DNA from: Lacrimispora celerecrescens
Lineage (GTDB): Bacteria > Bacillota > Clostridia > Lachnospirales > Lachnospiraceae
Direction: 5' to 3'
DNA: 64,000 nucleotides
Assembly: GCF_000732605.1 (NCBI RefSeq)
Contig: NZ_JPME01000010.1
Location: 186,036 to 250,035, forward strand
Shown here: positions 1 through 64,000 of the stretch, piece by piece
Layout: every line of letters starts with the position of its first letter
Position numbering within the stretch: position 1 is the stretch's first letter
Notes under the pieces: model-generated
The model's database searches: none
What the model was told of the DNA's origin: nothing
What the model saw: the letters and a program-made list of their open reading frames with translations, nothing else
Program-made: the position numbers and the translations under genes

Positions 1-337
1 TGGCGGCGGTTAATGCGTCCGTTCCTGGCCAGTTCTGGAATACGCCGGTGACATGAATGCCCTTCTCTTTGCCAATGGTCTCATTGAATAAACTGATCTG
101 TTTTTCTGTAATATCCGCAAAGATGCTGTCCATGGAGTGCCAGAAAGTCAGCTCCTCCATCCCGTCCCCGCCATCCATGACTTCCGCGGCAGTTTCTGCC
201 TCGCTGCGGGCTTCGGTTTTCTGACCGTCGTCCGTCGTTGTACTCCCGGCGTCATTGCTGCCCTGCCCGCTGCATGCACTCAGCCCTGCCACCATTGACG
301 CCGCCAGCAAGAATGTAACCGTTTTCTTCATGTTCAT
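1..337 (-). CDS. Sugar ABC transporter substrate-binding lipoprotein, N-terminal part
   Basis: This gene runs off the left edge, so only about 112 N-terminal residues are visible. It starts with MNMKKTVTFLLAASM and continues to a lipobox-like LSACSGQG, which marks a lipoprotein signal peptide. After an acidic Ser/Thr/Asp-rich linker comes LTFWHSMDS, the usual start of the mature domain in family 1 extracellular solute-binding proteins. The ATG at 337 is chosen because AGGAGG lies seven bases upstream. It is the last visible gene of a minus-strand cluster with two sugar permeases, so it should capture a sugar or oligosaccharide outside the membrane. The substrate cannot be told from the sequence. 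Confidence 0.85.
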   Translation of the reverse strand, partial: MNMKKTVTFLLAASMVAGLSACSGQGSNDAGSTTTDDGQKTEARSEAETAAEVMDGGDGMEELTFWHSMDSIFADITEKQISLFNETIGKEKGIHVTGVFQNWPGTDALTAA

Positions 338-388
338 AATACTTCCTCCTTCTTTGCTTTCACTTCTCTTGGATTTTCTTTCTTTTAT

Positions 389-1213
389 CTATTCTTTCAC
401 AGCACCCGTCATCATACCGGCAACGATTCTCCTCTGGAATACGAGGAAAAGCAGCACGGTCGGAATCAATGCCATGATAACTCCCGCCATAACCGGCCCG
501 AAAATCGAAGACTCACGGTCTTTCAGCATGGTAATCCCCACCTGTATGGTCCTCAGTTCGTTTTTATTGGTGACCAGCATCGGCCACACATATTGGTTCC
601 AGACACTGACAAACGACGACAAAAAGACAGTTGTCAGAATCGGTTTGCTGGTTGGCAGAAGGATTGCCGTGAAGAACCGTATATTCCTGCATCCATCCAC
701 ATAGGCCGCTTCCTTCAGGCTCTTGGCAAACGACAGGAAGTGCTGGCGCAGCAGAAAGATATTGGTCGCCGACACCAGGAAAATAGAACACACGCCCAGA
801 TAGGTATTGATAAGTCCCAACCTGCTGATGGTGGTGAAATTCGACACAATCAATACATCCGGCGGAACCATAATCGTTGACAGCGTCAGTGCGAACAGGA
901 GCCGCTTGCCCTTAAATTCAAAGAACGAGAAGGCAAATGCTGCCATCGTCGCAATAACCATCCGGCTCATGCTGCAAAGCAGTGCTACGATAAAGGAGTT
1001 GAGCATATAGCGCCATAAAGTCGTCCGTGTAAAAGCAATCCTATAGTTTTCAAAGGTCACCTTGGGTGGCAGCAAATTCGGCGGCTTAGCTAACACCGCC
1101 CTCTGATCCATCAGTGAGACCGACAATGCATACAGGATAGGGAACAGGATCACCAGTGCCAGCCCGATGCAAAATAATTGAACAAAGACATCCCAGAGTT
1201 TCTTCGCTTTCAT
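389..1213 (-). CDS. Carbohydrate ABC transporter permease (MalG/UgpE family)
   Basis: This is an integral membrane permease of about 274 residues. It has an N-terminal transmembrane helix, several further hydrophobic helices, and the EAA cytoplasmic loop near EAAYVDGCRNIRFFTAILLP, which contacts the ATPase. The start is set at the ATG at 1213 because it overlaps the stop of the upstream permease as ATGA, which suggests translational coupling. A longer in-frame start at 1240 would reach further into the upstream gene. No ATP-binding subunit is visible here; such importers often share a common MsmX-type ATPase encoded elsewhere (family knowledge). Confidence 0.9.
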   Translation of the reverse strand: MKAKKLWDVFVQLFCIGLALVILFPILYALSVSLMDQRAVLAKPPNLLPPKVTFENYRIAFTRTTLWRYMLNSFIVALLCSMSRMVIATMAAFAFSFFEFKGKRLLFALTLSTIMVPPDVLIVSNFTTISRLGLINTYLGVCSIFLVSATNIFLLRQHFLSFAKSLKEAAYVDGCRNIRFFTAILLPTSKPILTTVFLSSFVSVWNQYVWPMLVTNKNELRTIQVGITMLKDRESSIFGPVMAGVIMALIPTVLLFLVFQRRIVAGMMTGAVKE

Positions 1214-2094
1214 TGGTAATGTACCCCCTTCTTCTCCCATAAAAAGCCTAACATGGAAGCCGCCAGAGTCAGGATAAAGGCAATAATGGCCGCCGGATTC
1301 GCGTTGGTATAATTGCCCGTCGCCGAAATCTGTTTATAGATGTACTGCATGATTGTTATGGTGGAATTCTGCGGCCCGCCGTCAGTCAGGACATTAACCA
1401 GGCTCATCATCATCATGCTGAAAGCCAGGTCTGTGATAATTAAGTAGAACATCGTCGGCGAGGTCAGTGGCACAAAGATCTTCGTCAACTGACGAAACTC
1501 CGATGCGCCGTCCAGCCGGGCACTCTCGATAACGTCCTGGGGAACGCTGCGGACCGCCGACAGCATGAAAATGAAGGCGTAGCCAGTGGAAAGCCATATT
1601 TGAATCACAGCGATGGAGATCATCGCGATCTTCGGGTTATTCAGCCACTGGACTTTCCAGCCGAAGAAACCATTCAAAAAACCTAGCGAAGGAACATAGA
1701 GCAGCTGAAAGATCATTGCGGTCACTGAAGATGCCATCGCCATCGGCACCGCAAAGCCGGCCTCGTAAAAAACCGAGGTCCGCCGACGCTTATTCGCAAA
1801 CAAAGCCAGCAGCATGCCAAACACCTTGGAGATCGGCACGGTCAGTATCGTATACCACAGAGTGTTGCCAATTGCTTTTACGAACACCTTGTCGCTCAGG
1901 ATATATGTATAGTTTTGAAACCAGACAAATCTTTTTAGATTACCCAATGCATCAACAATAAAGAAACTCTTGTAAATCGTCTCCAGAAATGGATAAAACG
2001 TAAATACCGCGAACAGAATCATCGCCGGTGCCAGCCAGAGATATGGTTCCAGGCTCCGGAGCAGTTTCCTGTTTGATTTTGGCCTATCGTTCAT
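1210..2094 (-). CDS. Sugar ABC transporter permease (MalF/UgpA family)
   Basis: This 294-residue membrane protein has about six hydrophobic helices and the EAA-type loop around ESARLDGASEFRQLTKIFVP, typical of sugar permeases of the binding-protein-dependent family. It is the partner of the MalG-like permease downstream, whose start overlaps its stop by four bases. The HAD phosphatase gene lies immediately upstream (15-base gap), so the cluster is transcribed as HAD, this permease, the second permease, binding protein. The presumed role is the membrane channel for a carbohydrate importer. The substrate is unknown. Confidence 0.9.
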   Translation of the reverse strand: MNDRPKSNRKLLRSLEPYLWLAPAMILFAVFTFYPFLETIYKSFFIVDALGNLKRFVWFQNYTYILSDKVFVKAIGNTLWYTILTVPISKVFGMLLALFANKRRRTSVFYEAGFAVPMAMASSVTAMIFQLLYVPSLGFLNGFFGWKVQWLNNPKIAMISIAVIQIWLSTGYAFIFMLSAVRSVPQDVIESARLDGASEFRQLTKIFVPLTSPTMFYLIITDLAFSMMMMSLVNVLTDGGPQNSTITIMQYIYKQISATGNYTNANPAAIIAFILTLAASMLGFLWEKKGVHYQ

Positions 2095-2109
2095 GCTTAC
2101 ACCCCGCTT

Positions 2110-2934
2110 TTATTGACTTATCTGCGGCACTATCGACTTGGGAAGGCAAAATCGCTTCACCGCCTCAATCACGCCATAGATATCCTCATTTGTGCAAACA
2201 TAGTCTGCGCATTGTTTCAACCCTTCTACCGAATTGGCTACCGCCACACCGATACCAGCTGTCTCCAGCATATCAATATCATTGATTTCATTGCCGATGG
2301 CCAGCACATCCTGCAAGTCAATTCCCAGATATCCGGCCAATCGCCGGATAGCATTGCCTTTGCTGCTGCCACTAGGCATAATCTCAATCCCTCTGGCATC
2401 GTAACGGACGATGTTAAAGGTCCCCGTTGACACATCTAGCTTTTCAACGACCGAATCAATCCTACCCGGATAGAGCGGATCGATAATCAGCAGCTTCTGA
2501 ATCTTTGCGGCAGGAAACTCCGCCGCCGAAGGATGATAAACTTTATTCCATTTACCGAACTTGTCCATATGACGCTGAATGTAAGCGTTGCGGCGGTATG
2601 CCGCCTCACAGTCGCCATTGCTGATGATGATTGCCAAATCTAAGGAATCGGCAAAGTCGATTGCCGGCTTCATCTCCATCGGATCCAAGAAATCATTCCA
2701 GATAAACCGCCCTTGTCCGTATGCTCCCGATCCGTTGCAGACGATCGTCGGCAGCTTGATATGAAGGCGCTTCGTGAATTCCTCCATCATCGGGGCCGTC
2801 CTGCCACTGGCGAGGGTAAACTTGATCCCGTATCGCCGCAGGAGCTCATCCAATTCATCAATCGCCGGCGAGAGAACCTCATCCTCTCCCAGCAGGGTTC
2901 CGTCGATATCGCTGACTACCAGTTTAACAGCCAT
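2110..2934 (-). CDS. Cof-type HAD-IIB family hydrolase
   Basis: This predicted cytoplasmic phosphatase of about 274 residues starts MAVKLVVSDIDGTLLG, with the DxDGT nucleophile motif of the HAD superfamily. Near the C-terminus is GNEINDIDML, the acidic metal-binding motif IV. The spacing and length fit Cof/YidA-type sugar-phosphate phosphatases with a C2 cap. The start at 2934 is preferred over one at 2958 because AAGGAG lies seven bases before it. Its position at the head of a sugar-importer cluster suggests that it dephosphorylates a sugar phosphate derived from the imported sugar; this is inference. Confidence 0.9.
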   Translation of the reverse strand: MAVKLVVSDIDGTLLGEDEVLSPAIDELDELLRRYGIKFTLASGRTAPMMEEFTKRLHIKLPTIVCNGSGAYGQGRFIWNDFLDPMEMKPAIDFADSLDLAIIISNGDCEAAYRRNAYIQRHMDKFGKWNKVYHPSAAEFPAAKIQKLLIIDPLYPGRIDSVVEKLDVSTGTFNIVRYDARGIEIMPSGSSKGNAIRRLAGYLGIDLQDVLAIGNEINDIDMLETAGIGVAVANSVEGLKQCADYVCTNEDIYGVIEAVKRFCLPKSIVPQISQ

Positions 2935-3016
2935 GTTTCCACTCCTTTTTCTAAACACAGATTCACTCCGCTATACATGAGGTACCACTAGCATGTATCC
3001 TTATCTGTTATCCATT

Positions 3017-3045
3017 ATTATAGGGTAATTGCCTGTTCTTATCTA
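3017..3045 (-). promoter_or_regulatory. Possible promoter of the sugar-transport cluster
   Basis: A perfect -10 box TATAAT is read on the minus strand at 3022-3017, with only a poor -35 (TAGATA) 17 bases upstream. It lies about 80 bases upstream of the HAD gene. A weak -35 would fit an activator-dependent promoter, and an AraC-type regulator gene lies next door. Confidence 0.35.
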
Positions 3046-3110
3046 AAACTGGGTAGACTTATTTTGTCATATTTTCGACTATATCAATCAAAAATTTTAT
3101 TAATATAAGA

Positions 3111-3151
3111 AAAAATGCTATTTATGCGGCAGCCGTCCGGCATAAATAGCA
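3111..3151 (-). terminator. Rho-independent terminator after the AraC-type gene
   Basis: A 12-base perfect stem (3116-3127 pairing with 3140-3151) with a GC-rich 12-base loop is followed, on the minus strand, by a run of T. It sits just beyond the regulator's stop codon at 3173. Confidence 0.8.
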
Positions 3152-3172
3152 CTTATCTAGCAAAAATAACGT

Positions 3173-4089
3173 TTATTCGACTTTCTTGTATTGTCCTGGG
3201 GTTTGTCCGATCTGTTTTTTGAACAGCTTGATAAAATAAGAAAAATTATCATATCCGACGCTGAGCGCCACCTCGCTGACCGTAAGGCCGGTGGTTCGCA
3301 GCAGAGTCTGGGCCTCCTGGATCCGCTTGTGAATGCTGTACTCTTTCATCGTCATACCGGTCTCGCGCTTGAAAACACGGTTGATATAGTCAGGGTTCAT
3401 ATTCAGCCTAGCTGCGATTTCCTCTCGAGAAATCTCCGTCCTTAAATCGGCGGTGATATGCTGTTTGACCAAACGGACCAACTGTTCACTGCCGGTGGGA
3501 GTGCTACGGCCAGTCTGCTGCAGAATGAAATCTACACACTTCTGGATCCAGTGACACATCCCGTCGATGGATAGAATCGCCGTCTTGTAGGATTTATAGA
3601 TCTCATGATTTTCGTACAGTTCATGAGCCATCAATTCTTTTTTCTCCATGTAAGTGAAAAACATCTGCAGCATGTCCTGTTGAAAGATCCTGAAATTCAT
3701 CTCATTGAGGTTATCACTGCGTGCCAGACCGGTGAGGAAATGACGAACCTTCGTTATCAGCATATTGATGTGCCCAGCATACAGCAGTTCACTCCACTGG
3801 GTAGGCAGGAGTATCTCTTCCTTGGCAGCCTTGTTTTTCTGATGTTCTACCCGGATGATCGTGTTCTGACCGAGAACATCATCCTTACTGTATTCCAGCA
3901 GCGTTCGGTAAGTTCCGGAGATTTCTTCACAGAAGACCGGCTTGCTAATATAGCAGAGGATCTTCGCCTTAAGCATCTCCTCGCACTTTAAGACCAGGAG
4001 CTCACATTTCTCTGGAAATGTCTCAAACTCGCTTTCATTTAAGATAACCAAAACTCGGGTACATCTACAATCAACAGCTTCATCCGCAT
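3173..4089 (-). pseudogene. AraC-type response regulator with disrupted receiver domain
   Basis: The C-terminal ~100 residues form a clear AraC/XylS double helix-turn-helix (ISREEIAARLNMNPDYINRV ... VALSVGYDNFSYFIKLFKKQ). The part before it resembles the end of a response-regulator receiver domain and a linker. The only well-placed start is ATG at 4083 (a G-rich RBS six bases upstream). It encodes MKLLIVDVPEFWLS and then a stop. MKLLIVD is the normal opening of a YesN-type receiver. The rest of the protein is in another frame and has no ATG before residue 27, only a TTG at 4051. About half of the receiver domain is missing. I read this as a deletion plus frameshift in a former two-component regulator of the sugar transporter. 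Translation from TTG to give a shortened regulator remains possible. Confidence 0.65.
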
Positions 4090-4209
4090 CTCCCCCTAAT
4101 CCCCGCTTTTATTACAATTATATCGCAAAACCTGGGAGTTGTCCAATCCATGTAATTTTTTGACTGTCAAATTTGGGCCTGATTCAGTTCTCTATACGCA
4201 ATATAAAAC

Positions 4210-4249
4210 AAGGAGATAAATCAGAGGCATGCCTCTAATTTATCTCCTT
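4210..4249 (-). terminator. Terminator overlapping the phoU stop codon
   Basis: A 12-base stem (4210-4221 with 4238-4249) extends into an inner palindrome at 4223-4236. On the minus strand it is followed by a T-rich stretch (GTTTTAT). It contains the TAG stop of phoU and ends the phosphate operon. Confidence 0.75.
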
Positions 4250-4897
4250 TAACTCACCGGTAATCATGTATATCGTTCTTTCACATATATTGGTAGAATG
4301 GTCGGCGATCCTCTCAAGATACCGTCCTAAGAATAGAAGTTTAGTACCTTGTTTTGTAAGTTCTCTTTTTTCTGTAATAATGTTAAGGAAATCATTTATA
4401 ACGGTTTCATAGAGCCTGTCAACATCTTCGTCTCTCTCAGCTGCCTTTTGTGCAAGGGCAATATCCTCATTTACAAAGGCATCAAGGCTCATTTTTAACA
4501 TTTTCTGAGCAATATCTGCCATCCTTGGAATATCTTTTAGGGAATTCAAAATGGGTTCTTCGCCAATTTCAAGTATTACCTCTGCAATGTTTACTGCATT
4601 ATCTCCCATTCTCTCAAGATCTGTTATGATTTTCAGAACCGATGCAATTGTCCTTAAATCCTTGGCGAGAGGCTGCTGAAGGGCAAGAAGCATCATACAA
4701 TCCTTTTCAATTTCTAGTTCTAATTGATCTATTTCGTCATCTTTCTTTAAAACATTCCTTGCAAGATCAAGATCTTGTGTCTTCATAGCAGTCACTGACG
4801 TGTCAATAATATTCTCAACCAGAGCGCCCATTTTTAATACCTTTTGTTTCACGTCAAGTATCTTCTGTGTAAAACGTTCTCTAACCAATATGCTCAT
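4235..4897 (-). CDS. phoU: Phosphate signalling protein PhoU
   Basis: This 220-residue all-helical protein has the two PhoU repeats. Each carries the E/D-rich metal-binding pattern (DEIDQLELEIEKD in the first, DEDVDRLYETV in the second). RMGDNAVNIAE and RIADHSTNICE are the conserved helix signatures. PhoU links the Pst importer to the PhoR kinase and limits phosphate uptake when phosphate is plentiful (family knowledge). It is the last gene of the minus-strand pst operon, 33 bases after pstB1. Length is normal and nothing is missing. Confidence 0.95.
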   Translation of the reverse strand: MSILVRERFTQKILDVKQKVLKMGALVENIIDTSVTAMKTQDLDLARNVLKKDDEIDQLELEIEKDCMMLLALQQPLAKDLRTIASVLKIITDLERMGDNAVNIAEVILEIGEEPILNSLKDIPRMADIAQKMLKMSLDAFVNEDIALAQKAAERDEDVDRLYETVINDFLNIITEKRELTKQGTKLLFLGRYLERIADHSTNICERTIYMITGELKEIN

Positions 4898-4930
4898 CTC
4901 CTTTTACTTAAACTTATAAAATACAAAATT

Positions 4931-5692
4931 TTAACCAAATCTTCCGGTAAGGTAATCATTCGTTCGATTATCCTTGGGGAATGAAAAAACCTCTTGGGTA
5001 TAACCTTGTTCTATTAGATCTCCCATTAGCATGAATGCAACCCGGTCAGCGATACGCCCAGCCTGCTGAACGGTATGTGGTGCAATGATAATGGTGTATT
5101 GCTCCTTAAGCTGCATTAAGGATTCCTCAATTTTTGCCGTTGAAATTGGGTCAAGAGCCGAACAAGGTCTGTCCAGCAAAATAACTTCCGGCTCAAGAGC
5201 CAAAACCCTGGCAATACACAAGCGCTGCTGCTGACCACCGGATAACCTGGCAGCAGGAGTATCCAGTCTATCTTTGACATCATCCCAAAGGGCAGACATA
5301 CGCAGAGCCTTCTCTACTTCCTCTGCTACAGCCGATTTGGATTTCATTCCGCCCATACGGGGCCCCAATGCGACATTGTCAAAGATGGACATAGGCAGAG
5401 ATGTTGGTACGTCAAAGACCATCCCTACCCTGCGGCGCAGTTCTGTCACATTAACGTCCGGGTCAAAGATGTTTTTCCCATCTAAAAGTATTTCACCCTC
5501 ATGACGGGCTCCCACAGTCAAGTCACTTAGACGGTTTAATGTGCGAAGCAGTGTTGTGATACCACTGTTGGCGGGACCAAAAACAGCCGTAATCCGGTTT
5601 TTAGGTAACTCCAGGTTAAGTTCTTTAATAACCTGCTTTTGTTGATAATAGAAGTTTAATCCTTTTATATCTATTTTTGATGTCTGTGTCAT
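4931..5692 (-). CDS. Degenerate PstB-like ATP-binding subunit (PstB1)
   Basis: This 253-residue protein is a full-length PstB homologue with the family's closing TGRFG and an intact ABC signature LSGGQ (residues 150-154), D-loop SALD and H-loop histidine (APHTVQQA). Key catalytic residues are changed. Walker A reads GPANSGITT, with Ile45 in place of the essential Lys. The Q-loop reads MVFDVP, with Asp94 for Gln. Walker B ends LLDRP, with Arg175 for the catalytic Glu. The frame is open throughout and conserved elsewhere, so this is not random decay. It probably cannot hydrolyse ATP in its own site but can give its signature motif to a partner. The partner candidate is the second PstB encoded at the head of the same operon, which has the opposite defect. 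It lies between pstA and phoU. Confidence 0.85.
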   Translation of the reverse strand: MTQTSKIDIKGLNFYYQQKQVIKELNLELPKNRITAVFGPANSGITTLLRTLNRLSDLTVGARHEGEILLDGKNIFDPDVNVTELRRRVGMVFDVPTSLPMSIFDNVALGPRMGGMKSKSAVAEEVEKALRMSALWDDVKDRLDTPAARLSGGQQQRLCIARVLALEPEVILLDRPCSALDPISTAKIEESLMQLKEQYTIIIAPHTVQQAGRIADRVAFMLMGDLIEQGYTQEVFSFPKDNRTNDYLTGRFG

Positions 5693-5702
5693 TTTTCACC
5701 TC

Positions 5703-6539
5703 TTAACGGCCTTTCGCTATGAACCGATTGACCAGCATATTGAAACCAACATTAAGCAGAAGAATAAGAATAATCAGGAGCGCTGCTGTTCCATAAGCGT
5801 TATCCATGGATATTCCCTCCCTCGCCAGTATATAAAAATGTACTGCCATCGTTCGAGTTGGGGAAAAGATTGACGTAGGCATGCGCAACGCTGAGCCGGC
5901 TGTTAAAATAACAGCAGCTGTCTCGGCTACACATCTTCCTATGCTCAAAATTACTCCATTCACGATACCAGGGAGTGCTGATGGGAGTACCGTCCTGGTT
6001 ATTGTCTGCCACTTCGTGAGTCCCAAAGAGAAGCCTACCTCCCGGTATAGCTGTGGCACAGTACGAATTGCCTCTTCTGATGTACGTATGATTGTAGGCA
6101 GAATCATGATAGCCATGGTTAATCCGCCGGATAAAATTGACCAACCCATTTTTAAGTATATAACAAAGAAGATAAAACCGAAAAGTCCATAAACAATAGA
6201 TGGAATCCCTGCCAGGGACTCGGCACTGAAGCGGATAATGCGGGTGACCCTGCTTTCACGTGTGTACTCCGTAAGGTATATAGCTGTTCCAATTCCAAAT
6301 GGTGTTGCAACAATAACGGCTACTGCGGTCACAATCAGAGTACCGACAATGGAGGAAGAAATACCCCCAGAACGGCCCATATCCCGCGGAATATCCGTTA
6401 AAAACTGCCAGCTGATCATAGGTATACCCTTGATTAGTATATGGGCAATTATAGAAAAAAGAATTGCAATAACAAGAAGAGCAGCTGTCCATATCAAACA
6501 TTTTGCTATCTTCTCGGAAGTTTTCGCGTTAATTCTCAT
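5703..6539 (-). CDS. pstA: Phosphate ABC transporter permease PstA
   Basis: This is a membrane permease of about 278 residues. It begins MRINAKTSEKIAK and has six predicted helices, including GGISSSIVGTLIVTAVAVIV and the cytoplasmic loop around GLTKWQTITRTVLPSALPGI that docks with PstB. The ATG at 6539 is used because a GAGGTGAGG ribosome site precedes it and it falls seven bases after the pstC stop; a longer reading from 6581 would overlap pstC. PstA and PstC form the asymmetric transmembrane channel for inorganic phosphate. It lies between pstC and pstB1 in one operon. Confidence 0.95.
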   Translation of the reverse strand: MRINAKTSEKIAKCLIWTAALLVIAILFSIIAHILIKGIPMISWQFLTDIPRDMGRSGGISSSIVGTLIVTAVAVIVATPFGIGTAIYLTEYTRESRVTRIIRFSAESLAGIPSIVYGLFGFIFFVIYLKMGWSILSGGLTMAIMILPTIIRTSEEAIRTVPQLYREVGFSLGLTKWQTITRTVLPSALPGIVNGVILSIGRCVAETAAVILTAGSALRMPTSIFSPTRTMAVHFYILAREGISMDNAYGTAALLIILILLLNVGFNMLVNRFIAKGR

Positions 6540-6546
6540 AGTGACC

Positions 6547-7392
6547 TCACCTCTTTCGTGTGATGTATTGGGCAGTAGCATTTAAAATCATGATAATAAC
6601 GAACAATACAATACCTGTGGCAAAAAGCGCCTGCTGATGTTCGCCGGATGCATATCCCATCTCAATACCGATATTCGTAGTCAGTGTCCTGACAGGGTCA
6701 AGAACGGATTCAGGAAGTGCGACAGCATTACCCAGAACCATAATTACTGCCATAGTTTCACCAATTGCCCTGCCTAAACCTAGTATTACTGCGGCAACAA
6801 TACCTGATTTGGCCGCAGGTAACAGCAAGGAATGTATCGTTTGCCATTGTGTCAGCCCTAATGCAAGTGCCCCATCTTTATAATGGCGAGGCAGCGCAAG
6901 GAGAGATACTTCGGTGATACTGATGATCGTTGGCAGGATCATAATACCCAAAATGATGGAACCAGCCAATATGCTTAAGCCCGGCCCACCCAGGTAATTA
7001 CGTATCATTGGTACAACGAACAATACTCCCCAGAACCCATACACCACGGAAGGTATGGCAGCCAACAACTGGATGGCTGGTCTGAATATGTTTCTAAGTT
7101 TTGCAGGAGCATACTCAGCCAAAAAAATACTGCAGCAAATGGCAATGGGAACTCCCACGATTGCCGCTCCTATAGTAACCGATACAGATCCCACTATCAT
7201 GGGGAAAATACCATAGGCGCCTTGACTGGGGGCCCATTTCATCCCAAAAACAAAGTTTATTATACCAACCTTGGCAATAATAGGTATACCTTTTATAAAT
7301 ATAAACACAGTGATGAGAGCCAGCACCGATAAAGTCGAAAGAGCAATTAGAAGAAACACACGCTCAGATAATTTTTCTTTAAAACTTTTCAT
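6547..7392 (-). CDS. pstC: Phosphate ABC transporter permease PstC
   Basis: This 281-residue permease has a long first transmembrane segment, the PstC-type motif around LLAAIPSVVYGFWGVLFVVP, and the coupling loop GLTQWQTIHSLLLPAAKSGI. It pairs with PstA. Its start codon overlaps the pstS stop as ATGA, so it is translationally coupled to the binding protein. Length and motifs are normal for the family. Confidence 0.95.
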   Translation of the reverse strand: MKSFKEKLSERVFLLIALSTLSVLALITVFIFIKGIPIIAKVGIINFVFGMKWAPSQGAYGIFPMIVGSVSVTIGAAIVGVPIAICCSIFLAEYAPAKLRNIFRPAIQLLAAIPSVVYGFWGVLFVVPMIRNYLGGPGLSILAGSIILGIMILPTIISITEVSLLALPRHYKDGALALGLTQWQTIHSLLLPAAKSGIVAAVILGLGRAIGETMAVIMVLGNAVALPESVLDPVRTLTTNIGIEMGYASGEHQQALFATGIVLFVIIMILNATAQYITRKR

Positions 7393-8237
7393 TTCTCTGC
7401 CCCCTCTTCTGATGGAATAAGTCCTTCATTAATCAGTAATCTTTGCCCCTCTGAAGAAAGGGTAAAATCTATGAATTTCTTATCTAATCCGATCGGCTCA
7501 CCGTCAGTCACAAACAAAAATTGCCTGGACAGTCTGTAGCTGCCATTCATAATATTTTCTCGTGTTGCTTCGATACTATCTAAATGTAATGCTTTCACTT
7601 CATCTGTAACTAAACCCAAAGAAATAAATCCTATCGCATTGGGATCATCTGCAACCAACTGCCGCACCGCCCCATTAGAGTCCTGGACGATAGCTTTCGG
7701 GGTTATCTCTTCTTCCCCCATAATCAGCTCCGTAAAGGCACTTCTTGTACCTGATCCTTCTTCACGCGCTATGATATTGATCTTTGACTTTGTGCCTCCC
7801 AATTGACTCCAGTCGGTAATTGTGGCAGCGTAAATATCGCGTATCTGATCTGAAGTAAGATTTTGAATCGGATTCCTAGGGTTCACGATTAATACCAAAC
7901 CATCCTTGGCAATTTCTACATTCCACAGATTTTTTTCATCATCTTTCAATGCACGGGAAGACATTCCAATATTAGCACTGTGTGTCTGAGTTGCTGTAAT
8001 ACCGGCCGAAGACCCTCCGCCCTGGATATCAATCACAGCTTCCGGATTTAAAGCCATGTACTCTTCAGCCAGAATCTCAGCATAGGGTTGTACCGAAGTT
8101 GAGCCTGCAATAATCGTGGCTGATTCAGGTGCTTGGCTGCAGGCCGTCAGTATACCCATAGATAGGATCAATATCACTGCGCTGATAGTAACTCTTATTC
8201 GTCTTAATAATTTGCATGTTACAATCTTTTTCCTCAT
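7389..8237 (-). CDS. pstS: Phosphate-binding lipoprotein PstS
   Basis: This secreted phosphate-binding protein of about 282 residues has a signal peptide ending in the lipobox LTACSQ, then AGSTSVQPYAEILAE, GGGSSAGI and REEGSGTRSAF, the phosphate-contacting loops of the PstS family. The ATG at 8237 is preferred. The frame is open to a TTG at 8255, but that has no ribosome site and would give an unusual leader. It delivers phosphate to PstCA. Gene order pstB2, pstS, pstC, pstA, pstB1, phoU on the minus strand points to one operon, although 114 bases separate pstB2 from pstS. Confidence 0.95.
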   Translation of the reverse strand: MRKKIVTCKLLRRIRVTISAVILILSMGILTACSQAPESATIIAGSTSVQPYAEILAEEYMALNPEAVIDIQGGGSSAGITATQTHSANIGMSSRALKDDEKNLWNVEIAKDGLVLIVNPRNPIQNLTSDQIRDIYAATITDWSQLGGTKSKINIIAREEGSGTRSAFTELIMGEEEITPKAIVQDSNGAVRQLVADDPNAIGFISLGLVTDEVKALHLDSIEATRENIMNGSYRLSRQFLFVTDGEPIGLDKKFIDFTLSSEGQRLLINEGLIPSEEGAEK

Positions 8238-8351
8238 ATCTCTCACAAAAATCAAACATCAAAATCATCAGCTATGATAAAACTCTAATGCTTGATTTCC
8301 TCCATTTCTCAGAATATATTAAAGAACTACAAGTTCACGTTTTGTAAATTT

Positions 8352-9149
8352 TTAACCGAAACGACCTGTAATATAGTCCTCGGTACGTTTATCCTTAGGA
8401 TTAGCAAAAATTTCTGCTGTTGGTGCGTATTCGACCAGTGTCCCTGCTCTATCATGATCCATCATCATAAACGCAGTCATATGAGACACCCTTGCCGCTT
8501 GTTCCATACTATGAGTTACAATAATAATTGTATATTTTTGAGCCAGTTCCTCCATTAACCCTTCCACTTGCATTGTAGATTCCGGATCAAGAGCACTACA
8601 TGATTCATCCATTAATAGGACTTCAGGCTCCACAGCCAATGCACGAGCAATACATAGACGTTGCTGCTGGCCCGGAGAAAGATCAAAAGCAGATTCTTTC
8701 AGCTTGTCCTTAACTTCATCCCATAAAGCCACCTGGCTCAAGTTCCGCTCCACAATCTCATCAAGACGAGCTCTTTGTTTTATACCATGATGCCTTGGGC
8801 CAAAAGCCATATTATCATACACAGACATAGGGAATGGATTCGGCTTTTGAAATACCATACCAACTCTTTTTTTCAGTGCAACAACATCCATACTCTTATC
8901 ATAGATAGAAACATCATCAAGTAAAATTTTTCCCTCTACCCTAACTCCTGGGATCGGGTCATTCATACGATTAAAAAGACGCAGAAGTGAAGATTTACCG
9001 CATCCCGACGGCCCAATAATGGCTGTAATAGCACATTCCGCAATATCCATGGTAACATTCCTCAGAGCTTGGAAGTTTCCATAATAAAGGTTTACCGCAT
9101 CGGTTTTTATCTTGGCTCTTTGACCAGACTCTAACATTAGATCATCCAT
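8352..9149 (-). CDS. pstB: PstB-like ATP-binding subunit (PstB2) with altered signature motif
   Basis: This 265-residue phosphate-importer ATPase has Walker [10 protein letters not shown] (Lys52), Q-loop Gln101, Walker B LLMDES with Glu182, D-loop SALD and the H-loop VTHSMEQAA. These are all intact for ATP binding and hydrolysis. The ABC signature is LSPGQ (157-161) instead of LSGGQ, and the usual DEP is DES. In an ABC dimer the signature acts on the partner's nucleotide. This protein therefore supplies the working Walker site, and PstB1 downstream supplies a working signature. It is the first gene after the PHO box, with a GAGGGTG ribosome site. Homodimer function cannot be excluded, since a Pro in the signature may be tolerated. 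Confidence 0.88.
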
Positions 9150-9250
9150 TTGTCACCCTCGCTAATCGTCTCCTTATTATAACTTTAATAAGAAGCTCTT
9201 ATTATTTTTAATATTTATAATTTCTATTTTTTGTCTCGCAGCAAATATTA

Positions 9251-9279
9251 ATTATACAGTAATTAATGATATGAAATGC
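9251..9279 (-). promoter_or_regulatory. Probable pst operon promoter -10
   Basis: On the minus strand a perfect TATAAT occurs at 9256-9251, about 31 bases downstream of the PHO box. The base stretch at the expected -35 position (GCATTT, 9279-9274) is poor, as expected for a PhoP-activated promoter. Confidence 0.55.
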
Positions 9280-9287
9280 ATTATCTG

Positions 9288-9315
9288 TGTTAATTATAGG
9301 TAAAATTTGTGTAAA
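9288..9315 (-). promoter_or_regulatory. PHO box (PhoP operator), three direct repeats
   Basis: Read on the minus strand there are three hexamers, TTTACA, TTTACC and TTAACA, each separated by five bases, giving an exact 11-base period. This matches the Firmicute PhoP operator pattern TTAACA-N5-TTAACA. The box is placed just upstream of the likely promoter of pstB2. It indicates induction of the operon by phosphate starvation through PhoPR, whose genes are not in the window. Confidence 0.75.
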
Positions 9316-9600
9316 ATTTTCATCTCCGGAACGAACAGCAGGCGAGGTAATATAAAGAACTCTCTGTAGGTTTCATATGATCCGATATTCTTAAATTAGA
9401 ATTCCGAAGGATTTTGTGGGACAATTCTTTAAATATAAAACCATACTTTCCTTTATGACTGACAAAATGATTTTATTGTCTATAATTCGAAATACATTTT
9501 TAGATTCATACTGTTCAAATTCCCAAATTCTCGGTTATTTATACTGTATTTCAAGTTAGTTTACAAAGAATTGTACGCAGACCGTGAAATGCTGCTTACA

Positions 9601-9640
9601 AAAAAAGGCGGTATGCACCTGATAAAGTGCATACCGCTGT
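9601..9640 (-). terminator. Terminator downstream of the SDR gene
   Basis: An 11-base perfect stem (9608-9618 with 9627-9637) is followed on the minus strand by CTTTTTTT. It terminates the flavoenzyme-SDR operon. On the plus strand a short T-rich tail (TGTTTTG) could also work. The rest of 9316-9600 shows nothing recognisable. Confidence 0.85.
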
Positions 9641-9746
9641 TTTGTTGTAAGGTAATCCAAGGATAATACTCCCTCATCATCGGGTCAATGTACTCCGGTT
9701 CGAAATTAGAGTGAGCCGTCGATGATAATCAATTAAAACACTTTTT

Positions 9747-10523
9747 TTATACAAGGGCTCCTCCGCCATCTACGATTATGAACTGGCCCTGAACATAACT
9801 GGAACAATCGCTGGAAAGATAGAGTACCGTACCATTTAATTCCCCTTTTCTTCCTGGACGTCCCGCCGGGTTCAATGTATTATATTGGTTTAGAAAATTT
9901 TCTGACTTAAATAAAGTTTCACTCGTCATTTCACTTTCAAAAAGAGCCGGTCCAATGGCATTCACTGTGATACCATATTTAGCATAGGAAGCTGCCATAC
10001 CTCTTGTTAAACCAACCACTGCAGCTTTGGAGGAATTATAGGAATGTCTGATAAATACATCAAACTTATCTGCAACAACTGCATTTACGGATGCAATATT
10101 AATAATTTTACCATAGCCTCTTTCCTTCATCTGCGGAAGTACATATTTGCTTGCTAAAAAGATTCCCTTCACATTCGTATCAAAGGATTTATCCCAATCC
10201 TCCACTGACATGCTGTCTACACCGCCACGAACAGCAACTCCTGCATTATTTAACAAAATATCAATGTGACCGAAGGTATCAAGCACTGTTTGCATTGCCG
10301 TTTTTACACTTTCCTCATTTGTAACATCACATCCAACTGCAACTACCTTTCTGCCTATTTTCTCAATTTCTGCTTTTACTTCGTTTAACTTTTCAATACG
10401 TCTTGCCAGTAATGCAACATCTGCTCCTGCTTTTGCATAGGCTAGTGCGGCATCTGCACCAAGCCCTGAACTAGCTCCTGTTACTACAGCTACTTTTCCA
10501 GTTAAATCAAAAAAATTGTCCAT
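9747..10523 (-). CDS. SDR family oxidoreductase
   Basis: This NAD(P)-dependent short-chain dehydrogenase of about 258 residues starts MDNFFDLTGKVAVVTGASSG. It has the Rossmann TGxxxGxG motif, NNAG, the catalytic Ser in IINIASV, and YNSSK, which supplies the YxxxK pair. It closes with VQGQFIIVDGGG. Overall it resembles gluconate 5-dehydrogenase and 3-oxoacyl-ACP reductase types, but the substrate cannot be inferred. The start at 10523 is chosen from the family start; a frame opening at 10577 has no supporting site. It follows the flavoenzyme gene by about 60 bases on the same strand, so the two probably act on the same organic compound, one on a C=C bond and this one on a carbonyl or hydroxyl. 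Confidence 0.9.
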   Translation of the reverse strand: MDNFFDLTGKVAVVTGASSGLGADAALAYAKAGADVALLARRIEKLNEVKAEIEKIGRKVVAVGCDVTNEESVKTAMQTVLDTFGHIDILLNNAGVAVRGGVDSMSVEDWDKSFDTNVKGIFLASKYVLPQMKERGYGKIINIASVNAVVADKFDVFIRHSYNSSKAAVVGLTRGMAASYAKYGITVNAIGPALFESEMTSETLFKSENFLNQYNTLNPAGRPGRKGELNGTVLYLSSDCSSYVQGQFIIVDGGGALV

Positions 10524-10585
10524 ATTTATATACATCCTTTCACTTTTATCAATTGAGATCACAAATAATATTCCCAAAAATCGAA

Positions 10586-13399
10586 TTAAATACGGCCTGT
10601 TTCCATAAATGCCGTACGGTCATAGCGTCCGGTTAATAAATATGGAATTACATCATTGGCTTCTAATTTTTCTACTAAATTAAGTTTATGTACTAACAAA
10701 CTGTTCTTTGAATAAGCACCGCCTATTATGGTGTTAACAGGAAGTTCTGCCCATGGGTCATCAATACTTGATTTTAAATTGAGCGAAACAATTCCCGGCT
10801 CCCATGATTGATAATTATATTCGCATTGATTCATAAGCAATGCTCCGTTCAGGAAATGAGAAACACCGTTTTCATCTGGCATCCGGTCGAAATGAAAATA
10901 GAACCCGCCTCCAAATGTCTGCTTACCTGCTGCCGGGAATTGATAGAGCGCCGCGGTCAGAGGATTATTATATTCACCGATTTTCATGGTTGCTTCTACA
11001 AGCTGTGTTCCTCTTCTCGTTACTCCCGCTGTTACCGTGTCACCATTTCTTCTAATGACAAATTCTCCGCCCAGTTTCTTTGGAATACTTCCATTATCAC
11101 GGCCGCATTGTACTGCCATTTCAGCTCCGGATCCGCCCAGTACCAGGCCCATCGTATATAAGCCAAGTTTATCACCGTAAGTTGCATAAACCCCCAAAAT
11201 AGCTTCGTAGTAGTCATCTGCAAAGGTCGGATTATTCACATGGCAGATGGATAAGGTAACTACCGGCATAGAAAATGGTTTCAACGGCGGCGGAAGTATC
11301 CGCGCAATTGCTGCCGGGTCAGTAAGATAGCTGATGTAGAGTCCCTCCTGATTATCCATTAGAGAAGTCTTGCCGAAGTTTGGTAATTCATCTTTGGAAA
11401 CCCGAAAGCTTGGAGCTTTTTGTTTTTCCGTAAATAATTCACTTCCTGCTTCATAACCAGTACGTACTGCAGGTGCGATAGTTCCATCTTTTACGGCACT
11501 TCCTATTACCTTCACCTCTGCACCCTTTGCTTCTAATTCAGAAACCAAAGATTGATCCGGTCTAAATCCAATAGAAAGTACGACTGCGTCGGCAGATACA
11601 TTTACTTCTGCATGATCTTCCAACCTCTCCAGTACAATCCCGTTATCTTTTATCTCTTTTAAGGAATGTCCCAGCAAATAATCTGCACCTGATCTGGCAA
11701 GCCGTCCACAGACATCAGCCACATTGGTATGGTTTGCATTTGGAGCAGGCTTATCAAGCATATCAATAATGGTGACCTGATTTCCATCTTCACAAAGATA
11801 TTCTGCCGTCTCAAGTCCTGTAAGCCCAGCACCGATCACAGCTACTTTTTTCCCTTTTAATGCTGAATTTCCTGACAGCACCGATTCCACCGTAAATACG
11901 TTGTCACCCTTTATTCCGGGGATTTTTCCTGGAATAATAGATGCAGAGCCTGTGGCAAGAATGACTGCATCCGGCTTATATTCCATAATCATATCTGCAG
12001 TTGCTTCCGTATTTAATTTTACTTCTACTCCAAGACGTTTCAATTCACCGTTATAGTAATCGGCAATCCACTGCATACGTTCCTTTAACGGCGGCTTCTT
12101 GGCCAGATTAACGGTTCCTCCAAGTTCACTCTGGCGGTCAAGCAAAGTCACTTTGACTCCACGAAGGGCAAGGGTTTGTGCTGCACACATTCCAGCCGGT
12201 CCGCCGCCAACAACAATTGCAGTATGTCCTTTGGTATCATGAACAAGATTCCCATATTTCCGCTCTCTTGCATATCTGGGGTTTAGTGCACATTCCGGCG
12301 GTAAACCGGCAGCGTTATATTCATTCAGGCTTTCAAAGCAGCGCAGACAGGAGATGCATTTGCGTAACTCACTTTCTCTTCCTTCCTGTACTTTTTTTCC
12401 CCACTCTTCATCGGCATTCCAGGTACGTCCCATGGAAATAAAATCTACTACCCCTTCTTCCAGGAATTTTTCCGCTACTGCAGGTTCTCTAAATACAGAA
12501 ACACCAATTACAGGAATTTTCACATGGCTTTTTACTGCCAAAAGCATGTCATGTCTCCAACCCTGAGGGAAAGAAATAGGTTCTATGCAGGTCATGCCTG
12601 TTTCATATAATCCACAGCTGATATCAATAAAATCAATACCTGCCTGCTCTAGGGCCATGGCAATCTTTATACCATCCTGAATATGGATATATTCTTCTGT
12701 TACACCTGTCTTATCCAGAAATTCTTCTACACTTAACCGGACGCCGATTGGGAAGTCCGGACCACATTCTTTCCGTATTCCATCGATAATTTCAATAATC
12801 ATTCTTAGACGATTTTCAAAACTTCCGCCATATTCGTCTTCCCTTTTATTTGTATAAGGAGACAAAAACTGATGCAACAGATATCCATGTGCAGCGTGTA
12901 ATTCCACTCCGTCACAACCTGCTTTTTGAACTCTGGCAGCACCTTCAACAAACTGCAAAACCAATTGTTTTATTTCATCTATGGTAAGTGCACGTGTCTC
13001 CTGTTTCACTAATTTACAAGGAATCGGGGACGGTGCAACTACCGGCTGTCCGCCAATAAGTGCAGACACCGTTTCACGTCCAGGATGATGCAGCTGTATC
13101 AATATCTTACTTCCATGCTTATGTACTGCTTCCGCAAGTTCAGCCAGTGGTCCGATATGCCTGTCTTTTGTGACTGACAGCTGTCTCATAAGCCCTGCTC
13201 CATGCGCATCATTGACACGGGTGATCTCTGGTATGATGATTCCTGCACCGCCAACCGCTCTTGCTTCGTAAAAAGCAATCATGTCTTCAGACGGCGTTCC
13301 ATCAAGATTGGCAAGTCCGCAGCCCATTGGAGACATGACCAAACGATTCTTAATCGTTACCTTTCCAATTCTCCCCGTTTCAAATAATTTGTTATACAT
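10586..13399 (-). CDS. Old-yellow-enzyme/2,4-dienoyl-CoA reductase-type flavoenzyme fused to acetoacetate-decarboxylase-like domain
   Basis: This 937-residue protein has four parts. Residues ~1-340 are an FMN TIM barrel of the NADH:flavin oxidoreductase family (RLVMSPMGC, HAAHGYLLHQFLSPYTNKR). Next is a 4Fe-4S cysteine cluster, CISCLRCF with a further Cys before ALNP. FAD and NAD Rossmann folds follow (VVGGGPAGMCAAQTLA, VAVIGAGLTGLETAEYL). These three are the layout of 2,4-dienoyl-CoA reductase and the bile-acid enzymes BaiCD/BaiH. Residues ~690-937 look like acetoacetate decarboxylase (ILPPPLKPF, then IPKK near residue 775, where the family has its Schiff-base Lys). The added domain is unusual. 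Partner genes are an SDR downstream and a divergent PucR-type regulator. A likely role is anaerobic reduction of an unsaturated organic acid or steroid/aromatic compound; the substrate is unknown. Confidence 0.85.
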   Translation of the reverse strand: MYNKLFETGRIGKVTIKNRLVMSPMGCGLANLDGTPSEDMIAFYEARAVGGAGIIIPEITRVNDAHGAGLMRQLSVTKDRHIGPLAELAEAVHKHGSKILIQLHHPGRETVSALIGGQPVVAPSPIPCKLVKQETRALTIDEIKQLVLQFVEGAARVQKAGCDGVELHAAHGYLLHQFLSPYTNKREDEYGGSFENRLRMIIEIIDGIRKECGPDFPIGVRLSVEEFLDKTGVTEEYIHIQDGIKIAMALEQAGIDFIDISCGLYETGMTCIEPISFPQGWRHDMLLAVKSHVKIPVIGVSVFREPAVAEKFLEEGVVDFISMGRTWNADEEWGKKVQEGRESELRKCISCLRCFESLNEYNAAGLPPECALNPRYARERKYGNLVHDTKGHTAIVVGGGPAGMCAAQTLALRGVKVTLLDRQSELGGTVNLAKKPPLKERMQWIADYYNGELKRLGVEVKLNTEATADMIMEYKPDAVILATGSASIIPGKIPGIKGDNVFTVESVLSGNSALKGKKVAVIGAGLTGLETAEYLCEDGNQVTIIDMLDKPAPNANHTNVADVCGRLARSGADYLLGHSLKEIKDNGIVLERLEDHAEVNVSADAVVLSIGFRPDQSLVSELEAKGAEVKVIGSAVKDGTIAPAVRTGYEAGSELFTEKQKAPSFRVSKDELPNFGKTSLMDNQEGLYISYLTDPAAIARILPPPLKPFSMPVVTLSICHVNNPTFADDYYEAILGVYATYGDKLGLYTMGLVLGGSGAEMAVQCGRDNGSIPKKLGGEFVIRRNGDTVTAGVTRRGTQLVEATMKIGEYNNPLTAALYQFPAAGKQTFGGGFYFHFDRMPDENGVSHFLNGALLMNQCEYNYQSWEPGIVSLNLKSSIDDPWAELPVNTIIGGAYSKNSLLVHKLNLVEKLEANDVIPYLLTGRYDRTAFMETGRI

Positions 13400-13518
13400 T
13401 TTTCCCCTCCTACTATATTCTTATATAAGATTATCTGCATGAAACGATAACCTTCATAATGCCATAAGAATACGTTAAAATCAGCAATTTAACAATGTGT
13501 ACCATGAATGATAAAAAT

Positions 13519-13547
13519 TTGACAATTTGTTTATCGTGCACTATAGT
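13519..13547 (+). promoter_or_regulatory. Sigma-A promoter of the PucR-type regulator
   Basis: TTGACA at 13519-13524 and TATAGT at 13542-13547 are separated by 17 bases, about 45 bases upstream of the regulator's start. GATAAA/TTTATC arms flank the -35 and could be part of an operator. The 190-base gap also serves the divergent flavoenzyme gene. Confidence 0.75.
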
Positions 13548-13591
13548 AAAAATAGATTTTAAAATAGATCATTTCTAAATTGGGGGGAACT

Positions 13592-15160
13592 ATGAAATTT
13601 ACAAAGCTTGTAGAAAAAATCTCAGAAGAATATTCCATTGATATCCTATCACAAGGAGAAGATTTAGAAATACAGGATGTTGCATTGATTGACAACAAGC
13701 ATGTTAATACGATTAGGAATACACTTTACTTTGGTTATGATAAACAATTAGAAAATTTAGTATCCATTCCATCTCAATGTATAATTGCACGCACGGATTC
13801 TGCAGCGCCTCCCCTTCCTATTGTGGGAAGTAATATCGCTTTGGTAGCAGAAGACTCTTTATTTACCATATTCAACGATGCAAAAGCTTTGATTGAAGCG
13901 ACTCAAAAAGGAATTTTTGAGGAGCTTACAGCTATCGCTGATAAAACCCATAACATTGAAGCCGTTATTGATGCTGCCTCTGTAAGGCTTGGAAATTCCT
14001 TGCTGTTCTGTGATATGAACTTTAAAATCATTGCCAATTCTACATCTATCCCTGTCCTCGATCCTCTTTGGATAGAAAATACAAAGAAGGGATACTGCTG
14101 TTATGAATTTATCAATGAAGTAAAAGAACTAAAATCTATACGCAACGCTTCCCAGACTACAGCTGCTATAGAAGTCACCTGCAACAAATCCCCTTTCCGT
14201 AAGTTAAGCTGTAAAGTTTTTCATAATCAAACCCAAATTGGATTTTTATTGATGATTGAAGGGGAGAACAACTTTCTTCCTTCCCATTTCGAAATGTTAA
14301 GTACAATAAGCCATGTTATCAGCTACACCATTTCATACTACAAATCGGACTTATTTGAAAAGAACAGCATTTATCATGAAGTATTATATGATATGCTGAT
14401 CGGAACGCCATCAAAGGATATCATGCCAAGACTGACAGAACTTCAATTTCCTGCGAAAATGCTGGTTCTATTCATTCATCCTTCAAGATATCCTGGACAA
14501 CCGTACTTAAAAAATTTTATATGCAAGAATCTGAAAAAACAGATTCCCGGTACCCATATTACTTATCATAATAACGGGATTGTTGCGGTTATTCCGTTAA
14601 AAGAAGATACTGAAACAGGCTTAGAGTTACTGGAAATGTTCAAATATTTTTCTAAAAAGGAACACATACGAATGGGAATCAGTAACTCTTTTTCCTGCAT
14701 TGAAAACTTTGTAAGCCACTATGAACAAGCACATGCAGCATTAGAGTTGGGCCATAAATTAAACCCGGAAGAATTGGTATACCTCTATCAAGATTATCAG
14801 ATTTATGATTTGTTTTCGGAAGTAAAGAATCCAGATAAATTAGGGTGGTACTGTCATCCTGCTCTGGCAGTACTCAATCAGTATGACCATGAAAATGGTT
14901 CGCAGCTGTATAAGACCTTATATGTCTACATAGAAAAGGGGTGTAACATTAAATTAACTTCAGAAAGTCTGTATATCCATCGAAATTCCCTTGTCTACCG
15001 GTTAAATCGTATCACGGAAATATGCCGGGTAGATCTTACAGACATTAACACGCTTTTTCTGCTTCGGCTTTCTTTTCTCATAGACCGGTATAATAAGCGA
15101 AATAATAAATTAGCAGTCTATCAAAATAATATAATGCCAAACCATTTAAAATACTCGTGA
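13592..15160 (+). CDS. PucR/CdaR-type transcriptional regulator
   Basis: This regulator of about 522 residues has a long N-terminal sensing region and a C-terminal helix-turn-helix of the PucR type (YIEKGCNIKLTSESLYIHRN SLVYRLNRI). The start is ATG at 13592 with GGGGGG four bases upstream; the frame can be extended only to a TTG within that ribosome site. Such regulators usually respond to a metabolite and control a neighbouring catabolic operon (family knowledge). It is divergently transcribed from the flavoenzyme-SDR pair, so it most likely controls that pair. A symmetric hairpin terminator follows at about 15202. Confidence 0.85.
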   Translation: MKFTKLVEKISEEYSIDILSQGEDLEIQDVALIDNKHVNTIRNTLYFGYDKQLENLVSIPSQCIIARTDSAAPPLPIVGSNIALVAEDSLFTIFNDAKALIEATQKGIFEELTAIADKTHNIEAVIDAASVRLGNSLLFCDMNFKIIANSTSIPVLDPLWIENTKKGYCCYEFINEVKELKSIRNASQTTAAIEVTCNKSPFRKLSCKVFHNQTQIGFLLMIEGENNFLPSHFEMLSTISHVISYTISYYKSDLFEKNSIYHEVLYDMLIGTPSKDIMPRLTELQFPAKMLVLFIHPSRYPGQPYLKNFICKNLKKQIPGTHITYHNNGIVAVIPLKEDTETGLELLEMFKYFSKKEHIRMGISNSFSCIENFVSHYEQAHAALELGHKLNPEELVYLYQDYQIYDLFSEVKNPDKLGWYCHPALAVLNQYDHENGSQLYKTLYVYIEKGCNIKLTSESLYIHRNSLVYRLNRITEICRVDLTDINTLFLLRLSFLIDRYNKRNNKLAVYQNNIMPNHLKYS

Positions 15161-15201
15161 GAAATGATCTCTCTTATCTTCCAGATTAAAATCGCAATAA
15201 A

Positions 15202-15237
15202 AAAGCAAGGTTCCGATTATTATCTTTGCCTTGCTTT
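15202..15237. terminator. Bidirectional hairpin between converging genes
   Basis: A nine-base perfect stem (15202-15210 with 15229-15237) lies between the plus-strand regulator and the minus-strand surface protein. The T tails are short on both sides, so it is a plausible but weak shared terminator. Confidence 0.6.
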
Positions 15238-15296
15238 CTTATTGAACTAAATATTTTTATCTTTTGAGATACAAGTGTCTTGTATCAATCAGATTA

Positions 15297-18251
15297 CTAA
15301 TTTCGCTTCATATCCGGTTCCAGTGCCCCCGTTGGGCGTCTTCCGATATTCTCATATTGCCATGCTCCGGCAACCGCATCCCATTTCCAACCGGAATATT
15401 CTCCTCCCGACTCGGTAAAGTAATACCAAATTCCATCTACATTAACCCAACCTATTGCCATCTGCCCGGTCTGTGGATCGAGATAATAGCGGTATCCGTC
15501 CAGTGGATCTGTCAGCCAACCGGTCTGCATCGCACCTCTGGTGCCATTGGAAACAGGATTTAAATAATACCATTTTCCGGTATTGTCAGCAAACCAACCG
15601 GTTATTAGATAACCGTCACTGCCAAAGTAATACCAGTGAGACGTACCATTGTATTCGAGGTATTTCCATTCGTTTGAATAATAATTTCTGCCGCTGCTGT
15701 AGTAACGCCAATTGCCGTTTTCATCCATGATCCAAGTACCCGGTTGTTCCTCGTCACTGTCTGAATGTGTCGGCTCATTAATGGTGATTGTAAATTTTTT
15801 TTGCAATTTAATCTGTGAATTGCTTGCTGTTATTACGAACGTTTTAGTGCCGGTTTCAGTCGGCAGTCCAATAATAAAGCCATTAAAGAAATCCAGGTAA
15901 AGCCCTCCCGGAAGTTCTCCTTCACTTACCCACCATAAAAAAGTCATTTTAGATGCAATTTCCAGTTGATGCTTGTACAAAAGACCTTTTACTCCATTGG
16001 TCAGGTAATCTGTTTTAAATTCAAGATTTTTATCTTCCCACAAAGCATAGATCGTGGTATTGTCTTTAAATTCATGCATATTTTCATGGTAAATATAGCC
16101 ATCCTGATCAATTAATCTATTTCCCCGGCCGTTTTTTTCCGTAAAATAACCAGCAAACAGATATCCTTCTCTCCTTGGGGTTATTATGTCATTAGTCTTC
16201 CACTCTCGATCTTCATTCTTATTCCATCGATTGCCGCTTGAGTATAGCACTGAAGTTCCCTTATAATCTGCCTCTCCCGCATCCAGTACCACTTCAATGT
16301 CACGTCTAAACATTAATTGATATTCGCCTTCAACCTCCTTTGAATCTCTGGCTGCAACAAAAAAATATTCCTGTCCACTTTCCAATTGATGACATACATT
16401 CAAATTAGAACTGTAGCTAACATAATAATCCTCCGGATTTGGAAACCGCTGAGCACAACCATCAGCCTCTATCTTCCTGCATAATTCTTCATATTGATCA
16501 GAATTGCACAAATAGCCATACATATGCACATCTTCATCACTGCTATAATAGAAGGTATAATATCCGTCGCCATTTATAGGTACTTTAAATCTAAGTACCT
16601 TATAATACGGCGCCTTCTCTGCGATGCAATTGACTGAAAATCTTCCATCTGACAGCAAAATATCTTCATACTCAACCGGACTGAAGCGTTCCCAGTGGGC
16701 ATAGACTTTTGTATCATTGTTCAACTCAGACATTTCCGCAAGAATCTCCCCATCATAATCGATGACCTTTATCCCCTGTCCATTCGCCCCGGTAAAATAT
16801 CCGGCAAATTTAAAGCCATCTTTTTGCGGACGATTGACTTTTATCAAATCAGAATACGAACCGCCCCTCTCAATCCATTTGCCACGTTTCGAATAAACTG
16901 CAACAGTTCCAGGCGGCTGATCTGCATCTGACGCTACGAAAGTGACCGTGATATCACGCTCAAAGACTACCTTATAATTACCTTCTTTATCGCTAATTCC
17001 GGCCGAGATAAAGTAATAATCCTTTCCAGCCTCTAAATTATAATAAATGCCAAAGGAAAAATAGTCATGTATCAGATAATCTGTTTGTGCCGGTGAGAAA
17101 TTAGAGCATTTATTTTGCTCAATTTTATGGCACAGCCTTTCATATTGCTCTGGAGTGCAAATATAGCCGGACGCATCTATCTCATCTTTTATGCGGGATT
17201 GATAAAATGAATAAGAGCCGCCGCCATCTTCGGGAACTGTAAATTTAAAAGCTTGATAATATGGACGTTCACCGCCGGATACAATCATGGAAAATCTTCG
17301 CCCCTCCAGTTTGATCTCCTGACAGGAAACCGGACTAAATGGTTTCCAATGAGCATACACTGTGCAATCTTCTGACAGTGCACTCATTTCCGGCAAAATC
17401 TCTCCCTGGTCATCAATCACTTGTGTTCCTTGTCCATTCGCCTCCATATAATATCCTTCAAATCGATACCCTGATTTTTCCGGACGAGTAATGTTTCTCT
17501 CCCCATAAAATGAATCTCTGTCGCTGGAATAATGCCACTCACTACCTTTAGAATATAATGCCTGTGTTCCTGCACTTGTGGCATCTGAACAATCAAGAGT
17601 AACGTCTATGTCACGTGTCAGGGCTAAATTATAAGCATTATCATCATTATTGTGCTGGGCTGAAATAAAGTAGTAATCCTTCCCTTCCTCCAGACGATAA
17701 CCAACAGAGGCATAGCTATCGTAAGCTAGACACTCCGTTGGTGTTGATGCATAAACCGGATATCCTTTAGTTTCAATTTTATTACATATTGTTTCATATT
17801 GTTCTTCGTTACAAATATAAAAGCTAAATGATTTATAATTACGATCTATATATTCAGCATCTATTGTATAGTGACCACCCTTACCTTCAGGCACAGTATA
17901 CTTTATCACGTGATAATATGGAGCCACATTATCCGAAACGATTGTAGAAAACTCCCGTCCATCCAGTGTTATCTCTTCAAAAGGAACAGGATTTGTTAAT
18001 AAAACTAAATTTTCAACCGGAATCTTTCCTTTGGCTTCAGAATCAGTCGCTAAATCATAATCGTCCGTGATTTCTACTTCCTCTTCTTCCCCTATAAATT
18101 CGTCTGCATTGGATGGTGTAGCAATTACCTGATCCTTTAACATTGGGCTGTTTCGTGATTGTGCCCAAATATTCCCAGGCACAAAACTAATGCCCATTGC
18201 CAACACCAGGCACTTGGCAATCATTGATTTAAGCATTCTCTCATTTTTCAT
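15297..18251 (-). CDS. Secreted protein with three ~190-residue repeats and cell-wall-binding repeats
   Basis: This 984-residue protein starts with a signal peptide (MLKSMIAKCLVLAMGISFVP region). Three tandem units of about 190 residues follow. Each contains GRFS..PYY, an EQYE..C.KIE segment, GKDYYFISA, a TV..SDA stretch and an InlB-type B-repeat ending VYAHW or IYALW. A short immunoglobulin-like domain comes next, then at least five aromatic cell-wall-binding repeats of the choline-binding type (WYYF, WYYLN, YRYYLD, GIWYYF). It is probably exported and held non-covalently on the wall. Function is unknown; adhesion or glycan binding is a guess. The start has GGGGGG seven bases upstream. It appears to be a single-gene unit. 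Confidence 0.85.
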   Translation of the reverse strand: MKNERMLKSMIAKCLVLAMGISFVPGNIWAQSRNSPMLKDQVIATPSNADEFIGEEEEVEITDDYDLATDSEAKGKIPVENLVLLTNPVPFEEITLDGREFSTIVSDNVAPYYHVIKYTVPEGKGGHYTIDAEYIDRNYKSFSFYICNEEQYETICNKIETKGYPVYASTPTECLAYDSYASVGYRLEEGKDYYFISAQHNNDDNAYNLALTRDIDVTLDCSDATSAGTQALYSKGSEWHYSSDRDSFYGERNITRPEKSGYRFEGYYMEANGQGTQVIDDQGEILPEMSALSEDCTVYAHWKPFSPVSCQEIKLEGRRFSMIVSGGERPYYQAFKFTVPEDGGGSYSFYQSRIKDEIDASGYICTPEQYERLCHKIEQNKCSNFSPAQTDYLIHDYFSFGIYYNLEAGKDYYFISAGISDKEGNYKVVFERDITVTFVASDADQPPGTVAVYSKRGKWIERGGSYSDLIKVNRPQKDGFKFAGYFTGANGQGIKVIDYDGEILAEMSELNNDTKVYAHWERFSPVEYEDILLSDGRFSVNCIAEKAPYYKVLRFKVPINGDGYYTFYYSSDEDVHMYGYLCNSDQYEELCRKIEADGCAQRFPNPEDYYVSYSSNLNVCHQLESGQEYFFVAARDSKEVEGEYQLMFRRDIEVVLDAGEADYKGTSVLYSSGNRWNKNEDREWKTNDIITPRREGYLFAGYFTEKNGRGNRLIDQDGYIYHENMHEFKDNTTIYALWEDKNLEFKTDYLTNGVKGLLYKHQLEIASKMTFLWWVSEGELPGGLYLDFFNGFIIGLPTETGTKTFVITASNSQIKLQKKFTITINEPTHSDSDEEQPGTWIMDENGNWRYYSSGRNYYSNEWKYLEYNGTSHWYYFGSDGYLITGWFADNTGKWYYLNPVSNGTRGAMQTGWLTDPLDGYRYYLDPQTGQMAIGWVNVDGIWYYFTESGGEYSGWKWDAVAGAWQYENIGRRPTGALEPDMKRN

Positions 18252-18276
18252 CTTATGTCCCCCCTGATTTGTAATT

Positions 18277-18564
18277 ACCCTTAGGTATCACTTCCCATTA
18301 TAAGGTAAAACTGGAAAAATGTCACTTCTTACAGACAGAATTTCGACAATCATTTCCGTATGTCCAGGTGTTTTACGCTTTTGTATTAATTCTGAATATC
18401 TCATCCAACACTCTGCCATCACAAGGACCGAAATCAATGCCGAGAATTGCTGCAATCGTAGGAGCTATATCTACCATCTGGATTTCTCCCAACTGGTATT
18501 CTTCCTTTATACAATTTCCTGATACTACAAAGCCACATCGATACTCTGGTTTCTCTGGTGAATA
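18277..18564 (-). repeat. Truncated duplicate of the phosphatase gene 3' end (direct repeat, copy 1)
   Basis: These ~288 bases match 32516-32802 almost exactly in the same orientation. They encode the last ~65 codons of the alkaline-phosphatase family protein found at 32.6-33.9 kb, plus its downstream flank. Identity stops abruptly after GGTGAATA. The copy has no start and cannot be a gene. Together the two copies bracket a ~14-kb segment (18565-32515). Confidence 0.9.
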
Positions 18565-18649
18565 GTAAACTTAATATTTGTAAAGTCATCAGTAGGTAAG
18601 TGAACAGTTGAAAATAGTATGATTTGATAATTTATGTCTGAGAAAAGGA

Positions 18650-18678
18650 TTGACAAAAACATATAGATTTATTATAAT
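18650..18678 (+). promoter_or_regulatory. Promoter of the TetR gene
   Basis: TTGACA at 18650-18655 and TATAAT at 18673-18678 have an ideal 17-base spacer. The operator at 18689-18701 lies at the expected transcription start, so a bound repressor would block initiation. Confidence 0.85.
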
Positions 18679-18688
18679 CTCTTTACAG

Positions 18689-18701
18689 ACCAACCGTCGG
18701 T
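18689..18701. promoter_or_regulatory. TetR operator 1
   Basis: ACCAACCGTCGGT is a near-palindrome that differs by one base from the perfect palindromic site ACCGAC-N-GTCGGT upstream of the ABC gene. It lies between the -10 box and the ribosome site of the TetR gene, which implies autorepression. Confidence 0.75.
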
Positions 18702-18717
18702 TTATAAGGAGGAAGAT

Positions 18718-19365
18718 ATGGGAAGAAATAAATATCCAGAACAAACCTTTGAAAGGATACTCGATATATCGACAAAGTTATTTATTGAAAAGGGCTATGA
18801 GCAAACCAGTATACAGGACATTCTGGATGCCCTTAATCTTTCAAAAGGCGGTTTATACCACCACTTTAAGTCGAAAGAGGAAATTTTAGAAGCTGTAATG
18901 CAAAAACGTGCACAGTATGTCACTGATATGCTTCATGACATCATTCAAGGTACAAAAGCTATAAATGCGAAAGAGAAATTAAAAAAAATTCTTTACCATC
19001 TGGGAACTGACCTCGAAACCCACTCGCTTGATATGGTTTTAACGTCCCAAATAAACAATCCTTATTTTGTGGTCAGCGGTTTACAAACTTGCGTAAAACA
19101 GGATGCACCAATTATAAGCAGATTGATTGAGGAAGGTATCAAAGACGGCTCTCTGAAAACAACACAACCAGCTTTTTGTGCAGAAGTTTTTTTGTTGCTA
19201 TTAAACTATTGGGCAAACCCCGCTTTGTTTGGGCGCAACGATTTAGAGACAAAGGAACGATTACACTACTTACAGTCTGTCATGTCTTTACTTGGTTTAG
19301 ATATTATTGACGACAATCTAATCAATGCTATTCTATCTGGATATGAAAAAATGGGCGCCTATTAA
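18718..19365 (+). CDS. TetR/AcrR family regulator
   Basis: This 215-residue regulator has the N-terminal TetR helix-turn-helix (ILDISTKLFIEKGYEQTSIQ, LNLSKGGLYHHFKSKEEIL) and a helical ligand-binding C-terminal half. TAAGGAGG precedes the ATG. Matching palindromes lie in its own promoter region and in front of the ABC exporter genes, so it should repress itself and the exporter. The inducer is not evident; a toxic peptide or drug pumped by the exporter is likely by analogy. Confidence 0.9.
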   Translation: MGRNKYPEQTFERILDISTKLFIEKGYEQTSIQDILDALNLSKGGLYHHFKSKEEILEAVMQKRAQYVTDMLHDIIQGTKAINAKEKLKKILYHLGTDLETHSLDMVLTSQINNPYFVVSGLQTCVKQDAPIISRLIEEGIKDGSLKTTQPAFCAEVFLLLLNYWANPALFGRNDLETKERLHYLQSVMSLLGLDIIDDNLINAILSGYEKMGAY

Positions 19366-19385
19366 GAGATTTTACAGTAAAAAAT

Positions 19386-19413
19386 GGTTGTTCTTGTAAC
19401 AGCCCTTTTTTTT
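19386..19413 (+). terminator. Terminator between the TetR and ABC genes
   Basis: A seven-base stem (19386-19392 with 19398-19404, one G.U pair) is followed by about nine T residues. It ends the TetR transcript before the second operator, so the ABC genes need their own promoter or read-through. Confidence 0.75.
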
Positions 19414-19425
19414 AAAAGCATAAAG

Positions 19426-19438
19426 ACCGACAGTCGGT
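19426..19438. promoter_or_regulatory. TetR operator 2
   Basis: ACCGACAGTCGGT is a perfect 13-base palindrome 18 bases upstream of the ABC ATPase start. It is nearly identical to the site in front of the TetR gene. Confidence 0.8.
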
Positions 19439-19456
19439 TTTTATAAGGAGGACACT

Positions 19457-20188
19457 ATGAACTTAAAAACAGCAATACAAATCAACCACTTAGCTAAATC
19501 CTTTGGCTCTAATCAGGTCATTACAGATTGCAGTATGCGTGTCGAGCAAGGTACTATCTATGGTTTTCTTGGAGAGAATGGCGCAGGAAAAACCACTATT
19601 TTAAAAATGCTCACAGGTTTATTAACACCAGATACCGGCAGTATTGAAATTTTAGGTTCTGATATGCTGAGAAATCGAGATAAGTTACTTTCCAAAATAG
19701 GGAGCTTAATTGAATCACCAACATTTTACGAACATCTTTCTTCTAAAAAGAACTTAGAAATCCACTTGGCTTATATGGGCGTTCCCGGTATTAGTTCGGA
19801 TAATGTTTTGAAATTGGTAGGGTTATCTAATACTGGTGAAAAAGCTGTCTCAAAATTTTCGTTGGGTATGAGGCAACGCCTTGGCATTGCCAGAGCATTG
19901 ATTCATCAACCTCAAATTCTTATTTTAGACGAACCACTCAATGGACTTGATCCGATGGGAATTAAGGATATGAGAGAATTGTTTTTGAATCTCACACAGC
20001 AAAATGGTATGACAATCTTATTATCCAGTCATATCATTAGCGAAATAGAGCATGTTGCAGATAAAGTCGGTATAATTGCGGATGGTCGGATTTTGTGTGA
20101 ATCCAACTTGGCACAAATAAAGACTGAATCCAAGGGTAGCTTAGAAGATTATTTCTTTAACCTGATGAGTGGAGGAAAACCATTATGA
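19457..20188 (+). CDS. ABC transporter ATP-binding protein (BcrA/lantibiotic-export type)
   Basis: This 243-residue ATPase has Walker A GENGAGKTT, signature LGMRQRLGIARAL (the variant SLGM form common in ABC-2 exporters), Walker B ILILDEPLNGLDP and the SSHIISE H-loop. TAAGGAGG precedes the start. Its stop overlaps the start of the permease gene, so the two are coupled. The family exports drugs, bacitracin-like peptides or lantibiotics; the substrate here is not known. It is controlled by the neighbouring TetR protein through the upstream palindrome. Confidence 0.9.
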   Translation: MNLKTAIQINHLAKSFGSNQVITDCSMRVEQGTIYGFLGENGAGKTTILKMLTGLLTPDTGSIEILGSDMLRNRDKLLSKIGSLIESPTFYEHLSSKKNLEIHLAYMGVPGISSDNVLKLVGLSNTGEKAVSKFSLGMRQRLGIARALIHQPQILILDEPLNGLDPMGIKDMRELFLNLTQQNGMTILLSSHIISEIEHVADKVGIIADGRILCESNLAQIKTESKGSLEDYFFNLMSGGKPL

Positions 20189-20883
20189 TGAAACTTATAA
20201 AATTAGAGTTGCAGCGTATTAATCTACGTCCTTACTTTATCAGTAGTGCCGTTATGGGTATTGTTTTATTGGTATTTACCTATTTTGTTGCTTATGTAGC
20301 ACAGATAGAGCAAGAAGTGCAATTTATGACATACGCAAATATTTTCCGATTTACCAGTGCAATCGGCATCATGCTTTTTGGTATCTTATCAGCCACTATG
20401 TACGCTAAATTAGTAATTGCAGAATATTCAGGAAAACGAGTGGCACTGCTCTTTTCTTACCCCATAAGCCGCAAAAAAATATTTACAGCTAAAGTACTGA
20501 TTGTGTCTTTTATCGTATTGACTTCCATGTTGTTATGCATGTCTATATCTATATTGGTATTTGCAGCAACGGAGTCTATTGCACCAATCGTATCAGATAC
20601 AATGACCAATAATTTATTTATGAAAACATTAAGGATGACCTTTGAATCTTCGGTAGCTATTATAGCAATCGGATTGCTTTCTATGGGAATTGGATTTTTA
20701 AAAAGATCAGTTTCCATTACGCTTATCAGTGCATTTGTATTATCAGGAATTTATGGAAATGCGGCCGTTAGTGCATCTGCAAATCCTGCTATTTCCTTGC
20801 CAGTTGTGGGCATTTCACTTGTTATTATTTTGCTGGTCTTACTTACATTATCAAATAAAATTAATTACATGGAGGTTGAATGA
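20185..20883 (+). CDS. ABC-2 type permease
   Basis: This 232-residue membrane protein has six hydrophobic segments and no soluble domain. It matches ABC-2/BcrB-type exporter permeases in length and topology. It overlaps the ATPase gene by four bases and is followed with no gap by a small membrane protein. It is the channel half of the TetR-controlled exporter. Confidence 0.85.
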   Translation: MMKLIKLELQRINLRPYFISSAVMGIVLLVFTYFVAYVAQIEQEVQFMTYANIFRFTSAIGIMLFGILSATMYAKLVIAEYSGKRVALLFSYPISRKKIFTAKVLIVSFIVLTSMLLCMSISILVFAATESIAPIVSDTMTNNLFMKTLRMTFESSVAIIAIGLLSMGIGFLKRSVSITLISAFVLSGIYGNAAVSASANPAISLPVVGISLVIILLVLLTLSNKINYMEVE

Positions 20884-21162
20884 ATGAACGAAGATAAGAT
20901 ATTTGAAGCTACAAGAAGAGCGGTGGAACTACCTTTAGAGTTTACAAATTCAGTGATGGAGTACTCTAAGAAATTACGAAATCCATCGGAAAAAGTCAAT
21001 AAAATAGGAACGGCAATCGGTGTTTGTGTTGGTGTTAGTTTATTATTTACTGGAGCTGTACAAGTGCTTGTAGGGAAACCTTTTTGGGCACTTGGATCAT
21101 TAACTGCAGGTACTACTACTATCATATCAAATTTTATTAGTTACTATAGAAATAAGAATTGA
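20884..21162 (+). CDS. Small membrane protein of the exporter operon
   Basis: This 92-residue protein has a charged amphipathic N-terminal third (MNEDKIFEATRRAVELPLEF) and two hydrophobic segments (TAIGVCVGVSLLFTGAVQVL; FWALGSLTAGTTTIISNF) that could cross the membrane as a hairpin. I do not recognise the family. Its ATG directly follows the permease stop, with GGAGG upstream inside the permease gene, so it is almost certainly translated with the exporter and may be an accessory or immunity subunit. Confidence 0.7.
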   Translation: MNEDKIFEATRRAVELPLEFTNSVMEYSKKLRNPSEKVNKIGTAIGVCVGVSLLFTGAVQVLVGKPFWALGSLTAGTTTIISNFISYYRNKN

Positions 21163-21516
21163 AAATAGCTAATTTTAATTTCTTTACCAAAAAGAAAACT
21201 GCTGCTTATTCGCTATTTCTAAATGAAATTAAATTGATGCAGAGATAAAGTCTATCCCATCTAAGGGTTGTACTGGCTATATAGGCGAACACATACCTCG
21301 TGATTTGCTTGATTGCCTGTATACGCCTTGCGAGTGGCCAGGGGTACAGGAATGCTTTAAGCGGCAGAGCCTATTGATAGGCGCCCAATGATATAATTGC
21401 TCAATCAGCCGGTGAAGATGATGCCCTCACCGGCTGACTCTCTATCATGCCATCTACATCATGGCTCTTGCTTTGGCTGCCTCCCTCATACCAAAACCAT
21501 GATGGGTTAGTTAATG
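21163..21516. other. Intergenic stretch with one strong inverted repeat
   Basis: No open gene is visible in these ~350 bases. The inverted repeat TCAGCCGGTGA (21405-21415) pairs with 21427-21437 over 11 bases with an 11-base loop. It has no T run on either side. It lies between the converging exporter operon and aldo/keto reductase gene. Confidence 0.6.
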
Positions 21517-22629
21517 TTAAAAAATAGCCTTCTTTGCCAATTTATAATCTGCAATTGCTAACTTACGTCTTACATCAATGTTGTAAGGACATTCCGGCGT
21601 ACATTTGCCGCAATCGGTGCATCTGTCAGCCTTAACCTCCAGTTTGGAATAAAGGTTCATAGCCATATCTCGATTGCCAAACCAAAAACGCAGCCGTTCC
21701 TTTAAGGCGTAATCGGATGCATTGGTCACGATACCATCCGCCATTTGCCGGTCAAAATAGCCCTCATACAGGAAGATATCAGTAAGGGGAATGTTCTCTG
21801 GGCAAACCATACATTTCCCACATTGTCTGCATACATAGGTACCAAGCTCAGTAGAATTCGTATATATATCCTCCATCTCTTCCTCTGACATTGGTTTGAA
21901 TTCATTCGCATAACGTAAATCCGCCTCTAGTAATTCTCTATTATTGATACCTGCAACGACAATGGATACCGGCTGACTAAAGGCATAACGGAACGCCTGC
22001 GGAGCAGAGCGCCACAATAGACCGTCTGCTACCGGTTTCATTAAGATAATGGCAGTATTATTCTTGTGTGCTAAAGGTAGCAATACCTCTTGTATCTCGG
22101 GGAAGTTGAAATGATCATAATAATTAATGGTCGTCATCACAGCCTCAAAAGGATATTCCTTTAATGCACGGATTAAGACATCGGGCTGCCCATGCATTGA
22201 GATTCCTATGTGATGAATGCGGCCTTCCTCTTTCGCTTGCAATGCACCTTCCAATGCCCCGCCGGGAGCAAGGATCTGATCCAACTCCTCCATGGTTCCC
22301 ACAGCATGCATAATGAGAAGATCCACATAATTCGTATTAAGATTATGTAAGCTACGCTCTAACGAGGCTAACAATCCGTCCTTGGAACGTTCTCCTGACT
22401 TTGTTGCCAGAATGAATTCCTTTCTTCTACCTGATACACATTGTCCTATCTTTCTTTCTGACTCACCATCCCCATAGCTGGCAGCCGTCTCAATATAATT
22501 ACCCCCTTCATCCAGATATCGGTTTAATAGATAGTTCGCCTCGCTTACTGGAATTTCCAGCAAATGAAATCCACCAAATCCAAGAATTGAAGTGTTTAAA
22601 CCTGTGTTACCAAATGGCCTTTTTTGCAT
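21517..22629 (-). CDS. Aldo/keto reductase with C-terminal ferredoxin-like cluster domain
   Basis: This protein of about 370 residues has an N-terminal aldo/keto reductase barrel (FGNTGLNTSILGFGG; NYIETAASYGDGESE with the catalytic Asp/Tyr; ATKSG with the Lys; LLIMHAVG with the His). The C-terminal third carries cysteine clusters (CRQCGKCMVCPENIP and CTDCGKCTPECPYNI), which could bind two 4Fe-4S centres. This fused layout is common in anaerobic clostridia; the electron donor may be ferredoxin rather than NADPH. The start is put at 22629, where the family sequence begins; an in-frame ATG at 22656 has no ribosome site. The substrate is unknown. Confidence 0.88.
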   Translation of the reverse strand: MQKRPFGNTGLNTSILGFGGFHLLEIPVSEANYLLNRYLDEGGNYIETAASYGDGESERKIGQCVSGRRKEFILATKSGERSKDGLLASLERSLHNLNTNYVDLLIMHAVGTMEELDQILAPGGALEGALQAKEEGRIHHIGISMHGQPDVLIRALKEYPFEAVMTTINYYDHFNFPEIQEVLLPLAHKNNTAIILMKPVADGLLWRSAPQAFRYAFSQPVSIVVAGINNRELLEADLRYANEFKPMSEEEMEDIYTNSTELGTYVCRQCGKCMVCPENIPLTDIFLYEGYFDRQMADGIVTNASDYALKERLRFWFGNRDMAMNLYSKLEVKADRCTDCGKCTPECPYNIDVRRKLAIADYKLAKKAIF

Positions 22630-22752
22630 AATAACACCATACCTTTCTTGTTTCATTTATAGACATCATTTATCCTTGTTTAATTATATGTCAATATGAT
22701 AGTAAGATAACAGAAAAGATGCCATCCTGCCTCCTTAAAAAGGGTTTGCAAG

Positions 22753-24033
22753 TCAAGCTAAAAAGTGTTTATCAATAATTTTCTTTATCTCCGGATGCTC
22801 CTTATCGTTTTCAATAAGATAATCTACAAAGAAATTCTCAACCTCTTCATCTTTAATTTCTGCAAGCAACTCATAAATCTTATACCAAACAGACACATAG
22901 AAATAATTTTTGCAGAAATAAAATGCCATTTCCTTGAACCGCGGATTTTTTGAATAATATAAAGCTACTGAAATATTCAAAGCATCTTGATCTGATATAA
23001 CTTCTTGATTCATCAATATACAGCTTAGTCTTCCGTCTGATATGTCGCCCGCCCATTGCTGTCTTGCAACGGTTACAGCGTCCGGGAAAATCTTTTCAGC
23101 ATCTAATATCTCTTTTGGCCACTCGTAATTTTTATCAAAATCTTCATTCCTTAATGCCAGATATCGTTCTGTAACATCTCTTTTCAGCTGATTTAGCTCC
23201 ATTAACTTAGAGACTTCCTTTACAGGGTTAATCATCTCGTTTTCATTTAAAAATACACCATTTATTGATATTCCACTATTATAATTCTGCTTATCATATG
23301 GCATCGATACAAAGCTCGCAGGTATAATTACAAGTGATTTGACTTTTTTCTTGTCTAAAGCCGCCGCCACAACTTTGTGATGTCCATCTATTAGTGTACA
23401 TAGATATCCATCCATATGATAGGTAATTGCCCTATATTCATCTTTGTTTCTATATAACTCGGCTTGCTGAGGATTATAGAGGCTAGGTGGTTGTGAAGGC
23501 AAAACAAAGTATGGGATTTCCTTACTCCACAGACCATCACCGCCATATATCGGGCATGAAGCTTTATTATAAGTCAGCGTATTATTTAATTTCCAGAAAA
23601 ACTCCCCATTTCCGTTTGTGGGGCACAACTCCGTATCAACAAGGGCATAATAACCTGTTGATAATAATCCTAATAAAAGTTTAAGGTTTTCCAACGACTC
23701 CTCTAATGATACAAATTGGCGATTCAAAACATCCCGTAATTCGGATATTATTTTATTATTACTCATATTGAGCCCATATCCAGCCGCAACAAGTTTTTCG
23801 CAGGTTGGACAGAAATAAGGACCATCCCCTTGGAATTTTATGAGCGGAGTGTCTCCATAAACTAAAGTAGCCAATGCAGCATCTTCTAAATAACCATACT
23901 TTGAAGATAGTAAACCTTTTCCGTTTTTTACATAGAAAACAATGCCGTCGCCACCCCACTCAGTCTGATGTGTTTCGGGAGGCTTTATTGTGATTATTTC
24001 TGTATCAGATTTTTTTAAAAAATTTCGAAACAT
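22753..24033 (-). CDS. Hypothetical protein with ParB/sulfiredoxin-like motif
   Basis: This protein of about 426 residues is not recognised as a whole. A central segment reads LCTLIDGHHKVVAAAL, which resembles the DGHHR-type nucleotide-binding motif of ParB/sulfiredoxin-like folds, and an earlier CPTCEKL pair could bind zinc. The start is set at 24033 because GGAGG lies five bases upstream. The same frame stays open another 46 codons to a TTG at 24171 with no ribosome site, so a longer form is possible but less likely. There are no obvious partners; the gene stands alone between an aldo/keto reductase and a terminator. Base composition matches the AT-rich neighbours, unlike the block to its right. 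Confidence 0.65.
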   Translation of the reverse strand: MFRNFLKKSDTEIITIKPPETHQTEWGGDGIVFYVKNGKGLLSSKYGYLEDAALATLVYGDTPLIKFQGDGPYFCPTCEKLVAAGYGLNMSNNKIISELRDVLNRQFVSLEESLENLKLLLGLLSTGYYALVDTELCPTNGNGEFFWKLNNTLTYNKASCPIYGGDGLWSKEIPYFVLPSQPPSLYNPQQAELYRNKDEYRAITYHMDGYLCTLIDGHHKVVAAALDKKKVKSLVIIPASFVSMPYDKQNYNSGISINGVFLNENEMINPVKEVSKLMELNQLKRDVTERYLALRNEDFDKNYEWPKEILDAEKIFPDAVTVARQQWAGDISDGRLSCILMNQEVISDQDALNISVALYYSKNPRFKEMAFYFCKNYFYVSVWYKIYELLAEIKDEEVENFFVDYLIENDKEHPEIKKIIDKHFLA

Positions 24034-24397
24034 TTTAACCTCCGTGTAAAATCCCTTAATGTCTTTATTGTTCGTAAATATCATGGATGATACAAACCAT
24101 AAGGACAATGCATAGTGAGAAACCGGCTCTTCAGTTTGCTTCTTCTTAAGAAATCTCTCGTACCTGTTCAATATTCTTGAAACTCGATGCTATATAAAAG
24201 TTCACAGAATACCCTCTCTCTATTAAAAATGATTTACTTCCCATTATTATAACACAAATTTATTTTTCATTTTCTTTACCTAACAGCTTCGGGTTGATAA
24301 GATTGATGTAATCTTGTAAACCCAATAAGATGTCTACTTTTATACCAATTATAGCATGGCAGCTCTCTTATATCGATGTTTAATTTAGTAAATATAA

Positions 24398-24454
24398 AAG
24401 CTGCTAAGGCCAATGCCCCCAGCTTACTGAGGGCTTTGGTCTTAGCAGTTTTTA
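24398..24454 (-). terminator. Long hairpin terminator after the small unknown gene
   Basis: CTGCTAAG (24401-24408) pairs with CTTAGCAG (24441-24448), with further inner pairing and T runs on both flanks, so it can work in both directions. It marks the left edge of the GC-richer block. Confidence 0.8.
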
Positions 24455-24629
24455 ATGGCATTACTATCCACATTGGTCTGATTAAGCTCTGCATTTAGCT
24501 TGATCATCTCAGATAGATATTTATTCAGAGGCGTATTATACCCATGAACAAAAATTTGTGTCTTTTGCAGTAGAGATTACAAATTGTGTTACAGACTGCA
24601 GCAATTTTACTCTAGTTCCCCCTCAAGAC

Positions 24630-24950
24630 TTAAACGGAAACCTCTACCGTAAAGCTCCCGGTGGCCTTTTGTGGGTTTGCGATGTACAGGTTGCGATGGT
24701 GCGTGTTATCCGCCACATGACCTGACCGAATGTTATCCAGATACATAGGGTCTTTGCCGGTTTTATCGCCCTTAACGTCGAAAATGATATCCGACGCCTC
24801 TTTTTGCGTTGGCATACCGTAGTCATAATAAGCCCTGAATGTCAGCCTCGCATTTTCAGAAAAATCAGCCGTGGTAAAATTGTTGCTTGACCTTTCATTC
24901 TGGCCTTTTTGTGGCTGTTTCTCGCTGACGATGGTAACTTTTTGGCTCAT
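24630..24950 (-). CDS. Small hypothetical protein downstream of the SLH protein
   Basis: This 106-residue protein is mostly polar, with no signal peptide or membrane segment. It contains TADFSENARLTFRAYYDYG and ends SFTVEVSV, which suggests beta-rich structure. The family is not recognised. AGGAGG lies in front of the ATG, and the gene follows the SLH surface protein by about 70 bases on the same strand, with a terminator afterwards. It is probably the last gene of that operon. Confidence 0.65.
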   Translation of the reverse strand: MSQKVTIVSEKQPQKGQNERSSNNFTTADFSENARLTFRAYYDYGMPTQKEASDIIFDVKGDKTGKDPMYLDNIRSGHVADNTHHRNLYIANPQKATGSFTVEVSV

Positions 24951-25017
24951 AATAAACTGCCTCCTTAACTTTTATTTGGAGCGGGAGAAAATTTCTCCCG
25001 CATACCAGCGACGGGAG

Positions 25018-28000
25018 TTACTTTGTTTTTCTCATGCCGTTTTCATCCACCTCGTAGCCATCAATGGAGGTGTTCACGGCGAGGGAGCCGTCGTCATAAA
25101 AATAGTACCATTTGCCGTCGATCTCCAGCCATTTGCCAAACACCATGATGCCGTCTTTGGCGAAGTAATAGCGTTTGTTATTGCCGTTGATGCCGATATC
25201 CCACCAGCCGGTAAGGGCTTTGCCGTCCCTGTAGTACAGGTACTGGCCTGCGTCGTTCAGTGTCCAGCCCTGGGCGGTGTCGGGGGCGATGGTAAGCATG
25301 ATATATCGGTGCAGCATGCTCGAAACCTCGGCGCAAGTGGCGCTGGATTTCGGATTGAACCGGTTACCGTCGCTGCCCATCATAATGCCCGCCTGCTGCA
25401 TGGCTGTAATCGCATCCTTGTAAGCGCTGCCGATGCTGTCGTTGTCCGCATAGGTGATTGCTTCTCGGACCACAGGTAGCTTGTAGCCGGTAGCCTTGGC
25501 ATAGTTTGTGATAATTACGGCGATTTCCTCACGGCTAATGGTCCGGTCAGGCGCGAACTGCCCGTTACCGATGCCCTGAATGATGCCTTTTTTGTACGCC
25601 CATTCGATGTAGGGCTGGAAAGCGCTGCCGAGTATCACATCCGTGAAGCTGTTGGTGGTATAGAGCTCGATGTCCACTCCCGCCAATCTGCCGAGCGCTG
25701 TTACCAAAATCCCGCGGGTCATGGCGTTGTCGGGTGCAAAGGTCGTGTCAGAGGTTCCCGAAAGCAATCCGCGTCCTACCGCGTAGTCGATGGATTCTTT
25801 GGCCCAATGCTTCTCGATATCCGTAAACTTTGCTGATGGTGCCGTGTATCCCACGCCGTAGGTTGAAAAATGACCGGTGGAAATCAGGACGCTTCCGCTG
25901 TTTGCGTCGTATGCGGAGCCGTCGACGCGGACCGGGTTGCCGTTGGCATCCACATAGACTCCAAAAAGATAACCCACGGCTTCTCCGCTTGCCAGCGTGT
26001 AGGGAATAGAAAGTGTTGCTGTGCCGCTGCCAAGGCTTGCGATGCTAACGGTTTTGCTGTCTTTCACATAGCTGATGGTAATGCTATACGCCGGTCTTGT
26101 TCCAATCATGACCTTGGCCGAATCGGAAAGACGCGTGTTGGGCGCAATAGTAATATTGATATCGCCGCTGCTCTGCTTGAGGATTTCCGCCAGCGCCTGT
26201 TTTTCAAAGCTGACCTTTACAGGGGAGCCATTCACTTCAAGGCTGGCCACGCCTGCACTCACCAGTCTTTGCAGGGAGTTCTGCGTCAGGGTTACGGTGA
26301 GGGCGGTTGCCCCTTGAGGCATGGTGACATCCAGCCCCACAGAAATGCTGTTGGCGGTTTTGCCCTGCGCTTTCGCGTCGTCCTGGGCCTTGATGATAGC
26401 ATCGGTGATGGCTTTCTCCGGAATGGAAGCGTTGGCTGTTCCGTTAGTTCCCGCCGCAGCCGTTATGGGTGACGAGACTGTAACAGGCTGATCGGGCTTC
26501 TTTTCCGGTTTTATTGTAGTGATGTTACTGCCACTACTGCTGCCGGATGAGCTGCCGCCCCCGTCGCCGCGGCTATAGGTTGTTACCGTCACGGTGCAGG
26601 AGGCGTTGTAGCCACCATCTGCTGTGGTGGCTGTGATGGTCGCCGTACCATTTCCGACTGCCGTTACCTTACCGTTTGTATCCACAGTGGCAACCGCTGT
26701 GTCGCTGCTCTGCCATGTCACGGTTTTATCCGTCGCATCGGCGGGAGTAATCGTTGCCGCAAGTGTAACGGTATTCGGGGTTGTATTGTAGTAGAGGGAT
26801 GCGTTTGTTTGGTTGAGAGTAATTCCGGTTACGGACGTAACTCCTGCCGGGATATTTTCATAGACCGCAGTGACTGTAACCGCTTGCGCGGGCATGGTGA
26901 ACTGCGCTGTGGCGCTGGCGGCACTCGTACCGCCCACAAAGGTAACAGCTGGAGTAATCGTCCACTCCTTAAACCGCTGTCCCTGTGGCGAGGCACTTGC
27001 CGTGATGGTAACGGTCAAGCCTTGCGCGTAGTTGCCACCACCCGTGCCACTGTCTACGGTAACAAGGTAGGTTGGTGTGCCGCCGACCATCGTCAGTGTC
27101 GCCGTAGCCGCATGATCGGCAGTGACATTCGCTGCACCAGTATAGGTGTTGCCGCCCGCCAGCAGCGTGACAGTCTGACTGCCCGCCGGAAGCAGGAAGC
27201 AGAGCTCACCAAACGCGTTGGTGAATTCGCTGGAAATCCCGTAGCCGGACACGGGGGAACTGACTGACGCAACCTGCGTAGGCGCACTTATGCCGGAAAG
27301 CGTCAGTACGGTATTATAGACCGACGTTCCGTCCACCGTGATGCTGCCGCCGGTGATCACGATTTCTGTAAACTGAACGCCCTTTAGGGGTGTGCCGGTC
27401 AGCGCGAGATTACCGCCGCTCATATTCAGCTTACTGCCGTTCATCATAGCGAGCGCGCTGCCTGCGCCGTTGCCATTTGCAGTTACCGTGCCGCTGGTGG
27501 AAATGGCGATATCTCCAAACTCTACCCAAATACCGCTGGAGTCGGTTCCTGTCGTGGTGGCCGTAACGTTTGCGCCGCCGCCGACGGTTACGCCCTGCTT
27601 TCCGTATATCACTACCGCAGCAGGACTTGTACCCGAACCCGCGCATGTGGCGTTTACATCCGCACTGCCGCCGATGGTCAATGCTCCATAAACATCTATG
27701 GCGCAATATGCGCTATTGCTTCCGGTGGAGTCAAGTGTCAGCATACCACCACTGCCATTGATGTTGAGGTTGCCCTTACAATAAATTGTGCTGGCGGCGC
27801 TGCTGGTGATTGAAGAATTGCCGGTATAGACAAGATAAATGGTGTCCGTGTTCTGGCAATTAATGGCGATGGGCTCGCCTGTGTAATCGTTCGCCAGATT
27901 CAAAGTGGCAGTGCTTGCCGTCCACGCCCAGCCTGCGCCGCCTTGATTGGAGCCAAGGTTTAAGCCGCTCTGTCCGCCGATGTCCATGGTGCCGGTAGCT

Positions 28001-29421
28001 GTGCCCGTTGGCGGGATAGTCTGCCCATTCACCGATGCCGTACCGCCCGTGACGGTTGTGCTCCCCGCCACTGTGCCTACCACCACTACCGTGCCATCGG
28101 ACACCGTCAAATCACCATTGAGTGAACTAAAACCGGCTAAAACATCGCCGTTTATAGTGACCCCAGTACCGGAACCGCTTACATTCAGATCTCCGTGTAT
28201 ATCGCCGATTGCTATGCCTGTAGTGTTGGTAGTGATTGTACCGCCAGTGATGTGTATGCCACTATTCTCGCCAAGCAGTGCAAAGCTGCCGCCATTGGCA
28301 TTCACTGTACCGCTTTCAATGGTGACGATGCCACCAGCCACAATTGCCCCTTTGCCACCTGTTACATTCACCACGCCACTGGTATTGATAAGAACGTTCC
28401 CATCTGCTGCCTGTATGCCGTTAGAACTCCATGTAGGACCGTTGGGATCTGTGTAGCCGATAGCTGCCACATTGGCGCTGCCGGTGATGGCGACGTCGCC
28501 GGAGTAAGAGACCAACCCACCACCTCCTCCATCCGCCACAACCGTTCCGCTTTCAATGGTAAGGCCCTCATGTGCCTGTATTGCGTCGCCAACGGCTGAC
28601 ACAGCAAGTGTATAGGAACCTGCTTGGATGGTGAGGCTTCCACCCCAACCGCCGCTTATGCCTGCAACGTCAATCCCCCACCAATTCGAGTTAATTGTGA
28701 CGTCGCCGGTCAAATTCAAAGTAATACTATCGGATGAACCGCATTCGATATAGATGCCGTTATCACTGCCGCTGTAGCCGCTGTCCAGCGTAAGGGTGGC
28801 GGTGGCGGCGTTCCAGTTCCAGCCAGTGCCGTTGGCAGGTTGGGTGAGATCGGAAACGGTCGTACCACCAATGTCCATTGTGCCGGTGACAGGGTTGCTG
28901 CCGAAGCGCTGAATACCGCCCTTGAGCGACGAGACAATTGCTTCCGACACAGTCACGGTGATTTTGGGAGCGTTCACGCCCTCCGAAACGACTACCCCTT
29001 CCGGCAAGTCAAGTGTTGGGGTAAAGGTGTAATCCCCAGCCGCATCAGCATCATAAGCCGGGTTGGAAGTCCATTTGGACACCGCCACGGTGGTTTCCGT
29101 TTCCTGTGTTTCGGGTTTCTGCGCATCGCTATCCGTGGCGATATCATCGCCGCTTACGTCAGCCGTAATTGCCGCCCCTGTGGTGACGGTTACCGCCAGT
29201 TCATCCGGCAGGTTTAGTTCCTCCTCGGCCGTGCCGGTTTCCACGGTCTGTGCGGATACCTCCGGAACCAGTGACGCAAAGGCCGTAATTTCTCCGCTTG
29301 CGCTAAACGAAGCGCCGGAATCCTGTATTCCCTCCTCGGCAAACGCTGATACTGGCAGAAGAGTCAGCACCATGCACACCGAAAGCAGCAGACTGCCGAT
29401 TCTTTTTCCTATTTGTTTCAT
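25018..29421 (-). CDS. Large SLH-domain surface protein with beta-helix and Ig-like domains
   Basis: This 1467-residue exported protein has a signal peptide (GSLLLSVCMVLTLLPVSAFA). Two copies of a module starting GTMDIGG...GW.W and rich in short beta-helix turns follow; they resemble Cthe_2159-type carbohydrate-binding beta-helices. Next come an InlB-like B-repeat, a bacterial Ig-like Big2 domain (VTGITLNQTNASLYYN), a Ser/Gly linker with an RGD triplet, and three S-layer homology domains (about residues 1197-1385: FTDIEKHWA, FTDVILGSA, YADNDSIGS). Two aromatic wall-binding repeats close the protein. It is probably an S-layer-attached polysaccharide-binding or adhesive protein. GC content is clearly higher than in flanking genes, which suggests transfer. 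The LAL-type regulator immediately upstream may control it. Confidence 0.88.
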   Translation of the reverse strand: MKQIGKRIGSLLLSVCMVLTLLPVSAFAEEGIQDSGASFSASGEITAFASLVPEVSAQTVETGTAEEELNLPDELAVTVTTGAAITADVSGDDIATDSDAQKPETQETETTVAVSKWTSNPAYDADAAGDYTFTPTLDLPEGVVVSEGVNAPKITVTVSEAIVSSLKGGIQRFGSNPVTGTMDIGGTTVSDLTQPANGTGWNWNAATATLTLDSGYSGSDNGIYIECGSSDSITLNLTGDVTINSNWWGIDVAGISGGWGGSLTIQAGSYTLAVSAVGDAIQAHEGLTIESGTVVADGGGGGLVSYSGDVAITGSANVAAIGYTDPNGPTWSSNGIQAADGNVLINTSGVVNVTGGKGAIVAGGIVTIESGTVNANGGSFALLGENSGIHITGGTITTNTTGIAIGDIHGDLNVSGSGTGVTINGDVLAGFSSLNGDLTVSDGTVVVVGTVAGSTTVTGGTASVNGQTIPPTGTATGTMDIGGQSGLNLGSNQGGAGWAWTASTATLNLANDYTGEPIAINCQNTDTIYLVYTGNSSITSSAASTIYCKGNLNINGSGGMLTLDSTGSNSAYCAIDVYGALTIGGSADVNATCAGSGTSPAAVVIYGKQGVTVGGGANVTATTTGTDSSGIWVEFGDIAISTSGTVTANGNGAGSALAMMNGSKLNMSGGNLALTGTPLKGVQFTEIVITGGSITVDGTSVYNTVLTLSGISAPTQVASVSSPVSGYGISSEFTNAFGELCFLLPAGSQTVTLLAGGNTYTGAANVTADHAATATLTMVGGTPTYLVTVDSGTGGGNYAQGLTVTITASASPQGQRFKEWTITPAVTFVGGTSAASATAQFTMPAQAVTVTAVYENIPAGVTSVTGITLNQTNASLYYNTTPNTVTLAATITPADATDKTVTWQSSDTAVATVDTNGKVTAVGNGTATITATTADGGYNASCTVTVTTYSRGDGGGSSSGSSSGSNITTIKPEKKPDQPVTVSSPITAAAGTNGTANASIPEKAITDAIIKAQDDAKAQGKTANSISVGLDVTMPQGATALTVTLTQNSLQRLVSAGVASLEVNGSPVKVSFEKQALAEILKQSSGDINITIAPNTRLSDSAKVMIGTRPAYSITISYVKDSKTVSIASLGSGTATLSIPYTLASGEAVGYLFGVYVDANGNPVRVDGSAYDANSGSVLISTGHFSTYGVGYTAPSAKFTDIEKHWAKESIDYAVGRGLLSGTSDTTFAPDNAMTRGILVTALGRLAGVDIELYTTNSFTDVILGSAFQPYIEWAYKKGIIQGIGNGQFAPDRTISREEIAVIITNYAKATGYKLPVVREAITYADNDSIGSAYKDAITAMQQAGIMMGSDGNRFNPKSSATCAEVSSMLHRYIMLTIAPDTAQGWTLNDAGQYLYYRDGKALTGWWDIGINGNNKRYYFAKDGIMVFGKWLEIDGKWYYFYDDGSLAVNTSIDGYEVDENGMRKTK

Positions 29422-29601
29422 TTAATAACACCCTCCATTCTAAATTTTTTTCAGAACCTGTTTCGTCCGTTAACATATTCATAATTTCATCAAGGCTCAG
29501 GCTCGCTCCGTTTGACCAGTTTTTGCTCCGTCCGTTACAGCGGAACGGAATACCGCATCGCTGCCTAAATCAAAGTAGCAATTCGGACGCGGGCATAAAA
29601 A

Positions 29602-29630
29602 TACACCCTACAGTTTGATTGTAGGGTGCA
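29602..29630 (-). terminator. Terminator after the LAL regulator
   Basis: CACCCTACA (29604-29612) pairs perfectly with 29620-29628. On the minus strand it is followed by TATTTTTA. It separates the regulator from the SLH gene, which must therefore have its own promoter. Confidence 0.75.
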
Positions 29631-29661
29631 GAATAAACTTTTCATATGGTACATTGTACTT

Positions 29662-32121
29662 TTATTTTTCGCGCTGCAGTTCCTTGAGCTGCTCTCTGGA
29701 AGCCAAGCCGCATTTCTCCAGCATTCCGCTGATGAAATTACGAATGGTGTTGGGGGACAAATGCATCCGCTCCCCAATCTGCTTATTCGTCAGATCGCTT
29801 TTGAGCAACTCCAAAATCTCCTTTTCCCGTGGGGTCAGTTCTTTTCTTACAAAAGCCGCAAGACCCTTGGCTAAGGTTCGGGAAAAGGCAGCAATTTTTT
29901 CTGTGGCTTTGCTGTCGCAGTCCCCATCGGGCAGCAGCCGTTTGATTCCCTCGTAATTTTCTGCGAAGGGCAACAGGATACCGTCCGGCAGGGCTGTATC
30001 CAAGGCGCTGTTTAAGGCCTTCAGAGCCTGGGGTCGTTTCCCCATCGCGTCAAAGGCCTGCGCCCGGTACAGGTTTATGTAAATCTGTGTCAGCAAGTTG
30101 GGGAAGATGGAGGACAGTCCCAAACCGAATTCGCTGACCCCAAGCAGTTTTTGATATTCTCGCCGCTCCAGCAGGATACGTCCATAAATAATGTGGGCGA
30201 AGGGCTGGGTCATAATGACCAGCCGCTTGTCATTAATCTCACCCTCGGCAAGCCAAGGGGAAATCTCGTCCCTGCGCTCCAGCATCAGGTACAAAAATCC
30301 GCAGGCTAAGTCCAGTGTATAGCGGCACAAGTCCTCGGTGTTCTGGCGGGAGCGTTCCATAAGTACAGCAAGGGCGTTTTGCAGCATGGCTTCGTCCCCC
30401 TGCAGGATGGCGATGCGAGCCAGAAGGAAAAGGCCGCATTGGTAAATGCTGTTCTGGCGCTTGCTGTCGGCGGTAAACATGGCCTTGTGACAGAGGATTT
30501 CCGCCTCAATCGGCTCGCCCCGCATCAGATGCGCTTCCGCCCTCATAATGAATTCCGCCCCGCTGCCATGCCCGCCCGTCAGAGCGTAATAGACGGGCAT
30601 ACAATCGTCCATCTGCGCAAGCTCATGGTCCAGCTTTCCGATTTCCCGGTAGAACATATATAGTACCGACGGGGAGCCGAACGTCCATGTGCTTTTGACG
30701 CTGATCAGGGTGGCGGGGCCGTTCAGCAGCTCCAGCGCTCTGCGGTGCCTTGCGCTCATGCCATCGATCCGGTTGTATTCCAGAAAGGACAGCAGCAGCT
30801 CCATTTCACCGGACAGTGCGTTCTTTTGCGTCTCAGGAAGGTCGCTTTGTCCGATGACCTGCTGGATTTCTTCTTTCAGGGCCAGGAGCTTCTGGTTTTC
30901 GTGCAGAAAAAACAGAGTAAAGGCCAGAGGTACCATGGCAGAAGGATGTTTGCGCTTGATTTCAAAGGGTGTGTTCTCCATGATGTCGAGTATCATGGGC
31001 TTTGTATGCTCGTCCACCACGTCCGCAATCTCAAAGCTTGTCAGCGGCAGGGAGAGCAGGCGCTCCCACTCGCCGGAAAGATAGTAAAAGCGCAGAGTAT
31101 TCACCCGGTCGCCAGCCTTCTCCGCCAGATCGCCTCCGGTAAGATAGATTGCTTTTTTCTTTTCTTCTGGCAGCAATTCAAACTGTTCGGTCAAAAAATT
31201 TTTAAACAGGGTGTGCAGGTAAAATCTTCGGGTCTCCCGATCAAAATGGACGAACACCCTCTTTTCCCGCAGGAGTTGCTCTGTTTCTTCCGCACTTTTG
31301 CCGGACAGAGCTGTGGCCTGCGCCAGAGAGAAGCGGGGAAAGATGGAAACCATAGTCAGAAACTCCCGCTCAAACGCAGACAGACGGTTCCACAGGGCAT
31401 TCCGTATCATGTTTTGTATGCCGCCCACATCCTCAAACCGGCCGCTTTCGATAAAGGACAGAAGCTGGAGATAGAGGGCCATGACCCAGCCTTCCGTGAT
31501 TCGCATCACTTCCTCAAGCTGTGTAGCCGTAAGGGAAATACCGGCTTGCCGGTAATAAGCATCGATATCCTCGGCATAAAAGGCAAGAACTGATTCCCGC
31601 AGAATTAAAAAGCAGTTGTTTTCCACAAGGAAACTTCGCACTTTATCCGACAGAAACTGAGCAGCCGCCACCACATGAAGTGCCTCGCCGCTGTGACCTG
31701 AAAGCGCCGTCAGAAATGCGCCGGCGTTCGGCAGTTTCCATGCAGCAAGATCATCCAGTACCAGATAGGTTTCCTCGGGACAGCGGAGCTTTCGGAAAAT
31801 CCTCTCAATTTCCGGCAATGTATCCTCATCCGGCGGCCCTGCCGCTGTTAGCCGCTGGGCACTGTCCGGGTCAAACAGCCCGATCAGCTCGCAGAAAGCT
31901 TTCCACGAAGCACCCGGCTGTTCCGAGGGAAAGGTATGCCAGATGATCTGTGCGGTTCCCGAAACCTGTGAGTCGAAAAAATGACGCAGGGCCGTTGTCT
32001 TACCGAAACCGGAGGGCGCCTCCACTAGAGTCAGCGGATACACCTTGATAGAATTCAGGCGCTCCATGAGCCTTTTTGGAAAAAACAGTGTTTCCGGTTT
32101 GATCTGTTTGGTTCGCGCCAT
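29662..32121 (-). CDS. MalT/LAL-type LuxR-family transcriptional regulator
   Basis: This 819-residue regulator has a P-loop near residue 35-45 (EAPSGFGKTTALR), an NTPase region with YLVLDDLAAW, a long helical-repeat middle region likely to form TPR-like pairs, and a C-terminal LuxR helix-turn-helix (LTPREKEILELLKSDLTNKQ, MHLSPNTIRNFISGML). This is the layout of large ATP-binding LuxR regulators such as MalT. ATP and an inducer normally switch them on (family knowledge). It shares the high GC content of the SLH gene that follows on the same strand, so both may have arrived together. SLH-gene activation is inferred. Confidence 0.88.
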   Translation of the reverse strand: MARTKQIKPETLFFPKRLMERLNSIKVYPLTLVEAPSGFGKTTALRHFFDSQVSGTAQIIWHTFPSEQPGASWKAFCELIGLFDPDSAQRLTAAGPPDEDTLPEIERIFRKLRCPEETYLVLDDLAAWKLPNAGAFLTALSGHSGEALHVVAAAQFLSDKVRSFLVENNCFLILRESVLAFYAEDIDAYYRQAGISLTATQLEEVMRITEGWVMALYLQLLSFIESGRFEDVGGIQNMIRNALWNRLSAFEREFLTMVSIFPRFSLAQATALSGKSAEETEQLLREKRVFVHFDRETRRFYLHTLFKNFLTEQFELLPEEKKKAIYLTGGDLAEKAGDRVNTLRFYYLSGEWERLLSLPLTSFEIADVVDEHTKPMILDIMENTPFEIKRKHPSAMVPLAFTLFFLHENQKLLALKEEIQQVIGQSDLPETQKNALSGEMELLLSFLEYNRIDGMSARHRRALELLNGPATLISVKSTWTFGSPSVLYMFYREIGKLDHELAQMDDCMPVYYALTGGHGSGAEFIMRAEAHLMRGEPIEAEILCHKAMFTADSKRQNSIYQCGLFLLARIAILQGDEAMLQNALAVLMERSRQNTEDLCRYTLDLACGFLYLMLERRDEISPWLAEGEINDKRLVIMTQPFAHIIYGRILLERREYQKLLGVSEFGLGLSSIFPNLLTQIYINLYRAQAFDAMGKRPQALKALNSALDTALPDGILLPFAENYEGIKRLLPDGDCDSKATEKIAAFSRTLAKGLAAFVRKELTPREKEILELLKSDLTNKQIGERMHLSPNTIRNFISGMLEKCGLASREQLKELQREK

Positions 32122-32515
32122 ACTATCCCTCCTTTATCGCTCATTCTGATTCGCCTACTTGAAATATAGGCTCTAACTTCTAATATAACTGGCCTAGTAA
32201 AAAAGAGAACAAGCATGTCACATATATTGTATTTTTTGTTCCAAATTATCTTAACAAAACGAAAAAATCGCTACAGAGTTTGCTACAGAGTGGTAGCCCA
32301 GTTTCTCCAACGGTTCTTTTTCATAGCAAAACTCAAACGACGTTTTGTTGTTCAACTTCGCACGCCTGTATAAATTGATATATTTTCACTTGACCATTTT
32401 TTTTACATGCCTCACAAGCACTCTTGTAGAAAAAATAATATACTGTCAAGTTGAGTAACTTCAGGATATGGGAATTTAGTTTTTCATTCATGTACGATCA
32501 TTATTAGGCGCTTAC
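32122..32515. other. Intergenic region upstream of the LAL regulator
   Basis: About 390 AT-rich bases carry no supportable gene. They must contain the promoter of the minus-strand regulator, but no good -35/-10 pair was picked with confidence. The second copy of the 288-base direct repeat begins right at its right end. Confidence 0.5.
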
Positions 32516-32802
32516 ACCCTTAGGTATCACTTCCCATTATAAGGTAAAACTGGAAAAAAGTCACTTCTTACAGATTGAATTTCGACTATCACTTCCTATG
32601 TCCAGGTGTTTTACGCTTTCGTATTAATTCTGAATATCTCATCCAACGCTCTGCCATCACAAGGACCGAAATCAATGCCGAGAATTGCTGCAATCGTAGG
32701 AGCTATATCTACCATCTGGATTTCTCCCAACTGGTATTCTTCCTTAATACAATTTCCTGATACTACAAAGCCACATCGATACTCTGGTTTCTCTGGTGAA
32801 TA
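32516..32802 (-). repeat. Direct repeat copy 2 (3' end of the phosphatase gene)
   Basis: This is the intact-gene copy of the repeat described at 18277-18564. It covers the last codons of the phosphatase and about 95 bases beyond its stop. Same orientation, only scattered differences and a one-base indel. Confidence 0.9.
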
Positions 32803-33912
32803 CCCATGAGTTGCATACTTTCTATTCTCTTTCTCCAAGTCAGTCACAAGAGACCCGGTAAGGCTGTCATCAAAACAGTAACCAGTCTTTGCTTCCAGCA
32901 TATACCCGGAAACCGGGAACGCATGAAAACGTTCCAGTTCTTCTCTGGTATATATCCTCTCAATACCTAAGTTCTTTTCTTCTGACGCTTTTAGAAGAAT
33001 CTGTAGTGCGCGCTGCTTCGCTTTCTCGTCATTTTTCTTTAAGTGCAAATAGGCAGACCCTCCTGCAGACTGTATATAGGCTCTCCAGAACATTTTCCCT
33101 TTTTCTTCATAAATAAGGCCTTCTTCTTTTAACAATTGATTCAGCTTCACCTTGTACCTTACATTTTTCTGCCCATGATCTCCCACCACCAGAAAAACCG
33201 TTTCCTCAAAAATGCCCGCGTCCCGGACTGCCTCGACAATCTTACCGATTCTTTCATCCATCCGGATCAGAACCTTGTCAATCTCAGGACTGTCTATCCC
33301 ATAATGATGCTTCGCATCGTCCAGTTCAATGAAGTGCATCATCAGTAGTTCCGGTTTTTTGCTTAGAATGGTGTCTTTTCCGCACATAGCTGTAAAATCA
33401 TCCAGGTAAGGCTGTTCAATCCCTTTTCTTGATTTTCCATATTTTTTCTCAAGCCCCATGCAAAATAATGGACTTCCATTTTTTAAGATCTTGAGAGATT
33501 GATTTTCACGTCCGATTGCCTTTATCTCCGGAAGATTATAGAGAATGGAGGCCTTTCCGGTTACAGGCCACAGGATTCCGGCTGATTTCATTTCACTCTT
33601 TCTCAAAGCATCATACACAGCAGGTGCCTTGATATCTTTTTTAAACCAGAACCACGCCTGTTCATCTTCATCAATGAAAGGCTGGAGAGGGGTATTATGA
33701 TAGATTCCATGCTTATCCGGATAAACGCCGGTCATCATAGTGGTATGCACTACATAGGTAAGAGTCGGATAAACGCTTTTTAATTTTGTACTGAATGCTC
33801 CGTTTTTTATTAATCGGGAAAGGTTGGGAAGCCGACTTGCCTTTTCCCAGTTATCTTCAGAAAATGCATCATATGAGATCACAACCAAATGCTTTGCTTT
33901 TCCTTTGCTCAT
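32611..33912 (-). CDS. Alkaline phosphatase family protein (type I phosphodiesterase/nucleotide pyrophosphatase)
   Basis: This protein of about 433 residues begins MSKGKAKHLVVISYDAFSED and continues with YPTLTYVVHTTMMTGVYPDK, where the Thr after the YPT context is the typical catalytic residue. FLVVGDHGQK carries the metal-binding Asp-His pair, and ATHGYSPEKPEYRCGF a further His. These mark the nucleotide pyrophosphatase/phosphodiesterase branch of the alkaline phosphatase superfamily. No signal peptide is visible, so it is probably cytoplasmic. The start at 33912 has GGAG eight bases upstream; an ATG at 33936, next to the stop of the MFS remnant, is the alternative. Its 3' end is duplicated 14 kb away. 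Confidence 0.85.
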   Translation of the reverse strand: MSKGKAKHLVVISYDAFSEDNWEKASRLPNLSRLIKNGAFSTKLKSVYPTLTYVVHTTMMTGVYPDKHGIYHNTPLQPFIDEDEQAWFWFKKDIKAPAVYDALRKSEMKSAGILWPVTGKASILYNLPEIKAIGRENQSLKILKNGSPLFCMGLEKKYGKSRKGIEQPYLDDFTAMCGKDTILSKKPELLMMHFIELDDAKHHYGIDSPEIDKVLIRMDERIGKIVEAVRDAGIFEETVFLVVGDHGQKNVRYKVKLNQLLKEEGLIYEEKGKMFWRAYIQSAGGSAYLHLKKNDEKAKQRALQILLKASEEKNLGIERIYTREELERFHAFPVSGYMLEAKTGYCFDDSLTGSLVTDLEKENRKYATHGYSPEKPEYRCGFVVSGNCIKEEYQLGEIQMVDIAPTIAAILGIDFGPCDGRALDEIFRINTKA

Positions 33913-33937
33913 TTTTCCAGCTCCATCATCTTTCATC

Positions 33938-34264
33938 TTATTTTTGTTCTTTAGGAAGTGTCATAATAATCACTAATCCAATTAAAAAAAGAGGAATAAT
34001 TCCCAAAGTACTCCATCTGGCATTGCCGGTTATTGCTGTTGTAAGGGAGATCAGCGTTGGCCCCATAATTGCTGAGAACTTACCGAATATATTATAAAAC
34101 CCAAAAAATTCATTGTATTTTTCCTTGGGGCTGATATTTGCATAATAAGATCGGCTTAGCGCCTGAATCCCTCCCTGTGCAGAACCAATCATGGCTCCAA
34201 GAATGAAAATATGCCATATGGAATTTAAAAAAAGTGCAGCAATACAGGTAATTATATAAGTATT
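33938..34264 (-). pseudogene. C-terminal remnant of a UMF1-type MFS transporter
   Basis: Only about 108 residues remain, from just after the PhzF stop codon (TYIITCIAALFLNSIWHIFI) through AQGGIQALSRSYYANISPKE to EQK. The AQGG.QALSRS and EFFGFYNIFGKF signatures belong to the Atg22/UMF1 major facilitator family, which normally has over 400 residues. The first ten or so helices are missing, and the reading frame simply abuts the stop of the upstream gene, which points to a deletion that joined two genes. A short product from the internal ATG at 34192 is possible but unlikely to transport. Confidence 0.8.
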
Positions 34265-35133
34265 CTATATTTCGACTTCCGTTATGTTTAAATTCATCGC
34301 TCTCCCTCCGACCTTAACTTCAAAAATTTTATTTTCCTTTATAGCCAAAGACACTCGGATTTCAGATGGCCTTTTCATAGAATAACCTTGTTCAAAAAAA
34401 ATGTGTGAAGCTTGCTCCTCGTTGATTTTTCCAAAGTGGTACAAATAACACCCAAGTGCACCACTTGATGTTCCCGTGGCAGATTCCTCCGGGATACCAT
34501 ATAAGGGAGCAAAGTTTCTACAATAAGCATTAGCACCATGTAATGATTTCAAAGAAAAAACATGGTATCCAACAGCATTGTACTTCTGGCTGATTTCTTT
34601 TACTTTTTCCATATCCGGTCTGATCGCATCTAAAATCTCAATGTTTCTTACAGGAACCATAATATCCCGAAGCCCTGATGATACAACTTGAACCAATAAG
34701 TCTTCTGTAATTTGGGAAGTACTGATGTTCAAGGAATCTGCCACTTCATTTTTATCTATAACTTCCGAAAATACAGGAATGGATTGATCCATCATAACGA
34801 AATTATCGTTATGAATTTCAATGCCAAGTATTCCTGCTCTGGTTTCTTGCTTATACTTACCTTGTTTTAACAAATTTAGACTTGACATAGCATAGAAGGT
34901 AGCAATCGTAGCATGACCACATAAGTCTACCTCCTCATTCGGTGTAAAGAATCTCACTTTAAAATCTGCCGCGTTTGATTGTAATACAAAAGCAGTTTCA
35001 CTGAATCCAAGAACAGCAGAAATCTTTCTCATTTCTTCCTCAGATAATGAATCTGCATTCATAACAACACCTGCTGGATTTCCGCCTTCTTTTGTTTTAG
35101 CGAAAGAATTTATGTGTATACGTTTATTTTCAT
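34265..35133 (-). CDS. PhzF family protein, frameshifted near its start
   Basis: The protein has the PhzF isomerase fold signatures: NSFAKTKEGGNPAGVV, FSETAFVL, FFTPNEEVDLCGHATIATF and GIPEESATGTSSGALGCYL. The expected family start, ATG at 35133 encoding MKINVYT, is present but one nucleotide out of frame with NSFAKT; inserting one base near 35112 would restore the usual start. As it stands, the long frame can only begin at a GTG at 35158 with no ribosome site. PhzF relatives catalyse isomerisation or epimerisation of small metabolites; the substrate here is unknown. It is either a sequencing error or a recently inactivated gene. Its stop directly joins the transporter remnant. Confidence 0.75.
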
Positions 35134-35302
35134 ATATTTCCAGACCCCAATCCTTCACTTAAGAATAAACTAACAATAAAAACAATTGCATTAGAACATA
35201 GTATGATTAATTCGGCGATAACTTCATATGCCTTGAGTGTGCAATAATGATGCCGTATGTATCTGTTAACCCTTTGCGGCAGGATATTACCTCCAAAAAT
35301 CT

Positions 35303-35838
35303 TCACTGATCGATCAGCAGAAAAATAGGATTTGCTTCTGCATCTGGAAACTTGTGCCGCCATTCTTTTTCATAATACTTGCTTTCATCATCCAGTTTCT
35401 TAGCTTTTTCAAAGGAGGTTGCAACTTCTTTTACAAAACCAAGAAATTCTACATTTGTTTCAAAATCGATACGATATGTTTCTTCTTTCTCAAGATGTTT
35501 TCTATCTTTTGGAATTGTTTGCGATTCGTATTGTTAATATTTATTGTTTCATTTTGTCTTTCTAATTTCCAAATATATGTACCAGGCTCATCATCCAAAG
35601 ATATCCAGTTTGTTTTTGATTTATCACCCGAATTAAAATCATTTACTGCTTTGAGAGTTCAAAAGGAGCATCATGACCGAGATAATTAGACACAGTGATA
35701 TATATGGTTTTCGCTCTATTCACTAATAGTACATCAAACCATCCAATAAATCTTTTGTGAAATCACATCCATAAGCTGAGTTATTTTTAAAAGTAAGATT
35801 ATTAAATTGCACAAACTTGAATTCTACCGCTCATAATA
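35303..35838 (-). pseudogene. Decayed gene of unknown function
   Basis: Three overlapping frames on the minus strand each carry convincing protein in turn: FNNLTFKNNSAYGCDFTKDL, then VLLVNRAKTIYITVSNYLGH, then AVNDFNSGDKSKTNWISLDD, then SQTIPKDRKHLEKEETYRID continuing through FLGFVKEVATSFEKAKKLDD to FLLIDQ and a stop. At least three single-base frameshifts are needed to join them, giving an ancestral protein of about 180 residues with no signal peptide. The family is not recognised. A ribosome-site-like GAGG precedes the likely start near 35838. It lies between yaaA and phzF on the same strand. Confidence 0.65.
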
Positions 35839-35848
35839 ACCTCTCGCC

Positions 35849-36589
35849 TCACATTATGAATACGTATTTTGAGTAGCTAGAAAGCTCCTTGCTATAAGCA
35901 AATCCTAGCTCCTTGAAATCCTTGATACCATTCGGATCAGAAATATTATTCTCTGCCATGAACCGCACCATATCACCGCGAGCCATTTTCGATATTGTTC
36001 CCTTTTGCTTCACTTTCCCTTCCACTAGCTCACCAAACTCAATCGTAATAAATCGATCCTTCGGTGTGATATATTTCTCGATGCATTGTGAGTATTCCTT
36101 CGAAGCCAAGTTAATGATAATTCTGTCATCGTCCACTAGACTATGATACAACCGGTCTCCCCAGAAATCATATAAATCTTTACAATCATTCACGGTTAGC
36201 TTCGCCTGCATTTCTAGTCGATATGGCGTTACCCCATCAAAGGGCCTGAGTACTCCATAGAAGCCTGACAGAATCCGCAAATGATCTGATATGTACGAAA
36301 GTGCCCTAGTTGTAAGCACTTTCGGAGCCATATGCTGATACTGCAAGCCCTCATATGCTATTACTGCCGGTGTCAGTCTACGCATCAAATCCATATCTTT
36401 GTAGCGCTTATAGTTTAATTCTGCCAATTTATCATTGCATTTCCACAAAGCTTTTCCCTCTGATAAGGACAAGGACTGCATTTTATGCATCAATATTTTA
36501 GCATCATTAATAAATCCGGGCATTTCGGTAACCTCAATGGAATCCGTATCCTCATTCATCTTCTTTGCCGGAGAAATTATAATCTTCAT
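35849..36589 (-). CDS. yaaA: YaaA/DUF328 family peroxide-stress protein
   Basis: This 246-residue protein begins MKIIISPAKKMNEDTDSIEV and contains ILSGFYGVLRPFDGVTPYRL, the hallmarks of the YaaA family. E. coli YaaA lowers free iron during peroxide stress (family knowledge). The gene is followed on the same strand by nothing intact and preceded by bcp with a three-base gap, so the two oxidative-stress genes probably share a transcript. Length and motifs are normal. Confidence 0.92.
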   Translation of the reverse strand: MKIIISPAKKMNEDTDSIEVTEMPGFINDAKILMHKMQSLSLSEGKALWKCNDKLAELNYKRYKDMDLMRRLTPAVIAYEGLQYQHMAPKVLTTRALSYISDHLRILSGFYGVLRPFDGVTPYRLEMQAKLTVNDCKDLYDFWGDRLYHSLVDDDRIIINLASKEYSQCIEKYITPKDRFITIEFGELVEGKVKQKGTISKMARGDMVRFMAENNISDPNGIKDFKELGFAYSKELSSYSKYVFIM

Positions 36590-36592
36590 ATC

Positions 36593-37045
36593 CTAAAACA
36601 GCGCCAGCATTTGTGCTGGATTCTCCTCTGCCTTCACTTTACTAAAGGCTTTTACAATTACCCCATCTTCATCGATGAGATATGTGGTTCGAACCACTCC
36701 CATGCTAACCTTACCATAATTCATTTTTTCCTGCCAGACATCATATGCCTGAATACAGGTAAGATCCGTATTAGAAAGCAATGTAAATGGTAGTCCATAC
36801 TTTTCCTCGAATTTTTTATGAGATGCCACACTGTCCTTACTCACCCCAAGAACCACAGCTCCCTTTTCTTGAAACTGCGGATACAACTCTCCAAAGTTGC
36901 AAGCCTGCTTGGTGCAGCCCGGAGTATTGTCCTTTGGATAGAAATATAAAATAACCTTCTTACCCTTGTACTCCTCCAACGTGTGCATCAATCCATTTTG
37001 GTCCGGCAATGAAAATGCTGGTGCTTTTGTTCCTGTCTCTAACAT
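36593..37045 (-). CDS. bcp: Thioredoxin-dependent thiol peroxidase (Bcp/PrxQ)
   Basis: This 150-residue peroxiredoxin has YFYPKDNTPGCTKQAC: the peroxidatic Cys is in PGCT and the resolving Cys lies five residues on, as in the Bcp/PrxQ group. It reduces hydrogen peroxide and organic hydroperoxides with thioredoxin. It lies three bases upstream of yaaA, which also acts in peroxide defence. The start has a GGAGG site. Confidence 0.95.
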   Translation of the reverse strand: MLETGTKAPAFSLPDQNGLMHTLEEYKGKKVILYFYPKDNTPGCTKQACNFGELYPQFQEKGAVVLGVSKDSVASHKKFEEKYGLPFTLLSNTDLTCIQAYDVWQEKMNYGKVSMGVVRTTYLIDEDGVIVKAFSKVKAEENPAQMLALF

Positions 37046-37143
37046 GATCTGACCTCCTGATTCTTATGATAAGCATAAAATCCTTTTATTCCGCTTTTCT
37101 AGTATTTATTTCACTATTACAACTTCCATCATTGCCTATACTT

Positions 37144-37554
37144 CTATATCACTATGCCATCGCAGTGGTCGATTTCATGTTGTATAATCTGTGCAATCCA
37201 TCCGGAAAACTTCTGGCACTGTTTATTGAAATTCATATCCTGAAACTCCACCTCGATATCCTTATATCTGGTGGTCTTGCGAACTCCAATCAAAGAAAGA
37301 CAGCCTTCCTCCGTCTCGTACGCACCAGACTTCTTTACAATCACTGGATTAATCATAGCAACATTAGCAAAACCCATACTCACTGCTATTATTCTCTTCT
37401 TGACACCAATCATGTTAGCCGCCATTCCTACACAGCCTGCTTCATTCGCTTTTAAAGTATCAAGTAAATCCTGAACCACCTGCTTGTCCGCTACCGTTGC
37501 CGGTTCTGACTTCTGATTCAGGAAAACGACATCCTTCATTACTGGTCTAATCAT
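37144..37554 (-). CDS. def: Peptide deformylase
   Basis: This 136-residue deformylase has the three family motifs: GCVGMAANMIG (altered from the usual GLAAPQ), EEGCLSL with the metal-binding Cys, and HEIDHCDG with both metal-binding His and the catalytic Glu. It removes the formyl group from nascent proteins. It is shorter than standard deformylases and belongs to a compact form often found as an extra copy. No close operon partner: bcp lies about 100 bases downstream on the same strand. Confidence 0.9.
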   Translation of the reverse strand: MIRPVMKDVVFLNQKSEPATVADKQVVQDLLDTLKANEAGCVGMAANMIGVKKRIIAVSMGFANVAMINPVIVKKSGAYETEEGCLSLIGVRKTTRYKDIEVEFQDMNFNKQCQKFSGWIAQIIQHEIDHCDGIVI

Positions 37555-37728
37555 TACAAACCTTCTTTCATTTGCTCAAGATAGTTGTATTTCAGAGCAT
37601 TCTTCTCACAAGACATTAACGTATATTTACCCTACGGTACAATTTCGCTAATGCCTATCTTTATTTACTGTATTATTTACTAATCCGTTTTATATCTCAA
37701 ATTGGCATAACTTTTCTGTACTTCTTCC
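37555..37728. other. Intergenic, upstream of peptide deformylase
   Basis: AT-rich sequence with no open frame that can be supported. It joins directly to an RNA-methyltransferase-like tail at 37729. Confidence 0.5.
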
Positions 37729-37825
37729 TCAGGCTTTCTGCAACAGAGTTATTACCTCAACATGTGTTGATGCTGTAATACAGATTCTTAAAAAACGCAA
37801 TTTGCCCTTGTCGTAGACATTATAT
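37729..37825 (-). pseudogene. Orphan C-terminal tail resembling an RNA uridine methyltransferase
   Basis: About 30 codons read DKGKLRFLRICITASTHVEV followed by ITLLQKA and a stop. The ending THVEVITLL resembles the C-terminus of TrmA/RlmD-type methyltransferases (HVExVxLL). No upstream part of such a gene is present. A similar orphan tail occurs at 45872. Confidence 0.4.
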
Positions 37826-37884
37826 CGACTAATACTTATAGAAAAAAAGGTACCCGTTGCAGCCTTGAGCTTTTCTACTTGCAT

Positions 37885-38067
37885 TTACTTATTGCCCCAA
37901 TGGGTTACCAACCAATTTATTGACTCCTGCAAAGATGCAACTGTTTTTGTTTCAATCACACATCTGCAATGTTTGCGCCTGGCAATATTAAGCTTTTCAA
38001 GTAAATTAATAGTTCCATCACCGAGAATTAGGTGATAATTTTTCTGTATTACTGATAGTTCTCCCAT
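37885..38067 (-). CDS. Short ORF overlapping the ABC-F stop, possible gene remnant
   Basis: A 60-residue frame starts at an ATG 19 bases inside the ABC-F gene and reads through LILGDGTINLLEKLNIARRK to LQESINWLVTHWGNK. Its end resembles the C-terminal helix of sugar-phosphate isomerase/epimerase-like TIM barrels, but this is a weak impression. It may be a remnant fused behind the ABC-F gene or not translated at all. Confidence 0.3.
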   Translation of the reverse strand: MGELSVIQKNYHLILGDGTINLLEKLNIARRKHCRCVIETKTVASLQESINWLVTHWGNK

Positions 38068-40121
38068 TTATCATAAGCGAAGTCCAGTTCTTTTTCCATA
38101 GTTTCTTTTTTTAAGAATAGTTCCTGTAAATATTCGAAATTGGAATTATTATTATTTATCTCTTGTTCCAATGCTTTTAATGCAGCTTCTATGGCTGCAA
38201 TCTCATTCTCAAGAATATCTAACTTTTGCGTATTCAATTTCCTGGATTTGTTATCCGTTCTGCTGTATTGATTCATTTCTACCCCAATGGAAGGCTTCTT
38301 TTCATATGGCTCTTGGGGCTGTTCCTTCTTATAATGCTTATCATCTTCATAAACCTTTAACAGGTTGCTTAGACCTCTAGCCTTTTCGTTTGACTGATCC
38401 TCAAATTTTCCCGCCTTTTGCAATTCTTCCTGATAATACGTATAATCTCCCGGATAAGTAATAAGATGGTTATTTTCAAATGACATGATTTTACCTGCAA
38501 CTTTATTTATAAAATACCGGTCATGGGATACAAATAACAGGGTTCCTTCAAATGCGGTTAAAGTTTCCTCCAGCACTTCCCTGGAATCAATATCCAAGTG
38601 ATTGGTAGGCTCATCCAGAATCATAAAATTCACTTTTTCAAAGGTTAAAGAACATAACCTTAACCGGCTCTTCTCCCCACCGGATAAGAATCTTATTTTC
38701 TTATGGACATCGTCTTTAAAGAATAATACTCTTGCTAGCTGGTTTCTGGCAGCTTCATAAGTAATATTGTGAAAACCAGAAAAGTACTCAAGTATGGTCT
38801 GGTCTTCATCTTCAAAAACAACCTGTTGAGGGAGATAACCGATTTTAACCTGAGCACCAATTTTTACCGTACCGTAATCTGGTTTTAATTCTCCTAATAT
38901 CAGCTTAAGCAGGGTAGATTTGCCGCAGCCGTTTCTCCCGATAATGCAGGCACTATCCTGATAATAAACTTTCATATCAATGTCTTTTAGTAATACCGTA
39001 TCCCCAAAACTTTTACTTAAGTGTTTGGTTTCTAATACCATTTTTCCGGAACGGTTTGTGCTATCCTGATTAAGGCGAACCTTCCTGCCTTCAAGGACCG
39101 GTTTATCCAATACTTCAATCTTTTCCAGACGTTTTTCCAATTCCTTTGCCCGTTTAAACATCGTTTCACTGTCTCTCATATTTCCCCAGATACGGTAACG
39201 CTCAATCTGTTTCTCCATCTGTTCGATCTTTTTCTGCTGGTTGATATAATTCCTATAGTCAATTAAGAACCGTCTCTCTTTTTCCAGTACATAATAACTA
39301 TAATTCCCCATGTAAATATTAGCTCGGCTAAACTCTAACTCCACGATTTTCATGGCAACATTATCCAGAAAATATCTGTCATGGGATATAATTAGAACAG
39401 AACCTTTATACTCCTTTAAAAAGCCCTCCAGCCATTCTGTGGTTTCTAAGTCCAGATGGTTGGTAGGTTCGTCAAGAAGCAGAATATCTGGCTCCTCAAG
39501 AAGTATCTTCGCCAAAATCACTCTGGTTTTTTCTCCGCCGCTTAAACTGTGAAATGGCAGTTGCTTTAAAATATCATTAATTTTAAGTCCCTCTGTAATC
39601 TTATTAATCTTCGTTTCCAGCTCATATCCTCCAGCTATCTCATACTCCTCTGTGAGCCGTCCGTAACTTAACAGTGCTTTTTCAAGCTTCTCACCCGAAG
39701 AAGTCTGTAACACCCCTTCAAGTTCTGATAACCGTCTCTTCAAATCAAAGACTTTTTGAAAAGCCATGCGGATTACATCAATCGCTTTGGTATCCTCACT
39801 GTAAACAGGTATCTGATTTAAATACCCTACCTTAATCCCTTTACGAAGATTTACCTCTCCTGCCTGATAATCTTCTGAAACCTCCTCCCCATACGAAGCT
39901 TCCCCAACCTGCACTTGCCCGGTATCCGCAAACCACCCTTGTAAATTTAAGTTACTTTCCTTAAACCTGCCCATAATAATCTTCATAATTGTAGTTTTCC
40001 CACACCCATTCTTACCAATTAAACCAATCCTCTCCCCAGTTTTCACCTCAAAGCATATCGTTTCAAATATCTTGTTCGCTCCATAAAATTTCGTTAAATT
40101 ATTAATACTTAATTCTATCAT
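38049..40121 (-). CDS. ABC-F family ATPase (ribosome-associated, possible antibiotic-protection type)
   Basis: This 690-residue protein has two ABC cassettes and no membrane segment. Cassette one has GKNGCGKTT, LSGGEKTRV and LLLDEPTNHLD; cassette two has GRNGCGKST, LSGGEKSRL and MILDEPTNHLD. An ~80-residue charged linker and a coiled-coil C-terminal tail complete the ABC-F layout. These proteins act on the ribosomal E site, some protecting against antibiotics. The ~300-base leader with its own promoter, a 43-codon ORF and an intrinsic terminator just before the start strongly suggests drug-inducible attenuation, as known for Vga/Lsa/VmlR-type genes. Which drug, if any, cannot be told. A serine recombinase remnant lies upstream. 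Confidence 0.88.
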   Translation of the reverse strand: MIELSINNLTKFYGANKIFETICFEVKTGERIGLIGKNGCGKTTIMKIIMGRFKESNLNLQGWFADTGQVQVGEASYGEEVSEDYQAGEVNLRKGIKVGYLNQIPVYSEDTKAIDVIRMAFQKVFDLKRRLSELEGVLQTSSGEKLEKALLSYGRLTEEYEIAGGYELETKINKITEGLKINDILKQLPFHSLSGGEKTRVILAKILLEEPDILLLDEPTNHLDLETTEWLEGFLKEYKGSVLIISHDRYFLDNVAMKIVELEFSRANIYMGNYSYYVLEKERRFLIDYRNYINQQKKIEQMEKQIERYRIWGNMRDSETMFKRAKELEKRLEKIEVLDKPVLEGRKVRLNQDSTNRSGKMVLETKHLSKSFGDTVLLKDIDMKVYYQDSACIIGRNGCGKSTLLKLILGELKPDYGTVKIGAQVKIGYLPQQVVFEDEDQTILEYFSGFHNITYEAARNQLARVLFFKDDVHKKIRFLSGGEKSRLRLCSLTFEKVNFMILDEPTNHLDIDSREVLEETLTAFEGTLLFVSHDRYFINKVAGKIMSFENNHLITYPGDYTYYQEELQKAGKFEDQSNEKARGLSNLLKVYEDDKHYKKEQPQEPYEKKPSIGVEMNQYSRTDNKSRKLNTQKLDILENEIAAIEAALKALEQEINNNNSNFEYLQELFLKKETMEKELDFAYDKWENYQ

Positions 40122-40183
40122 GATTCTACCTGACCTTTCTTATAATTAAACTCTGACTTTACCCTTTACTTAAAAATGAACGC

Positions 40184-40213
40184 AAAAAACCCAAAGCCAA
40201 TAAGCTTTGGGTT
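40184..40213 (-). promoter_or_regulatory. Intrinsic terminator/attenuator in the ABC-F leader
   Basis: AACCCAAAGC (40188-40197) pairs with 40204-40213 over ten bases with a six-base loop. On the minus strand it is followed by TTTTTTG, 60-70 bases before the ABC-F start. It lies inside the leader transcript, between the leader ORF and the main gene, so it can act as an attenuator. Confidence 0.8.
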
Positions 40214-40247
40214 GCTAATTTTATTATCACCGTAATAACAAATGATA

Positions 40248-40379
40248 TTAATCTGAATACTCCAAAAACCTTATATGGTTAAATTTGAATCTATTAAATT
40301 TGGACGCACTTCTAGCCTTAACTTGAAATATTGCGATCATAATAGATTCTAATTTTACCCATTTAAGTATCGAGTTCAT
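40248..40379 (-). CDS. Leader peptide upstream of the ABC-F gene
   Basis: A 43-codon ORF starts MNSILKWVKLESIMIAIFQV and ends FLEYSD. AGGAAAGG lies about 11 bases upstream, and the ORF sits between the leader promoter and the attenuator hairpin. The basic, Phe/Ile/Lys-rich sequence has no other family resemblance. Ribosome stalling on it by an antibiotic would be expected to change RNA folding and release the terminator. Function is inferred from position. Confidence 0.6.
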   Translation of the reverse strand: MNSILKWVKLESIMIAIFQVKARSASKFNRFKFNHIRFLEYSD

Positions 40380-40423
40380 ATTTGTTATTACCTTTCCTAG
40401 TTTAAAGATACTATATTTCCTTT

Positions 40424-40452
40424 ATAATAAGCGAAAAAACATATCCCGTCAA
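40424..40452 (-). promoter_or_regulatory. Promoter of the ABC-F leader
   Basis: On the minus strand TTGACG (40452-40447) and TATTAT (40429-40424) are 17 bases apart. Transcription would start about 300 bases before the ABC-F gene and include the leader ORF and the attenuator. Confidence 0.8.
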
Positions 40453-40693
40453 GGTGTTTTTCTGGTTTTTTCTGTTCTATACATGGGGGGCAATATATGG
40501 TATTAATAAAATAAATATAAAGCAAAAGTGTATTAAGATACTCCATATTCCTCCTCGCTTAATTCCCCAATGACTCACCGTGATACTATTTCTGTTGTTT
40601 GAACTTACCATTCCGAGTTTGAAATTAATAAACGGAATACTATAATCTTGAATAGCCAAGATGAAAAGAGAATATGTCACTTCGAATTTATAA

Positions 40694-40882
40694 TTAGAAG
40701 TTCACCGGTGCTTCCATGGTATCAATGTTATCTTTCTCAAAAATAATACGGATTTGCCGTTCTTTAAGCTCACAAATATAAATCTGATAGGCAGCTACCT
40801 TGAGTTGTTTTTGCTCCACTCGTATGCGCTTGTCATGCTTTTCTGTTGGTGGAATATTTGTGATTTCTTTTTAATCTATCAT
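40694..40882 (-). pseudogene. Serine recombinase remnant with internal deletion
   Basis: After a good ribosome site (AAAGGAGGC) and ATG at 40882 the frame stops at codon 4. It then reads EITNIPPTEKHDKRIRVEQK and QLKVAAY, the usual opening of large serine recombinases of integrative elements (normally followed by CRVST). The sequence then jumps to RQIRIIFEKDNIDTME, which resembles a later part of the same catalytic domain, and stops. Most of the resolvase domain and all of the DNA-binding part are missing. It is a scar of an integrative mobile element upstream of the ABC-F gene. Confidence 0.65.
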
Positions 40883-41089
40883 CTAAATATGCCTCCTTTA
40901 AGATATACCTTCAATTTTAACTGACAGTTCTTAAAGGAGGCAATATAGATTGAAATTAAGGAGCAAAACCTATAGTAATACTCCTCCCATTAATGGAATA
41001 TCTGTAGTCAGGCACTACCCACGCATTCCGATGGTGTATTGTAAACATTAGGCGATCTTATAAACAGTCTATCACAATTTGTAGATACT

Positions 41090-43999
41090 TTATTTGAGTC
41101 TCCCAAAAATTTCTTCCAGACTTTCTCTAATCGAATCATACACATAATCAGACAACGGATCATTTGACCCAGATCTTCTCGAAGTTAATGTAAAAGAAAA
41201 TCCAGTTTGCGTATATGTTATCCTATGAGCGGTCTTACCTTGACTCAAAAAGCTTTTTCGTATTTTTTGAATAATGAATTCGTAGCTTTCCATATCTGTC
41301 TGTTCATTTACTTCGTGTAATAAAGGGAGCAGGACATCATTCTCCAAAGCAGCAATATAGTAGTATGAAAGGGAGGGCTCTGAAGAAAAATCCCGTTTCT
41401 TATCGTTTTCCTTATAATTAACGGCCACCACATTTTGATATGGAGCATCTTGAAATCTAGAAAAGTGACAACATAGTTTGGGGAAATTATTTTTTACCAT
41501 ATCGAGATAACTCAAGTCATGATAGTAAAAAAACAGAGTAATCCTTTTTTTCTTTTGTTCTTTTGAATACAGATCCCATATCCAGCCTGACGATATTATG
41601 TCTGACTCCGGTAGAAGATAATCCTGAAGGATTACTCCACTTGCATTCAAGAAGTGCAACAGATGTTGAAAGTTTAAAAGCTCAATACCATTGTAGTTGT
41701 ATCCAGCCATATTAGGCGATCTTTGTAGTTTTTCATTAATTAACCCATCAACTATGGCTTGCATTTCCATTAAATTAGTCGAGTCTTTAATTTCCTTCAT
41801 CTTTCGTTGATAATAAGTTACTCGCTCACATAGCAGGTACTTACTCTCGATGAGCTGCTTTTTTTCAATTATACTTTTTAGCTCCTTTTTAATAAGATCT
41901 ATAGCAATCTTTCTTCCGCTATCCTCAGGCAAACCAGAGAGTTTCATATTAACCCCATAAGAAGCTATGTTACGTCTTTCATGTAATGCATTTTTTTCAA
42001 AATCTTTGTGGCAAATTTGAAGTTGTTGCTCACTAATACAATTGATTTCGGCATCGTTTGTAGGGACAAGATCAAACCAATAGCTTAACCAAGTTCCATC
42101 ATTTGATAAGCACCCTATAATCCCAATCTTTTTGTCTGGATATTGACTGACTGAAAGAGGTTGAAACAAATCCATAATTGGGTGCAGATAATGAGATATT
42201 ATAAATATATAAGTTTTGTATATCTGCGATAAAAGTCTATATGTAACATCATATTTATTGGAACTGTGAACAGTACTTAAATCGCTTTTGGCATTTATAC
42301 ATTCGATATATAGAGATAGATTGTTACTCATGACAAAATCCAAAAACTCATCTTGCAGATTGACTTCTTTAAAAATTCCTCCGGCAAAAATAAACACCTC
42401 TTTCCATTCACCTTGTCGGACTAAATCACGATATAATTCAATATTTGCAGATAATGGGTAGGTATTTATCAAATAGTGCGCTACACAGTATTCTTTTAAT
42501 AATTTGTGAATGAACTGTATACTGTCTGAGATCTTAAATAGGCCAGAACTAATAAAAGAAGAAATTACACTCACTTTATTGTCCTGAATGATTTTTGTGA
42601 GTTTCTGATCAAATTCCAAAAATCCATATGCTGACTGCGAAATATTTTCAAATGCAAACTCCCCTAAAATAGATAGTGCATCACTATAGGTTACTGGATG
42701 AGTAGCGGAAATTCCTTTTTTTTGCTCTAACCCACCATATAATTGCTGGAACAATTCATCAAACAACTGACTTCGATTAAAAACGTCGTGATTACTGCTT
42801 TTTTTAAGCACTTTTTTTCCAATAGATAGAAATAATGGATTTGAAAATAATTGATAATACTCCTTTGGAATTTCGACAATTATGCCTTCCTCTCGCAGTT
42901 GATGACGAATGGTTTGTTCATCCAAACTACTAAGAAAGTACTGATTCTGTGTACTCAATTCTCCATGGTACCTATTAAAGCGAGATGTAAAAAAGAAAAA
43001 ATTCTCTTGATATTTAGCTGCAATATCATTAACATCAGCAAAGAATTTTGTTAGAAACATCTCTTGAGAAATATCATCTATTCCATCAAAAATAAAAATA
43101 AGCTTTCCGTTCTGCATCCATTCTACAATGAGCTTATCACTGTTCCCGTAAGAAAAGGCATCAATTTTCCGCTTAATTCCACTCAAGATATCATTATAAA
43201 GTAACCCGTATTCATACAACGGGAAATAAAGTGGAATGCAATTATTTGTCCTGTTATCTTGGCAAACCTTATTTAATAAAACAATAGACTCGAATGTTTT
43301 TCCAAATCCCGCTTCACCTAACAAAAGAACATTTTTCTTTACAAGCAGAGTGTCAAGCACATCAAATTCTTTATCAGTATTTTTCTTTTCATAGATCTTT
43401 CGTGGTAAATATGATTCACGAGAATAGGCCGGAAATAAGCTTAATAAGTACGAATAGTAGGCCTCCATAGAAAAGGAAGATGGACTGTCAGTATACTCTG
43501 CGTGTAAAAGATCTATCTTTTGCTCTATCCGTTTATTACTTTCTAAAAGTTCATTAGATAGTTCTCCGATAAGCTCGTTAAGGACATTACAGACTACTCG
43601 TGTTGCATCCGTGTCAGACTTGTTAAATGCGTTAAATATAACCATAAAATACTTTTCAATTAAGGAACTAATATCGTAATGATATCTACTATACTTGGGA
43701 TGTTGCTCAATAAACAATTGTACATAATATTTTGTTGTCTGTGATTTTGGTTTATAATGAAATGCGGAGGTATCAATACAATTGCGAATAATTTGACATA
43801 TGACATCGTTGTCTGTCAGAAAATGATCAAGATCATTATAATAAATCTCATTTCCGTATCTGCTTAATATTTCTCTAAGTATGCTTCTCTTTAGTTGACA
43901 TTTTAAACATAACACTTTAATCTTTCCTAGGATTCCTAAGAAAGAACTTTTTCCAATTTCTGTTAAAATATCTATTAGTGATGAAATTAAAATATCCAT
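41090..43999 (-). CDS. NACHT/STAND-type NTPase, probable defence protein
   Basis: This 969-residue protein has a helical N-terminal region of about 200 residues, then a NACHT-like NTPase with Walker A LLLGEAGFGKTFESIVLL (about residue 228) and Walker B KLIFIFDGIDDIS (about residue 302), followed by FFFFTSRFNRYHG (sensor-like). The long C-terminal region shows no repeat I can name. Proteins of this build act as innate-type phage sensors in bacteria (family knowledge). The neighbouring nucleases, large helicase and a second, degraded STAND gene support a defence role. No separate effector domain is visible; the N-terminal 180 residues would be the place to look. It appears to be transcribed alone. 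Confidence 0.75.
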   Translation of the reverse strand: MDILISSLIDILTEIGKSSFLGILGKIKVLCLKCQLKRSILREILSRYGNEIYYNDLDHFLTDNDVICQIIRNCIDTSAFHYKPKSQTTKYYVQLFIEQHPKYSRYHYDISSLIEKYFMVIFNAFNKSDTDATRVVCNVLNELIGELSNELLESNKRIEQKIDLLHAEYTDSPSSFSMEAYYSYLLSLFPAYSRESYLPRKIYEKKNTDKEFDVLDTLLVKKNVLLLGEAGFGKTFESIVLLNKVCQDNRTNNCIPLYFPLYEYGLLYNDILSGIKRKIDAFSYGNSDKLIVEWMQNGKLIFIFDGIDDISQEMFLTKFFADVNDIAAKYQENFFFFTSRFNRYHGELSTQNQYFLSSLDEQTIRHQLREEGIIVEIPKEYYQLFSNPLFLSIGKKVLKKSSNHDVFNRSQLFDELFQQLYGGLEQKKGISATHPVTYSDALSILGEFAFENISQSAYGFLEFDQKLTKIIQDNKVSVISSFISSGLFKISDSIQFIHKLLKEYCVAHYLINTYPLSANIELYRDLVRQGEWKEVFIFAGGIFKEVNLQDEFLDFVMSNNLSLYIECINAKSDLSTVHSSNKYDVTYRLLSQIYKTYIFIISHYLHPIMDLFQPLSVSQYPDKKIGIIGCLSNDGTWLSYWFDLVPTNDAEINCISEQQLQICHKDFEKNALHERRNIASYGVNMKLSGLPEDSGRKIAIDLIKKELKSIIEKKQLIESKYLLCERVTYYQRKMKEIKDSTNLMEMQAIVDGLINEKLQRSPNMAGYNYNGIELLNFQHLLHFLNASGVILQDYLLPESDIISSGWIWDLYSKEQKKKRITLFFYYHDLSYLDMVKNNFPKLCCHFSRFQDAPYQNVVAVNYKENDKKRDFSSEPSLSYYYIAALENDVLLPLLHEVNEQTDMESYEFIIQKIRKSFLSQGKTAHRITYTQTGFSFTLTSRRSGSNDPLSDYVYDSIRESLEEIFGRLK

Positions 44000-44273
44000 G
44001 CTTCGTCTCCAGACTCTATTTGTATGTAAATCACTAAACTACCAGTATTCACTATCTTAAAGAGAACTAATATAGACAAGCTTCCTCTAACTGCCATAAC
44101 TTATATTTAAATTATACCATAAATTCTACTAAATTCTATCAAATAACTTCTAAAATATAGCCTCAGCCTTCTGTGTCTATTTTGTATATAGCTATTATTT
44201 TCGTACTAAATAACTTTAGAAAGACAGAAAATATATAATTCCTAATTAATCGTGTGCGTTAAATACCATTGTG

Positions 44274-45720
44274 TCATTTTTCAATATTACTAAGATGGTT
44301 CTTATAGAATTTAGAAAATATGCATTTTTTTAAATCCCTTTGCATTTTCCAGCCGCTTTCATTGTATTTGTATTTTTTCCAATCATAAGTAAGACCTAGA
44401 TTTTTCATAATTTCAGTATTGTAATATGTAATATCTCCAGACCAAAGCATCTGCATATATACTATTCCATTTCCCTTTAGTAACGTGTCCAGAATATAGC
44501 AATATGGTTTTATCTCATTTTCACTATATGCCAGTAAAAGTTCGATTTTTTCCATACTTCCATCTTGATATTCCAAAAATATATCTGCATATGGAAGTTC
44601 CCTAATCTCTCCATTAATCTCAAACATAATTAGATTGTGAATTATATTTCCAGAATTATATATTTGAATCGTTGCTCGTAAAAGAGTTTCCATTTTAACA
44701 GGTTCCCACATTTTATTAAACTCATCCCACATATTATCTTTTTGATATAGAAATTCATTAACATTATTAATCATTTCTGAGAATTTAAGCTTAAATTTTG
44801 TATCACAAATATCGCTGAATACGAACTTATTTCCTTCTTCAAAGCCAATTGATTTCCTAAGAAACCATTCATTATCTCTATTTTCATGAATAAAGTAACC
44901 ATATTTATGCACATCTGTTAATTTCCAGCCTTGCTGTGCAATCATACTACCTAATTTTTCAGGATAACAAATTTCTACATCATTAAAGAACTTAGAATCA
45001 ATTATGTATTTATAGATACATTCCTCTAGGAACACCAACAGTTCTTCACCTTCGTAGCCATATTCGAAGAGTTCCTCTTCATCCCACTCTCTCCTAATTA
45101 ATATAGAAATATAATCAATTTCAGTACAACGTTGCAGCACTAAAGTTAATGCAAATGGATAGACAACTTTTATATTTCCCTCATTTTTCAGTTCAAGCAA
45201 AAAGAAGTCCTGTAATTCATTCTCTTGAATAACTCTAAGCAATTTACTCTTATTGAATTTCAACTCTTTTTCGGAACTATACAAAAATACAAGCTGATTT
45301 CTGGATAATTGACGCTCCAATGCCTCACTCGTCTCCTCAGTAATTTGTACGCAGGTTTTATCATTATTAAATTTGTACCCTTCAATTATCCAATCTATTT
45401 TATCTTTCCACTTACAGAATGGGGTATACAATTCCTCCCATTCTGTTGAAACTATCACTATCCGTATTTCACTATCTTTCAGTCGTAATTCACTCTTAAG
45501 TAATGAAGCATATTTCATAATTTCATGAATTGCACTTCTAGAGGATTCTTTAGAACGCTTAACTTCTATTATTACATAATTATCATATATATCTCGTGCT
45601 AAAATATCAATAAATCCATCTGTTCCTATTTTGTTGTTAAGCTTATACTCTGTATCAATTAAAATTAGATATTACATAAAGATTATGAGCAAGATAATCC
45701 CTAATTTCTGTTTCTTTCAT
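44274..45720 (-). pseudogene. PD-(D/E)XK nuclease-domain protein with a frameshift near the start
   Basis: The gene should start at ATG 45720 (GGAG eight bases upstream) with MKETEIRDYLAHNLYVISNF. It hits a TGA at 45655. One base off, the frame continues LIDTEYKLNNKIGTDGFIDI, then YVIIEVKRSKESSRSA, and on into a 414-residue open frame (starting at 45518) ending HLSNIEK. GTDGFIDIL followed by IIEVKRS is the Asp...Glu-x-Lys signature of NucS/DUF91-like nucleases. Adding one T to the T4 tract at 45661-45664 restores a protein of about 480 residues. The C-terminal ~330 residues are not recognised. If the frameshift is real, the nuclease core is lost and only the downstream part could be made. It sits in the defence-like stretch between the NACHT and YhcG-type genes. 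Confidence 0.7.
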
Positions 45721-45871
45721 AATATTTCTCCATCTTTTCGGAGGCAATAATTTTTGTTTTGCCAAAACGTTCATTTTCCTTACCCCACCATGGTAACAGG
45801 AAACATATTTCAATAACCCAAACATAAAAACACAGCTACATAACACCCACATAATGCCGGAATCCTTTGAT

Positions 45872-45970
45872 TTACTGGGCTTTCTTCTCCAGCAAACAAA
45901 CCGTCTCCACATGCATTGAGGCTGTGAAAAAGATTCCCGAAAGGCAGAATCCGGCCTTGGCGGAAACAAT
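45872..45970 (-). pseudogene. Second orphan methyltransferase-like C-terminal tail
   Basis: In one minus-strand frame the sequence reads FFTASMHVETVCLLEKKAQ and stops. HVETVCLL is the ending typical of TrmA/RlmD-like RNA methyltransferases, and the tail resembles that at 37729 (ITASTHVEVITLLQKA). The rest of such a gene is absent. A third, weaker similarity (IIASTHTKCCVKLERREK) occurs at 47352-47410. Confidence 0.4.
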
Positions 45971-46116
45971 ATAATTCCTACAAAAGTGGTCTCCTTGCTC
46001 ACTCATTTTCAAAACCTCAGCTTTGTCCTGCTTTTAGATAATATCATAGAATTTAAGATTTTGGGATGCTTACGCATCACTTGAAAAGCAATATGCTGAC
46101 AGAAAATACTGCCAAC

Positions 46117-46155
46117 AATAAGACGCTTGAACCCTGAAAGCTCAAGCGTCTTATT
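46117..46155. terminator. Bidirectional terminator hairpin
   Basis: A 14-base perfect stem (46117-46130 with 46142-46155) is bordered by A/T-rich tracts. It lies downstream of the YhcG-type nuclease gene and is long enough to stop transcription from either side. Confidence 0.75.
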
Positions 46156-46187
46156 CTTATCAGCTACATTCTGCACAAGCGGATTCT

Positions 46188-46214
46188 AATTGTGCCACAG
46201 GTTGTGGCACAATT
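46188..46214 (-). terminator. Palindrome overlapping the nuclease stop codon
   Basis: AATTGTGCCACA (46188-46199) pairs perfectly with 46203-46214 across a three-base loop. It overlaps the last codon of the nuclease. Without a clear T run it may be an mRNA-stabilising hairpin or a binding site. Confidence 0.55.
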
Positions 46215-47289
46215 ACTCCAGCTCTTTTTCAATTTCTTCAACAGATGGAAGACTGCTTCTCAGTTCTTCAGGCAGTGCCTTGGCAATCTGATTTTTCCAC
46301 TCAGCCACACCAATAGGGTTCTGATAGCCTGCCAGCGAATACTCCACTACGGTTTCATTCTTGCCCTTTACAAGTAACAGACCAATTGTGGGCTTATCGT
46401 CTGGATGGCGGAGAACATCATTTACCACATTTTGATACATATTGAGCTGACTGATAAATCCCGGTTCAAAGTCACAGGCTTTCAATTCGATTACCACATA
46501 GCATCTCAGTTTCAAATGGTAAAACAAAAGATCAATATAAAAATCATCACCACCCACTTCCAGATGTACCTGTCTGCCTACAAAAGCAAATCCCTGCCCC
46601 AGCTCCAGCAGAAAACTTTGAATATGTTCTGTCAACTGCCGCTCAATCTCCACCTCACGTCGGGGCATATCCGTACCAAGAAAATCAAACAAATACGGGT
46701 CTTTAAACACCTGATCAACCATATCGGAATCGGCGGGTGGAAGCGCTGCTGTGAAATTATTCACGCTTCTCCCTGAACGCTCCATTAGACCACTTTGTAT
46801 CTGCAGCTCCAATACATTACTGCTCCAGCCATTTTCTATCGCTTTATGTGCATACCAGATACGGCTTTCCTCGGAGTCCAGTTTATCCAACAGCATCCGA
46901 TTTGTTCTCCACGGAATTTGTGCCACAACTTGTTGCACAAATTCAAAGTCAGCCCAGCTCTCTGCAAACTTCCTCATATATTTGATGTTTCTCGGAGAAA
47001 AACCAGACATTTCTGGGAATGCATCCTTTAAGTCCTTGGCCATGCGGTCGATCACTTTTGCACCCCAGCCTTCTTCTTCCTGTTTTTTCAGAATCGCTCT
47101 CCCAATGTTCCAGTAAAGGCAGATCATACTAGAATTGGCATTCAATACGATAGAAATCCTTTGCCTCTGGATTTCTGCTTTCACATCTTCTATAAATTTC
47201 AAATAAGCATCACTCATCTCGGAAAAATTAGGAGCAACAGGAAATATCACTCCATCTTTATTCTTTCCCATTCCATTTCGATTATCCAA
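46213..47289 (-). CDS. YhcG/DUF1016-type PD-(D/E)XK nuclease
   Basis: This protein of about 358 residues has the DUF1016 N-terminal winged-helix domain (WNIGRAILKKQEEEGWGAKV, FSPRNIKYMRKFAESW) and a C-terminal YhcG nuclease domain. The nuclease motif reads DDFYIDLLFYHLKLRCYVVIELK (Asp ... Glu-x-Lys). Such proteins are frequent in restriction and defence neighbourhoods, often near type I systems. The start is uncertain: TTG at 47289 follows GAGGTG by a good spacing, GTG at 47298 overlaps that site, and ATG at 47271 is also in frame. It appears complete. Terminator-like hairpins follow. Confidence 0.88.
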   Translation of the reverse strand: MDNRNGMGKNKDGVIFPVAPNFSEMSDAYLKFIEDVKAEIQRQRISIVLNANSSMICLYWNIGRAILKKQEEEGWGAKVIDRMAKDLKDAFPEMSGFSPRNIKYMRKFAESWADFEFVQQVVAQIPWRTNRMLLDKLDSEESRIWYAHKAIENGWSSNVLELQIQSGLMERSGRSVNNFTAALPPADSDMVDQVFKDPYLFDFLGTDMPRREVEIERQLTEHIQSFLLELGQGFAFVGRQVHLEVGGDDFYIDLLFYHLKLRCYVVIELKACDFEPGFISQLNMYQNVVNDVLRHPDDKPTIGLLLVKGKNETVVEYSLAGYQNPIGVAEWKNQIAKALPEELRSSLPSVEEIEKELE

Positions 47290-47298
47290 TTTTTTCAC

Positions 47299-47821
47299 CT
47301 CGCAATTTGCTTATTTGTTGTTACAATTTTGCTTCTACTGCCTGTTTTTTTTTATTTTTCTCTCCGTTCAAGTTTCACACAGCATTTTGTATGCGTTGAG
47401 GCTATAATTCTGATGGCCACAGTATCTGTTACCTTCTTAGAGGTCCCTCCTTTTTTTAGAAATCCTTCTCAAAAATCTTTTATTACAGTTTACAACTAAC
47501 TGCTGAACCAAGGCAAATCATTAATCGATACACATCATCTCTGTTTTCTTCTTTACCTATGAAATATAAAAATTAGAGACTTTAAGCACATATTTTTATA
47601 ATACATGCTTCTTACTTTCATCATAGGCAGATCACGTTTACGCTATGGCAAAACCCACCTGCAAATCTACCTTTATATAGTCTCTACCTTTTGGGAAAGA
47701 AAAGAAATACCATCTCATCATTCAAGATCTGTTTTTACAGAAATTTCTTCATACACTCTAATTGGAAGTTATAATTCTACCTCCAATTGCCTTATTTATT
47801 TTACTTATAAAAAGTATAATC
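47299..47821. other. Intergenic between the nuclease and the helicase genes
   Basis: About 520 AT-rich bases carry no supportable gene. The stretch at 47352-47460 on the minus strand can be read as a short tail ending LERREK that vaguely resembles the orphan methyltransferase tails elsewhere. The upstream part should hold the promoter of the nuclease gene. Confidence 0.45.
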
Positions 47822-50800
47822 CTATAAACATTTCCCAACAGTAGTTTTTAAGAATTCATTACATTTAAAAAGAATAGAAATCAATTTTTCTACCTTATCC
47901 CATCCAAAAAATCCCGAATGACAACAAGTATTTCTTAAATCCTTGAATTCAGATAGATTATTGTAATATATATCCCACCACTCTTTATCGCATAGCTCAT
48001 CATTATACATTACCTGTCTCTGAGCTAACTGCTCTCGATTACTTTCTTCCTTTAAAACCTGTGTGAAGGTTCCCACCATCGCCTTTTCAGGACGCACCTG
48101 AGACAAACTGGTTCTATTAACATTTAGGTTCGGAAAAAGTCGCTGAAAACCGAGCAGAAGGCAATCTTTTAGTTGCAGTTCCATTGTTTTACACAACAAA
48201 ATTCCACTGCAGGAGTAATCCATATCATTAATCTCATATCGTTCTTTGAACAATGCGAAAAGAGAATAGAGTTTCAATCCCCATATCAGACTCTGCTTTA
48301 TCTTCGGCTCAATATGCTGCAGATAAATTGACGAAAGTCCCCATTTGCACAATTCTTCCTCGGACAAATGATTCTGGTCAGCCCATATGTCTGAAATTGT
48401 CTTCAAAAAGGTATTGACCATAACTTCGCCAATTTCATCTCCCACCTGAAAAGACTCACTTGATGGTACCTGCTTCAACAATGATTCTACTTGAGTTTGA
48501 TTCGCCTCCGACTCTGGATTCTTAGCAATTTCATGTAATGCACGGATAGCATAGCTGTCCATGATGTATTTTACTTGCTGCATCACATGAGAATGTTGCC
48601 AAACAGTATAATCTCCAATGATATACAAGCGGTATTTGGCTCTGGTGACCGCTACATTTATAATATTTGTATTCACCCACCGAACTGCTGGAAGTGCATT
48701 TTTATCACAACCAAGCAAAAAGATTACCTCATCGGCCTCCTTGCCCTGAAAAGTGTGAACCGTACCAATATGGGTTCCCGCCCAATCCTGAATACGCTTA
48801 TTATCACGGCATGCAGGTAAATTATTTAATTCTTTTCTGAAACCATTTTTTACCGTGGTAAAGGGAGTAATCACATACAAACTCGGTATACCATCAGTCT
48901 TTGAAAATGCTTGTAAAACTAGTTCTATTGCCTTTTGCCCTTGCATCCCCACATAGTGATCTTTACCCCTGCTACTGTTTTCAGTACCGCACACGTTAAT
49001 CCATCGGGAACTTTCCAGACAAAAGCGCGCTTCCATTTCCGGTTTTGGCTTCTGCGTTTGCTGCTTCATGGTGTTATCATACGAAATAGCATTTGATATT
49101 TCATACATAGGGCTAATACATCTTCGGTGTACTACCAGAGGACATCCGACCCATGTTTTATCATCACCCGATGGTTCTGTGTAATATGTACCAATAGGAT
49201 TGATACGGTCTGCAAATTCCTGAATAGAATGTGTTTTTGACTGATACATACAGTTTTCATCGTTGCGAATGATTTTTTTAATTGTATCCATCTCTGCAGT
49301 AACAACCGGCTCCACTTGTTTCGGATCACCCACAACAATAGCACGCTGGCAGCGGTACAAAGCCCCCAATGCCATTTGTGGCTGTGCCTGACCTGCTTCA
49401 TCAATAATTAACAGGCCAAGCTCCCCTCGTTGCTTAATATCCGAAAGCATGCCTCCCACAGAGGCAAATGTCGTGGAAAGAACTGGTGTTAATAATAAAA
49501 TGGTATTCAACAATGCGCTAAAACAGTTTTCCCGGTCTCTCAAAGAAAAGGTTGGCAACTTGCCTTCGTTGTCTTCAATCAATCGCCACATCAGGGCAAG
49601 ATTTTTGATATTAAAGAAGCAGGACTTGGAAGCCAAGAGAAAGTTCTTATGTACCTGCAGAGCAAGGTAAAATAATTTTTCTCTCTCTCGATTATATTCA
49701 ACGGTAAACCAGGGGTTCAACACCTGTGCTTTAGTGTTCTCCTCTTCTGATTCACTATCATACATCTCCCAAAACGCTTCATCCAAAACAGTCATCTGAT
49801 GTAAAATATCTTCCGTCTTTTTGGCAGATTGTAAAAGGCTCTGATACTCTGCACATGCTCTCTCAATCGCATTCTTTATTTCATTTATCGATTGATACAT
49901 TTGCTTTTCCCGGTTTTTAACTATCTCAACTTGCTCGATAACTTCTTTATGTTCTTTATCAAACTGCTGTACTTGTAAGGATAGTTCATCACAACGTTTT
50001 TCTTGCTCTTGCATTTGACCTAGAATTTGGTGTAACCAATCACTATGTTCCTTGTACATATTTTCCATGGGTGAAAGTTTTGCATACTTTTCATCAATAG
50101 TTTTAGTAAGCATATTGACTTTCCCAATTAGTTCAAAAAGCCAGTCTTTTATGCCCCGCTTACTTTCAAGCTCCATGATTTCCTTTCGAATTTCTTGAAT
50201 TTCACTCTCTAAACCACGTACAAGAATTGTTTGATGTTCTTTTTGTATCTTTAAGGAATCGACCTCTTGAATCGCCCCCTGTCTCAAATCTATAACTTCT
50301 TGTTGTCGATGTTCCAACTCCACAGTCTTCTCTTGAAGCTGTTTAATATACTGCTGATTTTTAGCAATTGTTTCCAACAAATGAATACATTGCTGTTCAA
50401 GTTCATTTTTTTTCTCCTGAAACTGCTTTCTTGCATAACTAACAGTCCTAATACACCGTTGTATTTCTTCCACGGTGGCAAGTTGCTCCTTGAACTGCCG
50501 TACAGTTTCAATATACTGCCCTTTGCGCTCTGCAATTTTATCTTTTGTACCAAAATCCTGGATATATGGAAGTAAAACTTTTTGAGCATAGTGAGTTATA
50601 TTGCTTGCCTTACCAAAAGGTGCAGATATAATTCCCCATCGACTCCGTTCTGTTTTTTCCTTTGAATCCAACATATCATTAGCATATTTAGAAAAATAAA
50701 TATCAGGATATGATTCAAAGCAATATTGGTTTTGCTCATCATTCCAGATTTTATGCTCTTCTGTATGAATGACTTCCTTTATATCAAACAGCCGCCGCAC

Positions 50801-52255
50801 CTCGTCCAACCCATTTACAACAGCGGGTTTATCTATCTCATCAAACAGCAGACCCTTACACAGAGCCGTTCCGTCCGGCAGCTCTTTTGTAATATTTTCA
50901 ACTGCTGCATTATTACAAGAAGCAACTAACATTCCATATCTTTTGATCTCGTTATTTTTTAATTCATAATATACATTATGATAATTGCTATATCCATTTT
51001 TGGATTTATCACCATCCTGAAAGCGTTTTTCTACAAATGCCATATCAGGGTCATCATACTCTATCAGAAGCCGGGCTCTATCTACAAGATTGCCGGCAAT
51101 AATCTCCTTTAAAAGTGTAGTCTTCCCTGTACCGGGTGGTCCGTTGACAGAAAAAATTGTTCCGCCGTTTTCCTCTGGATGCATACCAAAATTAATAGCC
51201 AGCTGCTGCATAAATGCCGGCATGTATTTAGAAGGCCATTTACCAATTGGTGCCATAGAAATATCAAGATACCGGTTGAAAAAATCTTGTCTGCCCGCCT
51301 CGTTATTTCCCTCCCAGCCTTTACGGATATCTACTCGTTTAGAGAAGTCTATCCATTTAGTTTCCGGAAATTCTTCTGCATATGCACCTACAATATAATC
51401 AATGAATGCCTCTTGTTCAGCATCTTTACCATGACGGGGACAATGTAAAATATCACTATTTAAAATCATCTGCAAATCATTTGTAAAAAAGCTGTTACTT
51501 AAATCACTAAAATAAAGCGACTCACCATCTCTGGTCTTGTCCTCTTCTGATTGATATCTCTTATATATCATAACACCTTCCGCTATTACTGAATCATCAC
51601 TCCCGAAAAGTGAGATGATATATTTACTTACAACAGAGCGAAACAGTTGTTGCAATAATTCAAAAGAGAGTTCTTTTCCACTACGCTTTCCATCCGCGTC
51701 ACTGAATATCAGTTGTTCTTCCATTAAAGACATATCTATGCTGTAATCTTTTAATGAAAGCAACTCTGCTAAGTATTCATTACTTGTCTCACCCGTATGA
51801 TGTTGTAAGCGCTCAATTCCCCAAATCAGCGGTGAAATACTAAGGCTTTTTTCAATATAAATACCCTGAGAGTCACATTTAAGTCCAATCAAACAAATTT
51901 TACTATGGTCCTCCTCAATTGTATCATCCTTCAAACTAAACTTTTGCTTAAGATATTTATCACATTCTCCTCGGCGCACCTTTCCCATGCAGATATCAAT
52001 TTCATCCGATATTTCCCTAAGGTTCGAATAAATTTGAGCATCCTCCTCAAAAGCCATAGTTGGACTTTTCTCTCCTGGGGAAAAAGAATGATATACCGTG
52101 ATTTTCTTATACCAATTTATTTTCCCCTCTACTACCCTTTTGTTACTTTCTCGATTTTCTTTACTTTCCACAGGGAAATTAACCTGATCAAGAAATTCAA
52201 TCAAATACCAATACTTTAAAATTTTAGCCGCAAAATCAAATTTATCAATACCCAT
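47822..52255 (-). CDS. Large superfamily 1 (DNA2/NAM7-like) helicase with central coiled coil
   Basis: This 1477-residue protein has Walker A NGPPGTGKTTLLKEI near residue 377, Walker B LLIIDEAGQAQPQMAL near 953, then GDPKQVEPV, VITPFTTVKNGFRKEL, and HTFQGKEADEVIF near 1162 with VAVTRAKYRLYI: the motifs of SF1B DNA2/Upf1 helicases. Between Walker A and B lies a ~250-residue coiled coil (about 565-818), rich in Glu/Gln/Lys, which is a very long insertion. The N-terminal ~350 and C-terminal ~270 residues are unassigned. Related helicases occur in several anti-phage systems (family knowledge). There is no signal peptide. It stands alone between the nuclease and the degraded STAND gene, so a defence role is suggested by context only. 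Confidence 0.85.
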   Translation of the reverse strand: MGIDKFDFAAKILKYWYLIEFLDQVNFPVESKENRESNKRVVEGKINWYKKITVYHSFSPGEKSPTMAFEEDAQIYSNLREISDEIDICMGKVRRGECDKYLKQKFSLKDDTIEEDHSKICLIGLKCDSQGIYIEKSLSISPLIWGIERLQHHTGETSNEYLAELLSLKDYSIDMSLMEEQLIFSDADGKRSGKELSFELLQQLFRSVVSKYIISLFGSDDSVIAEGVMIYKRYQSEEDKTRDGESLYFSDLSNSFFTNDLQMILNSDILHCPRHGKDAEQEAFIDYIVGAYAEEFPETKWIDFSKRVDIRKGWEGNNEAGRQDFFNRYLDISMAPIGKWPSKYMPAFMQQLAINFGMHPEENGGTIFSVNGPPGTGKTTLLKEIIAGNLVDRARLLIEYDDPDMAFVEKRFQDGDKSKNGYSNYHNVYYELKNNEIKRYGMLVASCNNAAVENITKELPDGTALCKGLLFDEIDKPAVVNGLDEVRRLFDIKEVIHTEEHKIWNDEQNQYCFESYPDIYFSKYANDMLDSKEKTERSRWGIISAPFGKASNITHYAQKVLLPYIQDFGTKDKIAERKGQYIETVRQFKEQLATVEEIQRCIRTVSYARKQFQEKKNELEQQCIHLLETIAKNQQYIKQLQEKTVELEHRQQEVIDLRQGAIQEVDSLKIQKEHQTILVRGLESEIQEIRKEIMELESKRGIKDWLFELIGKVNMLTKTIDEKYAKLSPMENMYKEHSDWLHQILGQMQEQEKRCDELSLQVQQFDKEHKEVIEQVEIVKNREKQMYQSINEIKNAIERACAEYQSLLQSAKKTEDILHQMTVLDEAFWEMYDSESEEENTKAQVLNPWFTVEYNREREKLFYLALQVHKNFLLASKSCFFNIKNLALMWRLIEDNEGKLPTFSLRDRENCFSALLNTILLLTPVLSTTFASVGGMLSDIKQRGELGLLIIDEAGQAQPQMALGALYRCQRAIVVGDPKQVEPVVTAEMDTIKKIIRNDENCMYQSKTHSIQEFADRINPIGTYYTEPSGDDKTWVGCPLVVHRRCISPMYEISNAISYDNTMKQQTQKPKPEMEARFCLESSRWINVCGTENSSRGKDHYVGMQGQKAIELVLQAFSKTDGIPSLYVITPFTTVKNGFRKELNNLPACRDNKRIQDWAGTHIGTVHTFQGKEADEVIFLLGCDKNALPAVRWVNTNIINVAVTRAKYRLYIIGDYTVWQHSHVMQQVKYIMDSYAIRALHEIAKNPESEANQTQVESLLKQVPSSESFQVGDEIGEVMVNTFLKTISDIWADQNHLSEEELCKWGLSSIYLQHIEPKIKQSLIWGLKLYSLFALFKERYEINDMDYSCSGILLCKTMELQLKDCLLLGFQRLFPNLNVNRTSLSQVRPEKAMVGTFTQVLKEESNREQLAQRQVMYNDELCDKEWWDIYYNNLSEFKDLRNTCCHSGFFGWDKVEKLISILFKCNEFLKTTVGKCL

Positions 52256-52535
52256 AGTATCCCCTTTTGTAAAAGTATATATTTTTTTATAATGAAAATT
52301 CTAAAAACAGACCCCCAGAACATTCTGCAAAAATTCCGGGAGCCAATACTTCTTCAATATATCTATGCATTTGCTTTGATAACATCTGTTTAAGATGTAA
52401 ATCTTTATCGGCATAAGCAGAAATTCAAACCACAATTCCCAAGTAATATCAATTCCTTTAAAATTAGTTTATAGTAATTACCTCTTCTTTTATTTTACCA
52501 TATAGTGGATATAATATATATTACAAATTGTTATT

Positions 52536-55000
52536 TTACTCGACATATTTCGACGCAAACCTCGACTCTGGTTCCGCTCTTACTGCTGAACTGAAATCAC
52601 CAGAAAACATTTCAATTGAACTTTCAATAAATCCACCTTTTACTTCATTCCACTTGGAATGCCGCCTATTTTTCAACTTCTGATTTGTTATTATCTGAAG
52701 CCATTGATTTCGCCCGATTTTCTTCCCCGATACTGGAGATGCCACCCACCCTGAATGTCCATCTCCATTCATATATCGATATGATCTGCCTTCAAACTTC
52801 CTTTCAAGTACTCTTAATAAATTTTTGCTTTCACAAGATAGTCTTTCAAAAGGAATATTCTGTAAAAGTTGATCTTGCATATCTCCCCAGAAGCTCCAAT
52901 AAACAGGTGCATATTCCTTAGTATTGTTTTGCTCAATCCTACTTTTATACCATTCAACGGCCCTAGGCGATATATATTTTTTTATTGAATTTTCAAAGAA
53001 ACTCAAATATGTTACTTCACAAAGAGCAGCATGAACTTTAATCAATAAACTCTTTTATATTTTCATCAGGCTGTGATATTTGTCCAAGTATTTCGTAAAA
53101 AAGATACTTAACATAATATCTTACACGAAGCGATTCCAATATTTTTATACCCACTGCAACAAATGCAGCACTATTATATTCTAAAATATTTTGTAAAAAC
53201 ATTTGAATTTGATAACGTTTTCTGGGAGTTTGCTTATTTTTCTACTTTTATCTGCAAAATATTGTAGCATCATTCTTTTAGAAATAAAATAATCTAAAAT
53301 TGACTGATGCACAAAACCAACTCTACTTCTTCCATCGACAACAATCATCTCTGCTGATATCAAATAATCAAAACCCGTTTCATCCACTTTTAAAATCTGC
53401 TTGGGTGCATACAAGCGTCCCATACTATCCAAAACATCTACAATGTGTTCTTGCATTTCTAAGACAACTTTTTATTGTACACCAAAGCTTATACTTTTTT
53501 TACATATTTGCTGATACCATTTTTCAATCAAATGGCTTGTTGTTATACAATCATCGTAAGTTTCTTCTTCATCTAAATGTTGCCAAATATAAAGATTACT
53601 GGGTATTTGCAATAACTTTCTTGTTTTTAAGTTATTATTTTATACTTTTCTACTATAATTCTTTCTACAACATCTTCATCAAAAAATTGTACAACAACTC
53701 TTTCCCATTTATTATTCTCTTGATTTGTATTAGATTCCGTTTCAAACAACGCCTTTATATTATTATCATTATGTAAATCATAGGCTCTACAAACAAAAAC
53801 TATTATTATTTTATATTCTCTTTCATAATTAAGGTATCTAACTTGTTTAATCAACTCCATACATACTGATAGTGCTTCACTAGAATTCGCCTGTGTCCAT
53901 CTTAAATTATCCAATTGATCCAAAATAATGACAGCTCGCTTATTCTTGGAAATTGAATGTAAAGCATAAGAAATAGAACCTGGGAATCCTAACTGCTGTC
54001 CCCATATATCACAATTCTTTTGTGGTATCTTTCTGTCCATTTTGATTGCAATATACGGTATCTTCTCAATCTCACAATAATCTATTATCGCTTCTGTACA
54101 ACCACTTTTGCCATATCCGGCATTTCCAGAAATGATAAGATTCTGTTCATTTTTTATCGCTTTAGTACATTTTTCAAATTCATTTCTCTGAATCAAACCT
54201 TCTTGTAATGGCTTAAAACTAGCTCTATATTCTTGATTAATAGTAGAAATTTGTGGAACAATTCTTCTATTTCCATCTATCAATCGTAACTTTATATGTT
54301 GTGCTGTAAGATAATCCTGTAATATTGTTTCTGTTATTTCCTTTCCCAAGATATCTCCATCAATAACAAACGCTACCAACGCATTATAGACCACATTTTT
54401 ATCTGAACAAAAATAAAATTCAATTTTTTGATATATATTTTCCCTTATAGCATACTCAGATATATGCTTTAAATCTATTCTCCTTAATTAATCAATAGAT
54501 CTTAAAATTTCATTATCTTTTGAGTACTCCAAATTCATTTCTGTGCAAAAATCATGATAAAATTTACTAAATGTCTTACTGCTCTTTTGTATTTGGATGT
54601 CATAGAAATCTCGTGGATTTCCACTCGTATTTAAAGATCTTTCATGTAAATCAACAAGAAAGCTGCATCCTATTGGACTAACCAATGCTACTTTTCTATT
54701 TTCATCCCTACTCAGTTGATGATTCCAAGTTTTAAATATATTGCGTGCTTTTAAATCAGATATTTCCCAATATTCTTTACTAGCATTACGAGCTTTACAC
54801 TGTTGGTGTTCTTTGACACCGTCAGAATAAGTAACAAGAATATCCGTACCTTCTTCATCTTCTCCAAGTGCTTCAATAACAACACTATAATTCGTTTCAT
54901 TAATAAGATTTAAAAGTTCGTAAATAATCCCCTTAATCTCGTATCTATTACCGGCTTTATCAGCTCTTCCACCCTTTTTAACGGCATACCTTTCCTCCAT
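52536..55000 (-). pseudogene. Degraded STAND ATPase with N-terminal nuclease-like domain
   Basis: Four open pieces on the minus strand form one former gene. The first (54488-55000) reads EALGEDEEGTDILVTYSDG then HQQCKARN, a Cap4/Mrr-like restriction-nuclease pattern. After an in-frame TAA at 54488 the same frame continues LRRIDLKHISEYAIREN into an ATPase (Walker A SGNAGYGKSG, Walker B AVIILDQLDNLRW). A frameshift near 53635 leads to LLQIPSNLYIWQHLDEEETY, then an in-frame TAA at 53472, then HQSILDYFISKRM. Frameshifts near 53220 and 53040 lead to the C-terminal piece with NGDGHSGWVASPVSG, ending at 52536. The ancestral protein had about 820 residues or more. It resembles STAND-type phage sensors with nuclease effectors. 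It is almost certainly non-functional. Confidence 0.8.
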
Positions 55001-55567
55001 ATATAGATTTATAAAAATAAGTATTCATAAATTACAGTATACTCGATTATGAGTAATTCTAACAAATCTATTGCTTTGTCCACTCGAATATCATGCCACT
55101 TGCGATTAACTAACTTTTCTCTTATTGCGTCTATCGGTATTTCTATACACTAATAATACTTTCGTAAATCCCACGTACCACCATATAAATATTTTGTACA
55201 CACTCAACCATTAGTCTTTTCTCAATAAGAATCAGCAAAACTCAACATGTGTGAAGGCTACGAAAATAATTCTGGAAAGATATGAGTCTCTCTTTGGGAA
55301 AGCCATAGCTTACAATATATGCAACATCATTTCGAAGCACAAATTTTCTGTCAAACCAAATTATATCAGCACTATGCTCATCAAGACTTTGCCTCACTAT
55401 ATTGTTTAGCTTGAGTTGTTAAAACGAAACCCGAATAATATTGAAACGATATACTTACCATCAAATTTATCATATCAACATTGGTAAGTAAATCCAATGC
55501 CCAAACTAATTTTCTAAAAAACAAGGTGCAATAAAATAAATCTGCACCTTGCTAACTGAAAAATTTA
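55001..55567. other. Intergenic between the degraded STAND gene and the rRNA methyltransferase
   Basis: About 570 AT-rich bases were checked on both strands. I see no gene, remnant, or clear terminator, beyond short stop-rich frames. Confidence 0.5.
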
Positions 55568-57527
55568 TTATTTTCGATTTAATTCGACAATTATTTCGCA
55601 ATGCTCCGTAGCCGGAAACAAATCAACTCCCCAGCCCATCTTCGCCTCATACCCTTTCTTCCTAAAATACTCCAGATCCCTAACCAGCGTCTCCGGCCCG
55701 CAAGACACATAAACAACCCTTTCCGCCTTCACTTTCACTACGGAATCAATAAATTCCTCCGTGCTCCCACTCCTAGGCGGATCCATAAACACCACATCCA
55801 CATGCTCTCCGTCTTCTGCCATATTCATCATGAATTTCCCTGCATCATTACAGAAGAATTTGACATTCTTAATACCATTGATCTTGGCATTTTCCACTGC
55901 ATCCCTTACCGCATCCCGGTTTTGCTCAACACCAATAACTTCCTTTGCATACTTGCTGGCAACGATACCTATGGTGCCGATCCCGCAATAAGCATCAACT
56001 ACTCGTTCCTTACCAGTAAGCCCTGCGGCCTCAATGGCTTTATTATAGAGAATCTCCGTTTGTACCGGATTTACCTGATAAAAAGATTTAGAAGAAATAT
56101 GGAAACGGCAGCCGCATAGAATGTCTTCAATGTATCCTTTTCCATACAGCACATGTTCCTTATCTCCCAGCACCATGCTTGTATCCCTGCCGTTTACATT
56201 CTGTATAATTGTAGTGATCTCCGGATGCTTTTCTCTCAGCGCTTTCACAAAATTATTCTTTGAAGGGAAAATCGGTGAGGCAGTTACCAGAACAACCATG
56301 ACCTCTCCTGTGGCAAATCCTCTTCTTATCAATACGTGGCGCAATAATCCATACCCTGTATCCTCATCATAGGTACGTATCTTAAAGGACTTCAACATAC
56401 CTCTAATAGTTCCAATAATCTCATCCGCCTTTTGGTCCTCGATCATGCAGTTTTCTACCGGAACAACTCTATGGGAATTCACCTCATATACACCTGAGAC
56501 CGGATTACCTTTTTTGTCATGGTCAAATACTGCATGAACCTTATTGCGATAATGATAAGGATTCTCCATCCCGATAATCGGTGCAACGTGGCAATATGGC
56601 TTCAGCAATTTTTCCAGATGTTTCTGTTTCTGTTCCAACTGTTTTTCATAAGGCATGTCCAAAAGCTGACAACCTCCGCATGTACGGGATACCGGACATT
56701 TGGAAGAGGACTTTTTTTTCTCCTCCGCTTGTCCTATTAGGCGTATTTCCACTGTGCCCTTTCTTACTGCCAATACTACCGTTGTTCCTGCTGTCGGTGC
56801 TATTGCCGTTCCTGCCACTGTTCCTGCTACCGTTGTTGTTGCCGTTCCTGCCGCTGTTCCTGCTACCGGTGTTGTCGCCGTTCCTGCTGTCGATGTTATT
56901 ACTATTCCTACCACTATTTCTACTATCGGCCTTAATACCGCTTCTGTTGCCGATGCTGTTGCCGTTCCTACTGTCGATCCTGCTGTCATTGCTGTAGCCG
57001 TTTCTGCTGCTATTCCTACTATCGGTCTTACTGTCGCTCCTGCTGCCGATGCTGTTGCCATTCCTACTGCCATTTCTACTATCGGTCTTACTGTCGCTCC
57101 TGCCACCTATACTACTGCCGTCCCTACTGCCATTTCTATTATCGGTCTTACTACCGTTCCTGCTGCCGATGCTGTTACCATTCCTATTACCGTACCTGCT
57201 ATCGTTCTTACTATCGATCTTACTGTCGCTCCTACCACCGATGCTTTTACCAGCCCCGCTGCTATTCCTACTATCAGTCTTACTACCGCTCCTGCTGCCG
57301 ATGCTATTGCCATTCCTATTGTCGTATCTGCTATCGGTCTTGCTATCGTTCTTACCATCGCTCCTACCACCGATGCTTTTACCAGCCTTACTGCCATTTC
57401 GACTTTCGTTCTTGCTACCGCTCCAGCCACTTTCCTTTCTCTTTTTCCCTTCTACCTTCCCATTATCACTGCCTTTTACCATTCTATCATTTCTGAATTT
57501 CTCTTTCTTCAACCGGTTATCTATCAT
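55568..57527 (-). CDS. rlmD: RlmD-type 23S rRNA uridine-5-methyltransferase with repeat-rich N-terminal tail (frame change at an A8 tract)
   Basis: The catalytic part (about 380 residues) has the Fe-S cysteine set CPVSRTCGGCQ, SAM motif VVDAYCGIGTIGIVASKY, MDPPRSG, the catalytic Cys in VYVSCGPETL, and a C-terminal HCEIIVEL: a RlmD/RumA-type methyltransferase acting on 23S rRNA U1939 or a paralogous site. In this frame no good start exists upstream of CPVSRTC. The plausible start is ATG 57527 (MIDNRLKKEKFRNDRMVKGS), which leads through a Ser/Arg/Asn/Gly tail of 20-residue repeats in a frame one base off. The two frames meet at eight A residues (56712-56719): with seven, the tail would read GGEKK into SSSKCPV. 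Slippage, a reversible mutation or a sequencing error are all possible. Confidence 0.8.
56770..57440. repeat. Tandem 60-bp imperfect repeats inside the RlmD N-terminal tail
   Basis: About eleven degenerate copies of a 60-base unit encode a 20-residue repeat such as SKTDSRNGSRNGNSIGSRSD in the tail frame. The units line up with an exact 60-base period between 57001 and 57180 and become more degraded toward both ends. Several other frames on both strands are also free of stops because of the repeated composition. Confidence 0.85.
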
Positions 57528-57787
57528 ATATGCATCTACCCTTCCTATCTTTAAACTCACCTATTTTTTATCTCTTCCAATTTTTATCTCTTCCTATTAT
57601 TAATCTCTTTCAAACCTTTAATCCATTCCTATTATAATCCCTTCACACAATAAAATCCCGGCCTCCTCATAAAACTACTTCCATTCCAACCTTTCCGCCG
57701 GGCCTTAGCTTCCACTTTTATTCACAGCTATTATAATACATCTCCACCACCAAAACCACTAAAATCCTTCTATAGATTCAAAAATAC

Positions 57788-57815
57788 TTGATTTTTCTCC
57801 CCCCTCAGATATAAT
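57788..57815 (+). promoter_or_regulatory. Promoter of the prolyl-tRNA deacylase gene
   Basis: TTGATT at 57788-57793 and TATAAT at 57810-57815 have a 16-base spacer. They lie about 30 bases upstream of the gene's start. Confidence 0.7.
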
Positions 57816-57847
57816 AGATCATAAAAAGACAAAAGGAAGTGCAACTC

Positions 57848-58423
57848 ATGGTTCATACAAACGACACCTTTTACATGGATGAAACCCTCTACAACGGGCG
57901 TCCCAATGATCAAGCAGGGCGTCTTCCCAAGGAAATCCGCACCTATGACCTACTGGATAAATTGAACATATCCTATCAGCGGGTGGATCACTCCCCACTT
58001 CCCACCATAGAAGCCTGCCAGGAGGTTGATGCTCTGTTAAATATAGAAATCTGCAAAAATTTATTTCTTCGCAATTCCCAGAAAACTGATTTCTATCTCC
58101 TACTGCTGCCCGGTGGAAAAAAGTTCCGTACCGCTGCCCTTTCTAAGCAAATCGGATCAGCCAGACTCTCTTTTGCAGAACCGGAATTCATGGAAGAATT
58201 TCTCGACATCACCCCAGGCTCTGTTTCAGTCCTTGGCCTAATGAACGATAAAAGCCGCCGTGTCAGACTGTTGATCGATAAGGATGTACAGACTCAAGAA
58301 TTCTTTGGTTGCCACCCCTGCATCAATACCTCCAGCTTAAAGTTTAATACTACAGATCTTCTGGACAAGTTTCTCCCGGCAATCCAATGTGAATACACTC
58401 TGGTAGATTTACCCGTCGACTAA
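57848..58423 (+). CDS. Prolyl-tRNA deacylase (ProX/YbaK domain)
   Basis: This protein of about 191 residues carries the YbaK/ProX editing domain: ICKNLFLRNSQKTDFYLLLL, LSKQIGSARLSFA, TPGSVSVLGLMND and GCHPCINTSSLKF. The Lys in KNLFLRN is the usual substrate-contacting residue. Stand-alone ProX removes Ala (or other amino acids) mis-loaded on tRNA-Pro (family knowledge). The start is ATG 57848, with AAAGGAAG eight bases upstream; a GTG at 57839 overlaps that site. A hairpin terminator follows. Confidence 0.9.
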   Translation: MVHTNDTFYMDETLYNGRPNDQAGRLPKEIRTYDLLDKLNISYQRVDHSPLPTIEACQEVDALLNIEICKNLFLRNSQKTDFYLLLLPGGKKFRTAALSKQIGSARLSFAEPEFMEEFLDITPGSVSVLGLMNDKSRRVRLLIDKDVQTQEFFGCHPCINTSSLKFNTTDLLDKFLPAIQCEYTLVDLPVD

Positions 58424-58438
58424 GAAAAACAAAATTCA

Positions 58439-58472
58439 AAATGGGACAGGATAAACATCTCCTGTCCCATTT
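58439..58472. terminator. Terminator between converging genes
   Basis: AAATGGGACAGG (58439-58450) pairs perfectly with 58461-58472. The stem's A/T ends serve both the plus-strand prolyl-tRNA deacylase and the minus-strand cyclase. Confidence 0.8.
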
Positions 58473-58516
58473 CACCTTCCCCTTCTATATAATCCACTTC
58501 CACAATTCCTTAACCA

Positions 58517-59401
58517 TCAATCATCACAAAAAAAAGCAATCCGGTTTTTACCCGCCTGTTTTGCCTGATACATAGCCTGATCTGCTTTGGAAAATAACTT
58601 CTGATAATCCTCCCCGCGTTTTCCAGTACTGGGTGCAATTCCAATGCTGACAGAAATGTGCCATTTTTCTTCTGGTATGATCTTTTCTACTCTATCCAAC
58701 AGATTGTCCGCCCTTTCCCGGACGTTATCTTTTGTTGTGAAAACAACAAACTCATCGCCGCCTGCCCTGCCCACCAGATCCGGATCCGGATAGATATCGC
58801 AGAGCATTCCGCCTACCTGCATCAAGATCCGGTCGCCGGCAAGGTGCCCGAAGCAGTCGTTAATCTCCTTGAAATTATCGATATCGATCATACAGAGCCA
58901 ACCCGATCCGCCGGTCTTTAATTTCTCTTCTACCCGGTATTTAAAGGCCATTTTATTGTATAAACCGGTGAGCCCATCCTTTAAGGACTGGAGTAACAAC
59001 TGCTCTTCCCTCGCTTTTAATCCGGTTATATCCTGAAGCTTTCCAATTAGCTTAACCGGGTATTCTGCCCGTTCCTCCCATTGAGCAGTTAATTTACAAC
59101 TGCACCAGTGATATGGTTCCCCCATTTTTCCCAGACAAAATTCGAACGAGCGGATCTCCCCTTCTTGGGGAGCATTGTCTCTATGCTTAATAAGAATACG
59201 TTCAAAAGTCGGGAAATCTATCTGTCCTTTGGCATTTGGTGACAGATATAATCTCTTATCCATATAAGAATACTCAAATAAAACCGTATCTTTAAATAAA
59301 TTAATATTTCTGTACATTTGCTCCGTCTCACCATAACGGAAGAACTCATGCTCGTTTACCGAATTCCACCTCTCGAACCGACTTCCTGAATTACCTGCCA
59401 T
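58517..59401 (-). CDS. Diguanylate cyclase (PAS-like + GGDEF)
   Basis: This 294-residue protein has an N-terminal PAS-like sensing domain (FEYSYMDKRLYLSPNAKGQI, HWCSCKLTAQWEER) and a GGDEF domain with DGLTGLYNK, DIDNFKEINDCFGH and RAGGDEFVVF near residue 215. It should make cyclic di-GMP. No receptor membrane segment is seen, so the PAS domain probably senses a cytoplasmic signal. The Arg/Asp pair of an allosteric I-site (RxxD) is not evident. It is divergent from the XRE regulator gene. Confidence 0.92.
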   Translation of the reverse strand: MAGNSGSRFERWNSVNEHEFFRYGETEQMYRNINLFKDTVLFEYSYMDKRLYLSPNAKGQIDFPTFERILIKHRDNAPQEGEIRSFEFCLGKMGEPYHWCSCKLTAQWEERAEYPVKLIGKLQDITGLKAREEQLLLQSLKDGLTGLYNKMAFKYRVEEKLKTGGSGWLCMIDIDNFKEINDCFGHLAGDRILMQVGGMLCDIYPDPDLVGRAGGDEFVVFTTKDNVRERADNLLDRVEKIIPEEKWHISVSIGIAPSTGKRGEDYQKLFSKADQAMYQAKQAGKNRIAFFCDD

Positions 59402-59572
59402 GATCCTTCCCCCTGTACCTGCCGGAATCCTTCATCCCGCTTCTTTTCCATTCGTATTAGGTATATGATAACGCTTTTCATCCGTATATGCAACCTGTTT
59501 TTCAGTCATTATTACGCATATAATACGTAGCATCTGCACAGAATATCCTTTATGATTAACCTAGAGGTGATA

Positions 59573-59915
59573 ATGTTGGATGAACAGTTTGTCAGGAATC
59601 GAATCACGGAGCTTCGCTTGAAAAAAAATATCTCAGAATATCAAATGAGCCTGGATTTGGGAAAAAATAAGAGCTATATCCAGGGAATTTCTTCAGGACG
59701 TTCCATGCCATCTATGAAACAATTTTTTGAAATCTGCGATTATCTTGAAATTACTCCCATAGAATTTTTTAAAACGGAAAAAAAAAGAACAGCCTCTTCA
59801 AAGGGAAGCCACTGCGTTGATGAGAGACTTAAGTAAAGAAGATCTGGAAGCGGTTTTTCCCATATTATTGCGGCTTAAAGCAAACGCGGAGAATCAAAAA
59901 CAGGCAGAACCGTAA
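59573..59915 (+). CDS. XRE-family regulator with A9-tract frameshift in its C-terminal half
   Basis: The N-terminal ~65 residues are an XRE helix-turn-helix (RITELRLKKNISEYQMSLDL, YIQGISSGRSMPSMKQFFEI, PIEFFKTEK). The start is ATG 59573 after GAGGTGATA; a frame start at 59552 is less likely. The open frame continues RTASSKGSHCVDERLK and stops at 59836. One base off, the natural family tail EQPLQREATALMRDLSKEDL EAVFPILLRL continues to a stop at 59913. The switch lies in nine A residues (59778-59786); eight would give the full-length protein of 113 residues. As written, a truncated 87-residue regulator would be made. Such regulators in clostridia are small cytoplasmic repressors; the target is unknown. 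Confidence 0.8.
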
Positions 59916-59930
59916 TCTACGGTTCTGCCT
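59902..59930. terminator. Terminator between converging genes
   Basis: AGGCAGAACCG (59902-59912) pairs perfectly with 59920-59930 and is followed by a T-rich tail (TGTTCT). It includes the stop codon of the restored XRE frame and serves the aminopeptidase gene from the other side. Confidence 0.8.
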
Positions 59931-59941
59931 TGTTCTATCAT

Positions 59942-61729
59942 CTAAATAGTTCTTGTATTCTCTTTCAGCCACAATGCTTCCTCTCCTGTAAAATACGGGG
60001 AGAGGGCTTCATAAACGGCTTTGTGATAATCATTTAACAGCTTCACATCATGTTCGGTCATAATGGATTGATCAATGGCTTCTAAATCAATGGGAACCAT
60101 GGTCAGAAATTCAAATTCCATAAATTGACCATACTCATTCTCTTCCGCCTTCTTGCTAACAATCAGATTCTCTGTACGGACGCCGTGGCTGCCTTCAATA
60201 TATACTCCAGGCTCATCGGAAGTAATCATGCCTTCTTCCAGAACACCGTTATCCTGGCGCTCCGGTACCATGCGCCACCGGATTCCATTAGGGCGCTCAT
60301 GGACATTTAGCAAGTATCCTACTCCGTGGCCGGTTCCATGGTCATAATTAATGCCGCGGCTCCAGAACGGCTCCCGTGCAACATAATCCAGGGTCAGTCC
60401 CCGGCAGCCGTGAAGGAATTTCACAGCTCCCAAACGCAGCATGCTGATGACAGTAAGAGTAAAATGCTCTCTCTCTTTCTCTGTCAGCGGACCTACCGCA
60501 ATGGTTCTGGTCACATCAGTCGTTCCTTCATAATACTGACCGCCTGAATCCACCAGATAAAGTCCTTTTGGCTCTATCTTCACATCACTTTCCGCCGTGG
60601 CCTTATAATGGCACATCGCTGCATTGGCACCATAGGCGGAAATCGTATCAAAGCTCAGTCCCAGGTTCCCCTCTTGCTTGGAACGCAGATGATCAAGATA
60701 CTCCTGAGCGCTGACCTCTGTGATTGTTTCCTTTCCCACATTCTGCTTCATCCAGTAGATGAATTTTACCATGGCTACGCCATCCTTGATGTGAGCTTTT
60801 CTCATATTTTCCACTTCCACCGGATTCTTCATGGCTTTTGAAAGGGCGGTAGGATTCATTTTATCAATAATGCTGTTGGAACTATCAATATTTTTTACAA
60901 TGGCATAATTGGTCTTACCCGTTTCTACGAGAACCTTCTGATCTCTTAACTGCGAAACTGCTGTGTAAATGTCATTGTAAGGGCATACTGTAACGGAAAG
61001 ATTCTTTAAATAAGCTTTTACTTCATCCTTTAACACTTTTTCATTGATGAAAAGATAGAAACGGTCCAGGGTTATCATTGCATAAGAAAGCACTACCGGA
61101 TTGCATTCTACATCATTTCCACGGATATTTAAAAGCCATGCGATGTCATCAAGAGATGTAAGGATATGAATAGTTGCCTTTTCCTTCTTCATCTGGCTTC
61201 TTAATTCTTCTATTTTCAGTGCAGAAGATTTTCCGCTATACTTTTCCTCAAGGATCCATACCGGTTCCGCGGACTGGTGAGGACGTTCTTTCCATAAAAC
61301 ATCCACCAAGTCTTCCTGAAAGGCAAGGGTCACATGTTTTTCCGCCAGAAGCTTTTCTAAGTCTTGTCCCAGCTGGCAGTTTACCACTCTTCCGTCAAAT
61401 CCCAGGCTGCCCCCCTCCGGAAGCACCTGATCTAAATATTCCCCAATCTCAGGAACTCCAGGCTGCCCCATTCTCTGCAGGGTAATTCCGGTTCCCTCAA
61501 GCTGTTTGCCTGCCTGTACAAAATAACGGCCATCGGTCCATAAACCGGCTTCATCCTTCGTAATTACAGCCGTACCAGCTGATCCGCTGAATCCTGTTAT
61601 AAATTCTCTGCATTTAAAATATTCACCCACATACTCGGATTCATGAAAATCTGAGGTTGGAATCATGTAAGCATCCATATGATGCTCTGCCATCAGTCTT
61701 CTTAATTGTTCCAGTCTTTCCTGAATCAT
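59942..61729 (-). CDS. pepP: Xaa-Pro aminopeptidase P family (M24B)
   Basis: This 595-residue metallopeptidase has two creatinase-type N-terminal domains and a C-terminal M24 catalytic domain with the metal ligands in VDSGGQYYEGTTDVTRTIAVG, HGTGHGVGYLLNVHE, ITSDEPGVYIEG and VRTENL. Length and order match eukaryote-like APP1 aminopeptidases with an extra middle domain. It removes an N-terminal residue before proline. The start overlaps the upstream dihydrolipoyl dehydrogenase stop as ATGA, so the two are co-translated. Confidence 0.93.
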   Translation of the reverse strand: MIQERLEQLRRLMAEHHMDAYMIPTSDFHESEYVGEYFKCREFITGFSGSAGTAVITKDEAGLWTDGRYFVQAGKQLEGTGITLQRMGQPGVPEIGEYLDQVLPEGGSLGFDGRVVNCQLGQDLEKLLAEKHVTLAFQEDLVDVLWKERPHQSAEPVWILEEKYSGKSSALKIEELRSQMKKEKATIHILTSLDDIAWLLNIRGNDVECNPVVLSYAMITLDRFYLFINEKVLKDEVKAYLKNLSVTVCPYNDIYTAVSQLRDQKVLVETGKTNYAIVKNIDSSNSIIDKMNPTALSKAMKNPVEVENMRKAHIKDGVAMVKFIYWMKQNVGKETITEVSAQEYLDHLRSKQEGNLGLSFDTISAYGANAAMCHYKATAESDVKIEPKGLYLVDSGGQYYEGTTDVTRTIAVGPLTEKEREHFTLTVISMLRLGAVKFLHGCRGLTLDYVAREPFWSRGINYDHGTGHGVGYLLNVHERPNGIRWRMVPERQDNGVLEEGMITSDEPGVYIEGSHGVRTENLIVSKKAEENEYGQFMEFEFLTMVPIDLEAIDQSIMTEHDVKLLNDYHKAVYEALSPYFTGEEALWLKENTRTI

Positions 61730-63159
61730 TGCTTTATCTCTCCTTTGGTTTCATAATAATTTTCTATAGCAGCCCCAATCCCTTCACTGTAGGTAGGATG
61801 GGCGCGCATGGCAAGCATAAGTTGTTCTGCCGTTAAGCCGTTTGCAATAGCCGTTGCCATCTCGCTGATCATATCGGTTGCCCTGGGGCATACGATCTGG
61901 GCACCCACGAGAGTACCGGAATATTCCTCAAATACCAGATGGATAAATCCATTCTGTTCCCTGGCTATAATGGATTTTCCGTTTCCGCTCATGGAGTAGC
62001 GTCCACATCTCACCTTCATACTGCAAGCGATAGCCGCCTCCCTGGTAAGTCCTACGGAGGCGATTTCCGGTTCCGTGTAAATACAGCTCGGCACCACAGG
62101 AAGCTTTACAAACATACCGTTTGGTACCACCGAAAGTCGAATGGTATGTTCGACTCCTGCAATCTTTTCTATTACATAGGTTCCCTGTGCGGCCGCCACA
62201 TGGGCAAGCTTGGTTTCAGCTGCCACATCACCGATGGCATAAATCCCAGGCTCACTGGTCATAAATTCCGAATCCACTTTCAGATGACCATGTTCCATCT
62301 CAAGGCTCACATCCTGTCCCATCAGTCCATCCAGATAAGGAGCCCGCCCTGCTGCCATAAGGATCTGTCCGGAGCGGATGGTTTGTTCCTCTCCATTTAC
62401 CTCATAGATGCATGTTAATCCCTGATTGGATTCCTCTCTGATTTCCTTAACCTTTGCCCTGCAATGGATCGTGATTCCTTTTCTTTTAAGCTCGTCTTCC
62501 AGAGCTTGGGAGACTTCAGTATCCATAGGTCCTAATAAGTGGTCTTTATTCTCCAATATAGTTACATGGGAACAGAGGGCACTGAAAATAGTGGCAAATT
62601 CCACTCCGATCACCCCGCCTCCGATGATCGTAAGGCGATCGTAATTCCATGTGTCAGAAGCTAACAGTCGGTCACTGGTCAACACCCCGGGAAGGTCTGC
62701 TCCCGGAATCTTTAGCATCACCGGTTTTGCCCCAGTGGCAATGATGATGTGATCTGCCTCATAATAATCCTTGCCGTCCAGACCGTTCACTTCTATGGTT
62801 CGTCCCCGGCGTATGGTGGCAGTTCCGCTAATGACGGCTACACCTGCTGCTTTAACTAGCTCATCCACTTCCTTTCGGTACGCTTTTACAGAACGTTTTT
62901 TATAATTCTGCATCTTTTTAAAATCAAATGATATAAAATCTGTGGATACCCCGAATTCATCGCTATTTTGAAGAGCTTCAAATATACTGGAGGCGTGTAG
63001 CAAGGCCTTTGTAGGAATGCAGCCTTTGTTAATACAGGTTCCTCCCAGTCTTTCCTTCTCAACAATGGCGGTCCTAAGTCCCAGACCGGCGGCTTTTAAA
63101 GCAGCTGTATATCCGCCCGGCCCTCCGCCGATCACAAGAAGATCATAATGTTCTGCCAT
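61726..63159 (-). CDS. lpdA: Dihydrolipoyl dehydrogenase
   Basis: This 477-residue flavoenzyme has an FAD-binding GGGPGGYTAALKAA, the redox disulfide in GGTCINKGCIPTK, the NAD-binding IGGGVIGVEFATIF and the His-Glu pair in AHPTYSEGIG. It oxidises dihydrolipoamide in 2-oxoacid or glycine-cleavage systems. No lipoyl-carrying or E1/E2 genes are in the window. It is preceded by a HAD gene one base away and followed by pepP with a four-base overlap, giving a mixed three-gene operon. Confidence 0.93.
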   Translation of the reverse strand: MAEHYDLLVIGGGPGGYTAALKAAGLGLRTAIVEKERLGGTCINKGCIPTKALLHASSIFEALQNSDEFGVSTDFISFDFKKMQNYKKRSVKAYRKEVDELVKAAGVAVISGTATIRRGRTIEVNGLDGKDYYEADHIIIATGAKPVMLKIPGADLPGVLTSDRLLASDTWNYDRLTIIGGGVIGVEFATIFSALCSHVTILENKDHLLGPMDTEVSQALEDELKRKGITIHCRAKVKEIREESNQGLTCIYEVNGEEQTIRSGQILMAAGRAPYLDGLMGQDVSLEMEHGHLKVDSEFMTSEPGIYAIGDVAAETKLAHVAAAQGTYVIEKIAGVEHTIRLSVVPNGMFVKLPVVPSCIYTEPEIASVGLTREAAIACSMKVRCGRYSMSGNGKSIIAREQNGFIHLVFEEYSGTLVGAQIVCPRATDMISEMATAIANGLTAEQLMLAMRAHPTYSEGIGAAIENYYETKGEIKQ

Positions 63160-63160
63160 T

Positions 63161-63952
63161 TCAGTCCTCCTGCCGGATCATTCCAAAATGCAGGCAGGCC
63201 TTTTTAATTCCCTCTTGATCAATAGGATCCGTAACGTAATCAGCTGCCTTTTTTAATTCAGTCATGGCGTTTCCCATGGCAATTCCCTTGCCTGCTATTT
63301 TAATGATATCGTAGTCATTCATGCTGTCTCCAAAGGCTATTGTTTCTGTAAGAGGTATTTTCAAATAGTCGCAGAGTCTTATCAGTCCCATAGCTTTTGA
63401 AGCCTTCCGTTCCACCACATCTGCTCCCCGTTTATCAGCAAACATATGCACATGGATATCCGGGAATTGCTCCTCCATGGCTTTTGCACCAGCCTCATCT
63501 CCGATATAGGCCATAGTTCTCACTTCCAGCTCCACAAGCTTTCCTGGATCTTCAAATCTTCTGCCGCATTCTCCCCAAAGCGTTGCATCATGCCTTTTTA
63601 CCACCTCAGGATTAACATAATAATCCCATTCTCCAACAGTAGTTCCAACGCTGTAAGGAGTTTTCTCCGCATAGGCTAGAATCTCTTTCAGCAGAACCTT
63701 ATCAAAAGTATGTTCATAAATGACCTGGTCTCCCACAGTCACCTTCGTCCCATTGAGATGGATGATCGCATCTGGCCTTACCTCATCCCGAATGGCTGTG
63801 CTGAAAATAGAATCCATGTCTCTGCCTGTTGCCAGTACGATGGTATAATTTTCTCTCAATTTTTCTATAGTTTCCAAGGCACTTGCAGGAATTGTCCAGT
63901 CTTTATGGTCCAGAAGTGTCATATCTACATCAAAGCTTACAATTGGCTTCAT
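63161..63952 (-). CDS. Cof-type HAD-IIB hydrolase
   Basis: This 263-residue phosphatase begins MKPIVSFDVDMTLLDHKDWT (DxDxT nucleophile motif) and carries AFGDSMNDYDIIKIAG, motif IV. It has the C2-type cap and length of Cof/YidA phosphatases. AGGTGA lies before the start. It is the first gene of a tight operon with lpdA and pepP. The substrate, probably a sugar phosphate or nucleotide, is unknown. The remaining 48 bases to the window edge show nothing. Confidence 0.9.
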   Translation of the reverse strand: MKPIVSFDVDMTLLDHKDWTIPASALETIEKLRENYTIVLATGRDMDSIFSTAIRDEVRPDAIIHLNGTKVTVGDQVIYEHTFDKVLLKEILAYAEKTPYSVGTTVGEWDYYVNPEVVKRHDATLWGECGRRFEDPGKLVELEVRTMAYIGDEAGAKAMEEQFPDIHVHMFADKRGADVVERKASKAMGLIRLCDYLKIPLTETIAFGDSMNDYDIIKIAGKGIAMGNAMTELKKAADYVTDPIDQEGIKKACLHFGMIRQED

Positions 63953-64000
63953 CTATCTTCACCTATTTTTCTTCCTAAATAATCGTCTCCTTACCATAAT

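Follow-up and report, generated by a model that had tools for sequence, protein, structure and literature searches.

Two PstB proteins with complementary motif defects: a predicted asymmetric ATPase in a pst operon of Lacrimispora celerecrescens

Can a phosphate importer be driven by two PstB proteins, each of which has lost a different part of the ATP site? PstB is a textbook ABC ATPase, and its solved structures contain two identical chains. The question is raised by a pst operon of L. celerecrescens located within the window (the whole stretch of DNA analysed, 64,000 nucleotides of contig NZ_JPME01000010.1). A naturally split PstB would show which polypeptide supplies each catalytic element and would open questions that are hard to ask of a homodimer: whether a single ATP suffices per phosphate, and which nucleotide-binding domain (NBD) contacts PstC and which PstA. 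It would also help to ask how PhoU senses the transporter.

The operon and the motifs of its two PstB proteins

The operon comprises the following features, listed from its start to its end:

9266..9293, minus strand: promoter-like site TTAACA-16-TATCAT upstream of pstB2 (weak consensus match)
8352..9149, minus strand: pstB2, first gene of the operon, 265 aa (TIGR00972, 383.3 bits, cut-off 343.2)
7389..8255, minus strand: pstS, phosphate-binding protein of the PstS family (TIGR02136, 227.6 bits, cut-off of 206.6 passed)
6547..7392, minus strand: pstC, permease (TIGR02138, 297.9 bits, cut-off passed)
5703..6581, minus strand: pstA, permease (TIGR00974, 287.2 bits, cut-off passed)
4931..5692, minus strand: pstB1, 253 aa (TIGR00972, 339.7 bits, cut-off 343.2)
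4235..4897, minus strand: phoU, last gene of the operon (TIGR02135, 221 bits, cut-off passed)
4210..4249, minus strand: terminator-like hairpin of 18 pairs at the phoU end (consensus match only)

The pstS-pstC-pstA genes are flanked by pstB2 and pstB1, and the PstS, PstC, PstA and PhoU profiles all score above their cut-offs in this one operon, the context expected of the PstB family. As the earlier note had it, both pstB frames are open and share a single pstS, pstC and pstA. PstB2 scores above the TIGR00972 cut-off; PstB1 falls 3.5 bits short of it, though TIGR00972 is its best family. The hairpin at 4210..4249 probably marks the operon end; terminator-like hairpins number 10 in the region versus a mean of 4.6 in shuffles, and promoter-like sites 25 versus 16.0. 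A second, canonical operon (pstS-C-A-B-phoU) is present on contig C52 of the same genome.

The complementary defects first proposed for the two proteins are borne out by the open reading frames (ORFs) and by alignment to the E. coli PstB chains (PDB ID: 9k3x and 9k3s). PstB1 lacks the Walker A lysine (Ile45), the Q-loop glutamine (Asp94) and the catalytic glutamate (Arg175), and retains LSGGQ and the H-loop histidine (His206). In PstB2, Walker A/B, the Q-loop and the H-loop (VTHS) are intact, and the signature LSPGQ replaces LSGGQ. Walker-side defects in one NBD and a signature defect in the other constitute the pattern of consensus/degenerate ABC proteins. The modelled fold of PstB1 is intact: the AlphaFold2 monomer has a mean pLDDT of 95.1, and its best PDB matches are PstB of E. 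coli PstSCAB (TM-score 0.91 for 9k3s and 0.94 for 9k3x, 50% identity), although the alignment of 38 rows consists mostly of canonical PstB and the model thus leans toward the canonical fold.

Judging from the sequences, the operon very probably encodes a Pst-type phosphate importer with an obligate asymmetric PstB1-PstB2 heterodimer containing one hydrolytic and one degenerate site. The heterodimer would sit on PstC-PstA in a head-to-tail arrangement. The first site, composed of Walker A/B, the Q-loop and the H-loop of PstB2 and LSGGQ of PstB1, would hydrolyze ATP, giving one hydrolytic event per cycle with phosphate as the likely substrate. The second, composed of the defective Walker side of PstB1 and LSPGQ of PstB2, would not hydrolyze ATP and may play a structural or regulatory role.

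Conservation of the motif pattern and selection

The search matched 203 genomes, and loci were checked residue by residue for the best 30 of these. G869 was within the E-value limit as well, but its PstB proved canonical and it was excluded from the PstB1 list. A plasmid search matched 138 records, none at 60% identity or above. After removal of identical ORFs and those below 200 bits, 185 distinct PstB ORFs were compared. They include 126 intact ones, 31 with only Walker-side defects (LSGGQ intact) and 28 with only signature defects (K, Q, E and H all present); the two kinds of defect occur together in not one of the 185. These counts do not represent population frequencies, because the loci were mostly retrieved with PstB1 as the query.

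The pattern is retained in 26 PstB1 and 23 PstB2 sequences. Arg175 is fixed in all 26 PstB1 sequences in spite of varying codons (AGA, CGG, CGC, AGG and CGT). Proline replaces threonine before the H-loop histidine in every PstB1 sequence and in none of the 159 others, while serine replaces proline after the catalytic glutamate in 22/23 PstB2 sequences and in 5/126 canonical ones. A sequencing error or chance is an unlikely source of the substitutions, because they recur in 14/25 genomes of the genus and in other families, in different codons.

PstB1 could alternatively be a pseudo-ATPase acting mainly as a regulator or scaffold (e.g., in PhoU signalling), with transport driven by PstB2 homodimers despite LSPGQ. 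Such homodimers may keep some activity, since LSPGQ alters a single signature residue; signature variants occur in working ABC proteins, and phoU directly follows pstB1 in the window. Nevertheless, LSGGQ, the D-loop aspartate and the H-loop histidine are kept in 26/26 PstB1 sequences, as expected if they serve the ATP site of a partner. If PstB2 worked as a homodimer, its own signature should be conserved, whereas this motif varies (SP, PA, AP, SV, SL, TA, SA and AVE) and the Walker side is constant in 23/23. Moreover, phoU follows pstB2 rather than pstB1 in G1203 and G1212, where the gene order is B2-U-S-C-A-B1. A regulatory PstB1 is accordingly an improbable explanation.

Decay of a duplicated canonical pst operon would account for the lost catalytic residues. 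It is contradicted by the median dN/dS values of 0.044 for PstB1 and 0.039 for PstB2 (pairs with dS outside 0.1-1.5 excluded), by the constancy of Arg175 across changing codons, and by a deviant PstB lineage common to several phyla; pseudogene decay was therefore rejected and is given hardly any credence. Relaxed selection, with dN/dS near 1, had been named as a sign against the asymmetric pair, and the medians lie far from it. The dN/dS of PstA reaches a maximum of 0.695, a range that may be inflated by the noisy G023 assembly.

Co-occurrence, a second pair type and phylogeny

Other genomes with the same pair, which the earlier note had suggested looking for, were found both in the genus and in other families. 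PstB1 is present in 14/25 genomes of the genus, each time together with PstB2, and the remaining 11 lack both; canonical PstB is found in 24/25. Outside the genus, PstB1 occurs in at least 12 genomes of other families. With one named record added to the 12 genomes, there are 13 such sources. Eight of them have PstB2 in the operon that carries PstB1 and one has it on a separate contig; in two its presence is not judgeable, as the contig starts inside the operon. In the last two, G752 and G1227 (one genus), the genome search did not find PstB2. Both carry pstS-C-A-pstB1 on contigs ending ~100-150 bases past pstB1, and a downstream partner is possible for this reason. The expectation that PstB1 would not be met without PstB2 thus held throughout the genus (14/14) but only in part outside it (9/13 sources with PstB2, two not judgeable and two in which the search did not find it). 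These two are a counterpoint to an obligate pair. The gene order B2-S-C-A-B1 is repeated in distant families.

PstB1 might instead be the partner of a canonical PstB encoded elsewhere, PstB2 being a further paralogue. A canonical PstB is indeed present in the window's genome, and G752 combines a PstB1 and no PstB2 found with a canonical pstB-phoU cluster devoid of adjacent permease genes. Against this stand the joint presence and absence of PstB1 and PstB2 in a genus where canonical PstB is nearly constant, and three genomes, all incomplete, in which the pair is the only PstB detected at E ≤ 1e-75 alongside one PstC/PstA set (G047, 77% complete; G251, 89%; G076, 96%; the search covered PstB and PstC/PstA). 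Pairing with a canonical PstB in place of PstB2 consequently appears quite unlikely. G023 was not counted among the pair-only genomes: canonical PstB was not seen, but its PstC/PstA matches are broken and the assembly was taken as noisy. As an addition to the PstB1-PstB2 heterodimer, the canonical PstB from C52 could also pair with PstB1, a further counterpoint to its obligate nature. The asymmetric pair is otherwise favoured by the co-occurrence in the genus together with the low dN/dS.

A tandem pair of a second type, again with complementary defects, accounts for five of the 31 Walker-side variants and five of the 28 signature variants; the groups that carry it are Elusimicrobia, Aminicenantes, a planctomycete, WOR-1 and Ignavibacteriae. 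The framing of the locus as a local oddity has to be abandoned, given that complementary PstB pairs of this second type occur in other phyla. In a careful tree thinned to 61 rows, in which 16 of the 31 Walker-side variants were placed, these form one clade (support 100/99) uniting PstB1 with the Walker-side partners of the second type. PstC and PstA from PstB1 operons likewise constitute one clade (support 99; same-genus copies were dropped, as were 3/114 operons in which a permease was short). Most same-genus PstB1/PstB2 copies were left out of the trees, as were canonical ORFs that were shorter than 235 aa or shared 72% identity or more with a retained one.

There is also a broader reading, to which we would give about equal chances of being right or wrong: an ancient class of Pst importers, spread over several phyla, would rely on an obligate asymmetric PstB heterodimer with one hydrolytic site. 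It would include at least two chemical types derived from one deviant PstB lineage, one with K, Q and E lost (the window's class together with related groups from its phylum) and one with Q and H lost (Elusimicrobia, Aminicenantes, Planctomycetes, WOR-1 and Ignavibacteriae). The pair would be the sole Pst system in some genomes, where phosphate import would then run on a single ATP site. The two differently degraded types would allow comparison of what a degenerate site must retain.

Comparison with known systems

E. coli PstSCAB (PDB ID: 9k3s, 9k3x and 9k3y) shares the NBD fold with the PstB1 model. Its entries contain two PstB chains of one sequence with intact motifs, except for Glu-to-Gln in 9k3s, whereas the two PstB proteins encoded by the window's operon differ from each other and have complementary defects. 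The description of PstB as a homodimer, on which the earlier note relied, agrees with these entries but not with Bacillus subtilis, for which a complex with PstBA and PstBB was modelled according to the available text of PMC11466899.

Firmicutes with two pstB genes in tandem are already known, and the two-gene arrangement of the window resembles PstBA-PstBB of B. subtilis and pstB1-pstB2 of Enterococcus faecalis. In E. faecalis, two pstB genes with unequal roles lie in one pst-phoU operon; all four motifs (Walker A, Walker B, LSGGQ and H-loop) were examined in both proteins and reported intact, with no degenerate site reported and the Q-loop unmentioned in the available part of the source (PMC12096839). 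A pair of this type is ruled out for the window, where pstB2 and pstB1 flank pstSCA and each has lost motifs.

The claimed match with asymmetric heterodimeric ABC exporters holds for Pdr5, which shows the same split of defects: Walker A Lys to Cys, catalytic Glu to Asn and H-loop His to Tyr, with LNVEQ as the partner signature (available text of PMC7756269). PstB1 differs in retaining the H-loop histidine and in replacing the glutamate with arginine. Bacterial importers with one predicted degenerate ATP site are represented by RbsA and NupO (PMC11466899, as far as its available text goes), whose tandem NBDs are fused and serve other importers, while PstB1 and PstB2 are separate proteins of the phosphate family. 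No description of a complementary-defect pair was found for the PstB family. In TAP and Pdr5, as in PstB1/PstB2, Walker-side defects on one NBD and signature defects on the other leave one consensus site; the known asymmetric proteins are exporters or belong to other families, whereas the window encodes a separate NBD pair of a predicted phosphate importer. PstB1/PstB2 may thus best be read as the asymmetric-NBD principle already known from TAP and Pdr5, here in a predicted phosphate importer.

Motifs and operon context of PstB1 and PstB2

The two PstB proteins of the window are encoded in an operon of overlapping or closely spaced genes, with a gap of 96 bases between pstB2 and pstS (window positions):

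9149-8352, minus strand: pstB2, PstB2 over the NCBIfam cut-off
8255-7389, minus strand: pstS, PstS over the NCBIfam cut-off
7392-6547, minus strand: pstC, PstC over the NCBIfam cut-off
6581-5703, minus strand: pstA, PstA over the NCBIfam cut-off
5692-4931, minus strand: pstB1, NCBIfam PstB at 339.7 bits against a cut-off of 343.2
4897-4235, minus strand: phoU, PhoU over the NCBIfam cut-off

Consensus matches mark a promoter-like site upstream of pstB2 and a terminator-like hairpin at the end of phoU. The genome encodes a second, canonical pst operon (pstS-C-A-B-phoU). The window also holds a 937-aa ORF (10586-13399, minus strand) with old-yellow-enzyme-type FMN, pyridine nucleotide-disulphide oxidoreductase and C-terminal acetoacetate decarboxylase domains.

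Alignment to the PstB chains of E. coli PstSCAB confirms the complementary defects described in the earlier note, including residues and numbering. In PstB1, the Walker A Lys is replaced by Ile45, the Q-loop Gln by Asp94 and the catalytic Glu by Arg175, while LSGGQ, the D-loop and His206 are retained; PstB2 retains Lys, Gln, Glu and His and carries the signature LSPGQ. As described in an excerpt of PMC7756269, each ATP site of an NBD dimer combines the Walker side of one subunit with the signature of the other; thus, among the possible PstB1/PstB2 dimers, a complete site would form in the mixed one only. The interpretation as an asymmetric pair is the best supported reading, from which we infer PstB1-PstB2 assembly, single-site hydrolysis and transport. 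The PstB1 model (mean pLDDT 95.1; top match E. coli PstSCAB PstB, TM-scores 0.91 and 0.94) suggests that the fold is kept, the alignment behind it being mostly of canonical PstB (i.e., intact at all motifs).

Co-occurrence, selection and exceptions

Apart from the window's own genome, relatives of PstB1 (89-96% identity) are present in 13 of 24 genomes of the genus and in one of 36 other relatives searched. Co-conservation, as expected of an asymmetric pair, holds within the genus: the 14 of 25 genomes with PstB1 are also those with a PstB2 relative (in G019 as a fragment on a different contig), and none of the remaining 11, one of which (G010) is only 67% complete, has one. Both genes are under purifying selection, with median within-genus Nei-Gojobori dN/dS of 0.044 for PstB1 (77/78 pairs usable) and 0.039 for PstB2 (76/78); PstC, PstA, PstS and PhoU give 0.029, 0.054, 0.109 and 0.091, respectively. 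Canonical PstB gives 0.014, from 9/45 pairs only, relative to which the deviant pair may be evolving a little faster. Arg175 is found in all 26 PstB1 sequences, written with five codons; at the Walker A Lys position they carry Ile, Thr, Val or Ala and in no case Lys, and all 23 PstB2 sequences have Pro, Ala, Val or Leu as the third signature residue. Another genome of the genus (G009, contig C32, 87488-88231) encodes a PstB that looks canonical and contains an in-frame TAG.

Outside the genus, PstB1 was found in 12 genomes and in a Bacillota MAG (L065, WRKD01000051.1; among the matches listed). The order-wide search placed it in 5/392 genomes, the window's own included. At class level, 203/391 genomes matched at E <= 1e-95; the two that rank next to the window's own genome, G422 and G752, carry PstB1, and the rest of the best 30 of the 203 matches are canonical PstB. 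The phylum search matched 5/398 genomes, with PstB1 in the own genome, G821, G899 and G934 and canonical PstB in G869. Searches around G251, G899 and G752 (3/38, 3/4 and 4/148) added G1203, G1212 and G1227. PstB2 lies within the PstB1 operon in eight of these 13 sources (G047, G251, G287, G076, G821, G899, G1203 and G1212); in G422 it is on a separate contig, cut at the contig end, and G934 and L065 are not judgeable because the contig begins within the operon.

Genomes G047, G251 and G076 (77%, 89% and 96% complete) have one PstC/PstA set, and the pair is their sole PstB detected at E <= 1e-75, which suggests, without proving, that it could suffice for Pst function. The remaining PstB1 genomes tested for permeases contain more than one PstC/PstA set each.

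PstB2 was not found in G752 and G1227, which belong to one genus. In each, the operon runs pstS-C-A-pstB1, no PstB is encoded upstream of pstS, and the contig stops about 100-150 bases past pstB1. Contig C7 of G752 (L187, 6494-10514) contains a canonical pstB, then phoU, then ORFs that by eye resemble a response regulator and a histidine kinase, with no pstS, pstC or pstA in the 14 kb examined; a second PstC/PstA set is located on another contig, which has no PstB match. Three canonical PstB matches were obtained in G1227 (contamination 8%). For these two genomes, either a contig break hid PstB2 from the search or PstB1 is partnered by a canonical PstB, in which case the dimer would still be asymmetric.

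A second type of complementary pair

The comparison covered 185 distinct PstB ORFs, each scoring at least 200 bits against one of three references. All motifs are intact in 126 of them; defects are confined to the Walker side in 31 and to the signature in 28, and no ORF combines the two. The window type accounts for 26 of the 31 and 23 of the 28; the remaining five of each class sit side by side as tandem pairs in MAGs:

L066, Elusimicrobia MAG: second-type tandem pair
L088, Aminicenantes MAG: second-type tandem pair
L092, planctomycete MAG: second-type tandem pair
L124, WOR-1 MAG: second-type tandem pair
L126, Ignavibacteriae MAG: second-type tandem pair

As these five were fetched with the PstB1 alignment as query, among the matches listed (80 loci), the counts are not population frequencies. 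The first PstB of this type has Ala at the Q-loop Gln and Asn at the H-loop His, with Lys, Glu and LSGGQ intact; in the second, Lys, Gln, Glu and His are all present and the signature reads LSLEQ (twice), LTGEQ, LSAEQ or LSLEA. The operon order is pstS-C-A, the two pstB genes, phoU. At L124 (1-9158), a canonical and a second-type pst operon stand head to tail.

Ten motif columns were removed before the PstB trees were built. PstB1 and its five second-type counterparts form one clade in both the 94-row quick tree (SH-aLRT 100, 21 rows) and the 61-row careful tree (100/99, 16 rows). In all 31 Walker-side variants the residue two positions N-terminal to the Walker A Lys site is Ser and residue 99 is Leu; the other 154 have Cys and Phe there, respectively. 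In the careful tree, PstB2 (100/98) and the second-type signature-defect proteins (99/93) sit among canonical PstB, in a set (98/89) that also takes in one PstB from Caldisericota and five more canonical rows. The signature defect may have arisen once or twice: this tree keeps the two groups apart, and they come together in only 2% of the 200 bootstrap trees, while a single clade for both was not rejected by an AU test on the 94-row set (p 0.969), its tree lying 60 log units above the quick tree. PstC and PstA of PstB1 operons form a clade (99) that L088 and L092 join (97). Those of L066, L124 and L126 are placed elsewhere, so the deviant PstB and the permeases do not always travel together. 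The permease tree places L068 (SVDS01000108.1), titled Paenibacillaceae bacterium SIG286, inside the genus of the window's organism, and its title may therefore be a wrong assignment.

Relation to known ABC dimers

No PstB with complementary defects was found in the portions of open-access full texts searched, subscription papers being mostly outside this search. The nearest literature includes a study of E. faecalis PstB1/PstB2 (PMC12096839, in excerpt). Excerpts of PMC11466899 describe a joint model of PstBA and PstBB and mention degenerate sites in RbsA and NupO; those on Dpp (PMC12136057) and IrtAB (PMC10246721) contain no PstB case. Exporters with degenerate sites, Pdr5 included, are described in the excerpt of PMC7756269. 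As a kind, the consensus/degenerate ABC dimer is known; what appears to be new within the literature searched is that it occurs in PstB, is conserved there and exists in a second type.
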